A program made the translations under genes and the position numbers. Positions 1 to 57,641 of a stretch of 57,641 nt of DNA are shown piece by piece. Each line of letters begins with the position of its first letter. Within the stretch, counting starts at the first letter, position 1. Source of the DNA: Methylomonas sp. (GTDB lineage Bacteria > Pseudomonadota > Gammaproteobacteria > Methylococcales > Methylomonadaceae); the NCBI GenBank assembly GCA_002929135.1, contig PESC01000016.1:1-57641 (forward strand), written 5' to 3'. The notes beneath the pieces were generated by a model, which was not told where the DNA came from, made no database searches, and was given only the letters and a program-made list of their open reading frames with translations.

Positions 1-90
1 CAAGCCATCGACACGGTAACCCAGCACGATGCCCTGGCTTGGTTTGGCCACTGCGGCTATCGTATCGAAGGCGTGTGTGAAGCGCTATAA
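1..90 (+). CDS. C-terminal tail of a transposase, IS630-like (partial at window edge)
   Basis: An open frame enters from the left edge and stops at TAA 88-90. Only 29 residues are visible. They include a Trp-Phe-Gly-His-Cys-Gly-Tyr stretch about ten residues before the end, which resembles the extreme C-terminus of IS630-type DDE transposases. The catalytic core lies outside the window, so the family call rests on this short tail alone. It could equally be the end of an unrelated protein. Confidence 0.4.
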   Translation, partial: QAIDTVTQHDALAWFGHCGYRIEGVCEAL

Positions 91-98
91 TGTGATGA

Positions 99-126
99 GC
101 CACCGAAAACCGTTTTTTCCGGTGGC
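99..126 (+). terminator. Hairpin after the transposase-like tail
   Basis: GCCACCG (99-105) pairs perfectly with CGGTGGC (120-126) around an A/T-rich 14-nt loop, 8 nt after the TAA at 90. No U-run follows the stem, so it is either a weak terminator or part of the element's end. Confidence 0.3.
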
Positions 127-181
127 AGCACTCCTTACAAATCCTGGAAGGGCTTGTCCGGACCTTTCTTAACTGGAGAAC

Positions 182-445
182 ATGACAATGACATTGACCG
201 ATGACCTGGTGGCGGAAATTCGCTTTTTATCGCTGTTCAATCTGGCCTCGCATCAGGAGGGCCTGAAAGTGCATCACACCGCCGACGCTGCCATGATAGG
301 CGCGGCCCGGCGCCTGCATGAAAAAGGCTTGATCGATCAGGTCGATGGTGGCTATCTGACCGACCTGGGCATCGAAGCCGCCGAGCACGCCCAGCGCCTG
401 CTGACCGTTTTGACTAGCCGAGCGGATGGTCTGGCCTTAGCCTGA
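182..445 (+). CDS. TIGR02647-type small conserved protein
   Basis: An 87-residue protein whose body (FNLASHQEGLKVH, RRLHEKGLI, GGYLTDLGIEAAEHAQ) matches my memory of the short gammaproteobacterial family TIGR02647, which is annotated as possibly DNA-binding. The compact helical pattern resembles a winged-helix fold. A purine-rich GGAGAA lies just upstream of the ATG at 182; a second in-frame ATG at 188 could also serve. No membrane segment or signal peptide is visible. The family has no established function. It is followed by another conserved gene of unknown role on the same strand. Confidence 0.7.
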   Translation: MTMTLTDDLVAEIRFLSLFNLASHQEGLKVHHTADAAMIGAARRLHEKGLIDQVDGGYLTDLGIEAAEHAQRLLTVLTSRADGLALA

Positions 446-589
446 TACCCATCGGTCGGCATGGCCTCTTCCACACGCCTTGAGGAAGGGGCTAAGCCGA
501 CCGAAGACGGCTGCTCCGGGTTTTGCAGAGGCATAAGCAACTGCCGTCCGAACAGTTACCAAACCGCCAACATTGCCCAGTTTACGCGC

Positions 590-1525
590 ATGTCCAAGGA
601 AAATATCGTTACGTTTGAACAGATACACATCGAAGTGGCGCGCAACGCTTCCGATGATTTCAATCTGTTTCATGACAAGCACAAATGGCTGCAAATCACC
701 CATAACCCGTTCAAAGGCCCGATCGTACTGGGGTTTCAGCTCAATACGCTGATCGAGTATCAAATGAAGCTGTTTCGTGAAACCCATCACGAGGACATCA
801 TCATCGCGGAAAATCAGTTGCGTTACAGCAACTATCAGGTGCGCTTCGTCAATGCCCTGCGCCCCAAGCAGGACGTGCAACTCGACATCAAGAAAACCCT
901 GATAACCACCATCCCCGAATTGACGCTAACCAACCGTATTTCGATCAAATCGCAGGATAAAACCCTGTTGCTGGGCTACAAAAAGGAAACCCGGACGCCT
1001 TTGTTCCTGGCGGATACCGATTTGTCGACCCTGCCCGATTTGAACCAGGTGGCCGATGGCACTCTGGTGCCGGGAACGGCGTTTTTCCTGAAACGCAAGT
1101 GGATGACCAATGGCAATGCCAAGAATTTTTTGTCGGGATCGCTGGCGGAGCAGTCGGAGTATTTCGATGACCTGGCCAAAATCGAGCATTATCCCGAGAT
1201 ATTCCCGTGCAGCCTGACCTCCGGGGCGTTGCTCGACAAGGCGCAGCTTGAAGATCACGACTTCAAGCGCAATCCCATGGTTTATACCTCGCATGACATT
1301 TCCGTTGATCGTCTGGCACTGAAGGATGTTCGCAACAACGAGAAGCTGCACATTCTGGTCAAGCAGTTGCCGGAATCGCGCAGCAATACCCTCAATCAGA
1401 CCGACATTCTGGTTCGGACCTACGAATGTTACGGCTTGCTGCAAACCGGCACCGTTCTGTTCAGGGTAAAACTCAATCTGGTGCCACTGGAAGAAATTTT
1501 GAGGAACTTGAGCGCCAGAACATGA
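590..1525 (+). CDS. Conserved hypothetical protein, possibly hot-dog fold
   Basis: A 311-residue soluble protein. I start it at ATG 590 (MSKENIVTFEQIHIEVARN) because the in-frame sequence before it is low-quality and overlaps the end of the preceding gene region. Residues 15-70 (SDDFNLFHDKHKW, then GPIVLGFQLNTLIEYQ) resemble the substrate-entry motif of MaoC-like hot-dog dehydratases, and the length would allow two such domains. The match is weak and I saw no full catalytic Asp/His signature. No signal peptide or membrane helix is visible. The function is unknown; acyl-thioester binding is a guess from the fold resemblance. Confidence 0.55.
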   Translation: MSKENIVTFEQIHIEVARNASDDFNLFHDKHKWLQITHNPFKGPIVLGFQLNTLIEYQMKLFRETHHEDIIIAENQLRYSNYQVRFVNALRPKQDVQLDIKKTLITTIPELTLTNRISIKSQDKTLLLGYKKETRTPLFLADTDLSTLPDLNQVADGTLVPGTAFFLKRKWMTNGNAKNFLSGSLAEQSEYFDDLAKIEHYPEIFPCSLTSGALLDKAQLEDHDFKRNPMVYTSHDISVDRLALKDVRNNEKLHILVKQLPESRSNTLNQTDILVRTYECYGLLQTGTVLFRVKLNLVPLEEILRNLSART

Positions 1526-1564
1526 TGCGACTGCCGCCCGGCGTTTGGCAGCTCTGGCGGTGGT

Positions 1565-1777
1565 TTAAAACAGCCTCACCAAAGCCGCAACCAGCCCGGC
1601 TTGCGCCAGCAGCATACCGGCAGTCCACTTGATCAAATCCACCTTGTTTTCGCTCAGTCTGGCATCGAGATAATCGCGCGTGACCACGCTGGTTTGCGTT
1701 TCAACGACCACGCGCACCACGGCTTCCGCTTGTTCTGGTGCAAAACCGGCGGCTTTCAGCTTGGCAGCCAATTCCAA
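1565..1777 (-). CDS. DUF1640/CCDC90-like membrane protein, probably frameshifted at its start
   Basis: The 70-residue frame (ELAAKLKAAGFAPEQAEAVV ... LIKWTAGMLLAQAGLVAALV) looks like the ends of DUF1640-type proteins: an N-terminal helix, a short coil and one C-terminal membrane helix. Most relatives have a longer coil. In frame, the only start is TTG at 1777. A strong AGGAG (about 1807-1811) instead points to an ATG at 1799-1797 that is one base out of frame. Removing one base near 1790 would give a normal MTTTVGTLELAAKL start. It is therefore a pseudogene, a recent frameshift or a sequence error. See findings. Confidence 0.5.
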   Translation of the reverse strand: MELAAKLKAAGFAPEQAEAVVRVVVETQTSVVTRDYLDARLSENKVDLIKWTAGMLLAQAGLVAALVRLF

Positions 1778-1849
1778 AGTACCGACGGTAGGTTGTCATG
1801 ATGCTACTCCTGTTGATTTTTAAAGGAGTCTACCACTATGTAGTTGCAA

Positions 1850-1881
1850 GTAGCCCGAACAGAGCTTGCGGAATCCTGGGC
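1850..1881. repeat. Short REP-like repeat (TAGCCCG ... TGGGC type)
   Basis: The stretch TAGCCCG...GGAATCCTGGGC resembles widely scattered proteobacterial intergenic repeats of the TAGCCCGGAT/AATCCGGG type, with imperfect GCCC/GGGC ends. It lies in the 240-bp gap between the DUF1640-like gene and hrpA. No second copy was seen in the window, so the call is tentative. Confidence 0.3.
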
Positions 1882-2038
1882 ATTCGTGTCGCCGGTAGTT
1901 TTCATTTCCTTGCTCCCACGCGCCGCACAGCAATGCACCGGGAGGCTTCTGCATAGCGAACGCTTACGTACCCAAAGCCATGCATTGCCCCTGCCCCACG
2001 CCATTTTTTAGGATAATGGCCGCCTTTTTCGTTTTTCC

Positions 2039-5941
<3,903 letters not shown>

Positions 5942-6012
5942 GTAAAACGGCGTGTCGGCATCCAGTATGCTCGATTCGTGTTTCTCAAAAAATCCATCAA
6001 CAGGAACCGACG

Positions 6013-6732
6013 ATGATACCGATTCGAGACTCGATACCGTGCAAGATCAGGCCTTACGTAACCTGGGCCATCATGGTGATTTGCACTGTGGTTTTTCTGA
6101 GCATGCTGGTGATGCCGAATTACATGGTTCAGCGCTTTTTGTATCTGTACGGCATGGTGCCCATCCGTTATACCAACCCAACCTGGGCGCAGCATTTTGG
6201 CTTGCCGCCGGATTATTACCTGTCGTTCGTCACCAATATATTCATCCACGGCGACTGGATGCATCTTCTGTTCAATCTGATGTTTTTGTGGATATTCGCC
6301 GATAACATTGAGGATTTGATGGGGCACAAACGTTTCATCGTGTTTTACCTGTTGTGCGGCATCATTGCGACTTACGCCCAGTGGCATTTTTCAAGAAATC
6401 TGGTGATACCGGTGGTGGGCGCATCGGGCGCCATTGCCGGTGTGCTGGGCGCGTATTTTTTCCGTTTCCCCTATGCGCGGGTCGTGGTCGTCATACCCAT
6501 TCTGTTTTACCCGCTGATTTTTGAAGTACCGGCCATCGGTTTTTTGGGGTTCTGGATGATCTTGCAGTTGCAGGAGGTGACGTCGATAGCGCTGTTTTCG
6601 GCGGCGACGTCGAACGTGGCCTGGTGGGCACACGTTGGTGGCTTTGTTGCCGGTGCCCTGCTGCATTCGTTTTTCATCGACACGCCCACTGATGAAAGCG
6701 GCCCGCTCGACCAAAACCAGCCCACGCCTTGA
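6013..6732 (+). CDS. Rhomboid-family intramembrane serine protease
   Basis: A 239-residue polytopic membrane protein with six or more hydrophobic segments. The catalytic serine is in GASGAIAG (Ser138) and the catalytic histidine in WWAHVGG (His207). HGDWMHLLFNLMFLWIF is the conserved HxxxN rhomboid segment. These proteins cleave transmembrane substrates within the bilayer. I start at ATG 6013 (MIPIRDSIPC), a typical rhomboid N-terminus; the in-frame extension to 5938 overlaps the hrpA stop and looks non-coding. A soluble acidic tail ends the protein. Its substrate cannot be told from sequence. Confidence 0.9.
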   Translation: MIPIRDSIPCKIRPYVTWAIMVICTVVFLSMLVMPNYMVQRFLYLYGMVPIRYTNPTWAQHFGLPPDYYLSFVTNIFIHGDWMHLLFNLMFLWIFADNIEDLMGHKRFIVFYLLCGIIATYAQWHFSRNLVIPVVGASGAIAGVLGAYFFRFPYARVVVVIPILFYPLIFEVPAIGFLGFWMILQLQEVTSIALFSAATSNVAWWAHVGGFVAGALLHSFFIDTPTDESGPLDQNQPTP

Positions 6733-6886
6733 CAGGCGTACCTGCCGCAAGCTTGCCTATGGCAAAAAATCGAATTGGATACAGGCTTTTATCTTATAAT
6801 CGCCGCCTTCGATTTTACGCCGCCATTGCCAATAATGCCGTGGATTGCCCCTACGACTGCTTCATTCATTCGAGATATTCCTAGTC

Positions 6887-7210
6887 ATGAAAAACCTTAA
6901 TGTTGCCCTGATCAGATTGTTACAGTTCGTTGTTTTTGTATTGTTTACGTTTATCGTGCTGGTTTATTTCGGCACGCTGATTCTGCTGCCACTGGATATT
7001 GTGGTCATCATCAGTGATTTCCTGGCTATGCTGGGCTTTGGTACGCTGTTTGGCGCAATCGTCGCGTTGCCTGTTGTGGCTTATCTGGGAAAAATCGTTT
7101 ACACCACGCCGGGCCTGGTGCAGATGATGGTCGACAACGGTATCGATCTGGTCAATATGGGCAAAGACCGTGTTGCCGCCTTCAATAAACTGATTGATGC
7201 CGCCAAGTAA
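6887..7210 (+). CDS. Small hydrophobic membrane protein, unknown function
   Basis: A 107-residue protein from ATG 6887 (MKNLNVALIRLL), with two or three hydrophobic stretches (residues about 8-30, 34-50 and 55-75) and a soluble C-terminus (DLVNMGKDRVAAFNKLIDAAK). Translation could start 42 bases earlier in frame, but the Lys-rich MKNL start is more convincing. I do not recognise a family. It stands alone between the rhomboid gene and modE on the same strand. Confidence 0.6.
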   Translation: MKNLNVALIRLLQFVVFVLFTFIVLVYFGTLILLPLDIVVIISDFLAMLGFGTLFGAIVALPVVAYLGKIVYTTPGLVQMMVDNGIDLVNMGKDRVAAFNKLIDAAK

Positions 7211-7307
7211 GTTTGGGGTCGTTTGCAGCACAAGCCCGCTGTCGTAGTTTTTCTGATGTTGCCCACTCACCAAAATCTGTGACATCTTCTTTCGACGCTC
7301 AACACCT

Positions 7308-8138
7308 ATGCCCAGCGGCACGCCTACCCGGGCCTTGAATCAGATAGCACCATCATCGAATCAATGGGTTACCGGTGAGCTGGCGCTGGCGGGTGCATTG
7401 GATCGCCGCATGATCGGCCTGCTGATGGCCATCGAACAGACCGGCTCCATCAATCAAGCGGCCAAACAGGCGGGCTTGAGTTACAAGGGCGCCTGGCAAA
7501 TCATCGAACGCGCCAATAACAGCGCCCCCAAAGCCTTGGTCAATACCGTCACCGGTGGCAGCAAGGGTGGCGGCACGGCGCTGACAAAAGCCGGTTTGGC
7601 GCTGGTGGCGCTGTTCAAGCAACTGGAGCAGGAACATCAGGTTTTTCTGGCTCAACTCAATCAGCGTCTGGCCGACGATCCCGATACCTTGATGCTGTTG
7701 CAGCATCTGGCAGTAAAAACCAGTGCCCACAATCAATTATTTGGCCACATATCAGCCCTGCAAATTGGGGCGGCAAATGCTGAGCTGTCGATAACCCTGG
7801 CTGCCGACGAGCAAGTGATTGCAACCATTGAGTTGTCGATGCTGCGTCAAATGAACTTGCAGATAGAGGATCCGGTATTGCTGTTAATCAACGATGCCGA
7901 TGTCATGCTGGCAATCGACCACGAACAACCGCTTTCGGCGCGAAACCGCTTGGCATGTCGGATCATTCGCATTCACCACGCCACTATCAACTCGGAAGTC
8001 ACGGTGTCACTGGCAAGCGGCCAGTTGCTGGTCATCCTGCTTACCCGGCAAAGCGCCGAGCAGCTGCAACTGGCAGAAGACATGCAGGCTTGGGCTGTTT
8101 TCAAAAGCAATGCACCCATACTGGGCGTGCCAGCTTGA
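7308..8138 (+). CDS. modE: Molybdate-responsive regulator ModE
   Basis: A 276-residue regulator. Residues about 32-100 form a LysR-like winged helix-turn-helix (LMAIEQTGSINQAAKQAGLSYKGAW, then VTGGSKGGGTALTKAG), the ModE signature. The C-terminal half carries two TOBE-type molybdate-binding repeats (residues about 140-200 and 207-272). In known ModE proteins, molybdate-loaded dimers repress modABC and adjust molybdoenzyme genes. Here modABC lies 23 kb away. I found no clear ModE palindrome by eye upstream of modA. Confidence 0.9.
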   Translation: MPSGTPTRALNQIAPSSNQWVTGELALAGALDRRMIGLLMAIEQTGSINQAAKQAGLSYKGAWQIIERANNSAPKALVNTVTGGSKGGGTALTKAGLALVALFKQLEQEHQVFLAQLNQRLADDPDTLMLLQHLAVKTSAHNQLFGHISALQIGAANAELSITLAADEQVIATIELSMLRQMNLQIEDPVLLLINDADVMLAIDHEQPLSARNRLACRIIRIHHATINSEVTVSLASGQLLVILLTRQSAEQLQLAEDMQAWAVFKSNAPILGVPA

Positions 8139-8266
8139 GAACAGGCCATTGCCGATTACCCTGCCAGCCTGAGTAATTCGCTGCATCCAAATTGATTGGT
8201 ATACAATGCAGGCGCATGGCAGATACTGGGTACGTCAACTAACAGGAAAGCCTGGCAATGATTTTT

Positions 8267-8572
8267 TTAACCGAAAGATCGCTGTGGTTTTTTGGCGGGA
8301 TTGTTTCTGAACAGTACGATAATCTGGCCTATGGACTGAATCAACTCGCACTGCGCTTCCTGGCAAATTTGCAGCGCGATGATCTTGCGCTCTTCGCGTT
8401 CCGCACGGATTTTGACTTTAATCAGTTCGTGAGCATCGAGAGCGATATTGACTTCATTGATTACGGTCGGCGTCAGACCGGCCTGACCAACCATAACAAC
8501 AGGATTCAACGAATGGGCTTGCGCCTTCAGGGCTTTCTTTTCGACAGGGTTCACTCGATTTCCAACGCTCAA
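8267..8572 (-). CDS. yhbY: Ribosome assembly RNA-binding protein YhbY
   Basis: A 101-residue CRS1-YhbY domain protein, close to the usual 97 residues. VMVGQAGLTPTVINEVNIAL and ELIKVKIRAE are the family core, including the GxxG-like RNA-contact loop. YhbY binds pre-50S particles. It is divergent from rlmE, another 50S assembly factor, across a 202-bp gap, the same pairing as in E. coli. No frameshift or truncation is visible. Confidence 0.93.
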   Translation of the reverse strand: MSVGNRVNPVEKKALKAQAHSLNPVVMVGQAGLTPTVINEVNIALDAHELIKVKIRAEREERKIIALQICQEAQCELIQSIGQIIVLFRNNPAKKPQRSFG

Positions 8573-8692
8573 TAAAAAAGCCGGATTCTACACGAAGCGG
8601 CTATATTGATTTTCACAGAAGTTCCTGCACCGACGGGTTCAGGGCAGTGCGGTCAAGAATTTATGGGATTGTAGTACCCAATTCAATACGTT

Positions 8693-8774
8693 ATTGATTG
8701 TTTCATAAGTGCTTGCCGAAACAGTTCAGCGCATTCAGGCCATTCCCGGTGCAAGCACTTATGAAGCAATCAAT
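8693..8774 (+). promoter_or_regulatory. 24-bp hairpin directly abutting the rlmE start codon
   Basis: The left arm 8693-8716 and right arm 8751-8774 are reverse complements over 24 positions, except one pair (8701 T with 8766 G) that can still wobble in RNA. The loop is 34 nt. The right arm ends on the base before the rlmE ATG and holds the only purine-rich site (GAAG, 8763-8766) at ribosome-binding distance. Folding would hide the start region of the mRNA. As DNA it could instead be a protein-binding palindrome or a mobile repeat. Confidence 0.7.
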
Positions 8775-9401
8775 ATGGCACGCAGCAAAAGCAGTCATCA
8801 GTGGATGCAGGAGCATGTCCAGGATGAATATGTCAAAAAAGCACAAGCACTGGGTTATCGTTCCCGAGCGGTATTCAAACTCAGCGAAATTCAAGATAAA
8901 GATAAAATCCTCAGGCCCGGAATGAACGTGGTCGATTTGGGTGCGGCACCGGGTGGTTGGTCGGAATACGCCAAAGGCATTGTCGGGAAAAAAGGCAAGA
9001 TCGTCGCCATCGATTTGCTGGAAATCGAACCCATAGACGGCGTGCATTTCATTCAGGGTGATTTTCGCGAGGATGCGATTCTGCAAAAGCTGTACGAATC
9101 GCTTGATGCAGCATCCGTAGACTTGTTATTGTCGGACATGGCCCCCAATATAAGCGGCAACCGGGAAATGGATCAGCCCCGCGTCATTTACCTGGGCGAG
9201 CTTGCCCTGGATGCCGCTCAAAGCATGTTGACCGAAGGCGGCACGTTTCTAATCAAGATGTTCCAGGGAGCGGGCTTCGATGATTTTTTCAATCAGGTGA
9301 GGAGCCACTTCAAGTCCGTCGTGATCCGCAAGCCAAAGGCGTCGCGTCCTCGCAGCAACGAGATCTACTTATTGGCGAAAGGCTTCAGGCCTTCAAAATG
9401 A
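8775..9401 (+). CDS. rlmE: 23S rRNA 2'-O-methyltransferase RlmE (FtsJ/RrmJ)
   Basis: A 208-residue FtsJ methyltransferase (E. coli 209). It methylates U2552 of 23S rRNA late in 50S assembly. Motif I VDLGAAPGGWSEYA binds SAM; LLSDMAPNISGN holds the catalytic Asp; FLIKMFQGAGFDDFF holds the catalytic Lys; KPKASRPRSNEIYLLAKGF ends the protein. I start at ATG 8775 (MARSKSSHQW), the family N-terminus. The in-frame upstream sequence would run through the long hairpin. It precedes ftsH by 100 bases, the conserved rlmE-ftsH pair. Confidence 0.95.
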   Translation: MARSKSSHQWMQEHVQDEYVKKAQALGYRSRAVFKLSEIQDKDKILRPGMNVVDLGAAPGGWSEYAKGIVGKKGKIVAIDLLEIEPIDGVHFIQGDFREDAILQKLYESLDAASVDLLLSDMAPNISGNREMDQPRVIYLGELALDAAQSMLTEGGTFLIKMFQGAGFDDFFNQVRSHFKSVVIRKPKASRPRSNEIYLLAKGFRPSK

Positions 9402-9501
9402 GGTTATGGCTGGCAGCCTACCGGCAAATTTGCGGTAAGCTATTCCTGACTTCAATACTCAGTTTCTAAATCATAGGCCGTGGTCGGCCGGAGTGCATAA
9501 C

Positions 9502-11427
9502 TTGAACGACATGATCAAAAATTTTGTGCTTTGGATTGTCATCGCATTGGTGTTGATGGCAGTGTTCAACAATTTCGGAGCGCGGGCGACACGTAGTGAT
9601 GCCACTCTGTCTTACTCGCAGTTGATCGATGCCGTCAAGGCAGGACAGGTTCAACAGGTTGCCATTACCGACAACACGATACGCGGTCGAATGCTGGCGG
9701 GTGACAAATTCAAAACTTATATACCCAACGATCCGCATCTGATCGATGACTTACTGGCGAACGGGGTTGAAATTATGGTTCAGCCACCGGAAGAGCCGTC
9801 GATGTTGATGCAGATATTCGTTTCGTTCGGCCCGATTCTGCTGTTGATCGCCGTCTGGGTATTTTTCATGCGACAAATGCAGGGCGGCGTCGGCGGTCGC
9901 GGCGGCGCGATGGGCTTTGGCAAGAGCAAAGCCCGGATGCTGGATCAGGATCAAAACAAGGTGACGTTTGCCGACGTTGCTGGCTGCGATGAAGCGAAAG
10001 AAGAAGTCGAAGAAATGGTCGACTTTTTGAAAGACCCTGCCAAATATCAGCGATTGGGTGGCAAAGTGCCTCGTGGTGCCTTGATGGTTGGCCCGCCGGG
10101 TACTGGCAAGACCTTGCTGGCCCGTGCCATTGCAGGCGAAGCCAAAGTGCCATTCTTCACCATCTCGGGTTCGGATTTCGTCGAAATGTTCGTTGGTGTC
10201 GGTGCATCACGGGTTCGCGACATGTTCGAACAAGCCAAGAAACATGCCCCCTGCATCATTTTCATCGACGAGATCGACGCTGTCGGTCGCTCGCGCGGTG
10301 CCGGTCTGGGGGGCGGCAACGATGAGCGCGAACAGACACTGAATCAGTTGCTGGTGGAAATGGATGGTTTCGAAGGCCAGGAAGGCGTCATCGTCCTGGC
10401 GGCGACCAACCGCGCCGACGTTCTCGACAAGGCTCTGCTGCGACCTGGCCGCTTCGATCGTCAAGTCGTCGTTGGTTTGCCCGATGTCCGTGGACGCGAG
10501 CAAATTCTCAATGTCCACCTCAAAAAAGTACCGATTGGCGATGATGTTCGTGTCAAATATATCGCCCAAGGCACACCGGGTTTTTCCGGTGCCGATTTGG
10601 CCAATCTGGTCAACGAGGCGGCGTTATTCGCTGCGCGAGTCAACAAGCGCCTGGTCAGCATGATCGATCTCGAAAAAGCCAAGGACAAGCTGATCATGGG
10701 CGTCGAACGCCGTTCTATGGTCATGGATGAAAAAGAAAAGCGCATGACGGCCTACCATGAAGCCGGTCATGCCATCGTCGGTCGTTTGGTACCCGAGCAT
10801 GATCCAGTCTACAAGGTAAGCATCATGCCGCGCGGACGCGCACTGGGTGTCACCATGTTCCTGCCCGAACGCGATCAATACAGCGCCAGCAAATGCAAAA
10901 TCGACAGCATGATTTCCAGCCTGTATGGCGGGCGCATCGCAGAACAACTGGTCTTCGGCTGGGAGCAGGTCTCGACCGGCGCACAAAACGACATCGAGCG
11001 CGCAACGGAGCTGGCTCGCAACATGGTAACCAAATGGGGCTTGTCGCAACGCCTGGGGCCGCTGACCTACAGCGAGGAAGAAGGCGAAATCTTCCTGGGC
11101 CGCTCTGTGACGCAACACAAGTCGGTCGCCGAGGAAACAGCCCATACCATAGACGAAGAAATTCGCTCCATCATCGATCGCAATTACGAGCGTGCGGAAA
11201 AAATCCTGAAAGATAATATGGATATTCTGAACACCATGGCCGAAGCCTTGATGAAATATGAAACCATCGACAAGTATCAAATCGACGACCTGATGGAAAG
11301 AAAACCCGTTCGTGAACCCAAAGGCTGGGACGATACTCCGCCTGCCAGTGGCGATGTCGAAGTCGACCCCTGGCAAAAGAAAGGTGCTGGCGATTCGTCG
11401 GTTGGCGGTGTCGCGGAACAAGGCTAG
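9502..11427 (+). CDS. ftsH: ATP-dependent zinc metalloprotease FtsH
   Basis: A 641-residue membrane-anchored AAA protease that degrades misfolded membrane proteins and regulators. It has two N-terminal membrane helices (residues about 5-24 and 98-118) flanking a periplasmic domain, Walker A GPPGTGKT near residue 197, Walker [10 protein letters not shown], the SRH with [21 protein letters not shown], and the zinc motif HEAGH near residue 418. I choose TTG 9502 (MNDMIKN): GGAG at 9490-9493 sits 8 nt before it and overlaps the earlier in-frame GTG at 9493, which therefore cannot be the start. ATG 9511 is the alternative. Confidence 0.95.
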
Positions 11428-11455
11428 ACTTAAGTCTGTGGATTTTTAAGGATCA

Positions 11456-11482
11456 AGAGAGGCTCTGGCCTCTCTTTTTTTT
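11456..11482 (+). terminator. Rho-independent terminator after ftsH
   Basis: AGAGAGGC (11456-11463), loop TCTG, GCCTCTCT (11468-11475), then seven T. The perfect 8-bp stem and T-run lie 29 bases after the ftsH stop and 26 before the glmM start, so glmM needs either read-through or its own promoter close by. Confidence 0.9.
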
Positions 11483-11507
11483 GGACATGCGAAAAGCGAG
11501 ATCAAAA

Positions 11508-12848
11508 ATGGCAAAAAAGTATTTCGGAACCGATGGCATTCGGGGCAAGGTAGGCGAATACCCCATTACGGCAGATTTCATGCTCAAGCTGGGCTGGGCA
11601 ACTGGGCGGGTTTTCACCAGAGAAGGTAGCGGTTTCGTCCTGGTCGGCAAAGATACGCGCATCTCGGGCTATATGTTCGAATCGGCATTGGAAGCAGGAT
11701 TATCGGCAGCGGGCGTCGATACCCGCATGTTAGGCCCCATGCCAACCCCTGGAGTCGCCTATCTGACCCGAACTCTGCGCGCCAAAGCCGGCATCGTCAT
11801 CAGTGCATCGCACAACCCCTACTACGACAATGGCATCAAGTTTTTCTCGGTTAACGGCACCAAACTGCCTGACGAGGTGGAATTCGAGATTGAGCGCTAT
11901 CTCGATACACCGATGACCACCGTCGAATCGGCCCGCCTGGGCAAGGTCAAGCGTGTCAGCGATGCGGCCGGACGTTATATCGAATTCTGCAAGGCGACCG
12001 TGCCGCCACAGCTCGAATTCAAGGGCTTGCGCATCGTGATTGACTGCGCCAACGGCGCCACCTATCACATCGCGCCCCATGTATTTAGCGAAGTCGGTGC
12101 CGAAGTCGTCACCGTCGCCGCCACACCCGACGGCCTGAATATCAATGACGAATGCGGTGCGACATGCCCGCAAAATCTGTCGGACAAAGTTCTGGAGTAT
12201 CGCGCCGACGTGGGCATTTCACTGGATGGCGATGGCGACCGGCTCATCATGGTCGACCACAAAGGCGAGATCGTCGACGGTGATGAACTGATTTACATCA
12301 TCGCCAAATCACGGCGTGACGAAAACAAACTGCAAGGCCCTGTCGTTGGTACGTTAATGTCCAATCTGGGCATGGAGCACGCGCTAAAAGCCATGGGCGT
12401 CGAACTGATGCGCGCCAATGTCGGCGACCGCTACGTCATGGAACTCCTGGGCGAGAAAAAAGGCATCATCGGCGGCGAAGGCTCAGGGCATATCATCTGT
12501 CTGGACAAAACCACAACCGGCGACGGCATCGTAGCCGCCCTGCAGGTCTTGGCAGAAGTCCGCCGAACCGGCAAGACACTGCACGACCTGAAAAAAGGCA
12601 TGAAGAAGTACCCGCAAGTACTCATCAATGTCCGCAGCGAACGTAAAATCAAAATCGATGAACACGATGGCATCAAAAAAGCTGTCGACACTGTCGAAAA
12701 GAAACTGGGCGACAAGGGACGAGTGCTGTTGCGCGCATCCGGTACCGAGCCGTTGATCCGCGTGATGGTTGAGGGCGTTGATGAAGATGACGTCAATAAA
12801 TATGCCAATCAACTGGCGAACGACGTACGGAAAGCAATCGCTTCTTGA
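11508..12848 (+). CDS. glmM: Phosphoglucosamine mutase GlmM
   Basis: A 446-residue enzyme converting glucosamine-6-phosphate to glucosamine-1-phosphate for peptidoglycan and LPS synthesis. The phosphoserine loop is [12 protein letters not shown] (Ser101), the Mg-binding loop LDGDGDRL, the sugar-binding GGEGSGHI, and the phosphate-binding [12 protein letters not shown]. The start ATG 11508 ([13 protein letters not shown]) is canonical. In E. coli folP separates ftsH and glmM; here folP is absent and a terminator lies between them. Confidence 0.95.
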
Positions 12849-12902
12849 ATTAACAGCAATCAATCTTTATCATAGTCGGCTTTATTTGGCTCGGAGTATC
12901 TA

Positions 12903-13649
12903 ATGCGTCAGTCTTTGATCATGGGAAACTGGAAAATGAACGGTTCTCGCCAGGACGGCCAGGCATTGGCCAACACTCTCGCCGAAGGCTTGGGAAGCGT
13001 TACTCAGGAAGTGGCGGTTTGCGTCCCGTTTGTCTATTTATCCGATATACAGCAAACCCTGACTGGCTCAGCCATTGTCGTGGGTGCGCAAAATGTTGCC
13101 GATCAAACCTCCGGCGCGTACACTGGCGAAGTATCTGCAACCATGCTGGCCGATTGCGGCTGCAAATATGCGCTGGTTGGCCACTCCGAGCGCCGCAGCT
13201 ATTATGGCGACACCAACGCATCGGTCGCAAAACGGTTTATCGAAGCACAAAAACAAAACATCATTCCGGTGCTCTGTGTTGGCGAAACACTGGAAGAACG
13301 CGAATCAAACCGAACCTTTCAGGTTGTCGATGAACAGCTAGATGCCGTAATTGACGCAGCCGGAATCGATGCGTTTCAAAAAGCCGTCATCGCCTACGAG
13401 CCTGTTTGGGCCATCGGAACCGGTAAAACCGCAACCGACGATCAAGCACAGGAAGTACATCGTTACATTCGCCAACGCATAGCCGCCAGAAGCCAGACTG
13501 TCGCTGATAGCGTGCAAATACTCTACGGCGGCAGCGTCAAACCTGATAATGCCAAAGCCCTGTTTGCAATGCCTGACATTGATGGCGGACTGGTAGGCGG
13601 CGCATCGCTCGACGCCAAAGGTTTTTTGCAAATCTGTCATTCGGTTTAG
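12903..13649 (+). CDS. tpiA: Triosephosphate isomerase
   Basis: A 248-residue TIM barrel interconverting dihydroxyacetone phosphate and glyceraldehyde-3-phosphate. NWKMNG (residues 9-14) holds the catalytic Lys, VGHSERR the electrophilic His94, AYEPVWAIGTGKTAT the catalytic Glu166 and flexible loop 6, and YGGSV the phosphate site. The GGAG before ATG 12903 is a good ribosome-binding site. It lies 54 bases after glmM and 19 bases before secG, so it is probably in an operon with secG. Confidence 0.95.
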   Translation: MRQSLIMGNWKMNGSRQDGQALANTLAEGLGSVTQEVAVCVPFVYLSDIQQTLTGSAIVVGAQNVADQTSGAYTGEVSATMLADCGCKYALVGHSERRSYYGDTNASVAKRFIEAQKQNIIPVLCVGETLEERESNRTFQVVDEQLDAVIDAAGIDAFQKAVIAYEPVWAIGTGKTATDDQAQEVHRYIRQRIAARSQTVADSVQILYGGSVKPDNAKALFAMPDIDGGLVGGASLDAKGFLQICHSV

Positions 13650-13668
13650 TTTTTTCGTTGGATTCAAC

Positions 13669-14055
13669 ATGCTGTATCAAATCATCATAGTCATACACAT
13701 ACTCCTGGCTCTAGGCATCATAGGCTTGGTATTGATTCAACATGGCAAAGGTGCCGACGCAGGTGCAACGTTTGGTGGCGGTGCTTCAGGATCTGTATTT
13801 GGCGCCCAAGGATCGGCATCGTTCTTATCCAGAACAACCGCGATTTTTGCAACCCTGTTCTTTATCACCAGCTTGAGCTTGGCCATCCTGAGCGGCTACC
13901 AAGACAAGAAAACCGACATAATGAACGTAGCGCCGGAAGCAACTCAGCCGCTGAGGCCAGACGTTCCTGTGTCGCGCAGTACTGTTGATGAATCCGTGCC
14001 CATATCAGAAATACCCGCCGAACCGGCTGTAAAGGAAGTGGGAGGCGGGCAATGA
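13669..14055 (+). CDS. secG: Sec translocon subunit SecG
   Basis: A 128-residue inner-membrane protein of the SecYEG channel. It has two membrane helices (residues about 2-22 and 58-76) separated by the glycine-rich cytosolic segment HGKGADAGATFGGGASGSVFGAQG, the SecG hallmark. The polar C-terminal tail of about 45 residues is longer than the minimal family. A tRNA-Leu gene follows within 11 bases, as in E. coli (secG-leuU). Confidence 0.93.
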   Translation: MLYQIIIVIHILLALGIIGLVLIQHGKGADAGATFGGGASGSVFGAQGSASFLSRTTAIFATLFFITSLSLAILSGYQDKKTDIMNVAPEATQPLRPDVPVSRSTVDESVPISEIPAEPAVKEVGGGQ

Positions 14056-14065
14056 GAAGTTACAT

Positions 14066-14150
14066 GCCGACGTGGTGAAATTGGTAGACACGCCATCTTG
14101 AGGGGGTGGTGACGCAAGTCATGCCGGTTCAAATCCGGCCGTCGGTACCA
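14066..14150 (+). tRNA. tRNA-Leu, anticodon GAG
   Basis: The 85-nt class II tRNA closes with acceptor arms GCCGACG and CGTCGGT, then discriminator A and an encoded CCA. The anticodon loop TTGAGGG reads GAG, closed by CCATC/GGTGG. A long variable arm and the T-loop GGTTCAAATCC are present. Its position after secG matches E. coli leuU. A truncated integrase gene downstream suggests its 3' end served as an attachment site. Confidence 0.96.
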
Positions 14151-14183
14151 AACAAGCATTTCAGGAAGTCCAATACAGCCCAC

Positions 14184-14217
14184 AAACCCGCTAATCATCT
14201 AGGTTCGCGGGTTTTTT
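14184..14217 (+). terminator. Terminator after tRNA-Leu
   Basis: AAACCCGC (14184-14191) pairs with GCGGGTTT (14207-14214), with T residues through 14217 and a 15-nt loop. It ends transcription of the tpiA-secG-tRNA unit before the integrase remnant. Confidence 0.75.
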
Positions 14218-14240
14218 ATGTCCAGCAACATGCTGGGAAA

Positions 14241-14320
14241 TGCAGTAACAGTCGACAACTTTTGCAGTAACTCCAGGCAGTGACAAAAAGTTACTGCATT
14301 TTTCCAGCGGAGTTACTGCA
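14241..14320. promoter_or_regulatory. Four GTTACTGCA sites in mirror symmetry, probable integrase arm sites
   Basis: TGCAGTAAC occurs at 14241-14249 and 14263-14271; its reverse complement GTTACTGCA occurs at 14290-14298 and 14312-14320. Both same-direction pairs are spaced exactly 22 bp. The inner parts extend to TTGCAGTAACTCC (14262-14274) and GGAGTTACTGCAA (14309-14321). The array ends at the integrase start codon, where arm-type binding sites and autoregulation would be expected. Confidence 0.6.
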
Positions 14321-14321
14321 A

Positions 14322-14639
14322 ATGGCGAAAGATCTACTGAAAGACGTTACGGTCAAGAACACCAAGGCGGGCGGCAAAGACCTGCGCATGAATGACGGCA
14401 ACGGGCTTTACGTGGAGGTCAAGACCAATGGTGCTAAATGGTGGCGACTTGACTACAGAATCGACGGCAAGCGCAAGACGCTGTCACTCGGGGTTTGCCT
14501 TGAAACGGGGTTGGCGGATGCCCGGCGCAAGGCTGAAGAGGCCCTCGTCAACGTGGCGGCAGGCGTCAACCCCAACGATATCCTTACGCCTAAACTAAAC
14601 GACATTACTCGCGTCCTTGCCTTCAGATTGTCCAAATGA
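14322..14639 (+). pseudogene. Truncated tyrosine integrase (N-terminal arm-binding domain only)
   Basis: A 105-residue frame from ATG 14322 (MAKDLLKDVTVKNTKAGGKD). GNGLYVEVKTNGAKWWRLDYRIDGKRKTLSLG followed by LADARRKAEEAL is the N-terminal DUF4102-type domain of P4-like integrases. Complete proteins are about 400 residues; the core-binding and catalytic (R-H-R-Y) domains are missing and the last residues no longer look like integrase. It lies 172 bases after a tRNA-Leu gene, the usual site for such elements. I read it as the stub of an element that was deleted. No attR copy of the tRNA end was found in the window. Confidence 0.8.
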
Positions 14640-14703
14640 ATCCGCCAAGACCGCATTATTTCATTGCGTTCGGTAAAACCAAGCTGCATCGCAGGACTCT
14701 GTG

Positions 14704-15507
14704 TCAATCGTAGCGTTTGGCGTCCGGCGGCAGCTTGAAAGACAACGGATGGACTGGAAGGCCATAATGGTGCGGATAAAATACACCAGCCAAATGTAAG
14801 CCATGTGGCGGCGCGGTCATTGCTGCCTGGCTGCGGTCTTTGATCTGCAACAAATCCTGCGTCCAGCTTTCCGGACGCTTGCCGGTGCCGATTGCCATCA
14901 ATACGCCGACGATGTTGCGCACCATGTGGTGCAGAAAGGCGTTGGCGCAAATGTCGATGATGATTTTGTCATCCTGGCGGTAAACGTCGATGACATGCAT
15001 GAAGCGGTTGGGGCTGACCGATTGGCAGCTCTGGGCGCGGAATGAGGAAAAGTCGTGCTCGCCCAGCAGGTGTTGCGCCGCCCGCTGCATGCGTTCGGCG
15101 TCCAGTGGGTCATGACACCAGGTCGCCTGGCTGCGCAGCAGGGCCGATTTCATGCGCCGGTTGAGGATCACGTAGCGGTAGAAGCGGGCAATGGCGCTGT
15201 AGCGGGCGTGAAAGTCGGCAATGGCCGGTTTTACCCACAGAATGCGGATGTCATCGGGCAAATGGCTGTTGCCGCCCATCAGCCAGGCATCCAGTGGCCG
15301 CTGGACGGTGCAATCGAAATGCACCACTTGCTCCAGCGCGTGCACCCCGGCATCGGTGCGACCAGCGCACTGCACGGTAAGCGGCTGATCGGCAATGATG
15401 GTCAAGGCCTGTTGCAAGCGGTTCTGCACCGTCGGTTTACCGGCCTGAAACTGCCAGCCCGCGTAAGCCGTGCCATCGTATTCCAGACCCAGCACGATGC
15501 GGTTCAT
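14704..15507 (-). CDS. truA: tRNA pseudouridine(38-40) synthase TruA
   Basis: A 267-residue TruA. The catalytic Asp52 is in CAGRTDAGVHA; RYVILNRR and the late FLHHMVRNIVGVL motif are also present. It modifies U38-40 in the anticodon stem. I start at ATG 15507, which overlaps the stop of the upstream L,D-transpeptidase as ATGA; an in-frame ATG at 15519 is possible. In many relatives truA follows fimV or asd; here it is the last gene of a tight rlmD-ldt-truA operon, far from fimV. Confidence 0.95.
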   Translation of the reverse strand: MNRIVLGLEYDGTAYAGWQFQAGKPTVQNRLQQALTIIADQPLTVQCAGRTDAGVHALEQVVHFDCTVQRPLDAWLMGGNSHLPDDIRILWVKPAIADFHARYSAIARFYRYVILNRRMKSALLRSQATWCHDPLDAERMQRAAQHLLGEHDFSSFRAQSCQSVSPNRFMHVIDVYRQDDKIIIDICANAFLHHMVRNIVGVLMAIGTGKRPESWTQDLLQIKDRSQAAMTAPPHGLHLAGVFYPHHYGLPVHPLSFKLPPDAKRYD

Positions 15508-16010
15508 GGATGAATCCACACCTTGCAGCCCGGCTCCACAGCGTCGAACAACTCAATGACATCGGCGTTGTGCATGCGTATGCAGCCATGCGAGGCCGGT
15601 TGTCCGCACGGCAGATGATCGGGCGCGCCGTGGATGTAGATGTAACGCCAGGCGCTATCGACCTCGCCATAACGATTGAACCCGGCTTCCAGCCCGCCCA
15701 GCCACAGAATGCGGCTGAGTATCCAGTCGCGCTGCGGAAATTCGGCGGCCAATTGCGGGCCGTAGATTTCGCCGGTTGGCCTGCGCCCCACAAAGACGCT
15801 GTTGATGGCTTGATGACTACCGATCCTGGCTCGTATCGAATGCCAGCCTAGCGGCGTGCATTCGCTGCCCTTACGCTGACCCGCGCCGTTTTTTGCCGTC
15901 GAAACCGGGTAGCTTGCCAGTACGCGGTCGTCATCGATCAGCCGCAACCGCTGTTCGGCAAGCGAAATAGCGATGAAACGCGCGGGGCTTGCTGGTGGCG
16001 CGCCGGTCAT
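15504..16010 (-). CDS. YkuD-type L,D-transpeptidase domain protein
   Basis: A 168-residue protein made almost entirely of a YkuD domain. HGAPDH (127-132) and SHGCIRMHNADV carry the catalytic His and Cys143. These enzymes form 3-3 peptidoglycan cross-links or attach proteins to the wall. Start ATG 16010 overlaps the rlmD stop (ATGA), and its own stop overlaps truA. No signal peptide or membrane anchor is visible, which is odd for a periplasmic enzyme: export may use another route, or its role may be cytoplasmic. The fold and motif call is firm; substrate and location are not. Confidence 0.88.
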   Translation of the reverse strand: MTGAPPASPARFIAISLAEQRLRLIDDDRVLASYPVSTAKNGAGQRKGSECTPLGWHSIRARIGSHQAINSVFVGRRPTGEIYGPQLAAEFPQRDWILSRILWLGGLEAGFNRYGEVDSAWRYIYIHGAPDHLPCGQPASHGCIRMHNADVIELFDAVEPGCKVWIHP

Positions 16011-17329
16011 TTCACAAACAAGGCGATCGATTCGACATGGGCGGTTTGCGGAAACATGTCCATCACCCCGGCCTTGACCAGCGTGTAGCCCAGCTCGTTG
16101 ACCAGAATCCCGGCATCACGCGCCAGGGTGGAGGGGTTGCACGACACGTAAACGATGCGCGTCGGCTGCCAATGTTTGAAGTTGTGCAAGATGTCCGCTG
16201 CGCCCGCACGGGAAGGATCTAGCAGTATCTTGTCGAAGCGTTGGCGGCTCCAGGGCTGGTCTTTCACGTCTTTGGTCAAATCGGCGACATGAAACTCGAC
16301 ATTGTCGATATTGTTCAGGCGGGCGTTGCTCTGGGCATGTCGAACCAGCGGTGCATCGCCCTCGATCCCGACGACATGCCCGGCGCGGGTTGCCAGCGGC
16401 AGGGTGAAGTTACCCAGGCCGCAGAACAAGTCCAGAACGCGATCATTGCAGCTCAGTTCCAAGGCATCCAGCGCACGGCTGACCATTTTCTGGTTGATGG
16501 CGTAATTGACCTGGGTGAACATCGCAGGGCGGAAATTGAAGCGCACACCTTGTTCTTGCAGGGTGTAATTCGGCACCACGTCGGCGGCACCCGGCAGCGG
16601 ATGGATGCTGTCCGGGCCTTTGGGTTGCAGGCAAAGGCTGATGCCATGCTGGCTGGCGAATTCGGCCATGCGTCGTGTGTCGGCCTCGGTTGGTGGCGCC
16701 AGTACCCGAACTGCCAGCACCACATCGTCGTCGCCAATAGCCACCTCGATCTGCGGGATTTTGTCCCTGATGCTCAAGTCTGCGATCATCTCGCCCAAGG
16801 CCAGCAGGTTTTCGCCCACCGCCGGGTGCATGACCTTGCAACGGTCGATTTCCGCCAGAAACGGATTGCGGCGCTCGCGGAAACCCACCAGCACCCGCGA
16901 TTTTTTCGCAACCCATTTCACCCCCATGCGGGCCTTGCGCCTGTACCCCCAGTGCGGGCCGGTCAATGCGGGCCAGAGTTCGGGAATGTCGATCTTGCCG
17001 ATGCGGCGGAATTGATCTTTCAGCAGCTCTTCCTTGAAATGAATCTGCTCGCCATCGTCCACATGCTGAAAGCTGCACCCGCCGCAGACGCCAAAATGCG
17101 GGCAGCCTGGTTCCACGCGATGTTCGGAACGGGTCAGCAAGGCACTGACTTTGCCTTCGGCGTAATCGCGACGGCTGTCGGTGTAGACGAATTCCAGGGT
17201 TTCACCGGGCAGAGCCTCGTCGATGAACACCACTTTGCCATCGACATGGGCAATACCACGACCATCGTGGGACAAGGATTCGACCGTCACGGTGACGGCT
17301 TGGGCAGGCAGTTTTTTGTTGTGGGCCAT
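16007..17329 (-). CDS. rlmD: 23S rRNA (uracil(1939)-C5)-methyltransferase RlmD
   Basis: A 440-residue RNA m5U methyltransferase. An N-terminal TRAM domain (residues about 8-62) is followed by iron-sulfur cysteines (Cys76, Cys82 and Cys85 in CPHFGVCGGC, and a fourth in DRCKVM), the SAM motif VLDLFCGLGNFTLPLA, and the nucleophile in VSCNPSTLARD. It methylates U1939 of 23S rRNA. I start at ATG 17329 (MAHNKKLPAQ); upstream in-frame codons run into the divergent gene's promoter region. First gene of an overlapping operon with ldt and truA. Confidence 0.94.
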   Translation of the reverse strand: MAHNKKLPAQAVTVTVESLSHDGRGIAHVDGKVVFIDEALPGETLEFVYTDSRRDYAEGKVSALLTRSEHRVEPGCPHFGVCGGCSFQHVDDGEQIHFKEELLKDQFRRIGKIDIPELWPALTGPHWGYRRKARMGVKWVAKKSRVLVGFRERRNPFLAEIDRCKVMHPAVGENLLALGEMIADLSIRDKIPQIEVAIGDDDVVLAVRVLAPPTEADTRRMAEFASQHGISLCLQPKGPDSIHPLPGAADVVPNYTLQEQGVRFNFRPAMFTQVNYAINQKMVSRALDALELSCNDRVLDLFCGLGNFTLPLATRAGHVVGIEGDAPLVRHAQSNARLNNIDNVEFHVADLTKDVKDQPWSRQRFDKILLDPSRAGAADILHNFKHWQPTRIVYVSCNPSTLARDAGILVNELGYTLVKAGVMDMFPQTAHVESIALFVK

Positions 17330-17439
17330 GATTGATGTGGTGGAGTGGACGGTTTTGCGCCAGGAGAAAAAGCCGGTAGTGGAAAATGAATATGCTATAG
17401 TCCGGCCTCGATTTTTCAATGCTCAGCCAGGAGAACACA

Positions 17440-17826
17440 ATGACAAGAAAAACAATGGTTTCATGCCTGTTTGCCGCCCTGACCGCAGCCTCGGTTCATG
17501 CTGACGTCAAATTGGAAGACAATTCGAAAATTCTGGGAAAGTGGCGAGTTACCGCCGAAGCAGCTGGGCTGGACAGGGATAAAAAAGCCTTGAACGTAAC
17601 CTGGGATTTCCAACCTGATGGCACTCTGATGACAACGGGCGAAGACACGGTTGGTCGAACCAAGGAAATGGAGATCGCCATCAAATACTCGGTTGTTGAC
17701 GGCATCATCAGGAAACAGGCCTCGCCTGGCCGGGAAAAATATGAAGATTGCGCCGTCATCGAACTCGACGGCAAAAACATGATACTGAAGTGCAAATACC
17801 TTCATTTCTTCCTGACACGTAAGTAA
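17440..17826 (+). CDS. Small secreted protein, unknown function
   Basis: A 128-residue protein from ATG 17440, with AGGAGA about 9 nt upstream. Residues 1-21 (MTRKTMVSCLFAALTAASVHA) are a Sec signal peptide with an AxA-like cleavage site. The mature part (KILGKWRV ... WDFQPDGTLMT ... GREKYEDCAVIELDGKNMILKC) has the alternating pattern of a small lipocalin-like beta barrel, with two cysteines that could form a disulfide. I do not recognise a named family. It is divergent from rlmD across 110 bp. Confidence 0.65.
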   Translation: MTRKTMVSCLFAALTAASVHADVKLEDNSKILGKWRVTAEAAGLDRDKKALNVTWDFQPDGTLMTTGEDTVGRTKEMEIAIKYSVVDGIIRKQASPGREKYEDCAVIELDGKNMILKCKYLHFFLTRK

Positions 17827-17936
17827 CGGGTATGGCGGCCAGACAGAGTTGTTCCGGGTTTGTTTTTTGACGGAATCTTCAGCAGCGCATCCCCAGTGTT
17901 GCTGTAAAACAGGTTTACCGGCGATGCATCAGGTCG

Positions 17937-18863
17937 TCATGAAGCGGCAACGCTGTTTCGTTTACGCGACACACCCATCAAGCCAAGCAAGGCCGAAGCA
18001 AACAACCAGACGGCGCCAGGCAGAGGAATCGGGGTGACCTGCCAGCCTATATCCTGCAATGCCGCCAAGTCCAGTTGTGTCAAGCGCTTGCGTGTACCGT
18101 TGGTCAGCGTGGGGTCGAATGCGGTTTCCCAGCCGTTGATCTGGGTGCCTTCAGCCCAATGAACATGGTCACCGCTGAGCGGCACATTGCCGCCGAACAG
18201 GCTGGCCGAATTCGCTCCCGCAAAAGCCCCGGCAATGATCTGGTTTTCCCAGGAATCGGCAATGCCAAAGCCCAGAGCGTGGCCGATTTCATGCAGCGCA
18301 ACCGAGAAGAAGTCGGAACCCGAAAACGCTTCGTTGGTGCTGACATCGTTATCGAAATACCAGTGACTGGCGGTGTTGAAACTGACTGATCCGCCCCAAG
18401 GCGCAAAGTCGTAGGCGCCGCTGCCTTCCACTACCCCCTGGGTACCATTGCCTTGCCCGCGCGAAATAGCGTTGTTGAGAAATGACGTTGTACCCGACAC
18501 CGAATAACCGCCGGGGCCACCCAACCCCAATGTCGCCCCCCCCAGGTTTTGTCCGCCGACGAATAGTGTCAAGGTATTGGCGGCGACACTGAAATTATTG
18601 AGAGTCATAGAAACACCAGTGTCGGGCCGGGAAAATATCGCGTCGTAGCGGTTGACACCGGACGAGGTGATGGCCCGCAACTCATCGCTCAAATGGATTT
18701 CAAAGAAATTGGCGGCGGCTTGAAAAATATCCCTGCGAAGCGGGTCTGCAAAGAAGTTGTGACTGTCGTAACTGTAATCAATGTCGAAGACTACAGCTTG
18801 CGCAGAGTGGCTGCTCAATCCCAGTAGTATCCCGGCGGCCAGCAAGCGTTGCGTTTTTTCCAT
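17937..18863 (-). CDS. Secreted metalloprotease-like protein with VPLPA/PEP-CTERM-type sorting tail
   Basis: A 308-residue protein from ATG 18863, with AGGAG 8 nt upstream. It begins with a signal peptide (about 1-23). A zinc motif HEIGHALGFG lies near residue 195; the third His expected in HExxHxxGxxH is replaced, as in some exported bacterial metalloproteases. The C-terminus is IPLPGAVWLFASALLGLMG followed by SRKRNS: a Pro-containing motif, a membrane helix and a basic tail. That is the architecture recognised by exosortases. No exosortase gene lies in the window. Protease activity is inferred from the motif only. Confidence 0.75.
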   Translation of the reverse strand: MEKTQRLLAAGILLGLSSHSAQAVVFDIDYSYDSHNFFADPLRRDIFQAAANFFEIHLSDELRAITSSGVNRYDAIFSRPDTGVSMTLNNFSVAANTLTLFVGGQNLGGATLGLGGPGGYSVSGTTSFLNNAISRGQGNGTQGVVEGSGAYDFAPWGGSVSFNTASHWYFDNDVSTNEAFSGSDFFSVALHEIGHALGFGIADSWENQIIAGAFAGANSASLFGGNVPLSGDHVHWAEGTQINGWETAFDPTLTNGTRKRLTQLDLAALQDIGWQVTPIPLPGAVWLFASALLGLMGVSRKRNSVAAS

Positions 18864-18934
18864 GGTTTTTTCTCCTGTTAATGACAAAACGAACTATTTC
18901 AGCGCAAGCTAAATTCGGCACTTGACATGTAAGG

Positions 18935-19212
18935 CTCAAAGCCCTCATCCCTAAGGCGACTTCGCCCCCCGCTCCGCCCTTCCTTATAGCGCAAAGCCAA
19001 AGGGGGGCTGCCGTAAAATAGCATTCACACCCACATACGCCAAGCGTCCGATGCGCACAAACGGCTCAGACCTTGCAGGATGCCATACAGATGCGCCTCC
19101 TATGGCTTGGCGTACAGGTTTTTACTGTGTCCAGATGAGGCCGGGCTTTTACGATAACCGCCAGACGGGGAAGGGGAAAAGCCCCTCTCCTCCAGGGAGA
19201 GGGGCTGAGGGT
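18935..19212. repeat. Intergenic repeat cluster between the metalloprotease and cold-shock genes
   Basis: This gene-free stretch of about 430 bp holds GCCCCTCTCC (19181-19190) pairing with GGAGAGGGGC (19196-19205), a member of the CCCTCTCCC REP family seen again at 39957, 41489 and 52868. It also holds a 10-bp inverted repeat TACGCCAAGC (19036-19045) / GCTTGGCGTA (19105-19114), and C/G-rich debris near 18935-19012. No convincing gene is present. Confidence 0.55.
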
Positions 19213-19298
19213 TTTGCACGCTGCTCTTCTCGTTTCTACGCAGAACAAGACAACGAGAACAAAGCGTACAGACTGACCTTTTTCAGCAATAAAAAACC

Positions 19299-19625
19299 TC
19301 AGAATAAAAAAGCGAAAGCGGCCACTGCAGCACTGACCAGGCCCAAGGCGATGGCAAGCAGCCATAGCCATTTGCGTGCCGGTTTAGGCGCTTGCAGGAC
19401 AGGCTCCAGGCCTTCGATGCGTGCGTTGACGGCTTTGAACTTGCCGCTTGTGTCTGCACCGGCCTCGTACCAGATCACATCACCGCGCAGCGGACGTCTT
19501 GTCATGCTGTTGAATGCTGAAATGTGGATGAAAACATCCGTATCGCCGTTATCGGGTTGAATGAAGCCGAAACCCCGGTCATCTTTCCACGTTTTCAATA
19601 CACCTTTTCGTAATGTCTTGCTCAT
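19299..19625 (-). CDS. Cold-shock domain protein with a C-terminal membrane helix
   Basis: A 108-residue protein. Residues 6-70 form a cold-shock domain with RNP1 (RGFGFIQP) and RNP2 (DVFIHISAF). A short linker then leads to one strongly hydrophobic helix (residues about 87-108, LWLLAIALGLVSAAVAAFAF). Ordinary Csp proteins are about 70 residues and soluble, so this one would hold a nucleic-acid-binding domain at the inner membrane. Related longer proteins fuse the domain to DUF1294; here the membrane part is a single helix, so this may be a short version. Start ATG 19625 is preceded by a purine-rich site. Confidence 0.85.
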   Translation of the reverse strand: MSKTLRKGVLKTWKDDRGFGFIQPDNGDTDVFIHISAFNSMTRRPLRGDVIWYEAGADTSGKFKAVNARIEGLEPVLQAPKPARKWLWLLAIALGLVSAAVAAFAFLF

Positions 19626-20011
19626 GTCTGTTCTACCTTCCTTTCCAACTAACTTTTACTCACTCCAGACAGGCAGTCGTGAAACCGGATGGGGTCGCGA
19701 ATAACATTTTGTGATTCCTCTGCTCCGAAGACCTTCCCGGAAAGCGGAGGCGAACCCGGTGGACACCATTCAAGTATCAACCCCTACCCCATCAAGCCTT
19801 GGTTTTCACCGGTTCGACATTGCCGTTCACGATGCTCTGCTGGCCCGTCGCCACTTGACGCGAAGCGTTCCAACCTGGACTGGTCGCGATGCCAAACCCG
19901 TAGAGAGCTTGAGTCGCGTTTGCCCGCACAGGGCAGAAGGTATCGGTCGACTGACGGGCGACATGATAGCAGACGCCGTTTACCTGGCGAGAGACTCCGC
20001 CAGGACAGCCG
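19626..20011. other. Gene-free interval of about 385 bp
   Basis: A 132-residue frame is open on the + strand (19711-20109), but it has an unusual Arg/Pro/Ser-rich composition, no recognisable motif, and runs into the antisense of the kinase gene. I see no supported gene, RNA or clear hairpin here. It may contain the divergent-gene leader of the cold-shock gene. Confidence 0.4.
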
Positions 20012-23000
20012 TTATGCCATGGGCAATGTTAGCCGCATCGTGCAACCCTGGCCGGGCTGGGTATCGACCTCGATGTCGCCGCCGACATCCTGAATCAAAC
20101 GGCGGGTGACCGACAAGCCCAGGCCAGTACCCTGACCGGGCGGCTTGGTGGTGAAGAAGGGATCGAAAATGCGTTTGAGGGTGTCGTCGTTGATGCCGGC
20201 GCCGTTGTCGGCCACCGACAATATCAGGCCTTGGCCGTTCGTTTCTGCCGTGAGGGTAATGATGGGTTCCGGTTGATCGCGCAGTGCGTCACGGGCATTG
20301 ATCAGCAGATTGATGAGTATCTGTTGCAGGCTTTCGGCGCTACAGCCTGCGTCCGGCAAATCGGTAGCGATGTGCTTGACGATGCTGATCTGAGCTTTGC
20401 GCAGTTCGCCCGCCAGCAACAACAGGGTTTGCTCAACGACCTCGGCGGGTGTGCAGACGCCACCGACCACCGTGCGATGGCGAACGAATACCAGCATGTT
20501 GGCCACGATTTTCTTGATGCGATGAATCTGTTGCAAGGCCTGGCCCAGAACCTCGCGCGACTGTCTCCCCGAGTCGGAATGGTTGTCGCAACGCTCCGCT
20601 GCGAATTCGACGAAGTTCATCACCCCCATCAGCGGGTTGTTGATCTCGTGGGCCACACCGCCAACCAGCGTGCCGAGCGCCGACAGTTTCTCGATTTGTA
20701 GCATGCGTTCCTGATTGTCCTGTAACTGCTGGTAAGCAATGCGGGTTTGCTCCAGCAGGCGGGCGTTTTCCAGTGAAATGGCGGCCTGGGCGGTGAGCAG
20801 TTCGGTCATGTCGATTTTTTCTGGCGTGAACACACCTTCGGTCAGGCGGTTTTCCAGATAAAGCAGCCCGATCATTTCCGATTGTTTGATAACCGGCAGG
20901 CATAGCACCGAGCGCAAGCCCTGGGTTTTTACTTCCGGGGCATTCTGAAAGTCGCCGTCATGGGCGGCATCACGCAACACCACTTTCTTCTGGGTATGCT
21001 GCGCATAGTTGACGATGGCCTGGCATAACGTACTTTCGCCGCCGACATTGGCATGGCCTGCGTGACGCTCGCTGACTATGTTCAATACGTCGCCTTGTTT
21101 CATCAGCAGATAACCGTTTTGTGCGCCCGAGCTTTCCAGCACCACCGCCATGATTTTCTGCATTAGTTGCCGCAAATCGATTTCTGCCGCCAGGGCCAAC
21201 GCCGATTTCATCAGGTAATCAATGTCGAGATTGGGCAGGGTGGTGATTTGCGGTTTTTCCTTGGCCACCCGCGCCCCGGTCTTGCGGTTGATGTAGGGAT
21301 GGCGATCCTGCAAACGTCGGCCCTTGAGGTCGGCACGGCACAGCCGGTAATGTCGGCGGGCCTCGTCGTAATACGGCTCGGCATCACCGAAGCCGTGGTC
21401 GGCCACCAGATCGGCGAGCAGTTCGTAGATGTGGCCGCTGAGCAGGCCATAGTTTTGCATCAACGCCGCTTCCAGCGCATCGAGATACAAATTGCGGGCG
21501 TCGCGGTAGTGGCCATCGTAGCGGGCGCATTCAGCGTCGATCAAACGGATGAAAGGCGTCAGCAGCGGCCCGAGTCCGGCCCACGTCCGCAAGGGCAGCA
21601 GCATGGCCTCAAGGTCGGCTTCGGCTGCGATGCTGCCGTGGCCATGCGCGTTCGCCCCAGGCAGCCGCAGGCGATTGAGAATGGTGAAGGCGTACCACAG
21701 CCGTTTCAGCACGTTGTCGGTTAGGCCGTGCAAATGCAATGCCACGGACTGCAAAGCTTGGTCGGCGGTCTGGTATTCGCCGAGGTAATACAGCGCGAAG
21801 CCTTTCAAGGCGTAATAACTGCCGGTCGAGGCGACATGGTCGTCGTTCGACCAGCGAGCCAGCGTTGCTGTCATGTCGATGCTGTATTTGCCGGGCTTGA
21901 AGGTGTTGATCCAGCCTGCCATGACCGCTTCGGCCAAACCGACCGAAAACGACAACTGATTCTTGCGCGAAAAGTTCAGGCATTCGTCGGCGGCGTCTTC
22001 AACCAGCCGCAGATTGTGGCCTTGCGCGATCAGGTTCCACATCAGCGGGCCATAAGACAGACCGGCGTTGTACAGGTCACCGCAATTCTTGCCGCACTGG
22101 ATGGCTTTGTGGGCGTAATCGGCAATGTCGGCCGGGTGGCTACGGCTGTGCATATTGCACCAGACGATGCCGTTCATGCCCCGGGTAGCGCCAAAGGTGT
22201 CGGGGTAGCGGGCGCACAGCTCGTGTGCCAGGTCTTGATAACGGAATGCCTGCTCGAAGTGGCCTTGTTCGCCCAGGTTCAAGCCCATAATCGAGAAGGA
22301 GTAGATCACCGATTCGTCCATGCCGCCATCCAGGCAATGCAGTGTCGATTGCGCGGCGGACAAGTACAGTTGCGCCACCCGGCCACACATGTAGAGGTCG
22401 GGAATCAGTTCGCTGTAGAACGCCAGTTCGATCTTACTCTTGCGCTCTTCGGTGAACGGCATGTGCAAAATGGCGTGCCAGACATCGCTGCGTTGGTCTA
22501 TGACCGTCATCAAGTTTTGCAGGCGTTGCCGGGCGACTTCGGCATCGTCGGGAATGGCTTTGTCGAAATAGGCCAGGCCGCGATTGGCGGTAGCAATGGC
22601 TTGGTTAAAATTGCCGAACGACGATAGCGAGGTGGTCTGGTCGGCCAAGGCTTCAGCCTTATCGAGATCGTTGGCGGCGTGTTGCAGCAATTGCTCCAGC
22701 AAGGCTTCCGACTGCTCGTAACGGCCACACATCAGGTTGGTTTTCGCCAGTTTTTGGTAGATGCGGAAGGACAGTTCGTAGCTGTGCTGCCAACTGCCGT
22801 CGGGCAGGTAGGCATGGGCTTTCTGGAAAAAATCGTTGGCGGCATCACTGGCTAGCGCATCCAGCGCCTTGTTGCCAGCATGGAAATTGATTTGCGCCAG
22901 ACAGTAGGCGGTGGTGGTGGCCAACGTGGTCGGGGCGCCGAGATTCAAATGGGCGACGATCGAAAACAGGTCGTCGAGATCGTCGATCTGGCCAATGTCG

Positions 23001-25141
23001 CCTGCCGCCGCCAGCAGTTTTTCGCCGATGCGCCAGTGCATGGCGGTGCGCAGGTCGGGTGCAATCTGCTTCAGCACGGCTTCCTGTACGCGATCGTGGA
23101 CAAATTGCAGTTCGTTCTTGTTTTCCAGCAACAAGCCCAGGCTGAGCACCGGCTTGAGCTGTTCGAACAATTGCTCGATGCGTAAACCCAGAATCAGGCC
23201 CAGCCGTTCACTGCCGAACTGATTGCCCAGGCAGGCGCAGTGATCCAGTACCGTCAGTGTCGATGTCGGCAGCTTGCGGACTTTGGCGCTGAACAGATCC
23301 ACCACGCTGCTTGGCATCCGGGCGTTGCGGATGCGCTGCATGTCCCAGTGCCAGTGGCCGTCGCCGTCTTTGCCGAGCAAGCCTTCGGTGTGCAGCCAGG
23401 CCAGGCTTTCGCTGATGAACAGCGGGTTGCCTTCGGTCAGTTGAGCGATGAAGTAAGCCAGCCGCCGCGTCGTCGCCATGGGTGAGTCGAGAATGTAGGC
23501 CACCATTTCGTGACTATCGTCTTCGCTCAGGGCGCCGAGTTGCAGCGTGGTCATCGTTACGCCGCTATCGTCCAGTCGTTTCAGCAGTTTAACCAGAGGG
23601 TGGGCGCTGTCGACCTCGTTGTGGCGATAGGCGCCGATCAGCAACAGGTAAGGGTGCTCGTCCGGCATGCGCAGCAGGTTGTTCAGCACATCGAAGGTGG
23701 CGGTGTCACACCATTGCAGATCGTCGATGAACAACACCAGTGGGTTGTCTGCGCTGGCAAGGCAGGCTAGAAAGCGGCTGAACAGGTTGTTGAAGCGGTT
23801 GCGGGCTTCCACCGGTGGCAGGTGGGGCGGTTCTGGCTGTTGGTCGATGATGAATTCCAGTTCCGGCACCACATCGGTGATGACGCCGCCCAGGGAGCCG
23901 ACGGCAGCAAGAATTCGGCTGCGCCAGTGCTGGAGCTGCTGGTCGCTTTCGCTGAGCAAGGTGCGAACCAGGGTTCTGAGCGCCTGGATCAGCGAGCTGT
24001 AGGGAATGTTCTTCTGGTACTGGTCGAATTTACCGGCGGTGAAATAGCCGCGATGCCTGACCAAGGGTGCCTGTAATTCCTGAATCAGCCGGGTTTTGCC
24101 GATGCCGGAAAAGCCAGCAATGAACAGGGCGCGAAATTCGCCGCGCATGACAGCGTCGTACTCGTGCTGAATCCGCTGGATTTCGCTCTGGCGGCCCACC
24201 ATTTTCGAAATGAATACCACCCGACGGTTGCGGTCGTGCTGACCCAGGGCGAATGCCGGGATTTTGCCGGTGGCGTACCAGGTTTTCTGGCAATGCAGCA
24301 AATCGGCATTGAGGCCTGCCGCGCTTTGATAGCGTTTTTCCGGTTGTTTTTGTAGCAGTTGCGCGACGATGCTGGCGACCGTGGCCGGTACTTTGGGGTT
24401 GAGTTGGTTTACCTTGGCGGCTTCGGCTGCCAGATGCGCGTGTATCAGTTCCAGCGGGTCTTCGGCAAAAAACGGTAATCGACCGGTCAGCAGCTCGAAA
24501 AACACCACGCCCAGTGAATACAGATCGGCGGTCAGATCGACGCGGTAGTTGATGCGGCCGGTTTGCTCGGGCGAGGTGTAGGCCAGGGTGTGACGGACGA
24601 ATTCTGGATCGTAGATGAAGTGACTGACGTTGCGGATGTCGAGCGGGGTGATGAAATCGGTCAGCCTGATGTTGAGATTGCCTTCCTGGATCAGGATGTT
24701 GTGCGGCTTGATACCACCATGCAGGATGCCCGCGTCATGCACGACTTGCAGAATGTCGGCCAGATTGCAGGCGATGCTGAAGAAATGCCGCAGGTTGACC
24801 TCGGGGTGGCGCTGCCGCCAGATGTCGAGCGGTATGCCCCTGAACCAGGGCTGGATGATGAACTGGCCATCGTCATTGGTCTCCAGCGCCAGCGGTGTGC
24901 AGGCACGAGGGTCATGCAACACCTTGAGGCGCTCGATTTTCTGTTTGAGGTAGCGGGATTGATCGCGCCAGTGGTTCAGTGGTTTCAGGTACTTGATGAC
25001 CAGCGGATATTCCGGCACATGCTTGTGGTAGCCCCGGTAAATGATCGCCTGCAAGCTTTCGCCCAGTCGCTCGGTGAATTGATATTGCTCCAGTGCCGGG
25101 AGTTTGGCGGGGTTGGGCATAGGGCTGGCGTGACTGTTCAA
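20012..25141 (-). CDS. Giant hybrid sensor: kinase-like domain, AAA ATPase, GAF and histidine kinase
   Basis: A 1709-residue signalling protein. Residues about 20-280 resemble a Ser/Thr protein kinase (VIKYLKP Lys; YTSPEQTGR in place of APE). Residues about 310-600 form an AAA_16 ATPase (Walker A GFSGIGKT near 346; LFIDDLQWCD). A long helical TPR-like region follows, then a GAF domain (about 1320-1450), HisKA with GGVAHEINNPL near 1500, and HATPase with DNGAGI and GQGTGLGLSV. Relatives are annotated as trifunctional kinase/ATP-binding/histidine kinase proteins. The kinase catalytic HRD is HGG here (141-143) and DFG is DFI, so this domain may be inactive. No response regulator lies nearby. Confidence 0.9.
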   Translation of the reverse strand: MNSHASPMPNPAKLPALEQYQFTERLGESLQAIIYRGYHKHVPEYPLVIKYLKPLNHWRDQSRYLKQKIERLKVLHDPRACTPLALETNDDGQFIIQPWFRGIPLDIWRQRHPEVNLRHFFSIACNLADILQVVHDAGILHGGIKPHNILIQEGNLNIRLTDFITPLDIRNVSHFIYDPEFVRHTLAYTSPEQTGRINYRVDLTADLYSLGVVFFELLTGRLPFFAEDPLELIHAHLAAEAAKVNQLNPKVPATVASIVAQLLQKQPEKRYQSAAGLNADLLHCQKTWYATGKIPAFALGQHDRNRRVVFISKMVGRQSEIQRIQHEYDAVMRGEFRALFIAGFSGIGKTRLIQELQAPLVRHRGYFTAGKFDQYQKNIPYSSLIQALRTLVRTLLSESDQQLQHWRSRILAAVGSLGGVITDVVPELEFIIDQQPEPPHLPPVEARNRFNNLFSRFLACLASADNPLVLFIDDLQWCDTATFDVLNNLLRMPDEHPYLLLIGAYRHNEVDSAHPLVKLLKRLDDSGVTMTTLQLGALSEDDSHEMVAYILDSPMATTRRLAYFIAQLTEGNPLFISESLAWLHTEGLLGKDGDGHWHWDMQRIRNARMPSSVVDLFSAKVRKLPTSTLTVLDHCACLGNQFGSERLGLILGLRIEQLFEQLKPVLSLGLLLENKNELQFVHDRVQEAVLKQIAPDLRTAMHWRIGEKLLAAAGDIGQIDDLDDLFSIVAHLNLGAPTTLATTTAYCLAQINFHAGNKALDALASDAANDFFQKAHAYLPDGSWQHSYELSFRIYQKLAKTNLMCGRYEQSEALLEQLLQHAANDLDKAEALADQTTSLSSFGNFNQAIATANRGLAYFDKAIPDDAEVARQRLQNLMTVIDQRSDVWHAILHMPFTEERKSKIELAFYSELIPDLYMCGRVAQLYLSAAQSTLHCLDGGMDESVIYSFSIMGLNLGEQGHFEQAFRYQDLAHELCARYPDTFGATRGMNGIVWCNMHSRSHPADIADYAHKAIQCGKNCGDLYNAGLSYGPLMWNLIAQGHNLRLVEDAADECLNFSRKNQLSFSVGLAEAVMAGWINTFKPGKYSIDMTATLARWSNDDHVASTGSYYALKGFALYYLGEYQTADQALQSVALHLHGLTDNVLKRLWYAFTILNRLRLPGANAHGHGSIAAEADLEAMLLPLRTWAGLGPLLTPFIRLIDAECARYDGHYRDARNLYLDALEAALMQNYGLLSGHIYELLADLVADHGFGDAEPYYDEARRHYRLCRADLKGRRLQDRHPYINRKTGARVAKEKPQITTLPNLDIDYLMKSALALAAEIDLRQLMQKIMAVVLESSGAQNGYLLMKQGDVLNIVSERHAGHANVGGESTLCQAIVNYAQHTQKKVVLRDAAHDGDFQNAPEVKTQGLRSVLCLPVIKQSEMIGLLYLENRLTEGVFTPEKIDMTELLTAQAAISLENARLLEQTRIAYQQLQDNQERMLQIEKLSALGTLVGGVAHEINNPLMGVMNFVEFAAERCDNHSDSGRQSREVLGQALQQIHRIKKIVANMLVFVRHRTVVGGVCTPAEVVEQTLLLLAGELRKAQISIVKHIATDLPDAGCSAESLQQILINLLINARDALRDQPEPIITLTAETNGQGLILSVADNGAGINDDTLKRIFDPFFTTKPPGQGTGLGLSVTRRLIQDVGGDIEVDTQPGQGCTMRLTLPMA

Positions 25142-25173
25142 ACAGGCGGACTGGAAGGTTGTCGAGCTGTTCG

Positions 25174-25380
25174 TCAGCTCAAGGTGTAACCGATTTTGAC
25201 GGTGACCTGCCAGTGCGCAACTTTACCCTGGTCGATATGTCCACGGGTTTCGACCACTTCCAGCCAGCGCAGGGTCTTGATGGTTTCGCCCGCCTTGGCA
25301 ACGGCGTTTTCGATGGCGTTCTGGATGCTGATGCTGGACGAACCGGTGATTTCGATTTTTTGATAAGCGTGTTCGGACAT
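25174..25380 (-). CDS. Dodecin family flavin-binding protein
   Basis: A 68-residue protein from ATG 25380 ([20 protein letters not shown]). The single dodecin domain ([26 protein letters not shown] ... [12 protein letters not shown]) includes the Trp that stacks on flavin. Dodecins form 12-subunit shells that store or buffer FMN or riboflavin. An in-frame extension to 25452 lacks family resemblance. It lies 32 bases upstream of the giant kinase on the same strand, so they might share a transcript; no functional link is known. Confidence 0.92.
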
Positions 25381-25592
25381 GATGGCTGCCTCCGGCGAGT
25401 GATTGAAAAGGTCGAGAATGACGGCGGGAAAGTCTGCACCTGCCGCCAGCAATTGTCCACCGCAAAACGCTCGATCATGACGCGAGCCTTGATGTGCAGC
25501 AAGCCAATGTTTAATCCCGATTTAAGCTCAAATCGGATAGACTCGCCGCCGATGTTTTACCTTTCAAACACGCTATCAAATGGAGTAGCACA

Positions 25593-25988
25593 ATGGGAAA
25601 ATCACCACTCATGAGCTTTGCAACGGTCGCCATGCTGGCCTCTGCCTGCGCCACCCAGACCGGCTGGACACCGACCGTTGATACCTTCAACAGCCCCAAC
25701 GCATTCCGCCTCAGCCAGGACATGGAAGAATGCAGAGCCATCGCCGCTCAAGCCGCCGGTGGCACACTGAGAGAAACTGCAACCGGCGCTGCCGTGGGTG
25801 GTCTCATAGGCGCAGCGGGCGGCGCAGCGATTGGCGCAATAACCGGCAGCCCCGGCACGGGCGCTGCACTGGGCGCCGCAGCCGGCGGCATAGCCGGTGG
25901 CGCCAAGCAAGGCATCGAAAGCGACGATCGCTTCAGAAACGCCTACCGAAGCTGCCTGAGAAATCGCGGGCATAACGTCGTCAACTGA
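25593..25988 (+). CDS. Glycine-zipper surface protein, possible lipoprotein
   Basis: A 131-residue protein. The N-terminal signal ends in LASACATQ; the Cys at about 19 could be lipidated, but Ala rather than Leu at position -3 makes the lipobox atypical. Residues about 62-107 are a classic glycine zipper (GAAVGGLIGAAGGAAIGAIT, repeated as GAALGAAAGGIAGGAKQG), which forms membrane-associated helical hairpins. The C-terminus (DRFRNAYRSCLRNRGHNVV) is a conserved YMGG/glycine-zipper family ending. An envelope location is likely; the role is unknown. Confidence 0.75.
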   Translation: MGKSPLMSFATVAMLASACATQTGWTPTVDTFNSPNAFRLSQDMEECRAIAAQAAGGTLRETATGAAVGGLIGAAGGAAIGAITGSPGTGAALGAAAGGIAGGAKQGIESDDRFRNAYRSCLRNRGHNVVN

Positions 25989-26013
25989 AATCCACTCGAT
26001 ACGTGATAAAGCA

Positions 26014-26263
26014 CTCTCGTTGCCACGCGCAGCAAAGGAATGCGTAAGCGCCTCCCTCGCTGTGGCTCCTATTCTCGGACAGCCTCCTAGAGTGTGGCAA
26101 CGAGAGAAGCCAACTGGACGCTGAATAGTTACGGCTTGTTCTGGTTCCCACGGTCTCCGTGGGAACCCACCTGTCTGCCGAGGCACAGGCAGATGCCGTG
26201 CGAAGGTAAAGCCTGTGCCCTGGCACTGGGTATGCATTCCCACGCGGAGCGTAGGAACGAGGG
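26014..26263. repeat. Nest of inverted repeats between the glycine-zipper and LeuA-like genes
   Basis: The 396-bp gap holds five structures: a 13-bp inverted repeat CTCTCGTTGCCAC (26014-26026) / its complement (26094-26106); an IS66-like end CGCTGAATAGTTAC (26119-26132); GGTTCCCACGG (26143-26153) / CCGTGGGAACC (26157-26167); GGCACAGGC (26182-26190) / GCCTGTGCC (26211-26219); and a reversed copy of the CGTTCCCACGC REP family (26234-26262). No gene is present. Confidence 0.75.
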
Positions 26264-26384
26264 TGCACCCAGGCGCAGCTTTATCTGCCTGCCGACAACC
26301 GCCTTTTGCCGAAGGACAATTTCCGGCCCGGCATAGTAGAATCGCGGCCCTGTTCACGCTTTGGCCGACGCTGAAAACCACGCA

Positions 26385-27971
26385 ATGACCCTGCCTTCCG
26401 ACTTCCGCACCCGACACATTCAACTCATGGACACCACGCTGCGCGATGGTGAACAAACCCAGGGCGTTGCGTTCACGCCGATGGAAAAAGTCAGCATCGC
26501 CAAGGCCTTGTTGCAGTGTTTGCGTGTCGACCGCATCGAAGTGGCCTCGGCGCGGGTTTCCGAAGGCGAAAAAGACGCCGTCACCCGCATCAATCAGTGG
26601 GCCAGACAGGAAGGGTTTGCCGACCGCGTCGAGGTGCTGGGTTTCGTCGATCACACCCGCAGTGTCGACTGGATCAAGGCCACCGGCGGGCAGGTCATCA
26701 ATCTGCTGGCCAAAGGCAGCGAAAAGCACTGCCGCGAGCAGCTCGGCAAAACCCTGGAACAACATTGCGCCGATGTGAAACAAACCATCGCCTATGCCCA
26801 TGAACAAGGGCTGAAGATCAACCTGTATCTGGAAGACTGGTCCAACGGCTACCAGGACAGCCGCGATTATGTTTTCGGCCTGATGCAACACTTGCAGGAC
26901 AGCCCGATCGGCCATTTCATGCTGCCCGACACACTGGGCGTGATGGCACCGGACGAGGTATACGCCAGCCTAGCCGACATGTGCCAGCGCTATCCGCAGT
27001 TGCACTTTGATTTCCACCCGCACAACGATTACGGCCTGGCAACGGCCAACGTCATGGCGGCGGTTCGTGCCGGTGTGTCGTCGATACACTGCACCATCAA
27101 CTGCCTGGGCGAGCGCGCCGGTAATGCCTCGCTGGCGGAAGTGGCCGTGGTGTTGCGCGACAAAATGGGCATGGCGCTGGCCATCGACGAAAGCCATCTG
27201 ACCCAGATCAGCGACATGGTGGAAAACTTTTCCGGCAAGCGCGTGGCCGCCAATGCGCCCATCGTCGGTGCCGACGTTTTCACCCAAACCGCCGGCATCC
27301 ACGCCGACGGCGACCACAAAGCTGGCCTGTACAAGACCCGGCTGGGGCCGGAACGCTTTTCGCGCATCCGCCACTACGCCTTGGGCAAGATGAGCGGCAA
27401 GGCTTCGCTGAAAAAGAATCTGGAGCGGCTGGAGCTGGATTTGTCGGAAGATGACCAGAAAAAAGTCCTGGCGCGTATCGTCAGCATAGGCGATGCCAAA
27501 CAGACCATCACCCTCGACGACCTGCCTTTCATCATTGCCGACGTGCTGGAAAGCAAAAACTACCAGCACATCGATCTGCTGGCCTGCTCGATCAGTAGCG
27601 GCCTGGACTTGCAGTCCACCGTCAGCCTGCGGGTCGAAGTCAAGGGCGACAAACACCAGGCCACCGGCGCCGGCAGCGGCGGCTTCGACGCCTTCATCGA
27701 AGCCATGGGCAAGATCATGGCGCATTACGATTACACTCTGCCAACGCTGGCCGATTATGAAATCCGCATCCCCAAGGGTGGCCACACCGACGCCCTGACC
27801 GAGTGCATCATCACCTGGGATTGCAACGGCGAATTGCGCAAGACCCGTGGCGTACACGTCAACCAGGTGTTTTCCGGCATATTGGCAACCATCAAGCTCA
27901 TCAACATGCAGTTGCACGAAATGACCAACAGCCCATCGAGCATGGCTATGCGTCGTTTGTCTGGCCCATGA
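26385..27971 (+). CDS. 2-isopropylmalate/citramalate synthase-like enzyme with LeuA regulatory domain
   Basis: A 528-residue enzyme of the DRE-TIM family. DTTLRDGEQTQG carries the Arg-Asp pair near the N-terminus, HPHNDYGLATAN the metal-binding HxH, and NCLGERAGNASL the helical catalytic region. Residues about 400-515 (ISSGLDLQSTVSLRV ... GSGGFDAFIEAM) form the LeuA allosteric domain. It condenses an alpha-keto acid with acetyl-CoA; whether the substrate is ketoisovalerate (LeuA), pyruvate (CimA) or another cannot be settled by reading. It stands 23 kb from leuCD. ATG 26385 (MTLPSDFRTRHIQLMDTTL) gives the better start; the in-frame upstream extension is unconvincing. Confidence 0.82.
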   Translation: MTLPSDFRTRHIQLMDTTLRDGEQTQGVAFTPMEKVSIAKALLQCLRVDRIEVASARVSEGEKDAVTRINQWARQEGFADRVEVLGFVDHTRSVDWIKATGGQVINLLAKGSEKHCREQLGKTLEQHCADVKQTIAYAHEQGLKINLYLEDWSNGYQDSRDYVFGLMQHLQDSPIGHFMLPDTLGVMAPDEVYASLADMCQRYPQLHFDFHPHNDYGLATANVMAAVRAGVSSIHCTINCLGERAGNASLAEVAVVLRDKMGMALAIDESHLTQISDMVENFSGKRVAANAPIVGADVFTQTAGIHADGDHKAGLYKTRLGPERFSRIRHYALGKMSGKASLKKNLERLELDLSEDDQKKVLARIVSIGDAKQTITLDDLPFIIADVLESKNYQHIDLLACSISSGLDLQSTVSLRVEVKGDKHQATGAGSGGFDAFIEAMGKIMAHYDYTLPTLADYEIRIPKGGHTDALTECIITWDCNGELRKTRGVHVNQVFSGILATIKLINMQLHEMTNSPSSMAMRRLSGP

Positions 27972-28044
27972 AAACCGTTTTTCGCTAGCGGACATTCAGG
28001 CCAGGCCGCTTTAAGCAGAATCCCCCCCTTTACGGAGGCTTACC

Positions 28045-29295
28045 ATGTCAACCCAGCATTACCCAGTATTGATTATCGGCGGCGGCGCGGCCGGGGTTTC
28101 AATCGCCAATAACATGCGCCGTGTCAATAAAACGATAGGCATCGCACTGGTCGAGCCGTCGGAAAAGCATTACTACCAACCCGGCTTCACCCTGGTTGGC
28201 GGCGGCGTTTACACCTTAGGGCAAACCCAACGCAATGAGGCCGATTTGCTGCCGTCTTCGGTCAATTGGATTAAAGACTACGCCCAAACCTTCCAGCCCG
28301 ACGGCAATACGGTTACGCTGCGTTCCGGCGAGGTCATTGGCTACGACTATCTGGTGGTATGCCCCGGTTTGCAACTGGATTGGCATAAAGTCGAAGGTTT
28401 GCCGGAAACGCTGGGCAAAAATGGTGTGTGCAGCAATTATTCGCCTGCAAGCGTCGAATACACCTGGGAGTGCATCAACAGTCTGCAATCCGGTACGGCC
28501 TTGTTCACGCAACCGCCCATGCCGATCAAGTGCGCCGGTGCACCACAAAAAATCATGTACCTGGCCGCTGACCGTTTCCGCAAAAAAGCCATTCGGCAGC
28601 AGATTGATATCGAGTTCTGTAACGCCGGCCCCGGCATGTTCGGCGTACCATTTTTTGCCAAGGCCCTAAGCAAGGTCGCGGCGGATTATGGCGTCAAAAC
28701 CCATTTCAACTGCAATTTGGTAGCCATAGACGGGGCGGCCAAAACCGCGACGTTTGTCGTCACCGACGCCGATGGCAACACCCGACACGAGCAAAAAACC
28801 TTCGACATGATTCATGTCACGCCACCGCAAAGCGCGCCAGATTTCATCAAGCAAAGCCCGCTGGCCAATGAGTCCGGTTGGCTGATGGTCAACGACAGGA
28901 CGTTGCAACATCCGCGCTATGCCAATATCTTCGGCCTGGGCGACGTTACCACCACGCCAAACGCGAAAACGGCGGCGGCGGTGCGCAAGCAAGTGCCGGT
29001 GGTGGTCGATAACATTTTCAATTTGATAGACGGCAAGGCCTTGCTCGAAGGCTATGACGGTTATGGTTCCTGCCCGTTGACGACTTCGCTGGGCAAGGTG
29101 ATGCTGGCCGAATTTTCCTACGGCGGCAAGGTCACGCCGTCGTTTCCCTGGCTGGATCCGCGCACTTGTCGAAGGATTTGGTGGTGGGGCAAAATCTGCG
29201 GTTTCCCGTGGCTGTATTGGCAGCTGATGCTGAAAGGCTATCGCATCGATATTCCGCATTTGGAGTCTTACGCCAAGCGCTATTTAAGCCGGTAG
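28045..29295 (+). CDS. Sulfide:quinone oxidoreductase-like flavoprotein
   Basis: A 416-residue FAD-dependent oxidoreductase. The N-terminal dinucleotide fold is VLIIGGGAAGVSIANNM. QPGFTLVGGGVY, TQPPMPIKCAGAPQKIMYLAAD (with one of the redox cysteines) and the late GLGDVTTTPNAKTAAAVRKQ match the SQR family. A C-terminal amphipathic stretch (CGFPWLYWQLMLKGYRID) could sit on the membrane. SQR passes electrons from sulfide to quinone, forming sulfur or polysulfide. GGAGG precedes ATG 28045. Flavocytochrome c-like or sulfide-detoxifying relatives cannot be excluded. Confidence 0.85.
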   Translation: MSTQHYPVLIIGGGAAGVSIANNMRRVNKTIGIALVEPSEKHYYQPGFTLVGGGVYTLGQTQRNEADLLPSSVNWIKDYAQTFQPDGNTVTLRSGEVIGYDYLVVCPGLQLDWHKVEGLPETLGKNGVCSNYSPASVEYTWECINSLQSGTALFTQPPMPIKCAGAPQKIMYLAADRFRKKAIRQQIDIEFCNAGPGMFGVPFFAKALSKVAADYGVKTHFNCNLVAIDGAAKTATFVVTDADGNTRHEQKTFDMIHVTPPQSAPDFIKQSPLANESGWLMVNDRTLQHPRYANIFGLGDVTTTPNAKTAAAVRKQVPVVVDNIFNLIDGKALLEGYDGYGSCPLTTSLGKVMLAEFSYGGKVTPSFPWLDPRTCRRIWWWGKICGFPWLYWQLMLKGYRIDIPHLESYAKRYLSR

Positions 29296-29354
29296 GCTGC
29301 GCGTGAGACATCAAGCACCCGCCCTGCCGCCCATCCGCCAAATTTCGCCACCTC

Positions 29355-30239
29355 ATGCCGCTCTCGGCCAGCCTTGTTCGTCACCTGCAATCAGTCACCG
29401 GCCAAGCGCTCGTCGCTTGCCGTAGCCACGGCATCGGCGGCGGCGACATCAACGCCGCCTACAGGCTGCAAGCCGCCGGGGTGGACTGGTTCATCAAAAC
29501 CAACCGGGCTGAGCTGGCGACCATGTTCGCGGCAGAAGCCGCAGGCTTGCAGGAACTGGCGGCGCAACGGCAATTGCGAGTACCGAATGTGGTTTGTCAC
29601 GGCAGCGATGGCCATCAGGCTTTTCTGGCGCTGGAATACATCGAACTAACCCGTTTGCACGGTAATGCCGCTGCCCGCCTCGGTCAGCAACTTGCAGCCC
29701 TGCACCGTGCGCCACAGGCTTTTTTCGGCTGGCACATCGACAACGCCATAGGCTCCACACCGCAGCATAACGACCGCAGCAACGACTGGCTGGCCTTTTG
29801 GCAAACCATCCGTCTAGGCAAACAACTGCAATTTGCCGCCCACAACGGCTTTACCGGCACATTGCAGCGCAACGGCGAAAAACTGCTGGGTGTACTTCCG
29901 CTGTTTTTCAGCGGCTACCTGCCGCATCCGTCGCTGCTGCATGGTGATTTGTGGGCAGGCAACGCAGCCGCCGACAGCCAGGGCAACCCTGTAATCTACG
30001 ACCCGGCCTGTTATTACGGCGACCGCGAGGCCGACCTGGCCATGACCGAATTGTTCGGTGGCTTCAGTGCCGACTTCAAAGCCGCCTACCACGACAACTA
30101 CCCCGTCGATCCGGGCTACACGGTACGCAAGACGCTTTACAACCTGTACCACATCCTCAACCACCTCAACCTGTTCGGCGGCGGCTATTTACGCCAGGCG
30201 GAACAGATGATCGAAAGCTTGTTGTCTGAAGCGGGCTGA
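29355..30239 (+). CDS. Fructosamine kinase family protein
   Basis: A 294-residue kinase-like protein. GGGDINAAYRLQ matches the N-terminal nucleotide loop, VDWFIKTNR the Lys region, LLHGDLWAGNAA the catalytic loop, and IYDPACYYGDREADLAMTELFGGF the metal-binding Asp region. Fructosamine-3-kinases phosphorylate glycated amines so that they break down and repair proteins. Bacterial members (YniA type) prefer small glycated or deglycated sugars, and the true substrate is often unknown. It starts 60 bases after the SQR-like gene on the same strand. Confidence 0.9.
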   Translation: MPLSASLVRHLQSVTGQALVACRSHGIGGGDINAAYRLQAAGVDWFIKTNRAELATMFAAEAAGLQELAAQRQLRVPNVVCHGSDGHQAFLALEYIELTRLHGNAAARLGQQLAALHRAPQAFFGWHIDNAIGSTPQHNDRSNDWLAFWQTIRLGKQLQFAAHNGFTGTLQRNGEKLLGVLPLFFSGYLPHPSLLHGDLWAGNAAADSQGNPVIYDPACYYGDREADLAMTELFGGFSADFKAAYHDNYPVDPGYTVRKTLYNLYHILNHLNLFGGGYLRQAEQMIESLLSEAG

Positions 30240-30460
30240 GGGCGCTGTTTATTGCCATATTGAAGATTAAAACTCCCACCTTTCAGGCGGGCAGATTTCA
30301 TCTCGATTCTTTGGTGCCACCGGTACGATGCGCCCTGCCGGGGCGGGGGGATGGAACCAATCCTCTCAACTTAAGCCTCAACAAGTTGATTTGTAAGCAT
30401 GTTTTCGATGGGGTTTATGATGTTTTGGCCTGAGTTTTGTTGCGCCGGGCTTAAACTTGA

Positions 30461-31073
30461 TCAGGTTCCTGGCCAATTTGGACAGCGTTTTCCAAAGCTG
30501 CCAAGCCGTTGGCAGCGCGATGAGCAGCCAGTGTGGCAAACAGCACTTGAGATGGGCGAAAGCACCCTCCCGGCGAATTTGTCGGAATGGAATTGCTCAT
30601 GGGTGCCGTGGTCGCAGTAGCGTTCGATCACCATTGCTTCGTCGTCGTCCAGACTGATCCACCAGCCTTCCAGTTCGATGTCGGGCAGCAGCAGGGGCTG
30701 GTCGCGTTTGTCGATGGTGCGTTCGATCAGCCGGACCGACATGTCATCCAGCGGCTCCCGCAACGCTTCGCTGACACGATCCAGGCGTTGTCGTAGCCAA
30801 ACGCTGCCCGGCACTTTGCTCAGGTTCAGTGCCTGCTTGAAAAACGATCGTCCCGAACGGCTCAATCGCCTCGAAGTCGCTCTTGCCGATGCTAAGCAAG
30901 CCCGTCGCCGATTTCACCACGTCCGACGTCTTGATGCCTTGTGAAACGGGTATCCGCCCGTCAACCACCGCTTCAACATTGATAATGTCCAGACCCTGGC
31001 CCGCCAAGGCCAGGCCAGCATACGAGGTAAATTCCTTTTTGGACGCTTTCAGCTTGAAGTGGCTAATGATCAT
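30461..31073 (-). pseudogene. Degenerate transposase relic, IS1380-like
   Basis: Two overlapping frames on the minus strand together resemble one broken transposase. The first (30744-31073, HFKLKASKKEFTSYAGLALAG) looks like the N-terminus of IS1380-type transposases. The second (30461-30865) continues with FFKQALNLSKVPGSVWLRQR and ends near GTHEQFHSDKF, like the conserved EQFHSE-SGKFA region with an internal deletion. A frameshift near 30850 joins them. The transposase could not be functional. The family is recalled from motifs and is tentative. The remaining bases 30240-30460 show no gene. Confidence 0.55.
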
Positions 31074-31180
31074 TTTGGGTGAACGAATAAAACGCCTATT
31101 ATCCTTTATTTATCATTGCTTTACATGGTTTTCGCTGGGCGAGAGCACGGGCTAAGGTTTAATAGCAGTGAGGGGATGAG

Positions 31181-32278
31181 TCAGTTAAGAATCGACGTGG
31201 CTTTGATCTGCGCGTAAACCGCCATGCCGGGTTGCAGGCCCAGCAGCGCAGCCGATTTGCGGGTGATGTGCGCCAGCAGCGGCAGGTTGCCGATCCGCAG
31301 GCGGATCACGCTGTGGCCGTCATCACCATCGGCCATGGCCGTGACGCTGGCGGGCAGCACGTTGAGAATACTGGTGGCGGCAGGGGCTTGCAAGCTGATG
31401 CTGACGTCGCGGGCCTGAATCTGCACCCGCAGCGATGCACCGATCTGGGCAGGCAGTTGCGGCAGGCTCAGGCTGCCGCCGTCGAACGCCACCCGGGTCA
31501 GATGGAACTCGGTCTCGTGGTCTGCCACGGCCACAGCCCACACCGTGGCGGCGTCGCGTTCGTGGGCCTGTGGTACGTCCAAACGGCTCAGGGTTTCCGC
31601 CAAAGGGCCTGCCGCCACGACCTGGCCTTCGTGCAGCATCACCAGATGATCGGCCAGTTGCGCCACTTCCTGCTGCGAATGGGTGACGTACAGCACCGGT
31701 ATTTTCAGGGTTTGATGCAAGCGGCCAAGATAGGGCTGGATTTCCCGCTTGCGCTTGAAATCCAGCGACGCCAGCGGCTCATCCATCAGCAGCACTTGCG
31801 GGTTTAGCGCCAGGGCGCGGGCAATGGCCACCCGCTGACGCTCGCCACCAGACAGACCATCCGGCATCCGCTTTAGCAGATGATCGATGCCGAGCAGCTC
31901 CAGAATGGGCGTCAGATCGGCAGGAGGCTGTCCGCTGCGTTTCAGGCCGAAGCGCAGGTTGCCGTCGACCGACAGATGCGGAAACAGGTTGGCGTCCTGA
32001 AATACATAGCCCAGTGCGCGTTTGTGCGTCGGCACGAATAGGTCGCGGGCATCGTCCTGCCAGAGGTCGCCAGCGATGCGCAAAAAACCCTTAGGCGCCC
32101 GCTGCAAACCGGCGATGCAGCGCAGCAGCGTGGTTTTGCCAGAGCCGGAATGACCAAACAACACCGTGACGCCACGCCCCGGCAAGATCAAATCCACGTT
32201 CAGCCGGAAATCGCCGTAATCCAGATCGAAGCGGGCGGCTATGGTCGGGTTTGCGTCGTGGCTCATATCATGGCTCAT
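31181..32278 (-). CDS. modC: Molybdate ABC transporter ATP-binding protein ModC
   Basis: A 365-residue ATPase. Walker A GHSGSGKT (42-49), Q-loop FQDANLFPH, signature LSGGERQRV, Walker B VLLMDEPLASLD and H-loop THSQQEV are all present. The last 70 residues (SILNVLPASVTAM ... RKSAALLGLQPGMAVYAQIKA) form the TOBE/MOP molybdate-binding domain that distinguishes ModC. It energises molybdate import with ModA and ModB. It starts 2 bases after the modB stop (32280), so the genes are translationally close. Confidence 0.95.
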   Translation of the reverse strand: MSHDMSHDANPTIAARFDLDYGDFRLNVDLILPGRGVTVLFGHSGSGKTTLLRCIAGLQRAPKGFLRIAGDLWQDDARDLFVPTHKRALGYVFQDANLFPHLSVDGNLRFGLKRSGQPPADLTPILELLGIDHLLKRMPDGLSGGERQRVAIARALALNPQVLLMDEPLASLDFKRKREIQPYLGRLHQTLKIPVLYVTHSQQEVAQLADHLVMLHEGQVVAAGPLAETLSRLDVPQAHERDAATVWAVAVADHETEFHLTRVAFDGGSLSLPQLPAQIGASLRVQIQARDVSISLQAPAATSILNVLPASVTAMADGDDGHSVIRLRIGNLPLLAHITRKSAALLGLQPGMAVYAQIKATSILN

Positions 32279-32279
32279 G

Positions 32280-32966
32280 TCACGTCATGGGATGAGCGAC
32301 GGGATGGGTTTTCAACGCACTGTACAACACCAGCAGAACCGTAAAGGAAAACGCCAGCAGACAGGCGGCCAGCCAGTGAGCCTGCGGGTATTGCAGGGCT
32401 TCGACGTGGTTATAGATTTGCACCGACACCATCCGGGTTTCGTCGGGGATGTTGCCACCCACCATCAGCACCACGCCGAATTCGCCGACGGTGTGGGCAA
32501 AGCCCAGAATGGCAGCCGTCATGAAGCCGGGTTTCGCCAGCGGCAACACCACGGAGAAGAAGGTATCCAGCGGACTGGCCCGCAGCGTGGCGGCGGCTTC
32601 CAGCGGCTGACGACCAATGGCCGCGAACGAGGTTTGCAGGGGTTGCACCACGAAGGGCAGGGAATACAGCACCGAGGCGACGACCAAGCCGTTGAAGGTG
32701 AAGGGCAGCGTGCCCCAGCCCAATGCGCTGGTCAGCTTGCCGACCGGGCCTTTCGGCCCCATCAGCACCAGCAGATAGAAACCCAGCACAGTGGGCGGCA
32801 GCACCAGCGGCAAGGCCACCAGCGCGTTGCAGATGCCTTTCCAGCGTGACGGGGTACGTGCCAGCCACCAGGCCAGCGGCGTACCGAGTATCAGCATGAT
32901 AACGGTCGCCAAACCGGCCACCCGGAAGGTCAGCCACAATGTGGCGATGTCGTCAGGTGTCAGCAT
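32280..32966 (-). CDS. modB: Molybdate ABC transporter permease ModB
   Basis: A 228-residue inner-membrane permease with about five or six helices. The EAA-like cytoplasmic loop is [25 protein letters not shown], where ModC docks. [21 protein letters not shown] is the ModB/CysT-type signature. It lies between modA (2-base gap) and modC in one operon (modABC). Its size and motifs are typical and no damage is visible. Confidence 0.95.
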
Positions 32967-32968
32967 GG

Positions 32969-33730
32969 TCAGGGCTGTTCAGGCAGGCTGTAGCCGTATT
33001 TTTGAATGATGGCCCGTGCTTGCGGGCCTTTCAGGAATTGCAGCAGCGCAGTTGCTGCCGGATTGTCCTCGCCTTTGGCCAGCAACACCGCATCCTGGCG
33101 GATCGGGCTGTAGAGTTCGCCGGGTACGATCCAGCCCGAGCCGCTGACGATCGTGCCGTTTTCGATGACTTGCGACAAGGCGACGAAGCCGAGTTCGGCA
33201 TTGCCGGTGCTGATGAACTGATGGGTTTGCGAGATGTTCTCGCCCTGAACCAGCAAAGGCCGCACGGTTTCCAGCACACCCAGGTTTTTCAGTACCTCGA
33301 TAGCCGCTGCGCCGTAGGGTGCCAGCTTGGGATCGGCCAGCGCGATGTGCTTGAAGCCGCCGGTTTGCAGAATGCTGCCCTGGTCGTCGGCATAAGCGGG
33401 CGTCGCCGACCACAACACCAGCTTGCCGAGGGCGTAGGTGAAGCGGCTGTCAGTTACCGCCAGACCCGAGCTTTGCAGCTTGACCACACTGTCCTGATCC
33501 GCCGCCAGAAATACTTCGAAGGGTGCGCCGTTTTCGATCTGGGCGACGAACTTGCCCGAAGAACCGAACGACAGTTTGGCCTCATGACCGGTCGCTTTCT
33601 GGAACTCGGCAGCGATGTCGGTCATGGGTTTGGTGAAATTGGCGGCCACGGCAACCAGCGTGCTGGCAGACCAGGCCGGGGACATGAACGCCGACAGAAC
33701 AGCGGCGATGAAAAAGCGTTGATTCAACAT
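32969..33730 (-). CDS. modA: Molybdate-binding periplasmic protein ModA
   Basis: A 253-residue solute-binding protein from ATG 33730 ([22 protein letters not shown]). Residues 1-22 are a signal peptide. [33 protein letters not shown] and [14 protein letters not shown] form the family's molybdate/tungstate pocket. A TTG at 33742 extends the frame by four codons but has no better ribosome site. First gene of modABC. A REP repeat and 500 gene-poor bases lie upstream, where a ModE operator would be expected but was not recognised. Confidence 0.94.
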
Positions 33731-33759
33731 AAAAATTCTCAAGAAATTGAATGAGAGTT

Positions 33760-33836
33760 CCTCGTTCCCACGCTCTGCGTGGGAATGCAGACCGGGACGC
33801 TCTGCGTCCAGAATGTTACGCCGCGCAGAGCGTCAC
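33760..33836. repeat. REP-like repeat, CGTTCCCACGCTCTGCGTGGGAA family
   Basis: CCTCGTTCCCACGC and GCGTGGGAATGCAG form an imperfect hairpin, followed by GGGACGCTCTGCGTCC and CGCAGAGCGTC. Close copies lie at 36389 and 37144 on the same strand sense and reversed at 26234. This copy stands 30 bp upstream of modA. Confidence 0.85.
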
Positions 33837-33877
33837 TGTCATTTCTGCTTCCCACTGTATCCGCGGGAAGCAGAAAA

Positions 33878-34000
33878 TCAAAACCGTAACATGCTCTGCA
33901 CGTAAACATAATCGACATCCTGTCCGTCCGGCGCGTTTGGAGCCGTCTTGGCAAATTCCCCCCCTTGAACAGCCGCGATCAACGGGCTAGGGCTTCCGTC
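33878..34000 (-). pseudogene. Possible relic of an outer-membrane protein C-terminus
   Basis: On the minus strand a short frame ends in VDYVYVQSMLRF and a stop at 33878. An alternating hydrophobic strand finishing in Phe is the usual terminal beta-strand of outer-membrane barrel proteins. Upstream, the frame passes into repeat-like sequence with no barrel character, so at most a 40-residue tail is left. The rest of the interval 33837-34163 shows only degenerate REP sequence near 34040-34110. Weak evidence. Confidence 0.25.
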
Positions 34001-34163
34001 AATGCGTAAGCCCCGGAATCTGTTTGTCATCGATACCGCTACGGGCGCGCACGGTTCCACGCGCAGCCAACCAATGCAGACCAGTCTGTTCCGCGTACCG
34101 AACGCTACGCCGTGCAGCGCGCGGCATTGCTTCACGGCGGGTGGAAACCAGAATGACGAGCAT

Positions 34164-34195
34164 AAAAAAACCCCTTTCCCAGCAGGAAAGGGGTT
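34164..34195 (-). terminator. Rho-independent terminator after the repetitive surface protein gene
   Basis: Read on the minus strand, AACCCCTTTCC (34195-34185) pairs with GGAAAGGGGTT (ending at 34169) around a short loop, followed by a run of seven T (34170-34164). It lies about 40 bases past the stop at 34238. Confidence 0.88.
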
Positions 34196-34237
34196 GCGGT
34201 GGGAAGGGAAAAAACCGGTCTTACCCGGCGTACCGCA

Positions 34238-36211
34238 TCAAACTACCCGCCGACGCCCCAGGGTCAGCACACCCAGCAAGCCGGAGGCAAACAACCACAC
34301 CGCCGCCGGTACCGGCACCGCCGTCACCACCAGCGAATTGCTGTGGTAAGCCACATCGAAACGCAGGCCAGGGTGGAAGCCCGACCATTGCACATTAGCA
34401 AAAACCCCGCTGAGATCGCTGGCATCCGCCAGCCCGTCATCGAAACGAATCAGCGTAAAGCTATCACCAACGCCGGGGTTGTAACCGCCCAGGCCGATGA
34501 TGCGCAGCACCCCGTCCAGCGTCAGGTTGCCGAACACGCTCAAGGTATCGAAGCTGTGCAACGACGCCAGCTCGAATTCCATGGCACTGCTGGCGGTCTG
34601 GGTCAGATCGCCCAGCACGGTCAGCGCCCCTATGCTGTTACCGGGCGCGATGGTGCCGCTGTTGACCAGCGTCGTACCGGGGTCGAACACACCGTTGCCG
34701 CCCAGCACACCGCTGTTGACGAAGTCGCCGCCGCTGTTGCTCACGCGGGCACCCGCTGCCAGTTCAAAACGGCCATCATTGATGAAGCCGCCGTTCATGC
34801 GCAAGCTGCCGGTTTCTACCGCCACCGTACCGGCGTTGAGAAATAGTGCATCGATGTGGGTGACGTGATCGGCGCTGCTGCCGGTTTTGCGGAACGTGCC
34901 GGTGTTGTCGAAGATGCCTGCCCCCGCCGAATTGCGGATGACATTGGCGCCATTACCGCTGGCAATGAACTCGCCGTGGTTCAAAAAGCCGCCGCCATCG
35001 AAGCGGGTTGAGTGATCGCTATCGAGATCGAAATCGCCGCCACTCCAAGAGAAGACGCCGGTATTGTCATTGATTAGCGTACGACCGGCATCCAGACCAA
35101 AGTAGCCTGACGCCAGTGTACTGGCACCTTGCAAACGGGTGATGCCGCTGCCGGATTGGGTGGCCCAGCCATGGAAGAGCGCCGCGTCGGTGATGGTGAG
35201 ATTGCCGATACCTGTGAACGCGCCTCCCGATTGGCTGAACGACGAGGTGTAGACATGATCATGGGCATTGAAGTATCCGCCGGACAAATTGAATGCCGTA
35301 GCATTGAAGCTAACCTGGTTATCGAAACCTTCGCCTAAAAATCCGGACACTAGCTCATTGACGCCACCCCAGTTGAAGGTGCCGCCGGACATTGTGAACA
35401 CTGAGGTGTTGACACTGCCCTGGTTATAGAAATGTCCACCAGACTGGTTGAAGGTTGAGGTGCTGATACTGCCCCAGTTATGGAAGTGTCCGTCGGACTG
35501 ATCGTAATGGCCGACAGTGATAGTGCTATTGTTGATGACTGAGTTGAAGGCTGATCTATCGGCCAAACTCAATGTACCACCGCCGCCAATGTTGACGCCT
35601 TGAGCCAGGCCGCGCACACCACCCGCAAAACGCAAGGTAGCGCCGCTGGCTATCTCGACCGAGCCGCTTAGCCACACCCTCGACAGCCAATCATCCATCC
35701 ATACTAGGGGCTGGCTATTGCCTTCGAAACTCAGAATGCCGGATTGCACCTCAATCCTTCCGCCGTTGTTGCGGAACCGCGCATCAATACGGGTAACATG
35801 ATTGTTATCGCTGCCGGTTTTGCGGAACGTGCCTTGGTTGTCAAAAAGACCTTGGCCGAATGAATTGCGGATAATGTTGTTGGGGTTGTTACCGCTGGCG
35901 ATGAACAGCCCTTGGTTTAGCAGTGTGCCGCCATTGCCAATGCTGCTGGCGTCGAGGTCTAGCCTTACCCAACCCTGACCGCGTTGCCAGCCACCGCTAT
36001 AAAGCAGGCTGGCACCGGGTTCTATGACCAGTGTGTGGCCATTATCCAGATTGAGGTTGCCTGAGGTCAGAGTATGGTTCCCGGACAGAAAGGTACTTCC
36101 AACGCCCGAGTAGTTGCCACTGATCGGTGTGGCGGCCTGGGCCGGGCTGGCGAAAGCTGCCGCGATGGCGGCAACCAGTATGGTTTTTCGGAAAATACCG
36201 GTGTACTTCAT
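34238..36211 (-). CDS. Repetitive secreted protein with PEP-CTERM-like sorting tail
   Basis: A 657-residue exported protein. Residues 1-26 are a signal peptide ending SPAQA. The middle is rich in Gly/Asn/Ser, with many short strands (SGGxFxNxGSVxTSxF), as in beta-helix adhesins. A long unit is present twice (FIASGNNPNN-IIRNSFGQGLFDNQGTFRKTG near 110 and FIASGNGAN-VIRNSAGAGIFDNTGTFRKTG near 425). The C-terminus VPVPAAVWLFASGLLGVLT plus GRRRVV is an exosortase-type sorting signal, so it is probably processed and released or anchored outside. No passenger-translocating barrel is present, so it is not a classical autotransporter. Confidence 0.8.
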   Translation of the reverse strand: MKYTGIFRKTILVAAIAAAFASPAQAATPISGNYSGVGSTFLSGNHTLTSGNLNLDNGHTLVIEPGASLLYSGGWQRGQGWVRLDLDASSIGNGGTLLNQGLFIASGNNPNNIIRNSFGQGLFDNQGTFRKTGSDNNHVTRIDARFRNNGGRIEVQSGILSFEGNSQPLVWMDDWLSRVWLSGSVEIASGATLRFAGGVRGLAQGVNIGGGGTLSLADRSAFNSVINNSTITVGHYDQSDGHFHNWGSISTSTFNQSGGHFYNQGSVNTSVFTMSGGTFNWGGVNELVSGFLGEGFDNQVSFNATAFNLSGGYFNAHDHVYTSSFSQSGGAFTGIGNLTITDAALFHGWATQSGSGITRLQGASTLASGYFGLDAGRTLINDNTGVFSWSGGDFDLDSDHSTRFDGGGFLNHGEFIASGNGANVIRNSAGAGIFDNTGTFRKTGSSADHVTHIDALFLNAGTVAVETGSLRMNGGFINDGRFELAAGARVSNSGGDFVNSGVLGGNGVFDPGTTLVNSGTIAPGNSIGALTVLGDLTQTASSAMEFELASLHSFDTLSVFGNLTLDGVLRIIGLGGYNPGVGDSFTLIRFDDGLADASDLSGVFANVQWSGFHPGLRFDVAYHSNSLVVTAVPVPAAVWLFASGLLGVLTLGRRRVV

Positions 36212-36330
36212 GATTCTCTCCTTGAGAAATGGATACGAGCGAAATTCGATACAAATACGACAGTGCAGAAGACGGTGTAGCGGTTGTGTCTACTCTATTT
36301 TGGCCACGAGCCGCTCTTTACAATATCACG

Positions 36331-36347
36331 GTCGGTTTTTAACCGAC
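36331..36347. other. Short palindrome GTCGGTT-TTT-AACCGAC
   Basis: A 7-bp perfect inverted repeat with a 3-nt spacer lies 120 bp upstream of the minus-strand surface protein gene, inside the 350-bp gap to the coiled-coil gene. It could be an operator or a minor hairpin. Apart from the REP copy at 36389, nothing else is evident in this gap. Confidence 0.35.
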
Positions 36348-36388
36348 ATGGCCGAAAGTAGGATAGGAAATTTTCGGTAGCCACCGTT

Positions 36389-36451
36389 CTCGTTCCCACG
36401 CTCCGCGTGGGAATGCAGACCGGGACGCTCTGCGTCCCGAACGCTACGCAG
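36389..36451. repeat. REP-like repeat, CGTTCCCACGCTC family
   Basis: CTCGTTCCCACGCTCCGCGT continues as GGGAATGCAGACCGGGACGC and TCTGCGTCCCGAACGCTACG. It is nearly identical to the copy at 33760, which places both copies around the repetitive surface protein gene. Confidence 0.85.
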
Positions 36452-36562
36452 CGCATCGCGTAGAAACCGGCTGGGCCATGGATGGCAAGGCCGCCAGACC
36501 AGGTAGGCGCTGCGCATCCGGCGCTTGTATAATTTCGCGCTACGCCGTCTGGCAAACAATTC

Positions 36563-37087
36563 ATGCTTTATGGGAGTGATAACCCTGTGTTAGCCAACGA
36601 AGATATTGAATACATCAAAACCCATTTGGCGACCTGGCTGGCTGAACAATCGCTGGGCAAGCCGCCGGTGGTTTATGAGATCGAACTGCGCGAGCGCATG
36701 GTGCGGGTGGAAGAGGCGCTGAAAAATCAGGGCGAGGAACTCAAGGCCCAACGCGAAACCATGCAAATGCTGATGCAGCAGATGGACAAGCGCTTCGAGC
36801 AAGTGGATAAGCGGCTGGAACAGATGCAGCAAGATACCAACAGGCGCTTCGAGCAGGTGGATAAGCGTCTGGAACAGATGCAGCAAGACACCAACAAGCG
36901 CTTCGAGCAGATGGATAAGCGCTTCGAGCAGATCGACAAGCGCTTTGAGCAGATCGACAAGCGCTTTGAGCAAGTTCACCAGGAAATTTTGCAAATCCAC
37001 CGCGACATGCGGCAACTGGCCATGTGGGCGCTGGGGATTTTTTTATCGGTTGCCGGTTTGTCTGTTGCGGTATTCCGGCTGTTGTAG
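36563..37087 (+). CDS. Heptad-repeat coiled-coil protein with C-terminal membrane helix
   Basis: A 174-residue protein. Residues about 45-150 form a coiled coil built from exact heptads (DKRFEQV, DKRLEQM, DKRFEQI); the last 22 residues (MWALGIFLSVAGLSVAVFRL) are one membrane helix. The plan resembles DUF1640/CCDC90-type proteins such as the small gene at 1565. GTG 36587 has a good GGGAG 8 nt upstream and may be the true start, giving 166 residues; ATG 36563 has no clear ribosome site. The function is unknown; a membrane-anchored oligomer is the natural reading. Confidence 0.75.
   Translation: MLYGSDNPVLANEDIEYIKTHLATWLAEQSLGKPPVVYEIELRERMVRVEEALKNQGEELKAQRETMQMLMQQMDKRFEQVDKRLEQMQQDTNRRFEQVDKRLEQMQQDTNKRFEQMDKRFEQIDKRFEQIDKRFEQVHQEILQIHRDMRQLAMWALGIFLSVAGLSVAVFRLL
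36785..36975 (+). repeat. In-gene 21-bp and 54-bp tandem repeats
   Basis: Copies of a 21-bp unit (GACAAGCGCTTCGAGCA plus four bases) alternate with a 54-bp unit (18 residues, DKRLEQMQQDTNRRFEQV) present twice with few differences. All units keep the reading frame. Such tracts gain or lose units by slippage, so the coil length probably varies between strains. Confidence 0.85.
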
Positions 37088-37143
37088 CAAGCAGGTGTGC
37101 TGAGCGAAGCGCATCGCTTGCGTTCTGATGCGGTGGGCGTTTT

Positions 37144-37215
37144 CTCATTCCCACGCTCTGCGTGGGAATGCAGCCGGTGGTACTCTGCGCGGCGGTACGC
37201 AGAGCCTGGGAACGA
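37144..37215. repeat. REP-like repeat, CATTCCCACGCTCTGCG family
   Basis: CTCATTCCCACGCTCTGCGT continues as GGGAATGCAG and a second hairpin in which TACTCTGCG pairs with CGCAGAG. It matches the copies at 33760 and 36389 and lies 43 bp upstream of the hydrolase start codon, in its leader. Confidence 0.85.
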
Positions 37216-37257
37216 AAAAACCCTGTCACGCTGCATTGCTCTCAACAGGAGATCACC

Positions 37258-38187
37258 ATGCCGGAACATTGCCCGCCGCCGCCGAATGTTGAAGGACGTG
37301 TCGCGCCAACCAAGGTGTTCTGGACCGACGCAGGGCGGTTGTTGGTGCATGACCGCTACCGGGCCATGCTGGCGGGCTGGCCGGTTCCATTCGAGCAACT
37401 GCGCATACCAAGTTGCCAGGGTGAAACCTTCGTGCTGGCATGTGGCCCGAAAGCCGCCCCGCCACTGGTTCTGTTTCATGGTGGCATGACGACGTCCATC
37501 ATGTGGTTTCGCAGTGCGGCGGCATGGTCTGAGCGGTTTCGGGTTTTCGCGGTGGATATGATAGGCGAGCCGGGATTCAGCGCAGCGTCGCGGCCAGCGA
37601 TGACATCAGACCAGTACGCGCGCTGGCTGGATGATGTCTGGTGTGCGCTCAATATCGAGACGGCGGCGGTAGTGGGGGCCTCGCTGGGCGGCTGGCTGGC
37701 GCTGGATTACGCCATCCGCCGAGCGGCGAAGGTTAACTGCCTAGCGCTGCTTGCTCCGGCGGGCATAGGCCGGGTGCGCCCCGGTTTCATATTGAAAGCA
37801 GCCCCGTTGCTGCTGCTGGGGCCTTGGGGTTGGCGCAGGGCGCTGAATGTCGATATGGGATTCACAGCTAGCGAAGCGCAAAGTGCCGAGAATCAAGTCT
37901 TCCTCAGTTTCTTCAGGCTGGTGCAACAGCACTTCATCGCCCGTATCTCGCCGATGCCGACCTTCTCTGATCAAATGCTTCGTACAGTGTCGATACCCGT
38001 CATGGCCATGCTGGGCGGCAAGGATGCCATTCTGGATTCCGATGAAACCCGGCGCCGACTGGCGATGTGCCTGCCCCAGGCGCAGATTAGTTATTTGCCC
38101 GATGTCGGCCACGGTCTGGTTGATCCTACGTCGCCGGTACTCGAATTTTTGCTTGCTTCGACAGATGGGTGTCGTGGCAGCGGCTAA
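37258..38187 (+). CDS. Alpha/beta hydrolase
   Basis: A 309-residue protein from ATG 37258, with AGGAG 6 nt upstream. LVLFHGGMTTSIMW is the oxyanion strand-loop, VVGASLGGWLALDYA the nucleophile elbow (GxSxG), and LGGKDAILDSD and DVGHGLVD hold the late Asp and His. The fold covers esterases, lipases, dehalogenases and C-C hydrolases, so the substrate is unknown. No signal peptide is visible. It is followed by the spermidine-synthase-like gene after 180 bp. Confidence 0.85.
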   Translation: MPEHCPPPPNVEGRVAPTKVFWTDAGRLLVHDRYRAMLAGWPVPFEQLRIPSCQGETFVLACGPKAAPPLVLFHGGMTTSIMWFRSAAAWSERFRVFAVDMIGEPGFSAASRPAMTSDQYARWLDDVWCALNIETAAVVGASLGGWLALDYAIRRAAKVNCLALLAPAGIGRVRPGFILKAAPLLLLGPWGWRRALNVDMGFTASEAQSAENQVFLSFFRLVQQHFIARISPMPTFSDQMLRTVSIPVMAMLGGKDAILDSDETRRRLAMCLPQAQISYLPDVGHGLVDPTSPVLEFLLASTDGCRGSG

Positions 38188-38242
38188 CAGCCGCAGTCAT
38201 TCGGCGATCAGGCGGAACTTGACACCTACGAAAACCGGTATG

Positions 38243-38268
38243 GGTTCCCACAGAGGCCGTTGGGAACC
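38243..38268. repeat. Short REP-related hairpin GGTTCCCA ... TGGGAACC
   Basis: GGTTCCCA (38243-38250) and TGGGAACC (38261-38268) form a perfect 8-bp stem with a 10-nt loop. It resembles the hairpin at 26143-26167. It lies in the 180-bp gap after the hydrolase. Confidence 0.6.
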
Positions 38269-38368
38269 GGGCATAACCGCTTCCGTCCAGACTTTTTGAA
38301 CAGCTACAACGAGACAAGCGTTTCAATTTGCAGGAAAATTGCCTGGTTAAAATCGTTTTTATACCGAC

Positions 38369-39172
38369 ATGTACCGATACGAAGGCCAGGTTGTGCATCA
38401 GCGTCTGGATGACGAAGGCATCATGGAGGTCGTCGATTGCCAGGGTGTCAGGGCTTTGCATTTCGGCTCGGCGGCCCGGCAGAGCAGCCTGTTACTGGCT
38501 GACCCCGACCGCTTGCACTCGTTGTATGCCCGCACCATGATGGCGGGCTTGCTGTTTAACGAGCAGCCGCGCGATGTGTTGATGATAGGGCTGGGCGGTG
38601 GCACGATGGCCAAATTTATGCTGCACCGCTTCGAGCACTGCAAGCTGCGGGTGGTGGAATTCCGCAGCGGGGTGGTGAGCATAGCCCGCAGCCATTTCGG
38701 CCTGCCGCTCCACCCGCGCCTGAAGATCAAGATCGGTTGCGGCGCCAAACATGTCAGGCAGTACAGTCTGAACCACAGCCAGTGCCACGATGTGGTGATG
38801 ATAGACGCCTATGGGCAGAACGGCATGGCGCCGGAGGTCAGCAGTCTGGCGTTTTTCGATGCCTGCCGCATCCTGCTGGCCGACGATGGTTTGCTCATCA
38901 TCAATTTATGGACTACCGATAAACCCCTGCTCCAGCAAGTCAGTTGGAATTTGAACCGGGTGTTCGAAAGCCGCTTGCTGTTGCTGCCGGTGCGTAATCG
39001 CGGCAACGTCATTGGTTTTGCCTTCGGCGCCAAATTCGGGAAGCCAACATTGAAAACGCTGATGGACAGGGCGCAGCGGCTTGAACAGCAGCTCGACATC
39101 GAGTTTCCGTTGTATCTGTACGACTTGAAACGCAATAACCCCAATACCTTCAACCGGATAATCAAAACGTGA
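38369..39172 (+). CDS. Spermidine synthase-like methyltransferase-fold protein
   Basis: A 267-residue protein. [17 protein letters not shown] is the SAM/decarboxy-SAM-binding glycine motif, [18 protein letters not shown] follows, and [35 protein letters not shown] is the gate-keeping region. True spermidine synthases have D-A/S-S/T-D-P at that place; here it reads DAYGQNG, so aminopropyl transfer is uncertain and a SpeE-like orphan is a safer label. Its TGA overlaps the GTG start of ygiQ (GTGA), so the two are translationally coupled. Confidence 0.8.
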
Positions 39173-41436
39173 TCCACAACGCTCCGCACATTTTCAGCCA
39201 CAAAAAATACTGGGCGCATCGCTTCGGCCCGGCAGGGGAACTGCCGATGAGCCAGGACGCCATGCACCGGCTGGGCTGGGATGCCTGCGACATCATTCTG
39301 GTAACCGGCGATGCCTACGTCGACCACCCCAGCTTCGGCATGGCGGTAATAGGCCGGGTACTGGAAGCGCAAGGTTTTCGGGTGGGCATCATCTCGCAAC
39401 CCGACTGGCACAGCGCCGACGATTTCCGTCGGCTGGGTCAGCCGACGCTGTTCTTCGGCGTGACCGGCGGCAACATGGATTCCATGGTCAACCGCTACAC
39501 CTCCGACAAAAAAATCCGCTCCAACGATGCCTACACCCCAGGCGGCGAGGCAGGCAAGCGCCCGGATCGGGCAGTGAACGTTTATGCCCACCGCTGCCGC
39601 GAAGCCTACAAGAATGTAGCCATCATCATCGGCGGCATCGAAGCCAGCTTGCGTCGCATTGCGCATTACGATTACTGGTCGGACACGGTGCGCAAGTCGA
39701 TTCTGCTGGATTCAAAAGCCGATTTGCTGGTGTATGGCAACGCCGAACGGCAGATCGTCGAAATTGCCCATCGCCTGGCCAAAGGTGAAAGCATTCACGA
39801 TTTGAAAGGCATACGCGGCACCGTGCATTTCGTCAAACAGGTACCACAGGGCTGGATCGAAAAAGACTCGACCGACATCGACAAGCCGGGCGGGGTGATC
39901 TTGCATCAGAATCCGTATCAGGACATGCCGAGTTGCAACTCCAGTCCTCACCCTAGCCCTCTCCCAGAGGGAGAGGGGGCTAAAAAACCCTCTCCCTTCG
40001 GGGAGAGCGAAGCGAGGGGGGCGAAGCCGCAGGGTGAGGGAATGTTACTGCGCACGCTGGCGGCAACGGCAACCACCACCGCCGCGATTAGTTTGGCTGC
40101 GACTCGTGAGCAAGTCATCCACTTCAAACCCATCGCCAACCAGAATCGTGCACAAACCGTCATCCGCCTGCCGGATTACGATGCGGTGAAAAACGATCCC
40201 GTCCTGTACGCCCATGCCTCGCGCGTCATGCACGGCGAAACCAACCCCGGCAACGCCCGCGCCCTGATCCAGCGCCACGATAAGCGTGAGGTGTGGATCA
40301 ATCCGCCGCCGCTGCCGCTGACCACCCAGGAAATGGACGGTGTGTTCGAGCTGCCTTATTCCCGCCTGCCGCACAGCGGTTACGGCAAGGCCAACATCCC
40401 GGCCTTCGAGATGATTCAGCACTCGGTGCTGATCATGCGCGGCTGTTTCGGCGGATGCAGCTTTTGCTCGATCACCGAACACGAAGGCCGCATCATTCAA
40501 AATCGTTCGGAAGATTCCATCATCCGTGAGATCGAAGCCATTCGCGACACCTCGCCCAGTTTCACCGGCCACATTTCCGACCTGGGCGGCCCGACCGCCA
40601 ACATGTGGCGACTGGCGTGCAAAGACCCGGCCATCGAAGCCGCCTGCCGCAAGCCGTCTTGCGTCTACCCCGGCATCTGCCACAACCTGGACACCGACCA
40701 GACGCCACTCATCAAACTCTACCGCCGCGCCCGCGCCCTGCCCGGCATCAAGAAGATTTTCATCGCCTCTGGCCTGCGCTACGACATCGCCGTCGAAACC
40801 CCGGCTTACGTCAAGGAACTGGTGACCCACCACGTCGGCGGCTATCTGAAAATCGCCCCGGAGCACACAGAGCTTGGCCCGCTGTCGAAAATGATGAAAC
40901 CCGGCATGGGCAGCTACGACCGCTTCAAGGCCATGTTCGACAAGTATTCCAAAGAAGCAGGCAAGGAGCAGTATCTGATCCCCTACTTCATCGCGGCCCA
41001 CCCTGGCACCACCGACCACGACATGCTCAATCTGGCGCTATGGCTGAAACGCCATGGCTTCCGCGCCGACCAGGTGCAGGCGTTTCTGCCGTCACCGATG
41101 GCCATCGCCACCGCGATGTACCATTCCGGCAAGGACACGCTGCACAAAGTCAGCCGTAACGCGCCCGACATCGCCATTCCGCGCAGCGTGAAACAACGCA
41201 GGCTGCACAAAGCCTTTTTGCGCTACCACGACCCGAAAAACTGGCCCTTGCTGCGCGAGGCCTTGAAACAAATGGGCCGCGCCGACCTGATCGGTAACGG
41301 CAAACACCATCTGATACCCAGCTTTCAGCCAAGAATCGGCGACACGCCGCCGCAAGCTGGCAAACCGGCAAAACAAGCCTTCGCCACTAAACACACTGGC
41401 GATACGTTTAGAGGCTCGAAAGGCCGACGCCGCTGA
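39169..41436 (+). CDS. ygiQ: YgiQ family radical SAM protein
   Basis: A 755-residue radical SAM enzyme. The N-terminal YgiQ domain begins [22 protein letters not shown]; the cluster motif is [18 protein letters not shown] near residue 425 (CxxxCxxC), with [14 protein letters not shown] after it. The C-terminal DUF3362-type region ([23 protein letters not shown]) is complete. The family's reaction is not established. Start GTG 39169 overlaps the previous stop. Residues about 260-291 are not YgiQ: they are an in-frame translation of a REP hairpin ([12 protein letters not shown] ... GEG). The rest of the protein stays in frame. Confidence 0.9.
39946..40039. repeat. REP hairpin element inserted in frame in ygiQ
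   Basis: CCTCACCCT (39946-39954) pairs with AGGGTGAGG (40031-40039) and encloses two more hairpins: CCCTCTCCC/GGGAGAGGG (39957-39977), and CTCTCCC-TTCG-GGGAGAG (39990-40007) with a UUCG tetraloop. The core equals the CCCTCTCCC family at 19181, 41489 and 52868. It is translated as part of YgiQ. Confidence 0.9.
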
Positions 41437-41488
41437 CTATCGACGGGGGTAAACAGTTTAATTACAGACTGGGGCATCCACCCCCGGC

Positions 41489-41561
41489 CAACCGGCTTCG
41501 CTCCTCCCTGAGGAAGAGCGAAGCGAGGGATGACGGGAGAGCGAGAGGGCGAAGCCGGTTG
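41489..41561. repeat. REP-like inverted repeat between ygiQ and the Do-type protease gene
   Basis: CAACCGGCTTCGC (41489-41501) and GCGAAGCCGGTTG (41549-41561) are perfect 13-bp arms around C/G-rich sequence (CTCCTCCCTGAGGAAGAGCG) related to the CCCTCTCCC family. Its place between convergent genes would let it act as a bidirectional terminator. Confidence 0.8.
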
Positions 41562-41586
41562 TTGGGAAGGGGGCTAAACGAGGACG

Positions 41587-42996
41587 CTATTTGTCGATCT
41601 TGACAGCCAGGAAGATCGGGCTGCCGTTGCGTTGAATCAACATGGCAATCGATTTGCCGACGGGAAGTTTGGCGACGATGGCATTGAAGTCGGCAGCATC
41701 TTTGACAGGGCTGTTTTGAATGCGCAGGATGATGTCGCCGGGCTGAACGCCTGCTTCAAGCGCAACGCCTTTACCCACTTTTTGCACCAGTACGCCGTAT
41801 TTTTCGATCTGAAATTGCTGACGTTGCTCGCTGGTCAAATCGGAGGCCAGGATGCCCAGCCGGTTATTGCCGATTTCACCCGGCAGGCCACCGTTCTGCG
41901 TTTGCGCCATGGCTTGATTCGGCAACAAACCAATTTTGACGGCAAGCTCTTGCTTTTCACCCTGACGGATGATCTGCAATCGGGCTTTTTCGTCAACCGG
42001 CGCCATGCCTACACGCGGCGGTAATTCACCAGATGTTTCGATGGTCTCACCGTTGAATTCGACGATGATGTCGCCAATCTGAATGCCGGCTTTTTCCGCC
42101 GGGCCACCGGGGATGACTTTGGCAACCAGTGCGCCGTGCGGCCTGTCCATGCCGAACGATTCGGCCAACTGACGGGTAACGTCTTGAATTTGAACGCCAA
42201 GCCAGCCACGCGATACTTTACCCTTGGTTTTGATCTGTTCGACAACGTGCATGGCGACATCCATCGGGATGGCAAACGACAAGCCCATATAACCACCCGA
42301 GCGGCTATAGATTTGCGAGTTGATGCCGACGACCTTGCCCTGCATGTTGAACAATGGCCCACCCGAGTTGCCGGGATTGATGGCCACGTCGGTCTGGATG
42401 AACGGCACATAGTTGCCATCAGGCAGGCTGCGCCCCTTGGCGCTAACGATACCCGCCGTGACCGATTGTTCGAAACCGAACGGTGTACCTATGGCCAACA
42501 CCCATTCGCCAACCTGCAATTGATCGGGCGAACCAATTTCGACAACGGGCAGGTTTTTAGCATCGATTTTCAATAAGGCAACATCGGTGCTTTCATCGGA
42601 ACCAATCAATTTGGCCACCAGTTCGCGCCTGTCTTTCAGTTTGACGACGATTTCCGACGCATTGACTACGACATGGTGGTTGGTCAGCACATAGCCGTCA
42701 GGGGAAATGATGAAGCCAGAACCCAGCGAGTTGGTTTCTCTGGGTACAAAGCCACGCCCCGGATTCTGGAAAAAGTGCCGGAAGAGTTCCTCCATTTCTG
42801 GCGGCATGTCGGGCGGCAACCCCGGGCCTGGCTGGCCGTCCTGGCCGTCCGGCGTATCGGGTGTTTTTTGCGTGGTACTGATATTCACCACGGCATGGCC
42901 AGCTGTTTTCACCATTTCGGTGAAATCGGGTAACTGGGCGTACGACTGCCCGGCAAACAGTAATAAACAAACAGTGAGTAAAACCCTGTTTAACAT
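41587..42996 (-). CDS. Periplasmic serine endoprotease DegP/MucD-like
   Basis: A 469-residue Do-family protease/chaperone. The signal peptide spans residues 1-20 (SYA). The catalytic triad is His108 in TNHHVV, Asp138 in DVALLKID, and Ser211 in NPGNSGGPLF. Two PDZ domains follow (about 262-350 and 370-465). It degrades or refolds damaged envelope proteins and in Pseudomonas (MucD) restrains the sigma-E homologue. I start at ATG 42996 (MLNRVLLTVCLLL) after GGAGTC. Last gene of rpoE-rseA-rseB-degP; no mucC/rseC lies between. Confidence 0.93.
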   Translation of the reverse strand: MLNRVLLTVCLLLFAGQSYAQLPDFTEMVKTAGHAVVNISTTQKTPDTPDGQDGQPGPGLPPDMPPEMEELFRHFFQNPGRGFVPRETNSLGSGFIISPDGYVLTNHHVVVNASEIVVKLKDRRELVAKLIGSDESTDVALLKIDAKNLPVVEIGSPDQLQVGEWVLAIGTPFGFEQSVTAGIVSAKGRSLPDGNYVPFIQTDVAINPGNSGGPLFNMQGKVVGINSQIYSRSGGYMGLSFAIPMDVAMHVVEQIKTKGKVSRGWLGVQIQDVTRQLAESFGMDRPHGALVAKVIPGGPAEKAGIQIGDIIVEFNGETIETSGELPPRVGMAPVDEKARLQIIRQGEKQELAVKIGLLPNQAMAQTQNGGLPGEIGNNRLGILASDLTSEQRQQFQIEKYGVLVQKVGKGVALEAGVQPGDIILRIQNSPVKDAADFNAIVAKLPVGKSIAMLIQRNGSPIFLAVKIDK

Positions 42997-43062
42997 GAAG
43001 ACTCCGAAAATTGGATTCAAAAAGCGGGGACAAACGTTGCACAGTGGCTGTGCAAGCGTGCG

Positions 43063-44010
43063 TTATCTGAGGACGATGCCTTTGGCAATCAGCTCTACGG
43101 TTCTGGCAGGCACTTCGCCAAGAACGGTGACGTGGATATCGCCCACGGTGCGGCTGAACGAGTTGACTGCGCCCAGTGTACGCAAGCCTTCGAGGCCACG
43201 TTCCCGTGGCTCTTTGGCTTCGAAATAGATGGACAGATTGGAGAAGCCGTCGCTTAGCAGCAGATGTTCGACGGTCTTTTTCGACGTCAGCATGGCTTTG
43301 TCGGCGAAGAACAGGGCTTCGAAGCCTGGTGGCCAGTATTCGAGCAAAAAGCGTGATTGGTTGAATTTTTCCGCCGCTTGTTTTTTGACGCGCTCGTGGT
43401 ATTCGACGTGTTTGGCATGAATGGCGGGTTCGCGGGATGATCCACTAACGGTCAAGTCGGCGAACATCACTTGCTCCAGCACGGTGCCGTCCAGTCCGTA
43501 AACTTCGGCACGTAAAGGTAAAAAGGTTTCGGTGTCGATCCAGATTTTTCTGGCGTAACGCAAGTCGTCTTTCGGCAATACCGCAATGACTTGCGTTGGC
43601 CGCAGTGCAACGATTTCCTGGCCTGCGGTCGTCAGCAGATACTGGTCTTCGAGCACCTGCGAGTTGATTGGCAAATTAACGATGAGCGAGCGATCTGTTG
43701 GCCGTGGTGCCTCGACTTCCTGTTGCGTGTCTTTGAGCGTGCAACTAACCCGGCTGCCGTGCCGGGTGATTTCCCGAAGCGGTGAGTTGAGTGAGGTCAA
43801 GGTTTCGATTTCGTCGCCATTTTCAAACGAATGGCTGTGTTTCATGATGTCGACACGGCCATTCTTCAAAAAAACGACCATGCCTTGGTAAGTCGATGAC
43901 TGCATGGCTACGTCGGCCTTTTCCAGCCATTGCTGGCCTGATACGGCTTGATCGTCCGCAGCAAGAGCGGCCTGGGCGATGAATAATAAAAAAACAAGCA
44001 AATACGGCAT
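43063..44010 (-). CDS. rseB: Sigma-E regulatory protein RseB/MucB
   Basis: A 315-residue periplasmic protein that binds RseA and senses lipid or LPS signals to control its cleavage. It starts at ATG 44010 (MPYLLVFLLFIAQAALA, signal peptide). WLEKADVAMQSSTYQGMVVF and the MucB/RseB N-terminal domain (LREITRHGSRVSC ... RPTDRSLIVN) are followed by the C-terminal RseA-binding domain (RFLLEYWPPGFEAL ... SIYFEAK). The rseA stop is 7 bases upstream. Confidence 0.92.
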   Translation of the reverse strand: MPYLLVFLLFIAQAALAADDQAVSGQQWLEKADVAMQSSTYQGMVVFLKNGRVDIMKHSHSFENGDEIETLTSLNSPLREITRHGSRVSCTLKDTQQEVEAPRPTDRSLIVNLPINSQVLEDQYLLTTAGQEIVALRPTQVIAVLPKDDLRYARKIWIDTETFLPLRAEVYGLDGTVLEQVMFADLTVSGSSREPAIHAKHVEYHERVKKQAAEKFNQSRFLLEYWPPGFEALFFADKAMLTSKKTVEHLLLSDGFSNLSIYFEAKEPRERGLEGLRTLGAVNSFSRTVGDIHVTVLGEVPARTVELIAKGIVLR

Positions 44011-44017
44011 TTCGCGC

Positions 44018-44524
44018 TTACCTGTCGCTATAACCAGCGACTCGTGCATAGGGCTGAGAGCCAGTTGCATTGTTTACATACCACACGTTGTCATGATCCT
44101 GAAGATATTCATTGAATCGGGTGTTATCGGCTGTTCGGTAGTGCTTGTTTGTTTGGGCGAGGGTCTGGATGCTGCCAAAAGGCTGGGCCTGCTCTCTTGC
44201 AGTCATGAACGTTACCACCGATACGCCCAAGAGCACCGATGCGGCTGCGGCCCAGGCGGTTTTTTTCCAGTTTGCCGGGGCTTTCCGACTCGGGATCAGG
44301 TAGGTAGGCTCGTTACGGATTTCTTCGCGGATACTGGCAACGAAATTGGACGAGGCCACCTGACTGGCGTCGTTTTTGATTGCCTGACTGATGAGTGAAT
44401 AACGTTGCAGCTTGGTTTGCAGCGCCGGGTCTTTGTTAATCGCCTTCAGAAGATGCAACGACTGCTCTGAGTCCAGTTGATTATCGAGAAAAAGCGATAG
44501 TTTTTCGTTGTCGAGTTGTTTCAT
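44018..44524 (-). CDS. rseA: Anti-sigma-E factor RseA/MucA
   Basis: A 168-residue single-pass membrane protein. The N-terminal domain (EKLSLFLDNQLDSEQSLHLLKAINKDPALQTKLQRYSLI) binds and silences RpoE. A membrane helix spans residues about 88-108 (AWAAAASVLLGVSVVTFM), and the periplasmic C-terminal part contacts RseB. Regulated cleavage releases sigma-E; the rhomboid at 6013 is not known to take part. It starts at ATG 44524 (or the adjoining ATG 44527), 12 bases after rpoE. Confidence 0.92.
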   Translation of the reverse strand: MKQLDNEKLSLFLDNQLDSEQSLHLLKAINKDPALQTKLQRYSLISQAIKNDASQVASSNFVASIREEIRNEPTYLIPSRKAPANWKKTAWAAAASVLLGVSVVTFMTAREQAQPFGSIQTLAQTNKHYRTADNTRFNEYLQDHDNVWYVNNATGSQPYARVAGYSDR

Positions 44525-44536
44525 CACAATACCTTT

Positions 44537-45127
44537 TTAACCAATTAGGGGGTCAAGTTTGGCGTCGATGGCTTCACGAGCGCGGAAAATTCTCGATCTC
44601 ACCGTACCAATTGGACAATCCATCGCTTCCGCGATTTCTTCATAACTCATGCCTTCGAATTCCCGTAGCGTAATGGCTATGCGCATTTCTTCAGGCAGTT
44701 TTTCAATGGCCGAGCGGATAACCTCGACAATTTGTTCGTTCATCAACATGTTTTCGGGCGTATCCATGTCCTTCAGTTGCGGCGCATTTTCCACTTGCTC
44801 GGCATCTTGAACATCGATTTCGTACTCTGAATGACGCCTCGAACGGGACAGCAAATAATTCTTTGCCGTGTTGATGGCAATTCGGTACAGCCAAGTATAA
44901 AAAGCACTTTCGCCGCGAAAGTCGCCCAAGGCACGGTAAGCTTTGATGAAGGTATCCTGGGCCACATCTTGCGCTTCGCTTGGGTCTTTGACGTAGCGAT
45001 TCACCAGATGAACGATTTTGTGTTGATACTTGATCACCAAAAGATCAAAGGCGGCTTTATCGCCTTGCTGGACGCGCCGCACCAGGCCCTGATCCAAATC
45101 TTCCGATACGTTGAATGGTTCGCTCAC
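44537..45127 (-). CDS. rpoE: RNA polymerase sigma-E factor RpoE/AlgU
   Basis: A 196-residue ECF sigma factor (E. coli 191). Region 2 is [38 protein letters not shown] with the core-binding and -10 contacts; region 4 is [44 protein letters not shown]. It drives the envelope-stress regulon. It heads the rpoE-rseA-rseB-degP cluster and is divergent from nadB, as in E. coli and Pseudomonas. A palindrome about 27-50 bases upstream may carry its own sigma-E promoter. Confidence 0.96.
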
Positions 45128-45153
45128 AGCTCTATTGTCCTGATTCGCTAGAC

Positions 45154-45176
45154 AGAACTAAACTCTATTTAGTTCT
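45154..45176. promoter_or_regulatory. AGAACTAAA-CTCTA-TTTAGTTCT palindrome between rpoE and nadB
   Basis: Perfect 9-bp arms (45154-45162, 45168-45176) with a 5-bp spacer lie in the divergent region. On the minus strand, AAGAACT at its right side followed about 17 bp later by TCTAG resembles a sigma-E promoter (GAACTT and TCTGA), which would make rpoE self-activating. The palindrome offers a similar GAACT element to the nadB side. The promoter match is imperfect. Confidence 0.5.
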
Positions 45177-45267
45177 TACGGTACAAAAAAATTACCCGCA
45201 CTGGAAAACACGTTATGATTTTTTGACAAAAGCCACAACAACACCAGACAGACTAAAGAATACGACA

Positions 45268-46905
45268 TTGACACACCGTGAAAAACCCCAATTCGATGTT
45301 CTGATTGTTGGCAGTGGCGGAGCAGGCCTGAGCCTTGCCTTACGCCTTGCCGACCACTACACGGTTGGCGTTCTCGCCAAGTTTGCACTGACCGAATGCA
45401 GCACATTTTACGCACAAGGCGGCATTTCTGCGGTATTGGATGACAGGCATGACTCGGTTGAGTCGCATGTTGAAGACACCCTGGTTGCCGGTGCCGGACT
45501 TTGCAACCCGGATGTCGTCAGGCTGACAGCCGGAAAAGCCCGCGAAAACATCGAATGGTTGCGCCAGCAAGGTGTGCATTTTACCGAATTCAAGGATGCC
45601 GAGGGTCATTCGCAGCTGCATTTGAATCGCGAGGGCGGGCACTCGCATCGTCGCATCGTACATTCCGACGATGCGACCGGGAAAGCCGTTGCGTTGTCAC
45701 TGATCGAACGCGCCCAGGCACATGGCAATATCAGCCTGCTCGAAAATCACAACATGGTCGAACTCATCACGACGGACAAACTCGGGCATGCAGACAAACG
45801 CATCTGCGGCGCCTATGTTCTTGATATCGCTACCGGCAACGTCAAGTCCATTGCCGCCAAAATCATCGTACTGGCAACGGGCGGCGCCAACAAGGTTTAC
45901 CTCTATTCGACCAACCCGCACATTTCGACAGGTGATGGCATTGCCCTGGCCTGGCGCGCAGGCTGCCGGGTTGCCAACATGGAATTCATGCAATTTCATC
46001 CAACCTGTTTGTATCACCCGTCCGCCCGCTCGTTTTTGATCAGCGAGGCCGTTCGTGGCGAGGGCGGTCGACTGATCCTGCCCAATGGTGAACGCTTCAT
46101 GCACCGCTACGACGAGCGCATGGAGCTGGCCCCGCGCGACATCGTCGCCCGCGCCATCGACAACGAAATCAAAACCCATGGCTTCGATTGCGTTTATCTC
46201 GACATCAGTCATAAATCACGCGAATTCATCCGCCAGCACTTCCCGACCATTTACAGCCAGTGCCTGGAACTCGATATCGACATCAGCCAGCAGCCCATAC
46301 CGGTAGTGCCTGCCGCGCATTACACCTGCGGCGGCGTCATGACCGACATCAACGCCCGCACCGACATTCCCGGCCTGTATGCCATCGGTGAAGTTGCCTG
46401 CACCGGCTTGCACGGCGCCAATCGCATGGCCAGCAATTCGCTGCTTGAATGTCTGGTGTTCGCCGAACAAGCCCATCTCGACATCGTTCGGCAGTTTGAC
46501 AAGCTGCCACCACCGCCCACATTGCCGCAATGGGATGAGTCGCAAGTCACCGACTCCGACGAAGAGGTCGTCATTGCCCACAACTGGGACGAACTACGGC
46601 GCTTCATGTGGGATTACGTCGGCATCGTGCGCACCAGCAAACGCTTGGAACGGGCAATGAACCGGCTGCTTTTGCTGAAAGACGAGATTACCGAGTATTA
46701 CGGCCAATTTCGCATCACCAGCGACTTGCTCGAACTACGCAATCTGGTGATCGTCGCCGAATTGATTATCCGTAGCGCCCAGCAGCGCAAGGAAAGCCGT
46801 GGCCTGCACTTTATCAAGGATTACCCGGAACCCTGCACGGATAACCCGCCACAAAACACGATTCTGATTCCAGAGCGGGCAGGCATTGCGCCCACGCGCG
46901 TCTGA
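45268..46905 (+). CDS. nadB: L-aspartate oxidase NadB
   Basis: A 545-residue FAD enzyme oxidising aspartate to iminoaspartate for NAD synthesis (E. coli 540). [21 protein letters not shown] binds [18 protein letters not shown]-like [25 protein letters not shown] and the active-site [11 protein letters not shown] region are present; [16 protein letters not shown] ends the flavin domain. No ATG fits the family N-terminus, so I choose TTG 45268 ([12 protein letters not shown]). The frame stays open to 45115 inside rpoE, and earlier starts such as TTG 45223 cannot be excluded. Confidence 0.92.
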
Positions 46906-46969
46906 GCGCAATCAACAAGCTACCCCTTCCTGCTCGCTGCGATCAGCCCCGCTGCACAGCTTTTGGAAA

Positions 46970-49648
46970 TCAACCGATGTCGTCGATCAATAACTGGGCG
47001 GCTTGCTTTTGCTCGTTGTTGCCTTTTTCCACGATCTCTTCCGCGATTTTCCGCGCCGTTTCGGTGTCACCCATGTCGATGTAGGCTTTTGCCAGGTCAA
47101 TTTTGGTTTCGAACTCGTCCATGTCGGTTAAATCGCTGACACCGAAGTCGAGGACGTCATCGTTGCCGGTTTTTGGGCGCGAATCCGGTGTTTCGAAATT
47201 GAAGTCGAAATTAAAGTCGTCGTTGTCCGCAACGATAGCGCCGGTTTTGCTGGCCGAAGGTGATGGTTGGGCTTCGATTTCTTTTGCGAGTGTTGCGAAA
47301 TCGGGGAAATCGAAGTGCTCCAGGCTTTCGATGCCGGGGTTATGGCTTGCAGCCGCTTGACCATGAGGTTTTGCTTCGGGCAAATCGAAATTGAAGTCGA
47401 AATCGTCGATGGTTTCGTTGGCGCTTGTCTTTTGCGGTTCGGTTTGTGGCGATGCAGGTTTGCTGGATTCGAGCGACAGCGTGCTCAGGTCGAAATCTAT
47501 GGATTCGATATCCGTGGCCGCCTTGGCCTTATCAGGTGCGGCAGCGGATTCGACGAAATCGAATGCGCTCAGATCGAAATCCAGGCCATTGTCGTTTGTT
47601 TGCTGGTGGCTGCCATCCAGTTTCAGTTCCGCGAGATCGGCGTCGAATTCGATCATCGAATCGAGGTCTGCCAGGTCGTCGTCGGCAGCGATGTCGAAGT
47701 TCGCTTTGGCGGGTGGGGCAGGCTTATTATCAGCCGCTAACGATCGGATATTCGCTGCGCCAGAACCACCAAACAAAGCGGAATCCGGGATGATCTCCCG
47801 GGCCATTTCGCTGACTTTGGCCCAGAATACGGCATCGGATTGTTTACCTTCGCGGGCGAGGTCGTGCGCATAGATTGAAAACGCATCGCGATTTTCGTTG
47901 GCGTAAAAAATCTCCAGTAATTTGAGTTTGTACTCATTTTTATGGGGCTGCTCTTTGATGGCCTTGCGAATCAGGTCTTCCGCCTGTTGATAGCGGCCAT
48001 ACGCCAGATAGACATCGGCTTCGGACAGTGGATCGATTTCGTTCTGATCGGTATCGAAGGCATCGAAGTCGCTCGGAGTGAAATCGCTGATGAACGAGCT
48101 TTCGCCGACGGTGCCTACGTCGTAGCTGCTGCTTGCTCCCATGTCCAGAACCGGTACGGAAAGACCGCTGTCGGCTTCAGGGATTTTGATTTGGCTGGCC
48201 GATGCAAACATGCTGTCGGTATTGGTTTGGGTTTCAATTTTGCGTTTACGCCACCACAGCCAGCCCAATCCACCCAGCAGGGTGGCGCCAATTCCACCTG
48301 CCGCGAACAAGTAAACGGGTGATTCGAGCAGGCTGTCTTCTTCAGGAGCCACTACCACTGCCGGTTTGGGGGGGGCTGGTGTTGCCGGTTCTGGTGCGAC
48401 GACAGGAGGGGCTGGCTCTGCGATGACCGGGGGCGCAGCGGGCGCTTCTGCCGGTTGAATAGCGGCAGGTTTTTCCGTCGGCACGCTGGCGACCTCTGTC
48501 ACTGGCGGTTGATCGACAGTCGGGGCTGTTTGGGGCGCGGCTTCCTGCGGCTTCTGGTCTTTGTTTTGCAGGGTAGCCAGTTGCTGATCTTTCAGCGCCA
48601 GCAGTTGTTGCATCATGCCGAGTTGCTGTTCGAGCTTTTCGATACGCGCTTGTAACGCTAAATCCTGGCCGCTCGGTGATGCACCTGCGGAAGCGACTAC
48701 GCCACCTTCAGCGCCTGTACTGTCCGTCGTCGGCTTTGCGTCGCTGCTGGTTTCGGGAATTTTGGCTTCGCTGGGCGCAACCAGTTCAAGGGATTTTCCG
48801 GCGTTTTTCTGTTCTGCCGCAAACGTTGGTTGCCTGGTGGCGAGTTTGGCCTTTTTGGCAGAGGGGGTAGTTGCCGCTTGCAGGGCATCGGTTTCAGGAA
48901 TCCTCAGGACGACGCCGATCTTCATGGAGTCCATGTCGCCCCGATTGAAGGCGTCCGGATTGGCCTGGAACAAGGCATACATCATTTGCCGTGTCGGCAC
49001 GTTGTGTTCGGCACCCAGGCGTTCGGCGATACTCCACAGCGTTTCCGCTGCACGGGTTGGCCCATATTCGCCCGCAGCAGGCGTGTCGGCAGTAATGCGT
49101 GGCTGTGTATCCTTGGCTTCTGGTGCCGCGCGGCGACGTGGCGTGTAGGGTCTGCGAGCGGGTCGATCGTCGTCGTTCGACAGCGTTGCCGCCGCAGTCG
49201 GAATGCCTGCGACAGGCGGCAAGGTCTGTGCCGACGGATGAATGACGGGTGGGTCGACCAGAAGCGTGAACTCCCGCGTCTGGGCGCCTTGCGGCCAGGT
49301 GACTTCCAGCAGGAAGTTGAGAAAAGGTTCGGTCAAGGCTTCGCGGGAGGTGACTTTCACCACCATGCTGCCGTCAGTGCGGGTAACTGTTTCGAAGTGG
49401 AGTTTGGATAAGAAGTAGGTCCATGGCACACCTGCCCGGTCGAATTTTTCCGGCGGGGCTAGGCGTACGTGAATGTCGGCCGGGTTTTCGCCCGGCGCCA
49501 GCGTCAGTACGATTTCGGCATGGAGGTTTTGATCGAGTGAGGAATGCAGGCGAATATCGCCTATGCCCAAAGCCTGCACGCCGACCGGCATTAGCAACGT
49601 CATTGCCGCCAGCGTTTTAGCCAAACCAATCACATTCTTTTCCTTCAC
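46970..49648 (-). CDS. fimV: FimV-like peptidoglycan-binding/TPR hub protein
   Basis: An 892-residue protein. It has a signal peptide (1-26, ending VQALG), the conserved periplasmic FimV domain (LHSSLDQNLHAEIVL ... LEVTWPQGAQTREFTLLVDPP), a LysM module (about 190-250, ETLWSIAERL ... GVVLRIPE), a Pro/Ala-rich linker with a coil, one membrane helix (about 442-463, YLFAAGGIGATLLGGLGWLWW), a cytoplasmic TPR pair and the FimV C-terminal domain (KIDLAKAYIDMGDTETARKIAEEIV). FimV organises type IV pili and polar signalling. It follows asd as in pseudomonads, but truA, which usually follows, is elsewhere. Confidence 0.92.
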   Translation of the reverse strand: MKEKNVIGLAKTLAAMTLLMPVGVQALGIGDIRLHSSLDQNLHAEIVLTLAPGENPADIHVRLAPPEKFDRAGVPWTYFLSKLHFETVTRTDGSMVVKVTSREALTEPFLNFLLEVTWPQGAQTREFTLLVDPPVIHPSAQTLPPVAGIPTAAATLSNDDDRPARRPYTPRRRAAPEAKDTQPRITADTPAAGEYGPTRAAETLWSIAERLGAEHNVPTRQMMYALFQANPDAFNRGDMDSMKIGVVLRIPETDALQAATTPSAKKAKLATRQPTFAAEQKNAGKSLELVAPSEAKIPETSSDAKPTTDSTGAEGGVVASAGASPSGQDLALQARIEKLEQQLGMMQQLLALKDQQLATLQNKDQKPQEAAPQTAPTVDQPPVTEVASVPTEKPAAIQPAEAPAAPPVIAEPAPPVVAPEPATPAPPKPAVVVAPEEDSLLESPVYLFAAGGIGATLLGGLGWLWWRKRKIETQTNTDSMFASASQIKIPEADSGLSVPVLDMGASSSYDVGTVGESSFISDFTPSDFDAFDTDQNEIDPLSEADVYLAYGRYQQAEDLIRKAIKEQPHKNEYKLKLLEIFYANENRDAFSIYAHDLAREGKQSDAVFWAKVSEMAREIIPDSALFGGSGAANIRSLAADNKPAPPAKANFDIAADDDLADLDSMIEFDADLAELKLDGSHQQTNDNGLDFDLSAFDFVESAAAPDKAKAATDIESIDFDLSTLSLESSKPASPQTEPQKTSANETIDDFDFNFDLPEAKPHGQAAASHNPGIESLEHFDFPDFATLAKEIEAQPSPSASKTGAIVADNDDFNFDFNFETPDSRPKTGNDDVLDFGVSDLTDMDEFETKIDLAKAYIDMGDTETARKIAEEIVEKGNNEQKQAAQLLIDDIG

Positions 49649-49717
49649 GGTTTACCTCAGCAGAGTCGATCAGACCGAAAGCGACGGGCGCATTCGAAAT
49701 GTGGGCTAAATGTTAGC

Positions 49718-50740
49718 CTAGATGTAGTTTTTTACCAGAACCTCCGCGATCTGGATGCTGTTAAGCGCTGCACCTTTTCTCACATTGTCAGCAACGACCC
49801 ACAGATTGATGCCGTTGGGATGCGAAATGTCTTCACGGATACGCCCGACGTACACATCATCATGGCCTGACGATTCGGTGACGGCGGTTGGGTAGCCACC
49901 ATTGACCCGTTCGTCGACGACGGTAACGCCCGCTGCTTTCGATAGCAGATCGCGCACACGCTCGGCGCTGATTTTCTGTTTGGTTTCGATGTGCACGGCT
50001 TCGGAATGACCAAAGAACACCGGCACCCGCACCGCCGTGGGGTTGACCTCAATGCTGGCGTCACCCATGATTTTGCGGGTTTCCCAGACCATTTTCATTT
50101 CTTCCTTGGTATAGCCGTTGTCCATGAACACATCGATTTGCGGCAAGCAATTGAAGGCGATCTGCTTGGGATAAACGCTGGGTTCGATTGGCCTGGCGTT
50201 GAGCAGATTGGCGGTTTGTTTGGCCAGCTCCTCGATGGCGTCCTTGCCGGTGCCGGACACTGCCTGATAGGTGGCGACGTTGATGCGGCGGATGCCGACT
50301 GCGTCGTAAATCGGCTTCAATGCCACCAGCATCTGGATGGTCGAACAATTGGGATTGGCGATGATGCCGCGATTTTTATAATCGGCGACTTTCTCCGGAT
50401 TGACTTCCGGCACCACCAGCGGAATGTCGTCGTCGTAGCGGAATTGCGAGGTGTTGTCGATGACCACGCATCCCGCTGCCGCCGCCTTGGGCGCGTACTC
50501 GGCGGACACCGAGGCACCCGGCGAGAACAGGCCGATCTGCACCCTGGAAAAATCGAACGTGGCCAGGTCTTCGACGATCAGCGACTCGCCTCTGAACGCA
50601 ATCCGCTTGCCCACCGAACGCTCGCTGGCCAGCGCATACAGCTTGCCGACCGGAAACTGGCGCTGCTCCAGAATTTCGATCATGGTTTCGCCAACGGCGC
50701 CGGTAGCGCCGACGACAGCGACATCATAAGTTTTCGACAT
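49718..50740 (-). CDS. asd: Aspartate-semialdehyde dehydrogenase
   Basis: A 340-residue enzyme reducing aspartyl phosphate to the semialdehyde, feeding lysine/diaminopimelate, threonine and methionine synthesis. The NADP fold is VAVVGATGAVGETM; the catalytic Cys132 is in NPNCSTIQML; the late His is in RVPVFFGHSEAVHIE. It follows leuD by 20 bases, so it is probably co-transcribed with leuCD. In most relatives leuB stands between them. Confidence 0.95.
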   Translation of the reverse strand: MSKTYDVAVVGATGAVGETMIEILEQRQFPVGKLYALASERSVGKRIAFRGESLIVEDLATFDFSRVQIGLFSPGASVSAEYAPKAAAAGCVVIDNTSQFRYDDDIPLVVPEVNPEKVADYKNRGIIANPNCSTIQMLVALKPIYDAVGIRRINVATYQAVSGTGKDAIEELAKQTANLLNARPIEPSVYPKQIAFNCLPQIDVFMDNGYTKEEMKMVWETRKIMGDASIEVNPTAVRVPVFFGHSEAVHIETKQKISAERVRDLLSKAAGVTVVDERVNGGYPTAVTESSGHDDVYVGRIREDISHPNGINLWVVADNVRKGAALNSIQIAEVLVKNYI

Positions 50741-50760
50741 GATGATTTCCTGTTGCAGCC

Positions 50761-51390
50761 TTAGAACAGCCAGGGGGCACGTTGGGCGCGTTCGGCTTCG
50801 TAAGCCTTGATTTTATCGGCGTGTTGCAGAGTCAGGCCGATGTCGTCCAGACCATTCAGCAAACGATGACGACGGGTTTCATCGACGTTAAAGGCAATGT
50901 TTTGTCCGCCAGGCGTGGTAATGGTCTGCGTACTCAGGTCTATCGTCAGTTGGTAGCCGTCATCGAGTTCCTTGAATAACTGATCGACGGTTGCCGCAGG
51001 CAACACGATGGGCAAAATGCCGTTCTTGAAGCAGTTGTTGAAGAAAATATCGGCAAAGCTCGGCGCGATGATGGCGCGGAAGCCGTAATCCTCCAGTGCC
51101 CATGGCGCGTGTTCACGCGACGAACCGCAGCCGAAATTTTCACGGGTCAGCAGAATCTGTGCTCCTTGGTATTGCGGTCGATTCAGCACGAAATCTTTGT
51201 TCAGGGGGCGATGGCTGCAATCCATGTCGGGTTCGCCATGATCGAGATAACGCCATTCGTCGAACAAATACGGGCCGAAACCGGCGCGGCGGATCGATTT
51301 CAAAAATTGCTTGGGGATGATGGCATCGGTATCGATATTGGCTCGATCCAGTGGGGCGACCAAGGCGGTCAACGTGGTAAAGGCTCTCAT
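50761..51390 (-). CDS. leuD: 3-isopropylmalate dehydratase small subunit LeuD
   Basis: A 209-residue swivel-domain subunit that, with LeuC, isomerises 2- to 3-isopropylmalate. [17 protein letters not shown] and [19 protein letters not shown] are the family signatures. Start ATG 51390 overlaps the leuC stop (ATGA), giving coupled translation and a 1:1 ratio. Confidence 0.96.
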
Positions 51391-52796
51391 GCAGCGTCCT
51401 CCGCGACATTGACAAAGTGGCCTGCAATGGCCGCAGCAGCAGCCATTGCAGGACTGACCAGATGGGTACGGCCACCGTAACCCTGGCGACCTTCGAAATT
51501 GCGGTTCGAGGTCGATGCACAGTGTTCACCCGCCTCCAGTCGGTCGGCATTCATCGCCAGACACATCGAACAACCCGGTTCGCGCCATTCGAAATCGGCG
51601 TCGGTGAATATTTTGTCCAGACCTTCGGCCTCGGCTTGCTGTTTGATAAGCCCGGAACCGGGAACCACCAACACCTGTTTGACGGATGCCGCTTTTTTAC
51701 GGCCTTTGATCGTCGCTGCCGCCGCGCGCAAATCCTCGATGCGCGAGTTGGTGCACGAGCCAATGAAAACCTTGTCGAGTTTGATATCGGTGATTTTCTG
51801 ACCAGCGTCGAGACCCATGTATTGCAACGCGCGTTCGATGCCTTGCCGCCTGACCGGATCGGCTTCCTGGGCAGGATCGGGAATGCGGGCATCGACCGGC
51901 AACACCATTTCCGGCGATGTACCCCAGCTAACCTGCGGCTTGATGCTGGCGGCATCGATTTCGATGACCTTGTCGAACCGGGCATCCGCATCCGAGTGCA
52001 GTTTTTGCCAGCAGCGGACGGCCAGGTGCCAGTCGTCGCCTTTGGGTGAATACGGGCGATCACGGTAGAAGTCGATGGTCACGTCATCGCAGGCAATCAA
52101 ACCAGCGCGGGCACCGGCTTCGATAGCCATGTTGCAGATGGTCATCCGGCCTTCCATGCTCAGTGCGCGTATGGCGTCGCCGCCGAATTCGATGGTGTAG
52201 CCGGTGCCGCCGGCGGTGCCGATCTGGCCGATGATGGCCAGAATGATGTCTTTTGCGGTGACGCCGGGGCCGGTTTTGCCATTGACGCCAATCAACATGT
52301 TTTTGGCTTTTTTCTGCACCAGACACTGGGTTGCCAAGGCATGTTCGACTTCTGAAGTGCCTATGCCGAAAGCCAGCGCGGCGGATGCGCCATGGGTCGA
52401 GGTATGCGAGTCACCGCAGACCACGGTCATGCCGGGCAGAGTGGCACCCTGCTCGGGGCCGACGACGTGGACGATGCCTTGACGAATGTCGCTCATGTGA
52501 AATTCGGTGATGCCGAATTCCTTGCAGTTGCTGCCCAGGGTTTCGACTTGCAAACGCGACACCGGATCGGCGATGCCTTGGGCGCGGTCGGTGGTGGGGA
52601 TGTTGTGATCGGCAACCGCCAGATTGCGTGCCACCCGCCAGGGCTGACGGCCCGACAGGCGCAAGCCTTCGAAAGCTTGCGGCGAGGTGACTTCGTGCAG
52701 CAGTTGGCGATCGATGTAAATCAGGCACGAGCCGTCGTCTTCAGTGTGGACGACGTGATCGTCCCAGAGTTTGTCGTATAAGGTTTTACCTGCCAT
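51387..52796 (-). CDS. leuC: 3-isopropylmalate dehydratase large subunit LeuC
   Basis: A 469-residue aconitase-like subunit. [10 protein letters not shown] is the family signature; the 4Fe-4S cysteines lie in [16 protein letters not shown] and [13 protein letters not shown] start at ATG 52796 ([16 protein letters not shown]), preceded by GAGAGAAG; the longer in-frame start lacks family resemblance and runs toward a mobile repeat 37 bases upstream. The operon is leuC-leuD-asd, with leuB and leuA absent from this site. Confidence 0.95.
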
Positions 52797-52832
52797 GTTG
52801 CTTCTCTCTCGTAGGCCACGCATCGCGTAGCT

Positions 52833-52937
52833 GATTGAATGTAACCGTTCAGCCCCCACCTTAAATCCCCTCTCCCTGTGGGAGAGGGCTAGGGTGAGGG
52901 CACAAAATAGACGGGGGCTGAACGGTTACGATTGAAT
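52833..52937. mobile_element. 89-bp MITE with perfect 17-bp ends and 8-bp target duplication
   Basis: GTAACCGTTCAGCCCCC (52841-52857) and its exact reverse complement (52913-52929) bound the element. GATTGAAT occurs immediately outside both ends (52833-52840 and 52930-52937). The core is a CCCTCTCCC-TGT-GGGAGAGGG hairpin (52868-52888) of the same REP family as in ygiQ. A GTAA-beginning terminal repeat with an 8-bp duplication is the IS66 family pattern. It encodes no protein and sits in the leuC leader, after adk. Confidence 0.85.
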
Positions 52938-52983
52938 TGGGTATTTGTCGGTCGGGACGGTACGCCGTGCGTGCCCGGCGTTG

Positions 52984-53991
<1,008 letters not shown>

Positions 53992-54396
53992 CTATTGGCA
54001 CCCAGGCCCTTGCTGCAGCGTACCTTCGACCGTGGTTGCGCCGACAAAACAAATGGCGCCATTGTTATGGTAGACATCGTAAGAAAAGCTGCTGCCGCCA
54101 CTGTAGTTGTAAACGACAGTATTCCCACTTCGCCCCCAGGAACCAAGAACCGTCGTCGGATCAACGCGATCATTCGGCCCTTTTTTGTAATCCGACAAGG
54201 TGCCGTTCGCGGCATGTATTTCTTGCGCAGCCCAACCGCCTGTGCTCGGCACACAAACCGTTCTGCCCGCCAACAACGTTTCAATAGCCTGATCATTGAC
54301 CCTATTTTGATTAGTTTGCGAAACGGTCGCGCAATTTGCCTGGGCTTGCGCCAAACAAAATACCGATAAACCTGCTGTAACCAAAATGCGATTCAT
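53992..54396 (-). CDS. Small secreted protein, unknown function
   Basis: A 134-residue protein from ATG 54396, with a strong GGAGG about 6 nt upstream. Residues 1-21 (MNRILVTAGLSVFCLAQAQAN) are a signal peptide. The mature chain contains CATVSQTNQNRVNDQAIETLLAGRTVCV and later SFSYDVYHNNGAICFVG, with several cysteines that could pair in the periplasm. I do not recognise a family with confidence. It stands alone, 45 bases past the end of the DHH gene on the same strand. Confidence 0.6.
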   Translation of the reverse strand: MNRILVTAGLSVFCLAQAQANCATVSQTNQNRVNDQAIETLLAGRTVCVPSTGGWAAQEIHAANGTLSDYKKGPNDRVDPTTVLGSWGRSGNTVVYNYSGGSSFSYDVYHNNGAICFVGATTVEGTLQQGPGCQ

Positions 54397-54441
54397 AACA
54401 ACCTCCAGAAATGGACAAAATTGACACACACTACACGCCGA

Positions 54442-55401
54442 TCATCGGCGATAAAAATCAGCCATCGCATCGATGAACGCCGCCACCGATTCGTCGGCCA
54501 ATTGGTTGATGCCGGCCGCCGCCTTGCGACCGCCACCGCCGGGAAAGCGCGAACAGACTTCGTCCGCACCGGATTTGCTCGATAACGGCGCACGAACGCT
54601 GACGACATGACCGCCCGCCGGGTGGCGGCTCAACACCGCATGCGCCCGCTCGGGATGGCGATTGGCCAGTTCGTTGCTCCACACACCAGCCACACGCCTG
54701 GCCCAGGCCTGGTCGGGCAACATAAAAATAGCGACCTGCTCGTCGCGATAAAGGCTTTCGACATGCCAGGCCAGCGCCATATCATTGTGATAGCCGTCCA
54801 GCAGGCGCCGGTACAGGGCGGGTTTGGCCGCCAGAAAGTCGAACGGCGTCGTGAAAGTCGCCAGTTCCTGGTACAACTCGACCGGGTGAATGTGCAGATC
54901 ATCGATGCTGGCGCCATAGGCGTTGTAATTGATGCAAACACCCAGTTGCTTGAGTTGCTCGGTCTGCCCGGCATTCAAGCCCAGGTTTTGTGCCAGCTTC
55001 AATGCAGCAGGGTGCAAATTGTCGCCAAAGGCACCGGTTATCGCCCAGGCAGAGAACCGGTGCTGAAGTAAGCGGTCGATCAGCAGACTGGTGCAGACAT
55101 CGGCATCGGTGTCGATGATCGCGCTAAAACCCTGATGACTGGGCACGTCGCTGGCTTGGTGATGATCGACATAAAACACCGACACCCCTCGCGTCAGCAA
55201 GGTCAGCAAAGCAGTGCGGTTTTTATCCAGCGACACATCCAGCACCGTCACGCTGTCGCCTGCCGTGGCCTCGACCCGTTCGAGCAAGGCAATGTCACGC
55301 TTGACACCGCTAACCCGTGTGGCCACCCTGGGTTCGGCCAGGCGCAATTGCACCAAGGCACAAATACCATCGGCGTCGCCATTGAATACATCGAAATTCA
55401 T
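54442..55401 (-). CDS. DHH-family phosphoesterase, possible pAp phosphatase/nanoRNase
   Basis: A 319-residue protein with a DHH domain (FNGDADGICALVQL with the first Asp pair; VFYVDHHQAS) and a C-terminal DHHA1-type substrate domain (VCSRFPGGGGRKAAAGI). Such two-metal phosphoesterases include NrnA-like nanoRNases and pAp phosphatases, and RecJ. ATG 55401 (MNFDVFNGDADG) is chosen because the GAAGG at the cysC stop is well spaced for it; ATG 55407 is only a few bases from it. It directly follows cysC, whose pathway produces pAp, so a pAp-hydrolysing role is a reasonable inference. Confidence 0.82.
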   Translation of the reverse strand: MNFDVFNGDADGICALVQLRLAEPRVATRVSGVKRDIALLERVEATAGDSVTVLDVSLDKNRTALLTLLTRGVSVFYVDHHQASDVPSHQGFSAIIDTDADVCTSLLIDRLLQHRFSAWAITGAFGDNLHPAALKLAQNLGLNAGQTEQLKQLGVCINYNAYGASIDDLHIHPVELYQELATFTTPFDFLAAKPALYRRLLDGYHNDMALAWHVESLYRDEQVAIFMLPDQAWARRVAGVWSNELANRHPERAHAVLSRHPAGGHVVSVRAPLSSKSGADEVCSRFPGGGGRKAAAGINQLADESVAAFIDAMADFYRR

Positions 55402-55411
55402 GGGCATGCCT

Positions 55412-56035
55412 TCAGTCGGTTAGGTTGGGCATAACGATACCCCGGTTTGCCAGTAAATCGACGACGAGTTCGACACAATCATCCAGCGATTGGCACCCGG
55501 TATCGATGCGTAACTCGGGGGCTTCAGGCGGTTCGTAGGGCGACGAAATACCGGTGAAATGGCTGATCTGGCCTTGCCTGGCCTTTTGGTACAAGCCCTT
55601 GACATCGCGCTGCTCGCAAATGGCCAGATCGCAGGCGCAGTGGATTTCGATGAAGTCGCCATGCGGCACCAGGCGACGCGCCATGGCCCGTTCGGCGCGA
55701 AACGGCGAGATGAACGCCGTCAAGGTAATAATGCCAGCCTCCAGCATCAGCTTGGCCACTTCGGCGACACGGCGGATGTTTTCCTGTCGGTCGGCATCGG
55801 TAAACCCCAGATCGCTGCACAAGCCGTGGCGCACATTGTCGCCGTCCAGCACGAAAGTCCTGCATCCCTGATGGTGCAGACGCTCCTCGACCGCATGTGC
55901 CAGTGTCGATTTGCCCGCACCCGACAAGCCGGTAAACCACAAGATCACCGCCCGATGATTATTTTGCTGCTCGCGGCGGCTGCGGTTGACGGTGGCGTGA
56001 TGCCAGACTGTATTCGTGCTGCGTGTTGTGGTCAT
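55412..56035 (-). CDS. cysC: Adenylylsulfate (APS) kinase CysC
   Basis: A 207-residue kinase that phosphorylates APS to PAPS. The P-loop is [49 protein letters not shown] is the APS site; [13 protein letters not shown] and [21 protein letters not shown] follow. It stands free of cysN/cysD. Start ATG 56035 ([11 protein letters not shown]) is chosen over a TTG at 56050; neither has a strong ribosome site. PAPS serves assimilation or sulfation. Confidence 0.93.
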
Positions 56036-56056
56036 TGCAAATCGTGGCAACTCGCG

Positions 56057-56416
56057 TCAGTGGCCATAACCCAGGTCACGAATCTGGGTCAGAATGCCGT
56101 CCTCGAAATAAAGCTGTTGCTTGAACCTTCGCGGGCCAAAGTTATAAATCCATTCTTCAATCGTGATTTCGTCGAAGCGTTCCAGTTGCACGACACCAGT
56201 GGAATGGCGGAACCTTCCGCCCCTGACGGCACGACGCTCGGAAACCGAATCTGGGTCACCGCATCGGTCGAGTACATCGAGTTTGTGATCGCCCACCTGC
56301 ACCAGTTGACGACCACAGCGCAATGCATGGGCTGGGGCGATGGGCAACAAAGCCATGAGCAAAACCCAGGCAAGCGTCCGTATACCCGTCAGGACGCCAC
56401 TGCTACGACTGCCCAT
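56057..56416 (-). CDS. DUF2845 family exported protein
   Basis: A 119-residue protein. It has an N-terminal signal or anchor (residues about 8-32, LAWVLLMALLPIAPAHA), then LRCGRQLVQVGDHKLDVLDRCGDPDSVSERR with two conserved cysteines, and a beta-rich end (EEWIYNFGPRRFKQQLYFEDGIL). This matches DUF2845, related in plan to SmpA/OmlA-type small outer-membrane proteins. The function is unknown. ATG 56416 shares a base with the def stop (TGATG), so translation is coupled. Confidence 0.85.
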   Translation of the reverse strand: MGSRSSGVLTGIRTLAWVLLMALLPIAPAHALRCGRQLVQVGDHKLDVLDRCGDPDSVSERRAVRGGRFRHSTGVVQLERFDEITIEEWIYNFGPRRFKQQLYFEDGILTQIRDLGYGH

Positions 56417-56946
56417 CACGCCTGCTCCCGCTGTTTCAAAAATTCAGTTTCCGCAATGATGTCGCGGTTGCTCTCGACCCGATCCAGGAAAACCAGGCCC
56501 AGCAGATGGTCGTATTCGTGCTGAAAAACCCGTGCCGGGAAACCGTCAAGCACACACTGGCAGTGCTCGCCGCTCTCGTTTTGAAAACTCACCTCGACCG
56601 ACTGGTAACGCGGCACCCGTGCGCGTATGCCCGGCACACTCAGACAGCCTTCCCAATCGGTCACCACCGTAGCATCGATGACTTGATAAACCGGGTTGAC
56701 CATGACCAGCGGCGCCATGAGCGGCGCATGGGGATAGCGCGAGCCGGGACGTGAGGCCACTATGATGATTTGTCTGGCGTGATGAACTTGTGGTGCGGCA
56801 ATGCCGACACCGTTACCCGCCATCATCAAGCGCTGCATGGCGGCCAGCGTCGTGCGGAACTCCGGGCAATCGAAATCATCGACAGGCAGGGCTTGCTGGC
56901 GCAGTACGTCGGCGCCCAGTTGTGCAATCGCGTTGTGCTCGGTCAT
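56416..56946 (-). CDS. def: Peptide deformylase
   Basis: A 176-residue Fe/Zn enzyme that removes the formyl group from nascent proteins. Motif I is GVGIAAPQV, motif II EGCLSVPG with the metal Cys, and motif III QHEYDHL with two metal His and the catalytic Glu. I start at ATG 56946 (MTEHNAIAQLG), with AGGTGG upstream; the longer frame to 57018 is not needed. It is not next to fmt, so it may be a second deformylase. It overlaps the DUF2845 gene. Confidence 0.92.
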   Translation of the reverse strand: MTEHNAIAQLGADVLRQQALPVDDFDCPEFRTTLAAMQRLMMAGNGVGIAAPQVHHARQIIIVASRPGSRYPHAPLMAPLVMVNPVYQVIDATVVTDWEGCLSVPGIRARVPRYQSVEVSFQNESGEHCQCVLDGFPARVFQHEYDHLLGLVFLDRVESNRDIIAETEFLKQREQA

Positions 56947-57141
56947 GTTCGCCACCTGTCGGTATTCGTCGACACCCAAATCAGTTGCGCTGGGCAGTAT
57001 ACTGCGGCTGACGGGCATTCGCCCGCCTGTACTTGACGAATGGTTTTTGCGATAGTACCGCCGCTGTTTTCAGCCATGACAAGCCACAACATCGCATCAA
57101 CAAAAATAACCAACGACACATCCCATCATCAGGAGATCGCA

Positions 57142-57474
57142 ATGAAAAAACTGCACAAAACACCGTTCGCCATCGCCATAGGCGCATCCTTGCTGCCGCT
57201 GACCGTATCAGCCAGCCAGATTGACAACCCGTTTGCCTTGTCCGACTTGGGATCAGGCTATATGCAAACAGCCGAAGCCGGGAAAGACGGCGCATCGAAA
57301 ATGAAAGACGGCGCCTGCGGTGAAGGCAAATGCGGCGGCGCCATGATGCAAAAAAGCACCGACAGCAAAGCCCTGGAAGGCAAATGCGCCGGCAACAAAC
57401 CTGCACCCGCCGCCGAACAACCGAAAGATGGCAAACAGCCAGAAATGAAGTGCGGCGCCGATATGAAGATGTAA
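57142..57474 (+). CDS. HvfA/bufferin-like precursor of a modified copper-binding peptide
   Basis: A 110-residue protein from ATG 57142, with AGGAG 7 nt upstream. Residues 1-24 are a signal peptide (TVSA). DNPFALSDLGSGYMQTAE is the conserved start of the mature part. Four Cys lie at 59, 64, 82 and 104, in GEGKCGG (EGKCG 61-65), EGKCA (79-83) and EMKCG. In HvfA of Haemophilus, EGKCG cysteines are converted by HvfB/HvfC (DUF692 and DUF2063 relatives) to oxazolone/thioamide groups that bind copper. Neither partner is in the window; only a repeat follows for 160 bases. The motif is clear; modification here is inferred. Confidence 0.8.
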   Translation: MKKLHKTPFAIAIGASLLPLTVSASQIDNPFALSDLGSGYMQTAEAGKDGASKMKDGACGEGKCGGAMMQKSTDSKALEGKCAGNKPAPAAEQPKDGKQPEMKCGADMKM

Positions 57475-57476
57475 AC

Positions 57477-57641
57477 GTAACTATTCAGCGTTACGAGCAT
57501 GTCAACGATGTATGTGCTGAGGAATCGCTATCGCGATGTTGTTTTAAGTCGGGTCTCGGCCCGACAGCCGAGATACTTTCTTTTGCGCCGCCAAAAGAAA
57601 GTATCCAAAGAAAAGGCGGCCCGGATGCCGCTGTTATCTTG
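57477..57641. repeat. Composite repeat: IS66-like end plus two hairpins
   Basis: GTAACTATTCAGCG (57477-57490) equals the reversed end at 26119-26132 and resembles the MITE ends at 52841 and 52929. Then GTCGGG-TCTCGG-CCCGAC (57548-57565) and the perfect 14-bp stem GATACTTTCTTTTG (57572-57585) / its complement (57592-57605) form hairpins of a type common in gammaproteobacteria. The element runs off the window edge; the hairpins could terminate the upstream gene. Confidence 0.8.

Follow-up and report, generated by a model that had tools for sequence, protein, structure and literature searches.

Between two genes on the minus strand of the window (the whole stretch of 57,641 nucleotides that was analysed), which we take from their translations to be adk and leuC, lies a short element with all the hallmarks of a bacterial MITE (Table 1). 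On the minus strand, the order is adk, element, leuC. Read directly, positions 52833-52937 consist of GATTGAAT, GTAACCGTTCAGCCCCC, a 55-base interior, GGGGGCTGAACGGTTAC, and GATTGAAT again, as had been claimed in an earlier sequence-only reading, which described an 89-bp MITE with perfect 17-bp ends and an 8-bp duplication. A window-wide scan confirmed this description: an exact 10-base inverted repeat spanning up to 400 bp and flanked by an exact 8-base duplication is found at one place in the window, while the same test yielded none in 100 first-order Markov simulations of DNA. Likewise, the 17-mer end, with up to 3 mismatches allowed, occurs at two sites in the window, both of which are the ends of the MITE (shuffle mean 0.14). 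At 89 bp, the element is too short for any gene and is hence non-coding. Together with its inverted terminal repeats and duplication, it has dispersed copies, and the corresponding site in relatives is without it. Accordingly, 52841-52929 is a genuine MITE that belongs to the sphere of IS66/ISBst12. What makes it interesting is the triplex motif that it carries as cargo, together with a hint that such cargo recurs.

Table 1. Features of the window at and around the element
Feature	Position	Strand	Basis
leuC, downstream neighbour (presumed)	51387..52796	-	name from translation
Left target-site duplication, GATTGAAT	52833..52840		direct reading; no second exact pair of this type elsewhere in the window
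Complete 89-bp MITE with ends of the IS66-family ISBst12 group	52841..52929		end comparison with IS elements; genome copies
Left terminal inverted repeat, 17 bp, GTAACCGTTCAGCCCCC	52841..52857	+	direct reading
G/C-rich intrastrand triplex motif: pyrimidine block CCCTCTCCC, purine block GGGAGAGGG, third block GGGTGAGGG	52868..52901	+	motif finder; E. coli match
Right terminal inverted repeat, 17 bp, GGGGGCTGAACGGTTAC, perfect complement of the left	52913..52929	-	direct reading
Right target-site duplication, GATTGAAT	52930..52937		direct reading
adk, upstream neighbour (presumed); ORF listed from TTG, true start may be internal	52984..53673	-	name from translation

The leuC ATG (CAT on the plus strand, 52794-52796) is separated by 36 bases from the nearer duplication and by 44 from the element itself, which corrects the 37 bp previously given for the distance between insertion and ATG. 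The adk stop lies 46 bases past the far duplication. Immediately 5' of the leuC ATG is the purine-rich GAGAGAAGC, which falls outside the insertion. As RNA, the element is predicted to fold into a single long hairpin (-54.4 kcal/mol, z -6.9). Neither a consensus promoter nor an intrinsic terminator was found between 52700 and 53100, a result that says little, since shuffles lead one to expect just 0.3-0.4 of them. An effect of the MITE upon leuC is possible but unsupported, because other palindromes are retained at this place in many relatives. The leuC frame also remains open upstream (52797-52859, minus strand) as far as an in-frame GTG within the MITE, which would correspond to a possible 21-residue N-terminal extension. 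Nothing suggests that this GTG is used as the leuC start, and ORF callers may misplace the start on account of it.

An 801-base region around the site matched 36 of the 37 genomes of the genus, Methylomonas, including the host's own, and 30 loci were fetched (the host and 29 relatives). By alignment, the element is absent from the adk-leuC gap in all 29 relatives examined, whose gaps range from 12 to 110 bases. One outcome that was to speak against a MITE, namely the same sequence occupying the gap of relatives with no duplication boundary, thus did not occur. Identity of leuC between these relatives and the window is about 80 to 87% (a DNA divergence of about 13-20%), and there is consequently no exact empty site among them. 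The gap has a further peculiarity, as GTAGGGTACGC/GCGTACCCTAC palindromes were noticed by eye in about 16 of the 29 relatives (loci L196-L224), and degraded palindromes of the GTAGGGTACGC type flank the MITE in the window as well (52797-52832 and 52938-52983). They recall the GTAG-tagged REPs described in the accessible part of PMC3733652, a resemblance that serves as a lead only.

When the element was compared by BLAST with its own genome (2.57 Mb in 63 contigs, a draft that is 95.86% complete), 49 matches were obtained, among which the window copy and six others can be aligned end to end, giving seven copies. The 17-bp ends are shared by other copies in this genome, and the second outcome that was to speak against the MITE, the lack of any such copies, did not occur either. 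Exact 8/8 duplications flank four of the seven: GATTGAAT in the window, GAACCATT on contig C6, AACAAAAC on C11 and ACAACAAC on C36, the last of which carries less weight, since it sits within a CAA run. As for the other three, the duplication matches at 6 of 8 positions in the copy at C2:10139, is shifted and imperfect in the C24 copy, and is unrecognisable in the copy at C2:105521. The window copy is nearest to the majority consensus of the seven, from which it departs at one base. This makes it the least decayed copy, a ranking that gives no date.

The core had been taken for a REP hairpin. That label is imprecise: the core is a triplex motif already on record, and nothing was found that ties the CCCTCTCCC core to REPs of the RAYT type. 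The motif finder recognised the window copy and none of 100 shuffles, and 32 of the 34 core bases are identical to motif no. 1 of E. coli (Table 1 of PMC4666352, available in part). According to the accessible text of Holder et al. 2015 (PMC4666352), a pyrimidine block in such a motif is accompanied by its complement and by a mirror-like third block; the E. coli motif forms a stable triplex in vitro, while formation in vivo was not supported. In the same portion, the authors describe the E. coli copies as unassociated with transposons, phages or plasmids, and they found no transposase or integrase remnants nearby. Elsewhere in the window, at 39946-40009, two triplex-motif repeats lie close together with no transposon ends. 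Among plasmids, 339 of 72,556 records matched the element query, none of them covering 80% or more of the element, and therefore repeats of the core type do occur on plasmids, which stands against the lack of a plasmid association described for E. coli. At such repeats in the two plasmid stretches inspected, no MITE ends were found (best 9-10 of 16). On the Methylomonas koyamae plasmid pFW12EY (64108-64154; L359), a triplex-motif repeat overlaps the annotated 3' end of cas1f and extends into the cas1f-cas3f gap of the plasmid's type I-F CRISPR-Cas locus.

A matching transposase came from within the genus. The GTAACCGTTCANNCCC pattern occurs six times in the same-genus genome G022, in one case directly behind an IS66 transposase of 543 aa, which matches PF03050 (E 5.2e-42) and NF033517 (216.5 bits, cut-off 180). 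The element concerned is about 1.75 kb long and filled by this single ORF, and its ends, GTAACCGTTCAGACCCC, are identical to those of the window MITE at 16 of 17 positions. Its flank, GAAGGATA, stands at the left end on contig C27 and at the right end on contig C42, the 8-bp duplication being thus read across two unlinked contigs. Of 301 genomes searched in the order, 41 contain relatives of this transposase (E<=1e-20). A scan of 50 transposase loci, in which ends starting with GTA, GTG, ATA or GCA were admitted, yielded ten distinct elements of 1.4-1.7 kb with GTAA ends, in which 12 or more of 16 end positions match and the duplication is 8/8. One of the ten, in a Thermoleophilia MAG (L301), carries the window's 17 bases at both ends (17/17), and its transposase frame is interrupted. 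The question of an IS66 with the same ends, which the sequence-only reading had put forward as a check, was in this way answered twice, by G022 with nearly the same ends and by this distant MAG with identical ones. Within the group, ISDge4 of Deinococcus geothermalis, which its authors assign to the single-ORF ISBst12 group, has been observed to transpose and possesses the ends GTGACTACTCAGCA and GTAACTGCTCAGCA as well as an 8-bp duplication (PMC12898284, from the portion available). The window element therefore has what is expected of an ISBst12 derivative: ends in common with an autonomous-type member, an 8-bp duplication, and a single-ORF partner.

No ISBst12-type transposase matched in the host's draft at E<=1, whereas the same query found matches in 41 genomes of the order; this absence is not certain at 95.86% completeness. 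No autonomous copy was found in the host genome either, where IS66 is represented by one fragment. The mobiliser of a MITE does not have to be retained. With no transposase of the matching type detected in its host's draft, the window MITE is probably stranded and immobile at present.

Two other movers deserve consideration. Instead of a member of the ISBst12 group, the mobiliser could have been one of the larger IS66 elements of the genus, with several ORFs, as GTAA ends and 8-bp duplications are common to both IS66 types and IS66 transposase matches are present in 25 of the 37 genomes of the genus. However, in the 12 of 29 loci at which an end pair was recovered by a scan admitting ends that start with GTA or GTG, the larger copies (2.4-2.5 kb, known by their ends and not by their number of ORFs) begin GTAAGC or GTATGC, unlike GTAACCGTTCAG, and it is instead the single-ORF element of G022 that matches the MITE ends at 16 of 17 positions. 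With their ends differing in this manner, the larger copies were rejected, and we regard such a mobiliser as very unlikely. The claim that an IS66 element mobilised the MITE accordingly holds and narrows to the single-ORF ISBst12 group, on the strength of the G022 element, the ten GTAA-ended elements and ISDge4. Still less credible, and in our judgement highly improbable, is an ordinary hairpin of the REP/BIME type moved by a RAYT (Y1 transposase), with the ends and the duplication being incidental. The core is, to be sure, a palindromic repeat with many solitary copies. However, Y1_Tnp (PF01797) has no match at E<=0.001 in the host draft, whereas 5 of 14 control genomes do match, and RAYT as the mover was rejected on this account; exact 8-bp duplications, moreover, recur among both copies and taxa. 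Target duplication is not known from insertions of the RAYT type.

A different question concerns the direction of traffic between motif and MITE. Conceivably, the solitary triplex motifs are what remains of decayed MITEs and the spread of the motif is itself a product of IS66, for which there is a precedent in the truncation of MITEs to REP-like remnants described for QMITE2 in the accessible part of a review (PMC10969869). Individual loci could be read in this manner. For example, the left flank of one host copy (L017, G000:C18:17899) resembles a degraded MITE end (score 16; right 8) and may be a relic, and among ten core-matching stretches of a Sedimenticola MAG, three keep an end and represent truncated or rearranged MITEs, six have none, and one (L354), in which GTAACC..TCA..CCC adjoins the core, is ambiguous. 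Another non-MITE match of the host (L040) reaches 16 on one side. Against this, the solitary copies as a whole carry end matches near the control level. Under a strict rule, which called for GGTGAG no more than 25 bases after the core and for 200 bases of flank, the 38 solitary copies in relatives averaged 7.4 and 7.6 of 14 at their two sides (control 7.1 and 7.5), and the 11 solitary copies of the host averaged 7.3 and 8.0 by hand (control 7.2 and 7.4). A looser, gapped recheck dispensed with the GGTGAG rule and tolerated 3 mismatches; 50 copies in relatives then scored 10.1/10.0 (control 9.8/10.1), and of the 26 host matches, five of which are MITE copies (L001-L005), those outside the MITEs had means slightly above the control. 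A relic origin of the solitary cores was therefore rejected, with two possible exceptions, and we consider it improbable that MITE decay accounts for the motif's spread. Because the solitary copies show end remnants at about the control level, the motif probably existed first and was captured by the MITE between its ends; on this evidence, solitary motifs do not stem mainly from the MITE. The proposal that the core moves as MITE cargo is thus borne out within the seven-copy family, while the solitary copies give no clear sign of MITE origin.

Elements of this general construction are not confined to the host. A scan of genome contigs with GTAACCGTTCAGCCCC, a pattern that demanded CCCC beside the end, gave at least 116 loci, and 24 of the 116 loci listed yielded 25 elements shorter than 400 bp in which the end has a partner and the 8-bp duplication is exact; repeating the count at six shifted registers gave zero each time. 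L169, L159 and L144 were left outside this 8/8 count. The other 92 listed loci contain no such pair under the rule, and some are surely chance matches. The sources named for such elements include Omnitrophica, Magnetococcales, Methylomonas, other Methylococcaceae and Sedimenticola. In a separate survey, a joint query of five elements returned between at least 42 and at least 74 matches per genome (E<=1e-4; partial matches and cross-matches included, 40 candidates scored per genome) in the five genomes concerned, which belong to Methylumidiphilus (L144), a Methylococcaceae MAG (L133), Methylomonas sp. 355-202 (L131), Sedimenticola (L136) and Omnitrophica (L109). G022 likewise has a MITE on contig C28 (L257, about 1405-1516) whose ends are of this kind and whose duplication is GAAAAGAG; its core is unrelated and fails the triplex rule.

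When the cores were grouped, first by eye and then by clustering, nine families were obtained, making ten with that of the window. Representatives of five of the ten contain a triplex motif (the window, L084/L139, L131/L116, L163/L190 and L177, the score of L116 resting on about 14 bases of flank), whereas five fail the rule: L109/L191 from Omnitrophica, L133/L144 from Methylococcaceae, L126 from Magnetococcales, L170/L188 and L136/L182. The background rate of the rule is 0 to 6 of 100 for shuffled cores and 19 of 3000 for random 100-base segments from the same loci. This enrichment is a lead, not proof, because the rule, which uses 9-base blocks, was written after the elements had been seen, C-rich ends favour G/C-rich neighbours, the search pattern demanded CCCC, the families number just ten, and of the window's own family of seven copies, two of the five scored pass the rule in its strict form. 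It is tentatively possible, if on balance doubtful, that ISBst12-group MITEs recurrently carry triplex motifs across bacterial lineages, that they capture the motif again and again because its structure aids their formation or movement, and that they constitute a real route of motif spread. If so, motifs whose spread is unexplained would travel between sites and genomes on miniature elements of the ISBst12 group. The combination of a motif within a MITE and a matching IS in the same genus makes both the spread of the motif and any aid to its carrier testable, and GTAACCGTTCAG ends with 8-bp duplications define a concrete class of MITE to annotate.

For the window element, the most coherent history is that of a non-autonomous MITE with ISBst12-type ends, which was moved in trans, had captured a motif that was then copied along with it, and is now probably immobile, and we hold this to be very probably correct. 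The ends, the duplications, the copies, the absence from the 29 relatives, and the IS elements with matching ends are all direct observations. From these, we infer that a G/C-rich intrastrand triplex motif would have been captured between IS66-type ends and then copied together with them, presumably giving rise to the seven end-to-end copies. An ISBst12-group transposase acting in trans would have inserted the MITE between adk and leuC, putatively duplicating 8 bp of the target, after the lineage had split from the 29 relatives examined.

How does this element compare with known systems? Like other bacterial MITEs, such as MITEPsy1 (PMC3189936), Chunjie and QMITE2 (both PMC10969869) and MITEAba12, it is short and non-coding, has terminal repeats and a target duplication, and exists in several copies. 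MITEPsy1 differs in having a 4-bp duplication and in being tied to an IS5-type element (PMC3189936), and as far as the accessible portions of PMC3189936 and PMC10969869 describe them, MITEPsy1, Chunjie and QMITE2 have neither IS66 ends nor a core with a triplex motif. Among the literature matches listed, most of them judged by their entries, none was recognised as describing an IS66 MITE whose core is a triplex motif; the available parts of PMC3281130 and PMC9769881 name IS66 elements and no IS66 MITE. With REP elements and their RAYTs (PMC2817692, PMC3733652), it has in common a short palindromic repeat in many copies, although the host draft has no RAYT domain match and nothing found marks the core as a RAYT substrate. 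The ISBst12 group, exemplified by ISDge4 (PMC12898284, available in part), provides a closer parallel through its GTAACNNNTCAGC-type end and 8-bp duplication, and the MITE's autonomous relative in G022 also has one transposase ORF; the window element differs in being 89 bp long and gene-free. The core itself finds its nearest counterpart in TMECO (earlier PIT), whose no. 1 it matches almost base for base and whose solitary copies are similarly common. Yet the E. coli copies, according to the available part of PMC4666352, stand outside any transposon context, whereas the motif in the window lies between transposon ends flanked by a target duplication.
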